From contig JAJZZA010000036.1 of NCBI GenBank assembly GCA_021797825.1, positions 1 through 32,104 on the forward strand: DNA of 32,104 nucleotides. Reading direction: 5' to 3'. This document shows, in pieces, positions 1 to 32,104 of the stretch. The position numbers and the translations under genes were made by a program. Numbering within the stretch: position 1 is the first letter of the stretch; each line of letters starts with the position of its first letter. A model generated the notes under the pieces. That model was not told where the DNA came from. It saw only the letters and a program-made list of their open reading frames with translations, and did no database searches. This DNA comes from Bacillota bacterium. Lineage in GTDB: Bacteria > Bacillota > Sulfobacillia > Sulfobacillales > Sulfobacillaceae.

Positions 1-78
1 TCTGTCCCGCCTTGTGGGACGACCGGCCAAGGGCCCTAAGAAGCGGCGGCATGATGAAGCAGGACGATGGCGACAGAT

Positions 79-97
79 GTGGTCAGAAGTGGTCAGA
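79..97. repeat. 9-bp tandem direct repeat at the sulfotransferase stop codon
   Basis: GTGGTCAGA occurs at 79-87 and 89-97, a 10-base period. The stop codon of the minus-strand sulfotransferase (83-85) lies in the left copy. Removing one 10-base unit would shift the frame and leave it open to the window edge, about 28 more codons. I do not recognise that extension as family sequence, so whether this is a slippage mutation is open. Confidence 0.6.
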
Positions 98-595
98 TTT
101 GGATAAGTCCATCAGAACGGCCCGCAGCGTATAGTACAACCATAGGCGCGTGCCGTCGGCAATCGGCATTCCGTCCCGTTCGCGCAGGGAATCGGCTACC
201 GCCAGCGGATTGCGGACGCTAATCAGGTAGTCCGTGGGGGGCAGGAACCGCCGCCAAAACGGCATGGTAATCGTGGTCCGGGGATCCTTAACGCCCACAC
301 CGGCTGCGATGCGTACCGTGCCAGCATTCGTTGCACTTGCGGGCTCAAGGCGGGGATCGTGTGCGCAGCCGGGCTTAAGTTCCCAGGGAGTGTGCCAGGT
401 CAAGCCAAAGAAATGCAGCAAGGTATCGGTAACCATCGTGACCCGTTTGTTTTCCGAATAGCCACGTGCGTTGAAACGGTTTACCATCTGGCGATCGTCA
501 TCGCCCACGTACACCCCCATATTGTTGAGCATATTGGCCAGCAATGAGGTGCCACTACGATGCATGCCCAAGACGGCAAACACGTTGGCAGCCAT
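83..595 (-). CDS. PAPS-dependent sulfotransferase family protein, short at the C-terminus
   Basis: Predicted to move a sulfuryl group from PAPS to an acceptor, probably a glycan or lipid. The 170-residue protein has the 5'-phosphosulfate loop near the N-terminus (residues 10-17, GMHRSGTS) and a 3'-phosphate-binding-like segment at 127-137 (VRNPLAVADSL, with R128 and S136). It starts at ATG 595, seven bases after the flippase stop, with GAGAGGGG about 10 bases upstream. It is the last gene of the cysC-sat-flippase operon, so its co-substrate is made by its neighbours. Oddity: relatives usually run to 200-300 residues, and here the stop lies inside a tandem repeat (79-97, two copies of GTGGTCAGA with a 10-base period). 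The C-terminus may therefore be frameshifted or truncated. Family call is good; acceptor and activity are unknown. Confidence 0.75.
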   Translation of the reverse strand: MAANVFAVLGMHRSGTSLLANMLNNMGVYVGDDDRQMVNRFNARGYSENKRVTMVTDTLLHFFGLTWHTPWELKPGCAHDPRLEPASATNAGTVRIAAGVGVKDPRTTITMPFWRRFLPPTDYLISVRNPLAVADSLRERDGMPIADGTRLWLYYTLRAVLMDLSKSDHF

Positions 596-602
596 TCTTA
601 AC

Positions 603-1973
603 CTACCCCTCTCTCGCCAACACCCGGTTGGTGGCGCGGCGTGAAATATAGACGAGTTGGGCGGCCATCAGCGCGGTGCGCACCCAAGCCGCCAAACCGG
701 TCCCGAGCGCGAGCCCGGCTGCGCCCATAGGGCGAATCAGGACAAGGTCCAACGCAATATTTACCGCAATGGTTATTGTACTATTCCACAATACAATTCG
801 CGTAGCCCGATTGGCAAAGAGGATTTTGGACAGGAAAAATGTCCAGCCGAAGGCCGGCAGTCCCACCGCCCAGTACGACAAATCGCGGGCGGTGAGGGCG
901 GTGGAGGACTGGCCAAACACGCCATGCTGGTAGACCAGAGATAAGATGGGCACGCGAAATGCGGCCAGGGCCAGGGCGGTGGGGACCAATAGGGCGGTGG
1001 AATAGACCAAACCCAGGCGAACCAGACGGAAATACGCGCGCCGGTCGCGGCCGTTGTGGGTTTCGGCCAGGCGGGTGAAGAGCGGGGTAACCAGGGGGTT
1101 TAATAAGAGGGTTACCGGCAACTGAGAGACCACAAAAGCGTAGTTGAGCGCGGCAACATTGCCGGTAGCCAGTCCCGACGCCAGCACCCGGTCGACGATG
1201 AGGCCGATGGTGCCGACCGAGTTGGCGTAGAAAAAAGGCCAAGACAGCCTCAAGGTTTCCCGCATCCACGGGTGGCGGAGATGCCAGCGGAAGACCAGGC
1301 GGATGTGTTGGCGGCCCAGTGTTGACCACAAGTAGACGGTTTGGCCAAAAACCGCCAGGGTAAAGCCAATGGCCACGCCGGTGATCCCAAGCCAAAGGCC
1401 TAGACTGACAATGGTGCCGATGCGAACCACGTTCATAATCAAGGGTGCGGCCGTGGTCGGCGCATACACCCGGCGGGATTGCAAGACGCCGGTGATGAGA
1501 CCGGACACGGCCCACAACAGCACGGTGGGCAGCATCCATCGGGTCATGGCGACGGTGAGGCCAAATTTTTGGCCGTGGTAGCTGGGAGCGATAACGTGCG
1601 TAATGGGCCCGGCCAGCACTTCGCCCACCAGCACCAGCGCCAAGGAGGCCAAGGTGACGGCGGTAAAGAGTTCATTTAAATAGCGGGCGAGGTTCCGCCG
1701 GTCGCGGGGATCGGCCGGGGTGCGTCCCGACAGAATGGGAATCACCACGTTGCTCAAAGTGGAATTCAAAGTGCTGAAAAATAAGTTGGGCAGGACACTG
1801 GCCATAAGCCAGGTGTCTGTCGCCAAGGTGGTGCCGAATATGGCGGCCATGGCCATTTCCCGACTGAATCCGAGCACTTTGGACAAGGCGGTGCCGGCCA
1901 GGATGATGAGAGCGGCGGCCCGGGTGCCGACGGCCCGGTGCATGCGGTTGGAAAGCGCGCCGGGTGAGGCCAT
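603..1973 (-). CDS. murJ: MurJ/MviN-type polyprenyl-linked oligosaccharide flippase
   Basis: A polytopic membrane protein of 456 residues, matching the usual length and pattern (about 14 hydrophobic segments) of the MVF family in the MOP flippase superfamily. The N-terminal LSKVLGFSREMAMAAIFG (30-47), followed by a segment ending in TDTWLMASVLPNLFF, is typical of MurJ. Members flip lipid II or similar lipid-linked saccharides to the outer membrane face. The ATG at 1973 lies three bases after the sat stop, so translation is probably coupled; no strong Shine-Dalgarno is seen. Placed between PAPS synthesis genes and a sulfotransferase rather than in a division cluster, it may carry a dedicated, possibly sulfated, lipid-linked glycan instead of lipid II. 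That substrate is inference. The symbol marks the family, not proven orthology. Confidence 0.85.
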   Translation of the reverse strand: MASPGALSNRMHRAVGTRAAALIILAGTALSKVLGFSREMAMAAIFGTTLATDTWLMASVLPNLFFSTLNSTLSNVVIPILSGRTPADPRDRRNLARYLNELFTAVTLASLALVLVGEVLAGPITHVIAPSYHGQKFGLTVAMTRWMLPTVLLWAVSGLITGVLQSRRVYAPTTAAPLIMNVVRIGTIVSLGLWLGITGVAIGFTLAVFGQTVYLWSTLGRQHIRLVFRWHLRHPWMRETLRLSWPFFYANSVGTIGLIVDRVLASGLATGNVAALNYAFVVSQLPVTLLLNPLVTPLFTRLAETHNGRDRRAYFRLVRLGLVYSTALLVPTALALAAFRVPILSLVYQHGVFGQSSTALTARDLSYWAVGLPAFGWTFFLSKILFANRATRIVLWNSTITIAVNIALDLVLIRPMGAAGLALGTGLAAWVRTALMAAQLVYISRRATNRVLAREG

Positions 1974-1976
1974 CGG

Positions 1977-3182
1977 CTATGTGTCCCGTTCCGGCGGACG
2001 GGGAGGGGGGGTGCCATTGCTCTGCTGGTAATAGCGCTGAAGTACCTCGACCACCTCCGGGCGGCTGAACTCCTTGGGCAACGGTTGATTGGCCTGCAGC
2101 ATGCTCCGAACCTTGGTTCCGGAAAGATGGACCCGGTCCTGAACGGTATGCGGACAGGTCTTGGTTGTCGCCATTCCGTAGCACTGCCGGCAATAGAAGG
2201 CGTGTTCGAAAAAGAGCGGCGTGATGCCCAATGCCGCCTGGTCGAACTCGCGGAAGATGCGTTGCGCGTCATAGGTGCCATAGAACGATCCGACGCCGGC
2301 GTGATCGCGCCCCACGACAAAATGCGTGCAGCCAAAATTCTTGCGCACCAGCGCGTGAAAGATGGCTTCGCGCGGACCGGCGTAGCGCATGGCCGCGGTA
2401 TAGACCGCAAACAACACCCGGTTGTTGGGATAATAGTGGCGCAAGATGGCATGGTAACTTTCTAGCCGAACCGCGGCGGGGATATCGTCGGATTTGGTGG
2501 GGCCCACCAGCGGGTGCAAAAGGAGTCCGTCGACCACCTCCAGGGCACACTTTTGAATGTATTCGTGGGCCCGGTGGATAGGATTGCGGGTTTGAAAGCC
2601 GGCGACCGCGCTCCAGCCGTATTCGGCAATCAACGAGCGGGTCTGCGCGGGGGTCAGCATATACGGGGCGTAGAGATCCGGGGAAGGCCGGCGATAGACC
2701 GTCAGCGGGCCGCCGAGATAGACCGGCCCGGTGGACAGCAACCGGTCGACCCCGGGATGGGCACGGTCGGTGGTGCGAAAAACCCGTTCAGCCTCAAGTC
2801 CACGGTCGGGTCGGTACTTTTCCGTTACCGTCAATGCGGCATGAATGTTACCCGCCGCATCCGCCAAATGGACCGTGCGATCGAGGGAGATGCGGTCGGC
2901 TTGCTCTTCGCTGACCGCCAGGGTAACGGGTATCGTCCAGGCCAGGCCCTGCGTCAGGTGCATGGTATCACGCACCGCGACGTAATCGTCGTGACCCATA
3001 AATCCCGTCAGGGGAGAAAAGGCGCCGATTCCGATTTGATAAATGTCCGACAACACAACCTCATCAACCGTGAGCACTGGGCGATCAGGAAAGTGCTGAG
3101 GGCTATGGTCGGTGCGACGGTCTATCAGGGTTCCGCCATGGGGCAAGATGGGCATCAAGCTCGGGCATCCTTTCGTGGTCAA
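1977..3182 (-). CDS. sat: Sulfate adenylyltransferase (ATP sulfurylase)
   Basis: Makes adenosine 5'-phosphosulfate (APS) and pyrophosphate from ATP and sulfate in the cytoplasm. At 401 residues it fits the monofunctional bacterial/archaeal Sat type. Visible motifs are QTRNPIHRAHEY (197-208), GRDHAGVG (291-298) and a cysteine set at 331, 334 and 343 that may bind metal, as in the Bacillus and archaeal forms. The ATG at 3182 overlaps the cysC stop by four bases (ATGA), suggesting translational coupling. A second in-frame ATG at 3155 (residue 10) has AAAGGA about 12 bases upstream and is an alternative start. It feeds APS to CysC, the preceding gene. No PAPS reductase is in this window, so a purely assimilatory role is not shown by context. 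Confidence 0.93.
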   Translation of the reverse strand: MTTKGCPSLMPILPHGGTLIDRRTDHSPQHFPDRPVLTVDEVVLSDIYQIGIGAFSPLTGFMGHDDYVAVRDTMHLTQGLAWTIPVTLAVSEEQADRISLDRTVHLADAAGNIHAALTVTEKYRPDRGLEAERVFRTTDRAHPGVDRLLSTGPVYLGGPLTVYRRPSPDLYAPYMLTPAQTRSLIAEYGWSAVAGFQTRNPIHRAHEYIQKCALEVVDGLLLHPLVGPTKSDDIPAAVRLESYHAILRHYYPNNRVLFAVYTAAMRYAGPREAIFHALVRKNFGCTHFVVGRDHAGVGSFYGTYDAQRIFREFDQAALGITPLFFEHAFYCRQCYGMATTKTCPHTVQDRVHLSGTKVRSMLQANQPLPKEFSRPEVVEVLQRYYQQSNGTPPPRPPERDT

Positions 3183-3808
3183 ATGCGGGTCACGGCGTCA
3201 CGATCCGAGTTGGGCACCAAGCCCCGCCGCGATAGATCAAGCAGAACTTGGCGGACATCGGATTCCACCGACTGGCGATCGCTTTGAACCCGAATGTCGG
3301 GATTCGCGGGCCGTTCATAGGGAGAACTGATGCCGGTAAATTCGGGGATTTTTCCGATGCGCGCTTGGTGATAAAGACCTTTAACGTCGCGCGCCTCGCA
3401 AACGTCCAAAGGACAGTCGACAAAAATCTCCACGAACTCGTCGGGAGCAAACAGAGCCCGGGCGCGCTGCCGTTCTTCGTGAAAAGGCGAGATCAAAGCG
3501 ACCAGGACCACAACCCCGGCGTCGACCAGAAGTTTCGCGGCGTGTGCGACCCGGCGCACGTTTTCGCGTCGGTCCGCCGGCGAAAAGCCCAGATCCTGGG
3601 TGAGGCCGGTGCGGAGGTTGTCGCCGTCCAGCAAAAACGTGCGCATCCCGCGGGCGTACAGTTCGGCCTCCAGAGCATTGGCCAGGGTGGATTTGCCGGC
3701 TCCGGATAGTCCGGTCAACCAAAGCGCATAACTGCGGTGCCCATTAAGCATTTGGCGGTGGTGCTTGGTGACAGAGAGTGCCTGGCCGGTGTTGAGATGT
3801 TTAGGCAT
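3179..3808 (-). CDS. cysC: Adenylylsulfate (APS) kinase
   Basis: Phosphorylates APS to 3'-phosphoadenosine-5'-phosphosulfate (PAPS), the donor for sulfotransferases and for sulfate reduction. The 209-residue protein has the P-loop GLSGAGKST (33-41), the DGDNLRTGL segment (61-69), the ISPF segment around 106-109, and the KGLYHQAR...EFTGISSPYE region (143-165), all typical of CysC. I chose the ATG at 3808 because GGGAGGCGG lies four bases upstream. The frame is open further upstream to 3868, but that extension has no family similarity. First gene of the operon; its stop overlaps the sat start. A small inverted repeat lies upstream at 3872-3888. Function is secure. Confidence 0.93.
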   Translation of the reverse strand: MPKHLNTGQALSVTKHHRQMLNGHRSYALWLTGLSGAGKSTLANALEAELYARGMRTFLLDGDNLRTGLTQDLGFSPADRRENVRRVAHAAKLLVDAGVVVLVALISPFHEERQRARALFAPDEFVEIFVDCPLDVCEARDVKGLYHQARIGKIPEFTGISSPYERPANPDIRVQSDRQSVESDVRQVLLDLSRRGLVPNSDRDAVTRI

Positions 3809-4309
3809 AACCGCCTCCCGAAAATCATGCGAAATTTGCCGTGCTTGCCTGCCAGTTGGCCACCACAAACGGCCAGACTCGATCTGGCAGGGATTGCAGT
3901 CACCACCAAGCGGCGGTAATCCGTCCGGTGTCCGGTGATTGCCTGACCCCGGTTGTCGCGGCCGAGCTTCTAGCCATGCGGTCGCGCACCCGCGCGCGCC
4001 CAGCGGGGGGCCGCAGACTATCGGCGTGGGTGGTCATTGGCTAGATAATAACATGAACTGACGGCCCATTTTGTCGGGATAGCCACCGAAAAGAGCGGTT
4101 TGAAGCCATGGCCGACGAATTTAAGCGAATGCACAGGAAGAGTTGGCGGTGTCCGGGGCCGTTGCTGAGAGGTTGGGCAGTGGCGCGTCCAAACCGTGGC
4201 AGCCATGAGTTAGCGCGCCCGGTTTTGCCCGGCCGCGTGCAACCCGGTCAAGGCCCGCCGGCAGCCAGATGAAAGGGCAGGCAACCGGGTCGCTGGCAAT
4301 CGGGCAGCG
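3809..4309. other. Intergenic region between desaturase and cysC operon (501 bp)
   Basis: No convincing gene. Short frames here look like noise. It should hold the terminator of the desaturase gene and the promoter of the cysC operon, both minus strand, but I found no hairpin with a T-run and no clear -35/-10 pair. The only ordered element is the inverted repeat at 3872-3888. Confidence 0.6.
3872..3888. promoter_or_regulatory. Inverted repeat upstream of cysC (possible operator)
   Basis: GCCAGA-CTCGA-TCTGGC is a perfect 6-5-6 inverted repeat, 64 bases upstream of the cysC start. It could be a regulator site or part of a leader hairpin. No regulator gene is adjacent and no promoter match was found beside it, so the assignment is weak. 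Confidence 0.3.
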
Positions 4310-5188
4310 CTAGACGGGGCTGACTTTAACGGCCTGGCGGTTGGCCACTCGGCGGATCCGCCGGATATAGCAGTCGAGGGCGTGGCGGGCGTCTTGCGTG
4401 CCGGACGACATATCGTGCTGCAGGACGCCCCAAGCCTCCAGCACAATCGATAGGACCTGGTCATAGTAAGCTTGGATGCCGTAGCCGCCGTGCTGGGCGA
4501 TGATCCGCAGGCGGTGAGAAAACCCGGGCATGCCGTAACCGGGCATGACAAAGGTGGGAATGACCTGACAAACGGTGGCCATGCGCCCCGGGTCGTCTTC
4601 GACATAGGCTTTGACGGCATCGCGGTAAAAGGCGTAGTGCAAGGTCTCATCTTTGGCCAAAGCCCGGAGAATCTGAGCCAGCACGCCGTCGGCGGCCGCC
4701 ACCTGGCGGGCGAAGTTCAGATAAAAGACGCGCGTGGCCAATTCCTGCAGGCTGGTGTACACCATAACGGCAAACGGGTCGCGCAACTCCGGCTGCCAAC
4801 CGCGTTCAATCACCTGTTTCCTGACCTGATCGCGGGCATCGGGGTCGCCGTTGCGGCTTAACAGCAAATAGACATCGAGAACCCGGCCGTGCTGATCCTC
4901 CTCCCGCGTCCAAGTATGGACAAACCGCTTAAGCGCACTCGGCGAGTTTTCAAAAATGCGGGTCAAACCGGACGTAAACCAAGGCAAATTGACCTCGGTC
5001 AACATCGCGGTTTCCACGGCCAAGGTCAGTTCCGGACTCAGGTTGCCCTGTTCGGCAGACCAGGGATGGTCCACAAAGTTTTTCCCCCGTTCCCAGGGGA
5101 GAAGCTGATGATAGCCCCAGTCAAGGTTGCGGGTGAGGTCCAAGTGGCGTTGGTACAGGGCATCCAGTTTTTCTTGCAAGGCGCTCAT
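4310..5188 (-). CDS. Acyl-[acyl-carrier-protein] desaturase (ferritin-like di-iron, DesA type)
   Basis: Predicted to insert a double bond into acyl-ACP, using O2 and reduced ferredoxin, as in plant stearoyl-ACP desaturases and mycobacterial DesA1/DesA2. The 292-residue protein has the expected four-helix ligands: a glutamate at about E65 (TEVNLPW), EEDQH at 96-100, E149 (SLQELATR) and DETLH at 180-184. The two ExxH motifs with the extra glutamates are diagnostic of the soluble di-iron fold. The start is ATG 5188; AGGGGG lies about 13 bases upstream, a little far. It stands alone on the minus strand, divergent from the MFS gene. A soluble acyl-ACP desaturase is unusual for a Firmicute-like genome and would adjust membrane fluidity. 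A related ferritin-like oxidase is the alternative. Confidence 0.82.
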   Translation of the reverse strand: MSALQEKLDALYQRHLDLTRNLDWGYHQLLPWERGKNFVDHPWSAEQGNLSPELTLAVETAMLTEVNLPWFTSGLTRIFENSPSALKRFVHTWTREEDQHGRVLDVYLLLSRNGDPDARDQVRKQVIERGWQPELRDPFAVMVYTSLQELATRVFYLNFARQVAAADGVLAQILRALAKDETLHYAFYRDAVKAYVEDDPGRMATVCQVIPTFVMPGYGMPGFSHRLRIIAQHGGYGIQAYYDQVLSIVLEAWGVLQHDMSSGTQDARHALDCYIRRIRRVANRQAVKVSPV

Positions 5189-5675
5189 GTGCTCGTGAAA
5201 TCCCCCTACCCATTTCGTTTACCGTACCATAAATCGCCGATGGGGTCACGTATCGCTTGGCAAAACTTTTGGGAGGCAGGGCGGGATTTCCTGTTCCCGC
5301 GATTGGTCGATGCTGAATGAACGGGGACGTTGGCAGTTGCGGGCCTTAAAAGATTCAGCGCGGGCGGCCGTTTGGGACCGGCGGCACCGAGGCGGCCCGG
5401 CGGTCCTAGCGCTATCGTGCGGAGGGGGGGGCGGGTGTGCGGTCAAGTCGCTGCGCCCCCGCCGGCAGTGAAAAATTTGGCGGGTCATGGCATAAAGTGA
5501 CAGGATTCACCGGGCGCATCCCGAATAGAAAAGGGTATTGCCAGCTGGCTGATGCGGGCCGGCTGCGGGCGGGCAGAACGGAGACGGCAGTTGTGCGGGC
5601 GCTGGCGGGTGCTCGGGTGGCCAGGCGGGAGCGTCTTTAAAGGCCCGCCCTAAGATTCGGGAAGGCAGGTACAGG
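5189..5675. other. Divergent intergenic region, desaturase/MFS (487 bp)
   Basis: No gene recognised. It must hold promoters for both flanking genes. A weak plus-strand candidate is GTGAAA (5468-5473), a 17-base spacer, and CATAAA (5491-5496), each four of six matches to consensus, about 180 bases before the MFS start. Much of the rest is GC-rich. A loose GCGGG/CCCGC pairing lies just before the MFS ribosome binding site. No known riboswitch consensus was recognised. Confidence 0.5.
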
Positions 5676-6968
5676 ATGTCTCGACAATCTCCTGGGGCAA
5701 CCGATTCCGATCCAACCGCCGTCCGGCGGCTAAAATGGGCGGCGGGCATGTCGGTATGGCTCGACGGGTACAATTTGACGGTGGTGGGGGCGGCGCTGAT
5801 TTGGCTGACCCCGGGCCTGCACATGGCTCAGGGGGCCGCCACCTGGCTGGCGGCGTCGGCGTTGCTGGGGGCCATGGTCGGGGGCCTGGCGGCCGGTTGG
5901 CTGACCGATCGGTTTGGACGGCGACCGATCTTTACATATGACCTGATTGTGTTTGTGGTGTTTGCGCTCGTCTCCGCGGCGGCCCCGTCGGTATGGGTGG
6001 TCATGGCGAGCCGGTTGGTGATGGGCTTGGCGATCGGTGCCGACTACGCCATCTCGCCGGCCTATTTGTCCGAACTTGCCGACCACCGGCGAAGGGGTTA
6101 CCATTTGGGTTTTATCTGGATGCTGTGGATGGTGGGTGCGGTCGGGGCATTTGCGCTGGCGACGCTGGCGGCGGTGGCCTTACCGCCTGGCGCCGCCTGG
6201 CGCTTCCTGTTCGGGGTGGCGGCCATTCCCGCCGTGGTGACCCTCTTTATCCGCCGCGATCTGCCGGAGTCCCCGCGCTGGCTTAGAGCGCAGGGCTTAG
6301 AGAAGCAGGGGGATGAGGTGACCAAGAATTATGGCTTGGAGCGGGTGGCTGATGAGACGTTGACGTTGGGTCGGGGAGAAGTGGTGCGCCGCTGGATATT
6401 GGTGACGGTCCCCTGGTTCCTCTTTGACTTCGCGACCTATGGTGTGGGATTGTTATTGCCGTTGGTGTTGACCAAGGCTGGCGTGCATGGACACGTGGAA
6501 GTTTTTTTAGGGTCCGCCGTGGTCATGTGCGGGGGCATCGTGGGCGGGGTCACTTCCATGCGCACGGTGGACCGCTGGGGACGCAAGGCTTCGCAAACCT
6601 GGGGATTGATCCTGGCGGGCCTGGTGCTGGCCACCTGGCTGGTGCTTCCCCGGTCGGCGGGCGCCATGGAGTTTTTCTGGCTGCTGGCCGGGGCCAATAT
6701 GATTACCCAGTTTGGCGGCTTGCCGACCGGAATGTTTCCGGTTGAGGTTTTTCCCACGCGAAGCCGCGCCACCGCAGCGGGTGTGGCCACGGCGGTGAGC
6801 CGGTTGGGGGCGGTGAGCGGAGTGGTGGTCTTGGGGATCATGGAAGCGCGTTTCGGGCTGGACGGACTGGTCGCGGGAGCGGCGCTGGCCGCGGTGCTGG
6901 GCGGGGTGGTGACCGGCGTGTTCGGCTTTGAAACCAAGAATCGCGTGTTGGAGGAGATTAACGGCTAA
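5676..6968 (+). CDS. MFS transporter, sugar-porter/metabolite:H+ symporter-like
   Basis: A 430-residue secondary transporter with about 12 hydrophobic segments. The loop after helix 2 carries the MFS signature GWLTDRFGRRP, helix 4 has SRLVMGLAIGADYAISPAYLSE, and a PESPRW motif follows helix 6, as in the sugar-porter and related symporter families. A second signature-like loop, TVDRWGRK, follows helix 8. Helix 1 contains LDGYNLTVVG, where many aromatic-acid and metabolite carriers have a conserved Asp, so an organic acid is as likely a substrate as a sugar. The start is ATG 5676 with GGAAGG 10 bases upstream. purU follows 86 bases downstream on the same strand with no clear terminator between, so the two may share a transcript. 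Substrate unknown. Confidence 0.85.
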   Translation: MSRQSPGATDSDPTAVRRLKWAAGMSVWLDGYNLTVVGAALIWLTPGLHMAQGAATWLAASALLGAMVGGLAAGWLTDRFGRRPIFTYDLIVFVVFALVSAAAPSVWVVMASRLVMGLAIGADYAISPAYLSELADHRRRGYHLGFIWMLWMVGAVGAFALATLAAVALPPGAAWRFLFGVAAIPAVVTLFIRRDLPESPRWLRAQGLEKQGDEVTKNYGLERVADETLTLGRGEVVRRWILVTVPWFLFDFATYGVGLLLPLVLTKAGVHGHVEVFLGSAVVMCGGIVGGVTSMRTVDRWGRKASQTWGLILAGLVLATWLVLPRSAGAMEFFWLLAGANMITQFGGLPTGMFPVEVFPTRSRATAAGVATAVSRLGAVSGVVVLGIMEARFGLDGLVAGAALAAVLGGVVTGVFGFETKNRVLEEING

Positions 6969-7054
6969 TTCGCGGTGCGTGGCCGATGTCGGGACCGGGC
7001 TTCACATGGCGGCTTGGTTGGACCCAGCCGGGAAAATCGAGGGGGTGCGGCTCA

Positions 7055-7903
7055 TTGCGCCAGCGTCTTTTAATTGCCTGTCCCGACGCGGCGGGCATAA
7101 TCCGGTCGGTGGCTACCGTATTGCATGAGGCGGGAGCCAACATCGTCTCCTCCGATCAGTATTCGGAGGATCCCAACGAAGGCATGTTTTTCATGCGGAC
7201 CGAGTTTGACTGGGAGCCGAGCGCTGGCGACCTGCAGACGCTGCAGGTCGGTCTGGCTCAGGTCGGCCAGCGCTATGACATGACGATGCGGCTTACGCGA
7301 GCCGACGACCGCAAGCGTCTCGCCATTTTTGTCTCCCGGAGCAGCCATTGTCTGCATGAATTGCTGTGGCAATGGCAAACCGGCGAGATCCAGGCCGACC
7401 TCACGGTGGTGGCGGGCAATCATCCCGACCATCAAACGACGGTGCAGCGTCTCGGAATCCCCTATGTCTACGTTCCGATGACCAGAGACCGTCGCCAAGC
7501 CGCGGAAGAGCGGTTGTGGCAGGCCGCGCAGTCGTCCGACCTGATCGTTCTAGCCCGGTTCATGCAGATTCTTTCGCCTCGGTTTGTGGCCGGCTGGGAG
7601 GGCCGCATGATCAACATCCACCATTCGTTTTTGCCGGCGTTTGTGGGTGCCGATCCCTACCGCCAGGCGTTCGCGCGCGGGGTCAAGCTGATTGGCGCCA
7701 CCGCCCATTATGTGACGGAGGAGTTGGATGCCGGCCCGATTATTGAACAAGATGTGCAACGTGTTGACCATAGCCATCGGGTAGATGATCTGCGCCGGAT
7801 TGGAAGCCATATCGAGCGGCAGGTCTTGGCGCGGGCGGTTCGGTGGCACTTGGAGGACCGGGTGCTGGTGCATGGCGGACGCACCGTCGTATTTCGCGCC
7901 TAA
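7055..7903 (+). CDS. purU: Formyltetrahydrofolate deformylase, TTG start
   Basis: Hydrolyses 10-formyl-tetrahydrofolate to formate and tetrahydrofolate, balancing one-carbon pools and supplying formate for purine synthesis. The 282-residue protein has an N-terminal ACT domain (about 1-85, beginning RQRLLIACPDAAGIIRSV) and a C-terminal formyl-transferase-fold domain (about 86-275). Catalytic Asn187 and His189 lie in INIHHSFLP and Asp225 in ELDAGPI. I chose the TTG at 7055 because GAGGGGG lies nine bases upstream and the protein then begins exactly at the ACT domain. An ATG at 6986 in the same frame would add 23 residues unlike the family. A possible terminator follows at 7915-7943. Confidence 0.92.
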   Translation: MRQRLLIACPDAAGIIRSVATVLHEAGANIVSSDQYSEDPNEGMFFMRTEFDWEPSAGDLQTLQVGLAQVGQRYDMTMRLTRADDRKRLAIFVSRSSHCLHELLWQWQTGEIQADLTVVAGNHPDHQTTVQRLGIPYVYVPMTRDRRQAAEERLWQAAQSSDLIVLARFMQILSPRFVAGWEGRMINIHHSFLPAFVGADPYRQAFARGVKLIGATAHYVTEELDAGPIIEQDVQRVDHSHRVDDLRRIGSHIERQVLARAVRWHLEDRVLVHGGRTVVFRA

Positions 7904-7914
7904 CCCCAGAGCGA

Positions 7915-7943
7915 ACTGGCCAGTCTCTTATCAGACGTTTTTT
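7915..7943 (+). terminator. Possible terminator after purU
   Basis: Eleven bases after the purU stop there is a 10-base palindrome ACTGGCCAGT (7915-7924) and an overlapping short hairpin GTCT-CTTATC-AGAC (7923-7936), followed by T6 (7938-7943). The stem next to the T-run is only four base pairs, so this is a weak intrinsic terminator at best. Confidence 0.35.
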
Positions 7944-8642
7944 ACGCGTGCCGTCAATGCCGGCGGTCGCCGCGGCGTCTGCCACCTGTGTGGAGCGGGC
8001 GGGCCTGCACGTCACCATCAAGGTCCGGGTGCCGCCCCGGCGCCCTCCCCGCATCGGGTTCATCCCACTTGAGCAACCGCATCGTAACGCCGCGCACGGG
8101 ACCCAAAATCACCGGAAGACGACGGGTAGCGGCCCGAGGTGGCCGCCAAGGATCCGGGAGCGCCATCGCGTAGCGCCGGCACGACTTCAGCGGTCTTTGC
8201 CGAGCGCTCCGGCACACATAAGCGTCCGCCGGGCGCACTCAGCCGGAGTGGCAAGGTTGCATCCGGTGGAAAGAGCCGGATCCAGCCGTTTGGCGCGCCC
8301 AAACGGGTGGTGGCGGCGGCATCGGCGCGGATTCACAGCGGCTACGATCCGGTCTTGACCAGGCTCGGTCCTCTCACCGCCAGGCCCGCGGCTTTGCACG
8401 GCGCGTCTGCCGTTTGCCCATTGCCTTCTGCCCGACTCAAAGCGGTCGGCGTGCGGGCAGGTGACCATCCGCCGCATGCTGGGAGCAGAATGTCGAGAGT
8501 GCGCCGTTCGCGCTCGCGGTCCTGGCGTTCCTTGCCGCCGGTGACGCGCGGGCACTGTCCCATTCCAAGGGCCGTCGACTGGCCAGGGGTGGCGCACCCA
8601 CGCGGCAGCAGATAGGCTGCCGTGCGGGTTTAGCACGGACAG

Positions 8643-8737
8643 GCGGGTAGCCCGCACCCGGGCCGGCTAGCCGGAGATGGTCACTGATGATGCGCGTTCG
8701 GTTGCGCCCGCTTGACCGGGAACCCTTCGGGTTCCCG
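8643..8737. other. Cluster of stem-loops (candidate structured RNA or leader)
   Basis: Within 95 bases there are four self-complementary elements: GCGGG-TAG-CCCGC (8643-8655), the perfect 12-base palindrome CCGGCTAGCCGG (8663-8674), a GCGC...GCGC stem with an 8-base loop (about 8692-8707), and CGGGAACC-CTTCG-GGTTCCCG (8717-8737), an 8-bp stem with a CUUCG loop. No T-run follows on either strand, so these are not simple terminators. They end about 110 bases before the dehydrogenase start. The stems are visible in the sequence; the RNA function is inference. Confidence 0.4.
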
Positions 8738-8848
8738 CCAAGAAAAGCAAAAGGGCTCCGGCTTGGGGCCAGGCCGATCGGGACGGGGGATTCCAAGCCG
8801 GTGCGCGGGTGCGGAGGATGTGGCATCATAACCAGGGAGGGATGACGG

Positions 8849-9721
8849 ATGGCGCAGCGGGTGGTTTTAATTACGGGCTGTTCCAGCGGGATTGGGCGGG
8901 CCCTGGCTGCCAGACTGCATCGCGCTGGGTTTACGGTGGTGGCCACCGCCCGGCGCGGCGAGGATCTGGCGGATGTTCCGGCAGCCACCCGCCTGCAACT
9001 GGATGTGACCTCGCAAGCCTCGGTGGACGACGCGGTGGCGGAGACGGTGCGCCGCCATGGCCAAATCGACGTGTTGGTCAATAACGCGGGCTACGGGCAG
9101 CGCGGCGCGGTCGAAGAAGTGTCCAACGCGGAGACGGAGGCAGCTTATGCCGTCAATGTCCATGGCGTGCTGCGGATGATTCGTGCGGTGCTGCCCACGA
9201 TGCGCCAAAGCGGTTCGGGTCGCATCATTAACGTGAGCTCGGTGGCCGGTAAAATCAGTCTGCCGTTGATGGGGGTCTACTGCTCCACCAAATTTGCGCT
9301 CGAAGCCTTAAGTGACAGCTTGCGGGTGGAACTGGGGGTGTTTGGGATCAGGGTGGTGGTCATAGAGCCGGGGATGATTGCCACGCGTTTTTCCGAAACC
9401 GCCCAAACCGTTTCCCGCCGCGTGCTGACCAACGGCGACTCGCCGTATGCGCCGCTCTATCAAGAGGGGATGAATCTCACCAATCGGGTGAAGGGGCGGG
9501 GCGCCCGGCCGGATTCCGTGGCGAGGGTCATCGAACGGGCAATCCGGGCGCCCCGACCCAAGGCGCGCTACCAGGCACCGGCCAGCGCCGTCTGGATGGT
9601 GCGCCTGCTGCCGGCGGCACACTGGGTCGGGTTTGAATACTGGCTCTCGCGGGGGTTGCGAAAAACCTTGGGCCAACCTCGCCAGGGCTCCGTTTCCCAG
9701 CCAGGCGCCCCGCGGGACTAA
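8849..9721 (+). CDS. Short-chain dehydrogenase/reductase (classical SDR)
   Basis: An NAD(P)-dependent oxidoreductase of 290 residues with a Rossmann fold. It shows the cofactor motif TGCSSGIG (9-16), an acidic LDVT segment at 51-54, NNAG (78-81), and the catalytic Ser131, Tyr144 and Lys148 in the VSSVAG...YCSTK region. An Arg-rich stretch after the second strand (TARRGED) suggests NADP preference. The C-terminal about 90 residues extend beyond the minimal fold, as in SDRs that act on lipid or steroid-like alcohols. The ATG at 8849 follows GGGAGGG with good spacing. It is not obviously in an operon. Substrate cannot be read from sequence or context. Confidence 0.88.
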   Translation: MAQRVVLITGCSSGIGRALAARLHRAGFTVVATARRGEDLADVPAATRLQLDVTSQASVDDAVAETVRRHGQIDVLVNNAGYGQRGAVEEVSNAETEAAYAVNVHGVLRMIRAVLPTMRQSGSGRIINVSSVAGKISLPLMGVYCSTKFALEALSDSLRVELGVFGIRVVVIEPGMIATRFSETAQTVSRRVLTNGDSPYAPLYQEGMNLTNRVKGRGARPDSVARVIERAIRAPRPKARYQAPASAVWMVRLLPAAHWVGFEYWLSRGLRKTLGQPRQGSVSQPGAPRD

Positions 9722-10175
9722 GCATGCCGCGGGGATGACCGGCCATAAGGCACGGCGTCCTGCGCCCGGAGAGTCGGGGTGAGGCATGACCACGCCGCCA
9801 CTCTATCGGCCTGGGCCGGGGCGCAAGCGCCGCCGGGTAAGACCGGGATCCCGCGAAAAGCGGACGTTAGGCGGCTCAGCCGCCATCGGTGGGGAAATCT
9901 GGCCGGCACCAAGCCTCCGCTTGGCGCATTCTCCAGTCGCGCCGGGTTTGCGCAGCGTCTTTCTCCGCAAGCGGCCGCAACTGCGCCGGCCCGGTGCAAA
10001 CCGCGCCAACTTTCAGTCGCCTCCCAGCCTGATTTCGCGTCGCGCCCTGATCAACGGTTGCGGCGTCGTAGGCATTTCGCGGCGGCCTGGTCGCCGGGGA
10101 AACGCCACCGCCGACCCAGCAGAATGGTCGCGGGTGTCAGCCACCCGCGACCATACCGCTTGCTGTTATGCCTCC
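9722..10175. other. Convergent intergenic region, SDR/sugar ABC operon (454 bp)
   Basis: No gene recognised; the open frames here look like noise. It lies between convergent genes. Visible elements are the palindrome CGGGATCCCG (9844-9853), a short hairpin GGCGGC-TCA-GCCGCC (9870-9884) and a long perfect hairpin at 10124-10154. None has a T-run. Confidence 0.5.
10124..10154. terminator. Perfect 13-bp hairpin downstream of the sugar ABC operon
   Basis: ATGGTCGCGGGTG (10124-10136), loop TCAGC, and its exact complement (10142-10154). It begins 21 bases past the stop of the last permease gene on the minus strand, in the gap between convergent genes. The stem is very stable, but no U-rich tail follows on either strand. 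It may be a factor-assisted or bidirectional terminator, or an mRNA 3'-end stabiliser. Confidence 0.5.
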
Positions 10176-11015
10176 CTACCCTTTGATGCTGCCTGCGGTC
10201 AGACCGGATTCAATACGCCGCTGCAAAAACAGCACAACCAAGGCAATGGGCACCGAGGCTACCACCACCCCCGCGTAAATCTGGCCATAATGCACGTAGT
10301 ACGCGTTGCGGAAATTGACCAGGGCGAGGGGAACCGTGAACATGTTGGGGCTTTGCAGAAACGATAGGGCAAACAGCAGGTCGTTCCAGGCCAACAGAAA
10401 TCCTAAAATGGCGGCGGTGAATATTCCCGGGGCGGCGATGGGGGCAAACACCTGCCAGATCGTCTGGGCAATCGAGGCGCCATCAACCATGGCGGCCTCT
10501 TCGATGTCTTTGGGGATCTGCTGGAAGAACGCGGTGAGGATCCAGGTGGTGATGGGCAGGGAGAGGATTAGGTAAGGGAAGATCAGACTTTGGTAGGTGT
10601 TTAGCCAATGCAGCTGCCGAAAGACCAGGAACAGCGGCCCGACCATGGCGATTTGCGGAAAGAACGAGACCAGCAGCACAAAACCGAGCACCGCGGCCTT
10701 TCCCTTGATGGGCATGCGTGCGAGCGCGTAGGCGGCCAAGGAACCCAATAGCACGGACAGTAAGGTCGTCATTCCGGCCACGAAGACACTGTTCAACAAG
10801 GGCCGCCAAAAGTTTTCGGTGGCGAACAGCGCCACATAGTGCGTCAAGGTGATTTGGCCGGGCCAAAAGCTGGTAGTCGCCTGATTAAGAGCGGAACTGG
10901 TTTCCAGCGACGACTTCAGAATCCAGTAAAACGGCAGCAGGGAATATACCACGATAACGGTGACAATGATGGAAAACAAGACTTTGCCACCTGTCCGCCG
11001 CGGGTGTTTGTTCAT
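10176..11015 (-). CDS. Sugar ABC transporter permease, MalG/COG0395 type
   Basis: Inner-membrane permease of 279 residues with about six transmembrane segments (the first near the N-terminus, VLFSIIVTVIVVYSLLPFYW). The EAA loop that docks the ATPase reads EEAAMVDGASIAQTIWQV, with the conserved Gly. The ATG at 11015 overlaps the upstream permease stop by four bases (ATGA) and has GGAGGG nine bases upstream. The frame is open much further upstream, but that extension runs antiparallel to nothing recognisable and overlaps the first permease in another frame. It pairs with the permease at 11012-11932 and the lipoprotein at 11938-13206. The substrate is probably a mono- or oligosaccharide. Confidence 0.92.
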   Translation of the reverse strand: MNKHPRRTGGKVLFSIIVTVIVVYSLLPFYWILKSSLETSSALNQATTSFWPGQITLTHYVALFATENFWRPLLNSVFVAGMTTLLSVLLGSLAAYALARMPIKGKAAVLGFVLLVSFFPQIAMVGPLFLVFRQLHWLNTYQSLIFPYLILSLPITTWILTAFFQQIPKDIEEAAMVDGASIAQTIWQVFAPIAAPGIFTAAILGFLLAWNDLLFALSFLQSPNMFTVPLALVNFRNAYYVHYGQIYAGVVVASVPIALVVLFLQRRIESGLTAGSIKG

Positions 11016-11932
11016 GCTGACAGCCCTCCTTGGGCGCGCAACACCCGCACGTAAAGTCCCGCCAGCACGAGGGCGATCAAGGTGATGCTGACGGCAATGG
11101 TGGCGCCATAGCCGAAGTTCAGCGAGACCATGAATTTGGACCAGTTGTAGTAGGCGACGACTTCCGTCGCGCGGCCCGGTCCTCCGCCCGTCATGACGTA
11201 GACGGCGTCGAACACCAAGAGGGCGCTTAGCGTCCGGAAAATCAGCGCGACCATGATGGAAGGGCGCAGCGAAGGCAGGGTAATCGCCCAAAACGCCTGA
11301 AATCCCCCCGCCCCGTCAATACGCGCGCTTTCGTACAGTTCCTGCGGAATGGTTTGCAGGCCCGCCAGCAGCAAGAGCGCGATAAACGGCGTGTTTTTCC
11401 ACATGTCGCTCATGATGATGGGAACCCAAGCCAGAGTCGGCGAGTTGAACCAGACCAGTTGGGAGCCGGGCAGATGCAAGCTGTGCAGCGCAAAGTCCAC
11501 AAACCCGGAGCGCAGGTCGAAGAACATCTTCCACAACAGAGCGGAGACGGCGGTGGGGATGGCCCAGGGGATCAGGATGGAGGCCCGCACCAGGCCGCGC
11601 GCCTTGAATTCCCGGTGGACCACCAATGCCAGTCCCAGCCCAACCAGAAATTCCAGGGTGACGGAGACCACCATGAAAAAGAGGGTGCGGCCTAAATCGT
11701 GCCAAAACGTGGCGCTTTGAATGAGCGTCACATAGTTGCCGAGTCCCACGCCACGCGTGGCCGCGGGATTAATCAGCACATCGTTCCGGGTGGAGAGCCA
11801 AAGGTTAAAGAGCAACGGGTAAATGGCAATGGCGCCCAGCGCCAGCAGAGCGGGCACCTCTAAGAGGTACCCCACTCTGGCGCGCGCGACCCGCGCGGAA
11901 TGGCCGCGGGATTTCGACGGGTTTATCGTCAC
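11012..11932 (-). CDS. Sugar ABC transporter permease, MalF/COG1175 type
   Basis: Inner-membrane permease of 306 residues, about six transmembrane helices, starting with a basic N-terminus (residues 1-22) before the first helix (LLEVPALLALGAIAIYPLLF). The EAA loop reads ELYESARIDGAGGFQAFWAI and continues into LPSLRPSI, as in the MalF/UgpA group. It starts at GTG 11932, five bases after the lipoprotein gene stop, with AAAGGTGG about nine bases upstream. It forms the channel with the COG0395-type permease. No ATP-binding subunit is encoded next to it, so a shared, separately encoded ATPase (as MsmX does in Bacillus) is the likely partner. Confidence 0.92.
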   Translation of the reverse strand: MTINPSKSRGHSARVARARVGYLLEVPALLALGAIAIYPLLFNLWLSTRNDVLINPAATRGVGLGNYVTLIQSATFWHDLGRTLFFMVVSVTLEFLVGLGLALVVHREFKARGLVRASILIPWAIPTAVSALLWKMFFDLRSGFVDFALHSLHLPGSQLVWFNSPTLAWVPIIMSDMWKNTPFIALLLLAGLQTIPQELYESARIDGAGGFQAFWAITLPSLRPSIMVALIFRTLSALLVFDAVYVMTGGGPGRATEVVAYYNWSKFMVSLNFGYGATIAVSITLIALVLAGLYVRVLRAQGGLSA

Positions 11933-11937
11933 ATGTA

Positions 11938-13206
11938 TCAGCCACCTTTGGCGATGATGGCCTTCACTGCTGTCTGGGCGGCATTAAGGGCCTTGGTCGG
12001 CGTTTCTTGTCCGGAATAGGTGGCGGACAAGGCTTCTTGAATCTTCGCGGAGATCTCCGGGTAAAGCGGAGTCACCGGACGCGGGGTGGCGTACTTGTAC
12101 ACCGTCTCTTCCTGCTTGAACCAAGGCGCCTTGCTCAACAGCGTGGAGGTGTAGGCGTCGGTTCGCGCCGGCGGGTCTCCCGAGATCAGGGCACGTTGGG
12201 TCATGGTGGAGGCGGAAGTCAGGTACTGGAGCAACTCCCACGACTGTTTGGGATACTTGGTGTTTTTGTTGATCACCAGCACATCGCCGCCCAACGAAGC
12301 GGTAGGGGTGCCGGAGCCGCTGATCGGGGTGGGCACAAAGCCGACCTTTCCAATCACGTTGGAACCCGACTGTTCCGCCAGCGGGTAGAGGTACGGCCAG
12401 TTGGTGCCGAACACCGCCTGGCCCGACAGGAAGACCTTTTGCACGTTGCCTTCTTGCCAGCCGGTGACCGATGCCGGCGCGATGCCGGATTTGATGGCAT
12501 TGTCGAGCCAGGTCAGGGCGGCGATGTTCTGCGGGGAATTGAGCACGGGTTGTCCGCTGGAGTTCAAGAATGAGCCGCCGAATCCGCCCGAGACGTCCTG
12601 GAAGACGGTGACGGCGCCTTCATATTTGGCGCCCTCAAAGGCCAAGCCGATCATGCCGGAATGGGAAGCCGTGACCGACTTCGCGTCGGCAGCGAGTTGG
12701 CTGAAGGTGGTGGGAGGCGTGGGAACCAAATCCTTGCGGTAATATAAGCCTTCCACATTGATGAACCAGGGCATCGCGTAAAGTTTGCCGTGGTACGTGC
12801 TGGCCTGAACCATCCCGGGGAAGAATGCGCTGAGATTGGGATGAAACTGGTTAAGGGGGAGGATCCATTTGGCCGAGGCAAAGGTGGCTGGCCAAATCAC
12901 GTCGGAGGTGATGACGTCGGGGGTGACCGATCCCGATGTCAAGTCCGTGACCAGTGACTGATAGGCTTGGTTGGACGAGGCCGACATGGTCTGAATGGTT
13001 ACGTGAATGTGCGGGTGGAGCTTCTCAAATCCTTTTACCGCGGTAGCGGTGGCTTGCGCTTCAGTTCCCAGACCTTGGGTGGCAAAAACCAGATTGACGG
13101 TTTGGGGGCCACTGGCGCTCGGTGCGCTGCCGCATCCGGCCAGACCGACCGAAAGCATCAATCCGGCGCCAATGGCTCCCAGTGTGCGATATGAACTAAC
13201 CGACAT
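11938..13206 (-). CDS. Sugar ABC transporter substrate-binding lipoprotein (family 1)
   Basis: Extracytoplasmic receptor of 422 residues that captures sugar and delivers it to the two permeases. It has a lipoprotein signal peptide ending in the lipobox LAGC with Cys25 as the lipid-modified residue. The mature part is typical of the family 1 (COG1653) fold: TATAVKGFEKLHPHIHV near the N-terminus, DVITSDVIWPATFASA, and YAMPWFINVEGLYYRKDL. I chose the ATG at 13206 because GAGGAGG lies five to six bases upstream and the signal peptide starts there. The frame extends upstream to 13362 without meaning. First gene of the importer operon; a promoter with inverted repeats lies at 13379-13427. Ligand not determined. 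Confidence 0.93.
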   Translation of the reverse strand: MSVSSYRTLGAIGAGLMLSVGLAGCGSAPSASGPQTVNLVFATQGLGTEAQATATAVKGFEKLHPHIHVTIQTMSASSNQAYQSLVTDLTSGSVTPDVITSDVIWPATFASAKWILPLNQFHPNLSAFFPGMVQASTYHGKLYAMPWFINVEGLYYRKDLVPTPPTTFSQLAADAKSVTASHSGMIGLAFEGAKYEGAVTVFQDVSGGFGGSFLNSSGQPVLNSPQNIAALTWLDNAIKSGIAPASVTGWQEGNVQKVFLSGQAVFGTNWPYLYPLAEQSGSNVIGKVGFVPTPISGSGTPTASLGGDVLVINKNTKYPKQSWELLQYLTSASTMTQRALISGDPPARTDAYTSTLLSKAPWFKQEETVYKYATPRPVTPLYPEISAKIQEALSATYSGQETPTKALNAAQTAVKAIIAKGG

Positions 13207-13378
13207 AATAGCCTCCTCTTGGTGCATCCTTTTGGTGACACAGGGACAAAACGTCCGTGTGAGCGGCATCCTGCCGCAGCAAATAGGTGCGTGTCGTCCT
13301 CCTTGGCCAATTTGAAGCCAACTGGCCGCATGATGTGTAGTAAAACATTTCAGGAGCAACAATTGCCAATTTACTGCT

Positions 13379-13395
13379 AATGGCAGGTTGCCATT
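13379..13395. promoter_or_regulatory. Inverted repeat at the ABC operon start site (operator candidate)
   Basis: AATGGC-AGGTT-GCCATT is a perfect 6-5-6 inverted repeat overlapping the predicted transcription start of the sugar importer operon. The position fits a repressor site for a LacI- or ROK-type sugar regulator. No such regulator gene is nearby, so it would act from elsewhere in the genome. Confidence 0.45.
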
Positions 13396-13397
13396 TT

Positions 13398-13427
13398 ACC
13401 ATAGCACACTCCTAGAATTAGGAACAA
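13398..13427 (-). promoter_or_regulatory. Candidate sigma-A promoter of the sugar ABC operon
   Basis: On the minus strand TTGTTC (13422-13427), an 18-base spacer and TATGGT (13398-13403) resemble a housekeeping promoter. Predicted transcription would begin near 13391, giving a leader of about 185 bases. An inverted repeat TCCTA-GAAT-TAGGA (13410-13423) sits in the spacer, and a second (13379-13395) covers the predicted start site. Confidence 0.45.
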
Positions 13428-13792
13428 CCCGTGAAAACGGAGAAAAATACCGATTTGGGATGAAAAATATCCGAGGAAAGAGAACGCCGGCCATTGGTCC
13501 AGCCGATTCGCCAACGAAAAAGGCCAATGAGATATGCCATTTGGCGCGCAGGGAGAAAAACCGGAGCGTGGTGAAAAACGCGCGGTGCACGCCGTCGATT
13601 TACCGAATAACGTCGAATCCCGAGCGGCCTGCCGGGAGAACCGGCCCCGGTTGGTCAATCAGGGGTTGGCCAGGGTAGGATGGCCGTCGGGTGGGAGGAG
13701 GCCAGATAGATAACCGGACAATGGCCCGCAATGCTGCCTCCCGCGCCGGGTCGGACGGCGGAGCCAGAGGCCGCCGTCGTCCGGGATCGGTC

Positions 13793-14791
13793 TTAACGCG
13801 CTTCGTAACGCCGCGGAAGAGTCCACCACAATTGGTCCAGCGTGTCGAGGTCCGACGGGGTCAAGGTAACATCCGCTGCTTGTAGGGATGCGTCCAACTG
13901 GTCGGGACGACTGGCACCGATGATGGCCGAGGTGATGCCCGGTTGGGCCAGGACCCAGGCCACCGCCGCTGCCGCCAGGGAAAGGTGGCGGTCTGCGCAA
14001 TATTCTCGAAACCGTTCGACCGCGGCAAAATGGGCGGGCGACCAGTAGCGAGCCTGGTAGAGTTGGCCCGCCCCCGCTGCCAAGCCGAACCGGGTTCCGT
14101 CTGGCACCGCTTGGTGGGGCTGGTAGCGGCCGGTCAGCAGTCCGCCCGCCAATGGATTATATGTGATCAATCCCAGGCCATTGGCTACACAAAAAGGGAC
14201 CAGGTCTTCCTCGATCATGCGAAACAATAGATTGTAGCGGGGTTGTACGGAAATGATCGGGTAAAGCCCATTGCGCTCCACCGCAGCGGTCCCGCGGGCG
14301 AGCTGCCAGGTTCGCCAGTTGGACACCCCAATGTACCGCACTTTCCCTTGCCGGACCAGGTCGTCAAACGCCCGGAGCGTCTCTTCCACCGGCGTGTTGG
14401 AGTCAAATTGATGGGCTTGGTAAAGGTCCAAGTAATCGGTTTGCAGACGGCGCAGGCTGTTTTCGATGGCAGACATGATGTGGCGACGGGACAACCCGCG
14501 ATCATTGGGCCCGGAACCGGTGGCACCGTAACACTTCGAAGCCAGCACGACCTCATGACGGTGTCCCTTTAGCCATTGCCCGAGAATCTCTTCGGTGGCC
14601 CCTTGCAGGGGAAGTCCTCCGCCAAGCGGATAGACATCGGCGGTGTCGATGAATCGAACACCGGCGGCAAATGCCTTGTCCAAAATGGCCAAGGAGGTGG
14701 CGGTGTCGGCTTGATTGCCAAAGGTCATCGTGCCCAGGCAGAGCCGTGACACCGAAAGCCCGGTATTGCCGAGGGTGGTGGTGGGTATCAC
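13793..14791 (-). CDS. Aldo/keto reductase, GTG start
   Basis: An NADPH-dependent oxidoreductase with a TIM-barrel fold, 332 residues, the normal length for the Tas/YajO/YghZ-like group. The catalytic tetrad is visible: Asp49 and Tyr54 (IDTADVYP), Lys86 (ASKCYG) and His127 (YQAHQFD). The C-terminal IIGASRPDQL is the cofactor-phosphate-binding segment. I chose GTG 14791 because AAGGAGG lies about seven bases upstream and the family start (TTTLGNTGLSVSRLCLGTM) follows at once. An ATG at 14932 in the same frame would add 47 unrelated residues. Stands alone on the minus strand. It could reduce aldehydes, methylglyoxal or ketosugars; the substrate is not evident. Confidence 0.92.
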   Translation of the reverse strand: MIPTTTLGNTGLSVSRLCLGTMTFGNQADTATSLAILDKAFAAGVRFIDTADVYPLGGGLPLQGATEEILGQWLKGHRHEVVLASKCYGATGSGPNDRGLSRRHIMSAIENSLRRLQTDYLDLYQAHQFDSNTPVEETLRAFDDLVRQGKVRYIGVSNWRTWQLARGTAAVERNGLYPIISVQPRYNLLFRMIEEDLVPFCVANGLGLITYNPLAGGLLTGRYQPHQAVPDGTRFGLAAGAGQLYQARYWSPAHFAAVERFREYCADRHLSLAAAAVAWVLAQPGITSAIIGASRPDQLDASLQAADVTLTPSDLDTLDQLWWTLPRRYEAR

Positions 14792-15183
14792 GAAATACCT
14801 CCTTCCGAAGGGGTCCCCGCCACAAGGGCATGGGGGTATTATCGGGACGCCCTTCCATTGTAACGCCTTGGCAACGAAATGCCATGCCAGGATGCAAAAA
14901 TGCTCCGGCCGGCGGGCGACCATGGGGGACAAGGCGTTACCGCGGGACCGCGGGTCATGCCAACGCGACCCGTAAGATGCAGTTGCCCGCTGATTGTCCG
15001 GGCTGCCCGACCCGGCTGATTGCCAACAGTCGACCGGTTTGTTAGGATGAGGGCGACATGTTTAAGAGTTCTCCGGCGATGGAAGTTCAGCGGGGTTGGT
15101 GACTGGAGGAGATCCCCTTCTCTGCCGGAGGGTGGCGTATTCAATATGGCGCGATGCTAATCCAATCGCAAAGGACAGGGAAC
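14792..15183. other. Divergent intergenic region, reductase/metY fusion (392 bp)
   Basis: No gene seen. It contains the promoter candidate for the sulfhydrylase fusion (15020-15048) and presumably that of the reductase, for which no clear match was found. A short direct repeat of CGGCTGATTG/CCGCTGATTG type lies near 14985-15025. No SAM-I riboswitch or complete T-box consensus was recognised in the leader. Confidence 0.5.
15020..15048 (+). promoter_or_regulatory. Candidate sigma-A promoter of the metY fusion
   Basis: TTGCCA (15020-15025, five of six), an exact 17-base spacer and TAGGAT (15043-15048, four of six). Transcription would begin near 15055, leaving a leader of about 130 bases before the ATG at 15184. 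The GGAGGAGA...TTCTCT pairing in the leader (about 15107-15122) may form a weak hairpin. Confidence 0.4.
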
Positions 15184-16962
15184 ATGGAACAGAACACTCC
15201 CCTGCGGTCGTATCACCTGGACACGATCGCGCTCCATGGCGGGACCGCACCCGATCCGGCCACTGGGGCACGAATGGTTCCGATTTACCAAACCACCTCG
15301 TTTGTCTTTCGCAACGCTCAACACGCCGCCGATCTGTTCAATTTGGATGAGGCCGGCAACATTTATACCCGGATTGGCAATCCCACGACGGACGCCCTGG
15401 AAAAACGGGTCGCCCTCATGGAAGAGGGGGTGGCGGCGGTGGCGTTTGCCAGTGGCCAGGCCGCCATCACCGCCACGGTTACCAACCTCTGCCGGGCGGG
15501 CGACGAACTGGTGGCCTCGTCGGCCTTGTATGGCGGCACGGTGACCCTGCTCTCCTCGACCCTGGCGGATATGGGCATTGTGGTGCGCTTTGCCGAAACC
15601 TTGGAGGACGCCGGGAGGCTGATTAACGACCGGACGCGGGCGGTACTGGTCGAGACCATCGGCAATCCCAAGCTTGATGTGGCGGACATCGCCGCGTGGG
15701 CGCGCCTGGCCCACGCTGGAGGTGTGCCCCTGATCGTGGACAACACCTTTGCCACCCCGTACTTGTGCCGCCCGCTCTCGATGGGAGCGGACATTGTCAT
15801 CCACTCCTTGACCAAGTGGATGGGGGGGCACGGAGCGGCGATGGGGGGTGTGGTGGTTGATGGCGGCCACTTTAATTACCATCGTCCCCAGTACCCCCAA
15901 TTTTCGGAGCCAGACAGCTCGTATCATGGCATGGTGTATGCCAAAGAGTTTGGCGGTCTGGCGTTTTCCACGCGCTTGCGCGTGAAACTGCTGCGGGATA
16001 CCGGGGCGGCCTTGTCCCCGTTTAATGCTTTTCTTATTCTGTTGGGGATCGAGACACTGGGGATCCGCATGGAGCGGATGGGGGCGTCCGCCCAGCTGCT
16101 GGCGGAAAAGCTGGCCGCGCATCCGGATGTGGTCTGGGTTAACTATCCCGGCCTGCGCACGCATCCGACGCATGAACTGGCGACGCGTGTCCTTTCCGGC
16201 CAGAACTTTGGAGCGATGCTCAGTTTCGGCATTCGCGGGGGGAAAGCGGCGGGAATCCGGCTGATCAATGCGTTGGGATTATGGTCTCACGTGGCCAATG
16301 TCGGTGATGCCCGCTCTTTGGTTATCCATCCCGCGTCGACCACCCATCAGCAGCTCAACGAAGGTCAGTTGCAAGCGGCCGGAGTCAGCGCCGACTTGAT
16401 CCGGCTTTCGGTGGGGTTGGAGCACCCGCAAGATTTGTGGGATGACTTGGCGCAGGCGATTGACCGGTCGCAACGGCGCGTCCCGGGGCGGCGGGTATTA
16501 AACGACGAGTCGGTCATCCAAGATATTTGTGTGACGTCCCAAAAGGCAGACGGGCGACCGTTGGTGTTAGCCGTGGTGGGATTATCTCCCCACGCCAGCC
16601 GGCCAAGTTATCGCACCGCGCGCAAGCTGCAGCGCATGGGCTATCGGATTGTGCCGGTCAACCCCGCCTATCAGGGGGATATTTTGGGTGAAAAGGCATA
16701 TGCCAGTCTAAGCGAAATTCCCTTCCCGGTCGATGTGGTGCAGATTTTCCGCGCCTCCGACGCGGCTTTGGCCGCGGTGCAGGAGGCATTGCCGTTGGAT
16801 GTGCCGGTGGTTTGGCTGCAGGAAGGGGTGATAAACCCCGAGGCCGCCGAACTGGCGCATGCGCATGGCAAGGCGGTGGTGATGAACCGGTGTCTTTTCA
16901 AGGAAGTGCAACGGCTTAGAGGGTCGATTGTGACCTACCCCGTCTCCGTAGCGGAACAATAG
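15184..16962 (+). CDS. metY: O-acetylhomoserine sulfhydrylase fused to a CoA-binding domain
   Basis: A 592-residue fusion. Residues 1-430 are a Cys/Met metabolism PLP enzyme of the O-acetylhomoserine aminocarboxypropyltransferase type, which makes homocysteine from O-acetylhomoserine and sulfide. Lys211 in HSLTKWMGGHG is the PLP lysine; YTRIGNPTTDALEKRVA (61-77) and SGQAAITAT (90-98) are family motifs. Residues about 460-580 are a CoA-binding Rossmann domain (CoA_binding_2, YccU/YneT-like): VVGLSPHASRPSYRTAR, then RIVPVNP, GEKAYASLSEIP, VVWLQEG and VVMNRC. The linker is about 440-458. I prefer ATG 15184 (AAAGGACAGGG upstream, family-like N-terminus) to the in-frame ATG 15154. The CoA domain could sense acyl-CoA/CoA status and adjust methionine synthesis; that is inference. 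Confidence 0.92.
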   Translation: MEQNTPLRSYHLDTIALHGGTAPDPATGARMVPIYQTTSFVFRNAQHAADLFNLDEAGNIYTRIGNPTTDALEKRVALMEEGVAAVAFASGQAAITATVTNLCRAGDELVASSALYGGTVTLLSSTLADMGIVVRFAETLEDAGRLINDRTRAVLVETIGNPKLDVADIAAWARLAHAGGVPLIVDNTFATPYLCRPLSMGADIVIHSLTKWMGGHGAAMGGVVVDGGHFNYHRPQYPQFSEPDSSYHGMVYAKEFGGLAFSTRLRVKLLRDTGAALSPFNAFLILLGIETLGIRMERMGASAQLLAEKLAAHPDVVWVNYPGLRTHPTHELATRVLSGQNFGAMLSFGIRGGKAAGIRLINALGLWSHVANVGDARSLVIHPASTTHQQLNEGQLQAAGVSADLIRLSVGLEHPQDLWDDLAQAIDRSQRRVPGRRVLNDESVIQDICVTSQKADGRPLVLAVVGLSPHASRPSYRTARKLQRMGYRIVPVNPAYQGDILGEKAYASLSEIPFPVDVVQIFRASDAALAAVQEALPLDVPVVWLQEGVINPEAAELAHAHGKAVVMNRCLFKEVQRLRGSIVTYPVSVAEQ

Positions 16963-17629
16963 GGGACGGGCGGGGGAACAGGCGATCCGGACCCGATGCC
17001 AAAAATAGCAGGGAATAAAAGGCCCCGGCGCACTGCACATCCCCAAAATGGGGATTGTCAACCTGGACAATAAAAGACCGGGAGCCGAGCCACCTCAGCG
17101 CGAGGGATGGGTGTTGCGCCGCGGATCTCTACCGATTTCCGGTTCGGGCGCAGCACCCGGTTGCGAAGTCTTGCAGACTCTACCAGAGATGTGTGGCTGG
17201 TCGCGCGATACTTCTCCCCGGCTCGCTAGGAAAGGCGGAGCTTTAAGACCCGAACTTGCTAATTCCGGTCGGATTGGTCATGAACCAAGCCTCGGACGAG
17301 TACCTCGCGACAGCTGGCTGGCGCAGTTTTAGCGAACAAGTCCGCGCGGTGAAAGACCGTGAAAATTGCCGTGACACTCGGCCGCCAAGGGTAATCGCCC
17401 TGGAAAATGGGGCATCTCGATCCAAGGGTCTGGGGTCTTGCGAAAACGCCTGGAATTTGCCGGGATGGGAGCATTGTGGCGCGGATTGGATTGTGTCGGC
17501 AGGAATTTTGCAAACAGCAGCGAATGGTAACGGCGCAAGGTAACCGGGCATGCCGGAGTTTCTCTGCATGCCTGTACGATAATGCGGTAATATTAATGTT
17601 TGGCTCATAGAACAAAGGGAGTTCACGTC
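16963..17629. other. Intergenic region between metY fusion and first DUF2079 gene (667 bp)
   Basis: No recognisable gene. Short open frames on both strands have no family resemblance. Elements seen: two overlapping hairpins at 17039-17071, a small inverted repeat AGTCT-TGC-AGACT (17167-17179), and a GATAAT hexamer (about 17578-17583) upstream of the first DUF2079 gene but without a good -35. Base composition falls toward the right end, where the AT-richer cluster begins. Confidence 0.5.
17039..17071. other. Two overlapping hairpins downstream of the metY fusion
   Basis: ATCCCCA-AAA-TGGGGAT (17039-17055) and ATTGTC-AACCTG-GACAAT (17054-17071) share two bases, so at full length they are mutually exclusive. 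They begin 76 bases after the metY stop. No T-run follows on the plus strand, so a classic terminator is not supported. Confidence 0.35.
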
Positions 17630-19468
17630 GTGAGGGTTTCCGTTCACCCAAGGCATCCGCGTCTTGCGCTGTTGATTGTTATGTTGGCTTTTGGGGCCTT
17701 TCAACTATTCGTGTCACTGCACAAATACTATACCCTGCAAGCGAGCACCATGGACCTTGGTTATTTCGAACAAGTGCTGTGGAAAATTTCACATGGGGAT
17801 TGGTGGGCCTTTTCCTCGGTCTTTCAAACCCCTGCACTGGCGGCGGATGGGTGTCTTATGCTCTATCCCTTGGCGTATGGGTTTCGTTATCTGGGCGGTG
17901 CCGTTTTCTTATTTGTCATCCAAGGGCTGGCAACCCTCGTGTCGGCGTGGGGCATCTACCAAGCGGCTCTCTTACATAAGCTTTCAGCTTGGCAGGCTGC
18001 TGTGATTGCCATGACATTTCTCTTCTATCCGGCCATTATCGGAGCCAGCCAATTCGATTTCCATCCGGATTTCATCGCGTTGGCTTTCGTGACTTGGGCC
18101 TACGTGGCGTATGCCGCCAGCCGATTCAGATGGTATTATCTTCTCCTCCTACTGGCGGTCATCTCCAAAAACGTCACCTTGATCTCAATCGGGGGTTGGG
18201 GTCTGGGATTGATCGTATGGAAACGGCGCTACCGAGACGGCTTGATCGCGCTTTGCGGCAGTGTTGTTCTCTTTGTAATCGAAATGGACTGGATTATTCC
18301 GTCGTATTTCCTCGGAGGGATCGAGCGCCTTACTTCAGTTCTCTATACCTACTTGGGTACGGGATACGTCGGCATTCTGTTCGGAATGGTTCGTCACTTT
18401 CCACTGTTGATGGGACATTTGCAGGGGACGGGCGGGTATGTCTTGTGGATTTTTGCTCCCGTGTTGGCGCTGTCCTTGTTGGGATCGGCAAGCGTGCCGG
18501 CCATGCTGGCGCTGTTTGGTCTCAATGCCATTTCGGCGTTTCCGGCCCAACACGTGGTGACCGACCAATATCAGGTGATTTTGTCCGGATGGGTCTTTCT
18601 CGCGCTGGTCGAAGCCGTAGGCAAATGGCGGGGTCGCAAAGACTTCCTGGTATATTCGGTGGCAATATCAACGGTGACACTCGAAAGCCTGTTGCTGGCT
18701 GTCGTCATTGTCCCTACACTGGCGCAATCCTCAGGGGCACTGCCCAGCGTAAAGGCGGCCGTGGCACGCATTCCCGCTGCCAGTGTGGTTTGGACACAAA
18801 ACCATTTAGGGGTGTGGGCCTATCGGTTTAAGGTTATGGGGGTTGCCCGCGAAACGGGAACGGGTCAAATGGTCGATGCGTTGCCCGTATTGTGGTCGGA
18901 GGCGGCTGCGCCCCGCACTAGGACCGTACTCCTTGGCATGCGTCCAACCACGCCCTATTTTGCCGATGTTCTGGGACAGGCCATTTCCGCTGGCTATCGC
19001 ATAGTGTTTCACAGCGGAATGACGTTTCTGGTCATTGGAACCCGGCATTTTGACCCGATCAGACCGTCGTCTATCGGAATGGGCTGGCAACCATCCTCGC
19101 GTAACTGGATGTTGCCGGCGTGGACGCAGGCCACCCAGGTTGGGGTGGTGGACTGGCGTACCCACACTGTCGTGGCTCCCGCGCACCGTCCGGGTTGGGT
19201 GCTGCCGAACATTCCCATTCAACTTGGCCCCGGCGACTACCTGGTGAGTGTGCAACTGACCACGGCGGTGAACGGCAAACCGGCGGCCAGGTTAGGGACA
19301 TTCCACATTCAAAGCGTCCTGACCAGCTTAGAAGTGCCAATTTTGGCCGGCGCGACGGTGGAACAGGTCCGGTTGTCGCTGCCAAACGCGGAAATGTTAC
19401 GTCTGTCACTGTCTTCGACCGGCGTAGAAATGTTTCATGTGCGGGCGTTTCAGGTGCAAAGCAACTGA
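17630..19468 (+). CDS. DUF2079 multi-spanning membrane protein, copy 1 (GTG start)
   Basis: An integral membrane protein of 612 residues. The N-terminal about 380 residues have roughly ten hydrophobic segments and the DUF2079 (PF09852) hallmarks: an acidic MDLGYFEQVLWKISHGDWW loop after helix 1, FDFHPDFIAL in the middle and SKNVTLISI. These loops resemble the acidic catalytic loops of GT-C glycosyltransferases. The C-terminal about 200 residues are mostly hydrophilic and probably outside the membrane. I chose GTG 17630 (AAAGGGAG eight bases upstream); the frame also opens at TTG 17600. The next DUF2079 gene is a tandem paralogue sharing NHLGVW and LGG(A/P)(V/L)FL. Function unproven; transfer of sugar from a polyprenyl-phosphate donor is the working idea. 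Confidence 0.82.
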   Translation: MRVSVHPRHPRLALLIVMLAFGAFQLFVSLHKYYTLQASTMDLGYFEQVLWKISHGDWWAFSSVFQTPALAADGCLMLYPLAYGFRYLGGAVFLFVIQGLATLVSAWGIYQAALLHKLSAWQAAVIAMTFLFYPAIIGASQFDFHPDFIALAFVTWAYVAYAASRFRWYYLLLLLAVISKNVTLISIGGWGLGLIVWKRRYRDGLIALCGSVVLFVIEMDWIIPSYFLGGIERLTSVLYTYLGTGYVGILFGMVRHFPLLMGHLQGTGGYVLWIFAPVLALSLLGSASVPAMLALFGLNAISAFPAQHVVTDQYQVILSGWVFLALVEAVGKWRGRKDFLVYSVAISTVTLESLLLAVVIVPTLAQSSGALPSVKAAVARIPAASVVWTQNHLGVWAYRFKVMGVARETGTGQMVDALPVLWSEAAAPRTRTVLLGMRPTTPYFADVLGQAISAGYRIVFHSGMTFLVIGTRHFDPIRPSSIGMGWQPSSRNWMLPAWTQATQVGVVDWRTHTVVAPAHRPGWVLPNIPIQLGPGDYLVSVQLTTAVNGKPAARLGTFHIQSVLTSLEVPILAGATVEQVRLSLPNAEMLRLSLSSTGVEMFHVRAFQVQSN

Positions 19469-19841
19469 AGGGACGAGTGGCATTGAACACTGGATAAGGT
19501 GTTTCGCCGATGGCTAACGAAAGGAGACTAGGCGGGAATGGGGCGTCCGCTGAAAAATTCCGATTGTCGTCTACACCTTGGTTAAGGTAGGGCTTAATCT
19601 CCAAGTGACGAGCCATCATCGGGAAAAAAACATTGTGGTCACAGTGTACTCCGTTGATCAATGTCCGCATGGGCTAGAACCCGCATTGGCTGGTTTGGCG
19701 GCGCCGGAAGTGAATGACGGGTAGCTCGGAAGGTGACAATGCCAGGCGAAAATGTGACCTGGGCACGTTCTCAAAATAATGTTGTATACTTGGGGCAAGT
19801 TGCCATCTACAATCCTGCAGCGGTAGCTAGGAGGATAGATT
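19469..19841. other. Intergenic region between the two DUF2079 genes (373 bp)
   Basis: No gene supported. A TATACT hexamer at 19785-19790, about 50 bases before the second DUF2079 start, is a good -10 match, but no matching -35 lies 16-18 bases upstream. A weak stem AACAC...GTGTT follows the first gene near 19484. The region marks the step into the more AT-rich part of the cluster. Confidence 0.45.
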
Positions 19842-21725
19842 TTGACCTCGAAGAATGACATGAGGCGGTTAAAGTCCCCCTTTGCCAGGTTCCGGGTCAT
19901 TGCTTTTTCTGGGTTCGACTTGCCTTTTTTTCTCGTGTCCATTCTCTGGGCGATGGGGTGGACGGGACTGGAAATCATGCGCTACTCCCGCGGATTCGCC
20001 ACCGTTTTTGATCTTGGGAGCACTGCACAAAGCTTGTATCTGATTTCCCATGGACATTGGCTTGCTTACAATACATTTTTAGGAATGCCGACTTTGCTTG
20101 ATATTGACGGATATGTTCTGTACATTCTGGCTTGGCCGTTTCGGTTTTTGGGCGGCCCGCTGTTTTTGTATGCGTTGCAGTCCCTTGCGCTGGTGATATT
20201 TGCTCGGGCGGCCTATGGTTACATCTTCTATTGTTCACGAACGCGTTGGATGGCCTGGGCCTTCGGTCTTCTTGCGCTAATTTCTCCCGCTCTGATTGGT
20301 GGTTTGATGTTTGATTTCCATGTGGACTTCGTCGCGTTACTTGGCCTGTCTTTAGCATTGATGGCTTCATCACGTGGCAATAAATGGCTGTTTTATTCCG
20401 GGATCGCCTTAGCTTTGCTGTCCAAGAATGTTGTGGCACTTCCCGTCGGGGTGTGGGCTGCAATAGAGCTCGTTGATAGGCACTATTTTTCTCGCAAGGT
20501 CTGGGCAAGTGTTCTTTTGATGGCCACGGGAATGTTTGTATTCGATGAGTTGATACTGCCCCATATTTTTAGTTCGAGCGGGCCGTCTCATCTCGGCCTG
20601 TTTAGCCAGTATGGGTCATCGGCTTCCGCAATTTTGCGGTCGTTGTTCACCCATCCTGCCATTATCGCTCATGCGGTAGTGGGCCACTCGTTCTATTTGG
20701 TTAAAATGGCTGGACCATGGGGGTTTTTGCCTTTGGTTTCGGGTCTTTATCTGTTGCCGTTTATGACCTTGGTGGTGCTTAACGATCTGGCTAAAGACCC
20801 CGCGCTGCGCAGCTTATCCACGCAATATTCAGTAGTTGTCATGTTTTTTGCCTTGCTCGCTACCGGCCACTCTATGACCGAACGGTCTCGCCGTCCTTTG
20901 CTATGGGCGACCTCCGCCTTGGTCGGCACCTTGAGTGCCATCTTCTTTCTGAAAGGGATCTGGACTGGCCAGGTCAAGCCGCAGATTGGTCCTAATCCAT
21001 CAATCGCAAAAGTGCGGCAATTGGCCCGAGTTGTCAATGATCAACCTAACGCCGCCGTGTGGACCACCAATCATCTGGGGGTGTGGGTGTATGCCCATCG
21101 ATTGATAATAGCCGATCCTTTCAAGAGTATTCAAGTTTTGTGGAAACTACGCCAGAAGTATGCCCCGGAGTCTCCGGTTCTCTTGTTTATGCCCCGGGGC
21201 GATTACAATCTCGATGTCAATGCGACGGTTTGGCAAGCTCTGACTCACCAGTACAAGGTCCTGCGGTGCAACAACTCGGCAGTAGTGCTATCTGGTTATG
21301 ACAGGTTTCCGGCCTATCCGCAGTTTGCATATGCCTCGGCAACCGCTGAAAATGCGTTTACACCCGTATGGCCTGAATATTTTCCGGCGCTGCTGTCATC
21401 CACCGTTGGCCATGTTAACTCTGCAGGATGGCTAACCGGTGACCGCGCTGGGGTTTTGTCAACTGGTGTTCCGACTGCTGTACCACCAGGGACCTATCAA
21501 TTACAATTTGTGTTCTCCAACGGCGCATCCCAACACGAAAGCATTGGTGTCGTGCGCCTTCTGACCGCTCAAGGTGAGCACATATTGGTTTCGGGTGAAA
21601 TTTTAAGTGCCCACGATATGACGTTAACCTGGACCAATCCCAAGAACCAATGGGTCTTCCCCGAGGTGGCTCTTACCGGGCGTAGCCCACTCAGTTATTT
21701 TGGCGTTATCATGCGCAAGGAATGA
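19842..21725 (+). CDS. DUF2079 multi-spanning membrane protein, copy 2 (TTG start)
   Basis: An integral membrane protein of 627 residues, tandem paralogue of the preceding DUF2079 gene. Shared features: FDLGSTAQSLYLISHGHW after helix 1, FRFLGGPLFLYALQSLAL, FDFHVDFVALLGLSLAL, SKNVVALPVGVW, and AVWTTNHLGVWVYAHR in the C-terminal region. About ten membrane segments are followed by an outside-facing domain of about 240 residues. The TTG at 19842 is the start because AGGAGG lies about eight bases upstream; the first in-frame ATG (19860) has no ribosome binding site. Its stop overlaps or abuts the GT2 gene, so the two are co-transcribed. Base composition is clearly more AT-rich than the flanks (24 of 60 G/C at 20041-20100). 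A GT-C-like glycosyltransferase role is inferred. Confidence 0.82.
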   Translation: MTSKNDMRRLKSPFARFRVIAFSGFDLPFFLVSILWAMGWTGLEIMRYSRGFATVFDLGSTAQSLYLISHGHWLAYNTFLGMPTLLDIDGYVLYILAWPFRFLGGPLFLYALQSLALVIFARAAYGYIFYCSRTRWMAWAFGLLALISPALIGGLMFDFHVDFVALLGLSLALMASSRGNKWLFYSGIALALLSKNVVALPVGVWAAIELVDRHYFSRKVWASVLLMATGMFVFDELILPHIFSSSGPSHLGLFSQYGSSASAILRSLFTHPAIIAHAVVGHSFYLVKMAGPWGFLPLVSGLYLLPFMTLVVLNDLAKDPALRSLSTQYSVVVMFFALLATGHSMTERSRRPLLWATSALVGTLSAIFFLKGIWTGQVKPQIGPNPSIAKVRQLARVVNDQPNAAVWTTNHLGVWVYAHRLIIADPFKSIQVLWKLRQKYAPESPVLLFMPRGDYNLDVNATVWQALTHQYKVLRCNNSAVVLSGYDRFPAYPQFAYASATAENAFTPVWPEYFPALLSSTVGHVNSAGWLTGDRAGVLSTGVPTAVPPGTYQLQFVFSNGASQHESIGVVRLLTAQGEHILVSGEILSAHDMTLTWTNPKNQWVFPEVALTGRSPLSYFGVIMRKE

Positions 21726-21733
21726 GGAGTCCG

Positions 21734-22687
21734 ATGAGAATTTCGGTGGTCGTGCCGGTCTACAATGAAGAAACGGGTTTGCGGCAATTCTTTTGCACAT
21801 TGCATGATGTGTTGAGGACTTTGGGTAGCTCGTGGGAAGTTTTGTTTGTCGATGATGGAAGTGCAGACGACTCCTGGGTGGTAATCCAACAATTGGCATC
21901 TGAGCACGCCGAAGTCAAGGGTATCCGACTCTCCCGAAATTTTGGGCATCAGATGGCATTGACCGCTGGGTTGGAACATGTGAGCGCGGATGCCGTGATC
22001 ACAATGGATGCCGATCTGCAACACCCTCCAGAACTGATTCCAGAACTGGTGGCGCGATGGCAACAGGGATTCGAGGTTGTCAATACTGTGAGAACCGATG
22101 CTGCCGAGATGCGCCAATTTAAGCGGCGCACTTCAGCACTTTTTTACCGACTGATCAACAAAGTATCCGAAGTTCCGATCCCCGCCGGGGCCGCGGACTT
22201 TCGGCTGCTGAGTCGCCAGGCGAACCAAGCCTTGCTGGCTATGCCGGAACGCCACCGATTTCTGCGAGGTATGGTTAGTTGGATCGGGTTTTCTCAAACT
22301 TTTATCCCGTATACTGCTCGTCCGCGCCAACATGGCGAATCCAAATATACTCTACGGAAAATGATGAACCTGGGAGCAGATGGACTGACTTCATTTTCCG
22401 TTGCGCCGCTGCGTCTCGCACTCTTGCTGGGACTAATTAGCATAGTTTTAGCCTTTCTGTATGCGGTTTATGTTCTTTGGGTCAAAATCTTCACTCACAA
22501 TTCTGAACCCGGGTGGACATCGATTATAGGGGTTAGCATGTTTTTTGGCGGCGTTCAGCTATTCACGCTCGGAATTCTTGGCGAATATCTTGGGCAGCTG
22601 TTTGGAGAAATCAAGCGACGCCCGTTATATGTCATCGCGCAGACCGCTGGCTCCGTGGAGCCATCCGCTCGAAAGGAGATCATATGA
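21734..22687 (+). CDS. GT2 polyprenyl-phosphate glycosyltransferase (GtrB/DPM1-like)
   Basis: Predicted to transfer a sugar from a nucleotide donor to undecaprenyl phosphate on the inner membrane face. The 317-residue protein has a GT-A catalytic domain (1-230) with VVVPVYNEE (5-13), DDGSADDS (40-47) and the metal-binding DAD in MDADLQHPPE (91-100), then two C-terminal transmembrane helices (about 230-255 and 270-295), the GtrB/DPM1-plus-anchor layout. I prefer ATG 21734 (GGAG four to five bases upstream, protein starts MRISVVVP); ATG 21722, overlapping the previous stop, is the alternative. The SMR-like gene starts within its last codons (overlap ATGA). Sugar identity is unknown. Confidence 0.93.
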   Translation: MRISVVVPVYNEETGLRQFFCTLHDVLRTLGSSWEVLFVDDGSADDSWVVIQQLASEHAEVKGIRLSRNFGHQMALTAGLEHVSADAVITMDADLQHPPELIPELVARWQQGFEVVNTVRTDAAEMRQFKRRTSALFYRLINKVSEVPIPAGAADFRLLSRQANQALLAMPERHRFLRGMVSWIGFSQTFIPYTARPRQHGESKYTLRKMMNLGADGLTSFSVAPLRLALLLGLISIVLAFLYAVYVLWVKIFTHNSEPGWTSIIGVSMFFGGVQLFTLGILGEYLGQLFGEIKRRPLYVIAQTAGSVEPSARKEII

Positions 22688-23046
22688 ATGTTAGTAGCTG
22701 GGTGCTATTCGTCGTCTACGCGCTGATGTCGACTGCCGCCCTTCTTCTCATGAAATCCGGATTGGCGAGTCCGTCGTTTCACCTTCAGACTCGGCCTAAT
22801 TTTTCTCTGACCCTCAATTATGCCCTGGTAAGCGGGGTGGCTTTATATGTAGCCAGTTTTTTGACGTGGCTCAGTATTATTCGCACGGCGTCGGTGGTAA
22901 TCGCCTATCCGTTGAGCATCGGCCTGATTCAGCTTTTTTTGCTTGGGGCGTCTTATCTGCTTATGCACCAGCGTATATCCGTCTACACCATTATTGGGGC
23001 TGCCTTTGTATTATGCGGAATCGCCTTACTCTCGATAGCATCATGA
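22684..23046 (+). CDS. Small four-helix SMR/EamA-like membrane protein (possible lipid-sugar flippase)
   Basis: A 120-residue hydrophobic protein with four predicted transmembrane helices (about 5-22, 43-66, 70-92 and 98-118), the size and pattern of the small multidrug resistance branch of the DMT superfamily. ArnE/ArnF, which flip undecaprenyl-phosphate-aminoarabinose, have the same build. The SVVIAYPLSIGLIQLFLLGASYLL region matches the helix 3 to loop pattern of such proteins. It overlaps the GT2 gene by four bases and has AAGGAG five bases before its ATG, so it is almost certainly in the same operon. The natural inference is a flippase for the polyprenyl-phosphate-sugar made by that GT2. 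Drug export is less likely in this setting. Confidence 0.8.
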   Translation: MNVSSWVLFVVYALMSTAALLLMKSGLASPSFHLQTRPNFSLTLNYALVSGVALYVASFLTWLSIIRTASVVIAYPLSIGLIQLFLLGASYLLMHQRISVYTIIGAAFVLCGIALLSIAS

Positions 23047-23648
23047 ACCGGCTGACCCGCATAGCTGGCGGAGGGGGAGGTGTGACGCGACGAGAATACC
23101 GGTTCGTCAGTTATCATGAATGGGTTGTTGGATACAAATTAGATTCTCGAACTGGGCAGGGAATAATGATGTTCCTTCATTGCATGGGACAAGGCGACGA
23201 GAGTGAAAAACGTCGCCCACCCAACTGCGGCCAAGGTGGCCGCGAGTTAGTACGGAGTGACACATGGGTTCTGCGGTGACGTCGCTGGCTTGGCTGGAGA
23301 ACCCTATCAGCTATGGGGTTCGCGATGGCGGAGCTTTTCCTGCAGCGAGATCGATGCCGAGGAAAGTCACATCCAAGTCACCGTTAATTGTATGGCCCAT
23401 CATGCGGCTTGCGGTAGCAAAATCTATCTTCCCCAGAGCGGCTGGTGAAAATTAATCAGGTATAATTTGGGTGCGTCGATGTCTTGAGACTGGGATCACC
23501 CGCGCGGGCCATTGCGAGCCAGTTTCCGGCATGTGCGGGGTGGCGGTCATCATGCGGTCAAGATGGCATGAATTGTACCACCCTCGTTTCGATCTAGCGA
23601 ATTGATGCATGGACGAATAAGGATAGAGGACACAAGGGGTTAGTTGTC
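23047..23648. other. Intergenic region with hairpins, upstream of third GT-C gene (602 bp)
   Basis: No gene with a recognisable product. Short frames near 23257-23455 lack family resemblance. Structure is denser than expected: two near-adjacent perfect hairpins (23193-23217 and 23227-23243) and a looser AACCC...GGGTT pairing near 23299-23320. A perfect TATAAT lies at 23461-23466, about 180 bases before the next start, but without a good -35. It could hold a decayed mobile element, a structured RNA or a long leader. Confidence 0.5.
23193..23243. other. Two near-adjacent perfect 7-bp hairpins
   Basis: GGCGACG (23193-23199), an 11-base A-rich loop and CGTCGCC (23211-23217) are followed nine bases later by GCGGCCA-AGG-TGGCCGC (23227-23243). 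No T-run follows. The pairings are exact; whether they act as RNA structure, as a terminator for the GT2/SMR operon or as remnants of a mobile element end is not resolved. Confidence 0.45.
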
Positions 23649-25286
23649 ATGGATAGAGTGCACCAAGAACGTGACCCGATTGACTTAAACCTGGCATTTA
23701 GTGGCCTATTCTTGATCTTTTGGGGACTGCGAGTCTGGCCGGCAGTGATGCTGAGCAGTGTGTTTAGTGTGATTTCACTGGTGCTTATCGGCTTTGGCTT
23801 GGGGTGTGTTGGCCTGGGATTAGTGGGCAAGACCCTAAAACATTATCGGGTTCCGGTTGTCGTACTGTTTAACCTTGGGTTCATGGTCTGGGCCGTCATT
23901 CACATCATGGCCGCGGCGGGCTATGGGACGGATGAAATCGCGTTTGATCAGTGGGCGGCGCAGCTGCTGATCCGGGGCGTAAATCCTTATACGGCCAACC
24001 TAACACCCGCGCTGTCGCACCTGGGGGTTCCGCACATTTATTTCACCTACACCTTAACCGGCCAGCTCGTGCACCAGTTATCCTATCCCGCGATGGCCAT
24101 CTATCCCTATCTGCCGTTGCTGTGGGGCGGAGTCGCCCGCGGGTCCGCCCTCTTTACCGATACGGTGTTTTGGATGATCAGCATCGCGTTGTTTTACGCC
24201 TTGTTGCCGAAAAAGTATCAGTGGCTGGCACTGTTGTGTGGATCCCTAAGCATCTATAACACCTATCTGTTGGGCGGGGTTACCGACGTGCTGTTTTTCC
24301 CCTTCCTGTTGGTGGCCGCCTACCGGTGGGACCGCTTTAATCAACTGCCGGGCTATTGGCGTTGGGGGCCGCCGGTAGCCTTTGGCTTGGCGGCGGCGGT
24401 CAAGCAAACCGTGTGGTTTGTCGCGCCGTTTCTTTTTTTGGCGCTGATTCTTGAACAGAATGACAACAAAAAAGGGCTGATGACGGCATGGCGCTATGCC
24501 CTGATTGCGCTGTTGACGTTTGCCGTAATTAATGCGCCGTTTATTATTGTCAATTTTGGCGCGTGGCTGCACGGCATTTTGCTGCCGTTAACCGAGCCAA
24601 CCCTCCCCGCAGGCCAAGGCTTCATCGATTTGGCATTGTTCACCCGGATTGGCGGGGGGGCGCTGTCGCTTTTTAACGATTTGGGGATTCTTTTTCTGGT
24701 CGCAGGATTGCTCTTCTTATACACCGACTATAGTCTGTTAAAACCCCTGATTTTTTTCATGCCGTCGCTCATTTTGTTTTGGAGCTCGCGATCATTCGGG
24801 TCGTACCTGATCGATTTGGTGCCGTTTGCCATATTGTCCGGGCTGACCATTACGCCGGCGCCCGGCTTTAGCCGCAATGTCGCCAGGTGGCGCAAACCGG
24901 GCGCCGTCAGTTTGGGAACGGTTTTCCTCGGGTTGGTTGCGGCGATCGTGCTGTCTCCGGCGCCGTTGACAATTTCCGTCGCAAAACTTCAGGCCGTCGG
25001 CCAATCGGGGCGGGTCGCGCGAATCACCCTCTCGGTCACGAACCATACGCGCCGCGTGCTTCGCCCCCATTTTGCTTTGACCACGACGGGACAGCCAACG
25101 GGCTTTTGGGCGGCGCCCGACACCTCTCTAAAACCTTATGCGACCGCCACAATTGCCCTCCAGGCCCCATATCCTTCGGCGATGCCCGCGCTCCGCAGCA
25201 ACTTTATTGTCGACGCCTTTACCGCCAATCCGGACACGCTCAGCACCAGTGGGATCTGCCACGCCTGGACCATTCCCCGGTCTTGA
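23649..25286 (+). CDS. GT-C-like multi-spanning membrane protein (candidate glycosyltransferase)
   Basis: A 545-residue membrane protein with about 11-12 hydrophobic segments over residues 14-440 and a C-terminal outside domain of about 100 residues that looks beta-rich (ARITLSVTNHTRRVLRP). After helix 3 it has GYGTDEIAFDQWAAQLLIRGVNPYTANL, an acidic loop plus the RG.NPY motif seen in GT87/DUF2029-type and other GT-C mannosyl- or arabinosyltransferases. HIYFTYT and VKQTVW are further loop motifs. The start is ATG 23649 with AAGGGG nine bases upstream. It is separated from the SMR-like gene by about 600 bases and is convergent with the RND operon. It probably uses a polyprenyl-phosphate-sugar donor; the acceptor is unknown. 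It differs from the two DUF2079 proteins in sequence. Confidence 0.72.
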   Translation: MDRVHQERDPIDLNLAFSGLFLIFWGLRVWPAVMLSSVFSVISLVLIGFGLGCVGLGLVGKTLKHYRVPVVVLFNLGFMVWAVIHIMAAAGYGTDEIAFDQWAAQLLIRGVNPYTANLTPALSHLGVPHIYFTYTLTGQLVHQLSYPAMAIYPYLPLLWGGVARGSALFTDTVFWMISIALFYALLPKKYQWLALLCGSLSIYNTYLLGGVTDVLFFPFLLVAAYRWDRFNQLPGYWRWGPPVAFGLAAAVKQTVWFVAPFLFLALILEQNDNKKGLMTAWRYALIALLTFAVINAPFIIVNFGAWLHGILLPLTEPTLPAGQGFIDLALFTRIGGGALSLFNDLGILFLVAGLLFLYTDYSLLKPLIFFMPSLILFWSSRSFGSYLIDLVPFAILSGLTITPAPGFSRNVARWRKPGAVSLGTVFLGLVAAIVLSPAPLTISVAKLQAVGQSGRVARITLSVTNHTRRVLRPHFALTTTGQPTGFWAAPDTSLKPYATATIALQAPYPSAMPALRSNFIVDAFTANPDTLSTSGICHAWTIPRS

Positions 25287-25377
25287 GCGCTGGCCCTTCG
25301 GGGTTGCCATGCCGCCGGATGCTCCCCCAGCCGGTGAGGTGAGGCGCCAGGCGAGGGGGCCGGCGGTCCCCGCCCGC

Positions 25378-28300
25378 TTAGGGGATGGACTCGGGCCGCG
25401 AAGGGGCCGGCGTCCGATGCTGGCTGCCCAGTGCCTGGGGGAACCAGCGGGCGGCCAGCGAATAGATGACGGGCACCACCAGCAGGGTTAAGAAGGTGGA
25501 GGTGATAAGGCCGCCCACGACCACCACGGCCATAGCCTGGCGGTCGGTGGCCGCCGGACCCGGGGCCAAGAGGGGTGTCATGGCCAGCACCATGGTGGCG
25601 CTGGTCATGACGATGGGGCGAAGCCGGGTGCGTCCGGCTTCAACCAGAGCCGCCTGCTCGCCGTATCCGCGCCGACGCAACGTTCCGGTGTAGTCGACCA
25701 GCAAAATGGCGTTCTTGGTAATGAGCCCCATCAGCATAATCAGACCGATAATCGAAAAGATATTGATGGTTTGATGGGTCAGGGCCAGGGCGGCGAGAGC
25801 GCCGATGCTGGAAAGGGGTACCACGGTCATGACCACCAAGGGCAGCACAAACGATTCATAGAGCGCGGCCATCAGCATGTAAACCAGCAGCACCGAGACG
25901 GCCAAGGCCTGGAACAGCGGAACAAACGCTTGGCGCTGCTGACGGACCTGGCCTCCGTACTGCACCTCGTATCCGCCCGGCACCGGCATGCGCGCCAACG
26001 CGGTTTTGATGCGTTTCACCGCGGACCCGAGGGGATATTGTCCCGCGATGTTGGCCGTCACCGAATCGGCGTAGAGGCGGTTTTGCTGTTGAATCAGGGT
26101 GGGGGCGGTGCCGTACCCGACGGCGGCCACCGCCGACAGGGCGACGGGGCCGGCACTGCCTGGCACCTCCAAACTCATGATGCGGGCGGGCGTCACCGGT
26201 GGTGCCATGGCCAGCACGATGTTTTCCTGGGTAAACGCCGAACCGGGCCGGTAGATGGATACCACCTGACCGGTCACCGCGGCGTCAACCGTGGCAATGA
26301 TGCTGGGGATGCTTACGCCGAGCTGGGCGGCCGCTTGATGGTGCACGTTAATCAGCAGTTGCGGGCTTCCCACCGGAGCCGTATTGGCGATCTCGGTGAG
26401 GTGGGGAATGGCGTCCAGACGGGTCGCGACGGCGGCTGCCAGCTGCTCGACGGTGCCCAGCGACGGACCCAGGATGGAGACCGTAATCGGTGCCTTGGTG
26501 CCGGGTGTGAGCGGATTTTGAGTGGCGGTGGTAATCTTGAGGTTAGCAATCCGGGCCGCATCCTGGCGGGCGGTGGCCTCAATCGCGAAGATGCTGGGGC
26601 GGGGTCCGTGGGTGGTCAATTGCACGTCCAGGGTGCCCGCGGCGGGTTGGCCGTTGGTGCCGGCCTCGGTGACCACGGAGACCACTCCCGGGATTTTTTG
26701 CAATTGGCGCTGCAGCGTGCTCAGCGCTTGATAAGTCGTCGACAGGGAGGTGCTGGGCGGCATGGTGGCGTCGATGGTGAAAAGGCCGGTGTCTTCGGCC
26801 GGGATAAACGAGGTGCTGACCAAACCGAGCGGGATGAACAGCCAGGTTGTCACCAGCGCCGCGGCCACGGCCGCGACGGCCACCGCTTGATGGGCGATCA
26901 TCCAGCGCACGGCGCGGGCATAGCGCTCTTGCCAGCGCACAAAACCCCGCTCCCAGCGCACCGCCCAGGCTGACCCCATGCGCTCTTGCACGGGTACCCA
27001 GTGGGCGGCTAGCATTGGGGTCAGGGTAAATGAGACAAACAGCGAGAACAGGGTGGCCGCCACGATGGTGAGACCAAATTCCCGAAACATGGCGCCGACA
27101 TTGCCGCTGACCAAGGCCATCGGCAAATAGACCACCACATCGGTGAGCGTGATGGCCACCGCGGCGGCGCCGATTTCCATCCGCCCGTCGTAGGCCGCAT
27201 CGGCCGGGAGCTTGCCCTGGGAGCGGTGGCGATGGATATTCTCCAGCACCACGATAGAGTCATCGACCAAAAACCCAATCACCAGCGAGAGCGCCATCAG
27301 CGAGATCAGGTCGATGCTGAATCCCAAGAGCCACATAACGAGGAAGGCGGCCAGCAAGGAGGTGGGAATCGCCAGCATGACGATGATGGTTTGCCGCAGG
27401 CGGTGCAAAAACATGAGCAGCACGAACCCCGCCAAAAAAATGGCCAGCGCCAAATCGGTGCGGGTGGACGCCAACGCGGCCTGGGTGTAGGTCGAGGTGT
27501 CGCTGGTTATGGCCAGGTGGTCGCCCGCGGGCAGATGCGATGACAGCGCGGCGATGGCTTGGTGCAGCGATTGGTCGACCGTCAAGGTGTTGGCATTGGC
27601 TTGCTCCTGGATGCCCAGCACCACCGCCGCCCCGCCATTGAGACTGGCGATGGTGGTCGGGGCGGGACTGGAGGCGGTGGCGGTGCCCAGCGCCTGCAAG
27701 GGAATCGGCGCCTGCCCGGCCGCCGCCACGTTGGCCCGGCGCAGCTGGCCTAAACCGGTAAAGCGCGCCATCGTCTCGACTTGGTCGGCCGTCGGGCCGT
27801 TGGTGAGATAACCAGCCGGGGCGGATTGGTTTTGGTTGCCCAGACTTTGCGCGATTTGGACCAGGGGGACGGAATACCCTGCCAATAGCGAGGGATGCAC
27901 GCTGACCTGGATTTCGGGCAGGGTTTGGCCGGCCTCCGCCACTTTGGCGACCCCCGGCACCTCTTCCAAGCGCGGAATCAGCACATTGGAGGCCCATTGC
28001 GAGATGGCTGCCGGGGACGGTCCGGACAGCGCCACGTTCAAGATCGGCAGCGCGCTGGGATTGGCTTTGATGATCGCCGGCTGCGAGGCCCCGGCGGGCA
28101 GGTCGGCGGTGACGGTTTGCAACGCGTTGGTGACGTTGGCGGCGTCGGTATTGATATTGCTGCTGGACGAAAACGCCAGGGAAATGCGGACTTTGCCGGT
28201 AAACGAGGTGGCGGTCATGGTCGAGAGTCCGGGAACCCCGGCCAGGGCGTTTTCCAACGGGTCGGCCACGGTGTTCATCACATCGTTGGGGGCGGCGCCC

Positions 28301-28455
28301 GGGTAGTCGACCACCACCTCCACAAACGGGAAATTGACGTTGGGGAACCGCCGCACCGGAAGATGGAGGTAGGCTACCACACCCAGCAAGCTTAAGGTCA
28401 CAATGACCATCAGCATGGCAATCGGACGACGGATGGCGAGCCGTGTCAAGTTCAT
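25378..28455 (-). CDS. RND-superfamily efflux transporter (HAE1/AcrB-like)
   Basis: Proton-driven export pump of 1025 residues, the normal length for AcrB/SwrC-type proteins. It has helix 1 at 10-31, the large extramembrane loop, FLVDDSIVVLENIHRH at 395-410 with the proton-relay Asp398 and Asp399 in helix 4, and a second half repeating the plan (LMGLITKNAILLVDYTG in helix 10). The ATG at 28455 overlaps the fusion-protein stop by four bases (ATGA), with GGAG seven bases upstream. Third gene of the marR-MFP-RND operon. No outer-membrane channel gene is nearby, which fits a single-membrane cell, as with SwrC of Bacillus. Substrates may be antibiotics, surfactants or lipids. Confidence 0.95.
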   Translation of the reverse strand: MNLTRLAIRRPIAMLMVIVTLSLLGVVAYLHLPVRRFPNVNFPFVEVVVDYPGAAPNDVMNTVADPLENALAGVPGLSTMTATSFTGKVRISLAFSSSSNINTDAANVTNALQTVTADLPAGASQPAIIKANPSALPILNVALSGPSPAAISQWASNVLIPRLEEVPGVAKVAEAGQTLPEIQVSVHPSLLAGYSVPLVQIAQSLGNQNQSAPAGYLTNGPTADQVETMARFTGLGQLRRANVAAAGQAPIPLQALGTATASSPAPTTIASLNGGAAVVLGIQEQANANTLTVDQSLHQAIAALSSHLPAGDHLAITSDTSTYTQAALASTRTDLALAIFLAGFVLLMFLHRLRQTIIVMLAIPTSLLAAFLVMWLLGFSIDLISLMALSLVIGFLVDDSIVVLENIHRHRSQGKLPADAAYDGRMEIGAAAVAITLTDVVVYLPMALVSGNVGAMFREFGLTIVAATLFSLFVSFTLTPMLAAHWVPVQERMGSAWAVRWERGFVRWQERYARAVRWMIAHQAVAVAAVAAALVTTWLFIPLGLVSTSFIPAEDTGLFTIDATMPPSTSLSTTYQALSTLQRQLQKIPGVVSVVTEAGTNGQPAAGTLDVQLTTHGPRPSIFAIEATARQDAARIANLKITTATQNPLTPGTKAPITVSILGPSLGTVEQLAAAVATRLDAIPHLTEIANTAPVGSPQLLINVHHQAAAQLGVSIPSIIATVDAAVTGQVVSIYRPGSAFTQENIVLAMAPPVTPARIMSLEVPGSAGPVALSAVAAVGYGTAPTLIQQQNRLYADSVTANIAGQYPLGSAVKRIKTALARMPVPGGYEVQYGGQVRQQRQAFVPLFQALAVSVLLVYMLMAALYESFVLPLVVMTVVPLSSIGALAALALTHQTINIFSIIGLIMLMGLITKNAILLVDYTGTLRRRGYGEQAALVEAGRTRLRPIVMTSATMVLAMTPLLAPGPAATDRQAMAVVVVGGLITSTFLTLLVVPVIYSLAARWFPQALGSQHRTPAPSRPESIP

Positions 28456-29921
28456 GCGCCGGCTCCGGAGTTGCGGACCGGCTGGCCTGCGGTAAAGCTG
28501 GGGTTGGCAACCTGCACGACTCGCGCCCCAGCCGCGAGGCCGCCGATTACGGCGCGGTTGGGAGTGCTGAGTGAAACACGGACGCCAGTGGGGTAAACCC
28601 GGCCGCGGCGAATGACATCAATGGTGGCGTGGCCGTTTGAGCCCATCAACAGCGCACTGGCGGGGACCAGCAGGCCGCTGGCCGACTGCGTGGTGATGGT
28701 GCCGGAGACGATTTGATTGGGCAACAACTGAAGGCTGCTGGGGATCGAGGCGATCAGGGTGTAAAGCGGAGCGGTTTTGCCGGATTGCGGGACGATAACC
28801 GGATTGGTCACCGGCAGCGGGTGGCTGCCGATATCCCAGGCGACCCGCTGACCGCCTTGCGCGGCGAGGGCTTGGGCCTGGGTCACGGTGGCGGCGATCG
28901 TCAACTGGTGACTGACCAGGGTCAGCAGCGGAGTCCCCGGCGCGGCCAGCTCTCCGGAGCTGGCGGAAAGGCTGGTGACGATTCCCGCAAATGGCGAGCG
29001 CAGAGTGGTGGCGGCGATCGCCGCCTGGGCGGCGGTGACCCCGGCCTGGGCGGCGGTGACAGCGGACTGCAGAGCCGCCACGGAAGACGGGGAAGCGGTG
29101 GCGGCGGCGGTCTCTGCCGCCGAGGTTTTGTTGAGGGCGGTCTGGGCTGCGCTCAGATTGGCCTGAGCGGTCGCCACCGCCGCGGTTTTTGCGGCCGTCG
29201 CGGCACTTAGCGTGGCCTCCGCCTGTTGGATGGCCTGGGTGCGGTTGGCCACCGCCAGATTAAGCTCCTCTTGAGCCGCCACCGCGGCGCTGCCAGTGGC
29301 GGCCGCCAGCGCATTTTGGGCGTTGCTCACCGCGACCGCTACCGGCGAGGACGACGACTCTTCAAAAGTCAGCGCCTGTTGCGCGTTGCGCACCGCCACC
29401 GAGACTGTGGAGTCGGGGCTGTTTAGCAGCGAGAGGGCGTTCTGGGCGGTGGTGACAGCGGACTCGGCGCTGGCCAAGGCAGCTTGGTTGCTCGCCATTT
29501 GCGCGGCCGGGAGCGGGCCCAGCACGGCGCCCAGTTTGCTTTCCGCAGCCGCCAGATTGGCTTGGGCCGAGGCCAAATTGGCTGTTAGGGACGGATCCGT
29601 GATGGTGGCCAGAACCTGTCCAGAGCTGACGCTCTGGCCCAATTTGAGCGGAAGCGAAGCGATGGTGCCGGCCACTGGACTGGACAGAGTCAGGGTGTTG
29701 GCGGGGACCGCCTGCCCGGTTAGGTTCTCTTGGAGCGAGAGGGTGCCAGCGCGAACGGTGAAAGCTTTAACGGTGGCCACGGGATTGGTGGCGAGTGCGC
29801 TCGGGGCCGCCGGGGTCTGGCGGAGAAGCAACGCCAGAACGGCGAGCACCATGGCGGAGCCGGCGGCGGCCCCGACCAAAAAACGCGGACGCCGAGCGAG
29901 TTGGGACCGTGGATTAATCAT
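28452..29921 (-). CDS. HlyD/AcrA-type membrane fusion protein of RND pump
   Basis: Periplasm- or wall-side adaptor of 489 residues for the RND pump. It has a basic N-terminus and one membrane anchor (about 14-34, LVGAAAGSAMVLAVLALLL). A lipoyl-like half motif follows (PVAGTIASLPLKLGQSVSSG, about 83-102), then a long Ala/Gln-rich coiled coil (about 112-300) with many AxxALxxA-type heptads. The second lipoyl half (TLRSPFAGIVTSLSASSGE) and a beta-barrel and C-terminal domain complete it. The coiled coil is longer than in AcrA. The ATG at 29921 overlaps marR by eight bases and has AAAGGAG ten bases upstream. It is translated before the pump gene from the same transcript. Confidence 0.93.
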   Translation of the reverse strand: MINPRSQLARRPRFLVGAAAGSAMVLAVLALLLRQTPAAPSALATNPVATVKAFTVRAGTLSLQENLTGQAVPANTLTLSSPVAGTIASLPLKLGQSVSSGQVLATITDPSLTANLASAQANLAAAESKLGAVLGPLPAAQMASNQAALASAESAVTTAQNALSLLNSPDSTVSVAVRNAQQALTFEESSSSPVAVAVSNAQNALAAATGSAAVAAQEELNLAVANRTQAIQQAEATLSAATAAKTAAVATAQANLSAAQTALNKTSAAETAAATASPSSVAALQSAVTAAQAGVTAAQAAIAATTLRSPFAGIVTSLSASSGELAAPGTPLLTLVSHQLTIAATVTQAQALAAQGGQRVAWDIGSHPLPVTNPVIVPQSGKTAPLYTLIASIPSSLQLLPNQIVSGTITTQSASGLLVPASALLMGSNGHATIDVIRRGRVYPTGVRVSLSTPNRAVIGGLAAGARVVQVANPSFTAGQPVRNSGAGA

Positions 29922-30354
29922 GGGTAAGCGACTCCTTTTGGCGTTGGGCGGCCTGTATCAGCTTCGTCATAATTTCTGCCATGGCGGCAATTTCTTCGGA
30001 CGTCAAGTCGCTGAGCAATTGTTGCAAACGTCCGGCCTGGCGAGCCCGGACCGCGTCGACCTGGGATCTCCCTGCGGCGGTGACCTCCAAAAACACCAAG
30101 CGCTGATCCTGTTGGCTGCGGCGTCGAGCCAGAAAGCCCATGCCCTCCAGACGTTTGGCCGCCTGGGTGATGGCCGAGGCGCTGACGTCCGCCCGGCGGG
30201 CGGCTTCGGAGACGGTGATGGGACCTTGCCGCACCAGCCAGCGCAGCATGGTGAGATGGCTGACCGCCACCTGCGAAAAATGGCGTGGGCGCAAGAAATC
30301 AGCCAGTTGAAACCATAAATCCTCCAGACCGGCAGGACGCGGGTCAAGGGTCAC
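29914..30354 (-). CDS. MarR-family transcriptional regulator
   Basis: A winged-helix DNA-binding regulator of 146 residues, the usual MarR length. The wHTH region includes HLTMLRWLVRQGPITVSEAARRADVSASAITQAAKRLE, then MGFLARRRSQQDQRLVFLEVT (the wing, with the conserved D-R pair). The C-terminus is helical and gives the dimer interface. I chose GTG 30354 because AGAAGGG lies about eight bases upstream; GTG 30363 in the same frame would leave no room for a ribosome binding site. First gene of the operon with the fusion protein and the RND pump. An inverted repeat overlapping its own promoter (30403-30417) suggests autorepression relieved by a ligand, as in MarR systems. Confidence 0.92.
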   Translation of the reverse strand: MTLDPRPAGLEDLWFQLADFLRPRHFSQVAVSHLTMLRWLVRQGPITVSEAARRADVSASAITQAAKRLEGMGFLARRRSQQDQRLVFLEVTAAGRSQVDAVRARQAGRLQQLLSDLTSEEIAAMAEIMTKLIQAAQRQKESLTHD

Positions 30355-30386
30355 GGCAGACACCCTTCTCTCTTGGACTTTTCCCT

Positions 30387-30415
30387 ATGATAACCATTAG
30401 TGCCTTAAAGGTTAA
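30387..30415 (-). promoter_or_regulatory. Promoter of the marR-MFP-RND operon
   Basis: On the minus strand TTAACC (30410-30415, four of six), an exact 17-base spacer and TATCAT (30387-30392, five of six) form a good sigma-A promoter. Transcription would begin near 30380, about 26 bases before the GTG. The operator-like inverted repeat overlaps the -35. Confidence 0.55.
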
Positions 30416-30417
30416 GG
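30403..30417. promoter_or_regulatory. MarR operator candidate, nested inverted repeats
   Basis: CCTTAA-AGG-TTAAGG is a perfect 6-3-6 inverted repeat over the marR promoter -35. It is flanked by a wider pair, ATGATAA (30387-30393) and TTATCAT (30422-30428), whose left arm contains the -10. The size and position fit MarR dimer binding. The divergent hydrolase promoter probably lies in the same 200-base gap, so both directions could be controlled. Confidence 0.6.
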
Positions 30418-30563
30418 GTCTTTATCATCTTGCAGAAAAAAATATGTGATACCATGGGGAGCATCCGGCGGGGACGCGCTGGCTCCGGGGCCGGGACTCA
30501 GGGATTGGACGCCGCGCCGCAGCGGCAAGAGCAGGTCGGAAGAAAACAGGGGAGGCACGAACA

Positions 30564-31181
30564 GTGGAAACCACACGCGAATGGCGTATTCACACCCGTG
30601 ACGGGGCCGAATTGGAGGCGCGGTGGTGGCCGGGAGGACCCACCACCGTGCTGCTCTGCCATGGGTTTCGGTTTGATTTGGAATCCTTTACGGGGTTTGC
30701 CGGGATGTTAGCCGACCAGGGCTACTCGGCCCTGGCCATCAACTTTCGCGGATACGGGCGGTCAACCGTGGGTGAAGCCGGCCCCGAGGCGTGGGCGCTG
30801 GATGTGGCGGCAGCGGCGGAGCGGATTCGCGACGAGGGGCGGGCGGTGGTGGCGCTAGGCGGATCGCGGGGGGCGGGCGCGGTGCTGACGGCCGGGGCCA
30901 GCCATCCCGGGTGGCGGGCGCTTATCACCTGGTCCACGGTTCCGGTCGAACCAACGGTTGCCAGACAGTTGGGTCCCTACCCGAAACTGTTGGTGGTAAG
31001 CCGTGAGGAATCCTTGCACCAGGCTACCCTGGACGTATACCGGGCGGCCCCCGAACCGAAAACCCTGGTCGAGTTCGATGGTGACCGCCATGCGCAGAAC
31101 ATATGGTTTGGACCCGATCGACAGGCGCTGGAAGCGGTGGTCTTAAAGTTCTTGCGGGAGCTCCCCGCGAGCGCTGGCTGA
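30564..31181 (+). CDS. Small alpha/beta hydrolase, GTG start
   Basis: A 205-residue serine hydrolase of the alpha/beta fold. It shows the oxyanion segment LLCHGFRFD (30-38), the strand NFRGYGRS (60-67), the nucleophile elbow GGSRGAG with Ser101, and a late DGDRHAQ with His176 as the catalytic base. Arg rather than a small residue follows the nucleophile. It is near the lower size limit and has almost no lid, as in the dienelactone-hydrolase/carboxylesterase-like group. Start GTG 30564 has GGGGAGG eight bases upstream. It is divergent from marR and ctaA follows 75 bases downstream. An ester or thioester substrate is likely; identity unknown. Confidence 0.85.
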   Translation: METTREWRIHTRDGAELEARWWPGGPTTVLLCHGFRFDLESFTGFAGMLADQGYSALAINFRGYGRSTVGEAGPEAWALDVAAAAERIRDEGRAVVALGGSRGAGAVLTAGASHPGWRALITWSTVPVEPTVARQLGPYPKLLVVSREESLHQATLDVYRAAPEPKTLVEFDGDRHAQNIWFGPDRQALEAVVLKFLRELPASAG

Positions 31182-31193
31182 TCGAGACGCGGG

Positions 31194-31222
31194 TCGAAAA
31201 ACCGGGATCGATGGGATACAAT
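31194..31222 (+). promoter_or_regulatory. Candidate promoter of ctaA
   Basis: TCGAAA (31194-31199, four of six), a 17-base spacer and TACAAT (31217-31222, five of six). Transcription would start near 31229, about 28 bases before the ctaA ATG, an ordinary leader length. This suggests ctaA is transcribed independently of the hydrolase gene. Confidence 0.45.
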
Positions 31223-31256
31223 GCGAATAATCAGGAGAGCCGGAGGGTCTAGGGTG

Positions 31257-32104
31257 ATGCAATCGGAATCGGCACCGGGGCGTTGGTGGAAAATTACCGC
31301 GGTGGTTTCTGCGGTGGGCCTGTACCTGGTCAATTTGGTCGGGTTTTTGGACACGATCACCGCGTCCGCGCTGGGTTGCGGCCCGGATTGGCCGCTTTGC
31401 AACGGCAAAGTCATCCCCAACCTGAACAACGTGCACACCTTGATTGAATTCGCGCACCGGTCGATTGTCGGATTCTTTGCCATGTGGGCGACCATTTTCA
31501 TGCTGGCCCTGTGGTGGCGCTATCGGGCCTGGCGCGAAGTGCGGATTCTCTCGCTGGTGGGTATCGCCTTCATTTTTATCCAGGCGGCCTTAGGCGCCTT
31601 GGCGGTGGTCTTTGTCAACCCTCCCTCGGTGCTCGCCCTGCATCTGGGGTTTGGCATTCTGGGCATGGAAGGTCCTTGGCTGTTGACGGTGTTTGTGTTT
31701 CAGCTCTCCCGGTATTCCCGGGGCGCGCCCTCGGGTCTGGCGGAGCGGGCCAAGGGAGTGGATCCCGCCACCCGCCGGGCTTTGTGGGGGATTTGGATTT
31801 ACACCTACCTCGCGATGTATTGGGGGTCATACGTCGCGTTTCGGGGAGGGGGCGAAGCCTGTCTGACTTGGCCGTTTTGCGGTTTCAACGGATTGGCCTG
31901 GATGGACTGGGTTCATCGCGGTTTGGCTTTGGGGTTGGCCGTCCTGTCGACTTGGCTGCTGGTTAAGTTGCGGATTTGGGCCAAAGGCCGGCAAGACCTG
32001 GTGCGGGCAGGTTGGGCGCTCTTGGTGATGGTCGTCGTGCAAATTCTTACGGGGGCCAATCTGGTGTGGCATCGCCTGGCGACGGGTCCGTACTTGCTGC
32101 ACAT
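31257..32104 (+). CDS. ctaA: Heme A synthase (CtaA/COX15), cut by window end
   Basis: Converts heme O to heme A for aa3-type cytochrome oxidases, in the cytoplasmic membrane. The visible 282 codons show about seven hydrophobic segments in two repeated halves. The first half has TASALGCGPDWPLCNGKVIP, with the conserved cysteine pair Cys41 and Cys48, and EFAHR with the heme-ligand His67; HLGFG follows. The second half repeats a Cys pair (ACLTWPFCGFNG) and VHRGLAL. Two extracellular Cys pairs are typical of the Bacillus type. Start ATG 31257 has GGAGG ten bases upstream. The frame is open to the last base of the window; the family is about 300 residues, so only the final helix end is missing. 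It implies aerobic respiration with heme A. Confidence 0.93.
   Translation, partial: MQSESAPGRWWKITAVVSAVGLYLVNLVGFLDTITASALGCGPDWPLCNGKVIPNLNNVHTLIEFAHRSIVGFFAMWATIFMLALWWRYRAWREVRILSLVGIAFIFIQAALGALAVVFVNPPSVLALHLGFGILGMEGPWLLTVFVFQLSRYSRGAPSGLAERAKGVDPATRRALWGIWIYTYLAMYWGSYVAFRGGGEACLTWPFCGFNGLAWMDWVHRGLALGLAVLSTWLLVKLRIWAKGRQDLVRAGWALLVMVVVQILTGANLVWHRLATGPYLLH

Follow-up and report, generated by a model that had tools for sequence, protein, structure and literature searches.

A conserved unit of three genes, located at positions 19842-23046 of the window (the whole stretch analysed here, 32,104 nucleotides of contig JAJZZA010000036.1 from a member of the Sulfobacillaceae), comprises a DUF2079 protein (P0002), a GT2 glycosyltransferase (P0003) and an SMR-like membrane protein (P0004), and probably encodes a three-component polyprenyl-phosphate-sugar decoration system in which DUF2079 is the putative outer transferase. 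Conserved linkage of GT2, flippase and GT-C genes, by which such glycosylation systems are recognized, was found for this unit. The five ORFs listed in Table 1 (P0001-P0005) are all open and co-directional. Four-base ATGA overlaps connect the DUF2079 gene to the GT2 gene (P0002/P0003) and the GT2 gene to the SMR gene (P0003/P0004); the earlier note on this sequence had pointed out the second overlap, to which the first can now be added. The same note had treated all five genes as one unit, a view that did not hold: P0001 and P0005, separated from the core by 373 and 602 bases, respectively, are looser neighbours with other usual partners. Promoter and terminator scans yielded counts exceeding those in shuffled sequences, but the consensus matches were weak. 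Searches of the window against Rfam and a search against PHROGs produced no match.

Table 1. Genes, candidate residues and the additional domain of the decoration locus
Feature	Position	Strand	Evidence
P0001, DUF2079 with GT-C fold (model) and C-terminal CBM-like domain	17630..19468	+	PF09852 1.7e-35; AF2 pLDDT 88
P0002, DUF2079, putative outer-face GT-C glycosyltransferase, module core, clade B	19842..21725	+	PF09852 2e-30
P0003, GtrB/ArnC/PgfS-type GT2, putative polyprenyl-phosphate-sugar synthase	21722..22687	+	PF00535 1.1e-31
P0004, SMR-like four-helix protein, ArnE/ArnF-like, putative polyprenyl-phosphate-sugar flippase	22684..23046	+	ArnE 2.4e-6, ArnF 6.4e-6
P0005, membrane protein distantly related to GT87, with a GTDE motif in an outer loop	23649..25286	+	hhalign to GT87 profile
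Codon of P0001 Asp42, candidate catalytic base	17753..17755	+	conservation and model secondary structure
Codon of P0001 Asp143, FDFHPD motif, placed in second outer loop	18056..18058	+	conservation
P0001 C-terminal beta-sandwich, residues 489-612, CBM16/35/36-like	19094..19465	+	VIA-align

The GtrB-type assignment of P0003, first proposed in the earlier note, was confirmed by its GT2 domain (Table 1) and its nearest solved structures, Synechocystis sll0501 (5ekp; 1.2e-77 over residues 4-308) and ArnC (1.7e-52). Together with the DxD motif (D96/D98, within MDADLQ at 95-100) and two C-terminal membrane segments, this similarity to solved GtrB points to a putative synthase of the GtrB/ArnC type. 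Its best NCBIfam match is PgfS (NF047588), scoring 294 bits against a cut-off of 500, and its score for the ArnC equivalog (NF007986) is 196 bits against a cut-off of 529, which places P0003 outside both families as curated. Likewise, P0004 scores 27.7 bits for the ArnE equivalog (NF011625; cut-off 92) and remains below the cut-off of NCBIfam ArnF. The ArnE/ArnF plan previously ascribed to it was nevertheless borne out, with P0004 aligning with both E. coli ArnE and ArnF and carrying Ser16 at the position of EmrE Glu14, where ArnE also has a serine. A drug-efflux SMR of the EmrE kind was considered and rejected on account of this replacement of the TM1 glutamate. In its own genome, P0004 is the sole match to the independent ArnE model.

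Both P0001 and P0002 belong to DUF2079 (123.4 and 106.7 bits for PF09852, respectively, against a curated cut-off of 28.2), a family that Pfam presumably assigns to the GT-C clan. None of the papers in the literature collection searched mentions DUF2079, and tblastn found no match to it in plasmids. The best Foldseek match of the confident AlphaFold model of P0001 was ArnT (E 7.6e-6), with which P0001 shares ~12% identity. Structural comparison with VIA-align gave Z-scores of 19.4 over 413 residues for ArnT (5f15), 19.7 for Pmt4 and 16-19 for OST, PglB, STT3 and AglB structures (~17 for PglB). Judging from the model, P0001 thus has a GT-C membrane fold with an outer-loop domain following TM1, in agreement with the GT-C plan suggested earlier; P0002 would be expected to share the fold of P0001, the protein that was modelled. 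The C-terminal domain of P0001 matched CBM structures with Z-scores of 11.9-12.0 over 110-119 residues (VIA-align). Over 137 residues, P0001 also resembles NF046093 (E 2.8e-5), the AZOBR_p60025 family of cell surface glycopolymer formation proteins, an annotation that points in the same direction, even though its score of 23.5 against a cut-off of 150 shows that it is not a member.

Among 64 DUF2079 proteins spanning four deep clades, the residues corresponding to P0001 Asp42, Asp143 and His145 are near-invariant, being kept in 63, 62 and all 64 sequences, respectively; in P0002, D57 and D158 align with D42 and D143. In the model, Asp42 comes after TM1 and before the first outer-loop helix. 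For P0001, fold and Asp42 conservation therefore uphold the earlier proposal of GT-C proteins with acidic first loops, whereas for P0005 this proposal draws on profile similarity to GT87, its model (pLDDT 42) being too poor to lend structural support.

A fold in common with GT-C enzymes does not prove the activity of DUF2079. The near equality of the PglB, STT3 and AglB scores with those of ArnT and Pmt4, as well as the presence of a MurJ-family flippase in the window (603-1973), would fit an enzyme that resembles STT3/PglB, a ligase or a polymerase and transfers oligosaccharides or polymers, using polyprenyl-diphosphate-linked glycans, with the role of the GT2-SMR pair limited to providing that glycan with a side-chain sugar. 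We consider this unlikely, since GtrB/ArnC-type enzymes, to which the linked GT2 belongs, make monosaccharide-phosphate lipids, and the recurrent partner is an SMR protein rather than Wzx or MurJ. Also quite unlikely is a DUF2079 protein that retains the GT-C fold as a non-transferase, that is, a scaffold or acceptor-binding subunit comparable to PIG-U of the GPI transamidase: non-catalytic GT-C-like subunits do exist, PIG-U chains (7w72_U, 8imx_U) were among the structural matches (Z ~13) and a single member of the 64 lacks Asp42, but the near-invariance of all three residues over deep clades and the lack of any other candidate outer transferase in the P0002-GT2-SMR units of genomes G001 and G011 argue for an enzyme.

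P0005 has no match in Pfam or NCBIfam, a Pfam scan of nine relatives revealed no GT family, and a PDB sequence search with its family returned chance matches only. By contrast with its controls, the highest of which reached 32%, the family profile aligned to that of GT87 at 87-93% (E 4e-6 to 4e-7; hhalign, local mode), so that a further GT-C enzyme is possible. The AlphaFold model was built from an alignment of four sequences only. According to the family alignment, P0005 is a short form without the last ~120 residues. A direct profile comparison between DUF2079 and P0005 reached 12-24%, below the 32% of a reversed control, and does not count as evidence of kinship. In 12 of 14 cases, members of the P0005 family lie within 3 kb of a DUF2079 gene, usually one of a clade other than that of P0002.

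The order DUF2079-GT2-SMR recurs in six Sulfobacillales genomes. It is intact in three (G000, G001 and G011), runs from DUF2079 through GT2 up to the contig end in G033 and contains broken copies in G023 and G031, with co-decay of all three genes seen in the latter. Among the strains with a broken clade B copy of DUF2079 is S. thermotolerans Kr1. A second cassette, P0005-like-SMR-GT2-DUF2079, was found in at least six genomes (G006, G010, G022, G023, G025 and G033) and probably in G027. Eleven of the 32 SMR genes detected with the independent NCBIfam ArnE model lie at most 5 kb from a DUF2079 gene, against 0.22 expected (p ~2e-16 in a binomial test that ignores shared ancestry, several genomes being fragmentary); we rely on this figure, because another SMR profile, built partly from DUF2079 neighbours, favours them. 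The association postulated in the earlier note is thus non-random within Sulfobacillales, the linkage having been assessed within the class of the window's genome; in the rest of the phylum, DUF2079 is rare (4 of 299 genomes). The density of GT2 genes is 1.13 per 10 kb close to DUF2079 and declines to 0.35 with growing distance. Linkage is, however, a property of two DUF2079 clades, B and C, and not of the whole family: most DUF2079 genes and clades in Sulfobacillales stand alone, as do most P0001 orthologues, judging from the tree and gene neighbourhoods, and the P0002-type genes of G022 and G026 have no GT2 gene within the 528 and 315 downstream bases covered, respectively.

Co-directionality of the five genes, and the ATP sulfurylase, APS kinase and weak Sulfotransfer_3 match encoded at 83-3868, might suggest one operon that also serves these sulfate-activation and MurJ genes to yield a sulfated decorated glycan, a connection raised in the earlier note. 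This is very unlikely: the genes at 83-3868 are on the opposite strand ~14 kb away, no homologue of any of the four occurred in ~80 DUF2079 loci, and clade B genes in other genomes usually have partners other than P0001 and P0005. Finally, incidental linkage, with envelope-glycan genes clustering and the GT2-SMR pair serving other GT-C enzymes, would accommodate the 21 SMR genes away from DUF2079 and the PMT_2-like GT-C gene adjoining a GT2 gene in G051, but is highly improbable given the strict gene order with overlaps in the window, the recurrence with two separate DUF2079 clades and the 11 SMR genes near DUF2079 against 0.22 expected.

For the three-component system that we favour, we infer donor chemistry, flipping, transfer and acceptor, and also that P0001 and P0005 rely on the flippase, as follows. 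At the inner face, P0003 would use a nucleotide-sugar to load polyprenyl phosphate with a single sugar, P0004 would carry the lipid-linked sugar across the membrane, and P0002 would pass the sugar to an extracytoplasmic acceptor, with the first-outer-loop Asp as base. P0001, a homologous predicted GT-C enzyme, may share this donor pool with P0002, and the CBM-like domain of P0001 hints at a glycan or wall polymer as acceptor; P0005 might act as a further GT-C enzyme. A broader proposition, to which we assign about even chances, is that DUF2079 is an unclassified GT-C family, served by an ArnE-like SMR flippase and with a built-in carbohydrate-binding domain in some clades, that P0005 founds a second such family, and that two or three outer transferases use one flipped donor. 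The confident GT-C model, the near-invariant candidate catalytic residues and the fixed genetic link to the donor synthase and flippase turn DUF2079, a family without assigned function, into a directly testable glycosyltransferase candidate. Known three-component systems for outer glycosylation would thereby be joined by one from an acidophilic lineage of Bacillota, comprising Sulfobacillus and its relatives, whose surface glycans may bear on mineral attachment.

The E. coli ArnC-ArnT-ArnEF system, which adds Ara4N to lipid A, likewise combines an ArnC-type GT2, an SMR-type flippase and a GT-C transferase, the P0001 model resembling ArnT. In the Sulfobacillales module, the putative transferase is instead a DUF2079 protein, a single SMR gene replaces the ArnE/ArnF pair and Ara4N synthesis genes are missing alongside; P0001 has a CBM-like domain in addition. 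Unlike in E. coli, lipid A is not expected in a Bacillota host. In Streptococcus mutans, pgfS-pgfM1-pgfE-pgfM2 (PMC5856776), with its protein acceptor, similarly places two membrane proteins beside one GT2, PgfS, but differs in the epimerase, absent from the module described here. The Citrobacter GT136 enzyme, a GT-C protein with a C-terminal CBM that acts on the outer glycan after polymerisation (PMC11127046), resembles P0001 by description, whereas its three-component system employs a phosphoribosyl-type donor synthase and a MATE flippase in place of a GtrB-type GT2 and SMR. The Gram-positive three-component logic is that of teichoic acid glycosylation by CsbB-GtcA-YfhO and Lmo2550-GtcA-YfhO, with a GtrB-like GT2, a small membrane flippase and a multi-spanning outer transferase (PMC7389260), except that the putative flippase here is an ArnE-like SMR protein rather than GtcA/GtrA, and the putative transferase DUF2079 rather than YfhO.

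The window is one complete contig of 32,104 bases from a 3.59 Mb draft genome, and its relatives are Sulfobacillus and Bacillota metagenome bins. All five genes previously proposed to form a polyprenyl-phosphate-sugar decoration pathway are present as described: Pfam and NCBIfam searches assigned P0001 and P0002 to DUF2079, P0003 to GT2 and P0004 to the SMR-like proteins, with no match for P0005 in either database. Four-base overlaps join P0002 to P0003 and P0003 to P0004; gaps of 373 and 602 bases separate this core from P0001 and P0005, respectively. The genome carries 12 GT2 genes in all, and P0004 is its only ArnE-like match. A third DUF2079 gene, P0006, lacks the C-terminal domain and stands alone amid housekeeping genes. 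Upstream of P0001, the reading frame of an O-acetylhomoserine sulfhydrylase runs ~160 residues past the usual enzyme end, as if a second domain were fused.

Positions of the proposed pathway genes and other features (Lnnn, loci of the genomes compared)
Feature	Position	Strand	Remark
P0001	17630-19468	+	DUF2079, clade A
P0002	19842-21725	+	DUF2079, clade B
P0003	21722-22687	+	GT2
P0004	22684-23046	+	SMR/ArnE-like
P0005	23649-25286	+	membrane protein
P0006	G000:C99:29349-30824 (L004:7350-8825)		DUF2079, same genome
Operon-like group	83-3868	-	sulfotransferase-like (170 aa, weak match), MurJ, ATP sulfurylase, APS kinase
O-acetylhomoserine sulfhydrylase	15154-16962		
Clade B module with broken DUF2079	L164:7119-9211		Sulfobacillus thermotolerans Kr1 (G023); segments missing, frame changes
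Upstream of P0005-like gene	L062:2562-3458		8 clade C loci; weak beta-propeller match
Upstream of P0005-like gene	L062:1635-2384		6 clade C loci; no match
Near P0001 orthologue	L062:11337-12473		sortase match
Near P0001 orthologue	L066:8674-9813		
Near P0001 orthologue	L063:6819-7886		
Near P0001 orthologue	L054:1558-1902		

The earlier note had suggested that DUF2079 proteins are GT-C-like with an acidic first outer loop, and analysis of P0001 and its relatives supports both points. The best matches of a P0001 model built with 20 relatives (pLDDT 88, pTM 0.88) among solved structures were GT-C enzymes, namely Pmt4 (Z 19.7), ArnT (Z 19.4 over 413 residues), human OST, yeast OST and PglB (Z 16-19) and ALG12 (16.4), with EmbB, AftA and AftD ranking lower; Foldseek by itself also placed ArnT first (E 7.6e-6). 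In this model, residues 489-612 form a separate beta-sandwich resembling CBM16, CBM35 and CBM36 (Z about 12). Among 64 DUF2079 proteins from related genomes, Asp42 of P0001, which follows TM1, is conserved in 63 and Asp143 in 62, and His145 and Pro134 are invariant. GT-C enzymes carry one acidic residue in outer loop 1 and another in outer loop 2, the layout also seen in DUF2079, suggesting that the conserved residues are equivalent to the catalytic residues of ArnT. Family membership and alignment indicate that P0002 probably shares the fold. In a viral library, the best match of the P0001 model was Q684B0 (580 residues, E 1e-7), which we take to be a Sulfolobus virus protein and which has most of the fold in common.

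Against solved structures, P0003 matched GtrB-type sll0501 (1.2e-77) and ArnC (1.7e-52), and P0004, aligned with ArnE and ArnF, has Ser at the position of the drug-coupling Glu14 of EmrE. Both scored under the equivalog cut-offs of ArnC, PgfS and ArnE and are therefore relatives, not members, of these families. Profile comparison of P0005 with GT87 gave 87-93 percent (best control, 32 percent), so that P0005 is, with moderate confidence, a distant GT87 relative; in the alignment it lacks the last domain of longer relatives.

DUF2079 neighbourhoods in related genomes of the class fell into four deep clades. The expected association with GT2 and flippase genes was recovered: 11 of 32 SMR places, located with an independent ArnE model, lie <=5 kb from DUF2079 against 0.22 expected, and GT2 genes thin out from 1.13 per 10 kb at <=1.5 kb to 0.35 at 6-11 kb, figures that come from several genera and leave shared ancestry out of account. 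The clade B order DUF2079-GT2-SMR occurs both in the window and in genomes G001 and G011; the G033 contig ends after GT2, in G023 GT2 and SMR are intact beside the broken DUF2079, and in G031 (L165) all three are decayed. No GT2 was found in the 528 and 315 downstream bases covered in G022 and G026, respectively. A clade C cassette, P0005-like-SMR-GT2-DUF2079, is found in G006, G010, G022, G023, G025, G033 and probably G027, and the order P0005-like-DUF2079-GT2-GT2 without SMR in G009, G012 and G031; 12 of 14 P0005-family genes lie <=3 kb from DUF2079, again with shared ancestry left out of account. Two further genes lie upstream of the P0005-like gene at some clade C loci.

The five genes are not a conserved unit: P0005-like genes usually accompany clade C, and clade A genes (P0001 type) mostly stand alone, as does the P0006 type. 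Exceptions in clade A are genes close to a clade C cassette in G010 and G025, and to GT2-SMR in G032. Genes related to one another also lie near P0001 orthologues in four genomes. Nor was the suggested link to the sulfate operon upheld, as it lies on the opposite strand, with homologues in 0 other DUF2079 loci examined.

The evidence best supports a three-component pathway in which P0003 would synthesize a polyprenyl-phosphate-sugar, P0004 would flip it and P0002 would transfer the sugar on the outer side. This pathway type is already known, the make-flip-transfer logic being established for Arn. The literature searched yielded no pathway of this type that combines DUF2079 as outer enzyme with an SMR flippase; the novelty is tempered by an existing NCBIfam model, to which P0001 is related, whose name refers to cell surface glycopolymer formation. 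The same logic is a genetically supported proposal for teichoic acid glycosylation (PMC7389260), and GT136 systems have been described as following it, their GT-C enzyme bearing a CBM that binds the acceptor glycan (PMC11127046). P0001 likewise has a CBM-like domain, which would make a glycan or wall polymer the likelier acceptor. Precedent for a protein acceptor is provided by the pgf system of Streptococcus mutans (PMC5856776), whose PgfS P0003 resembles.
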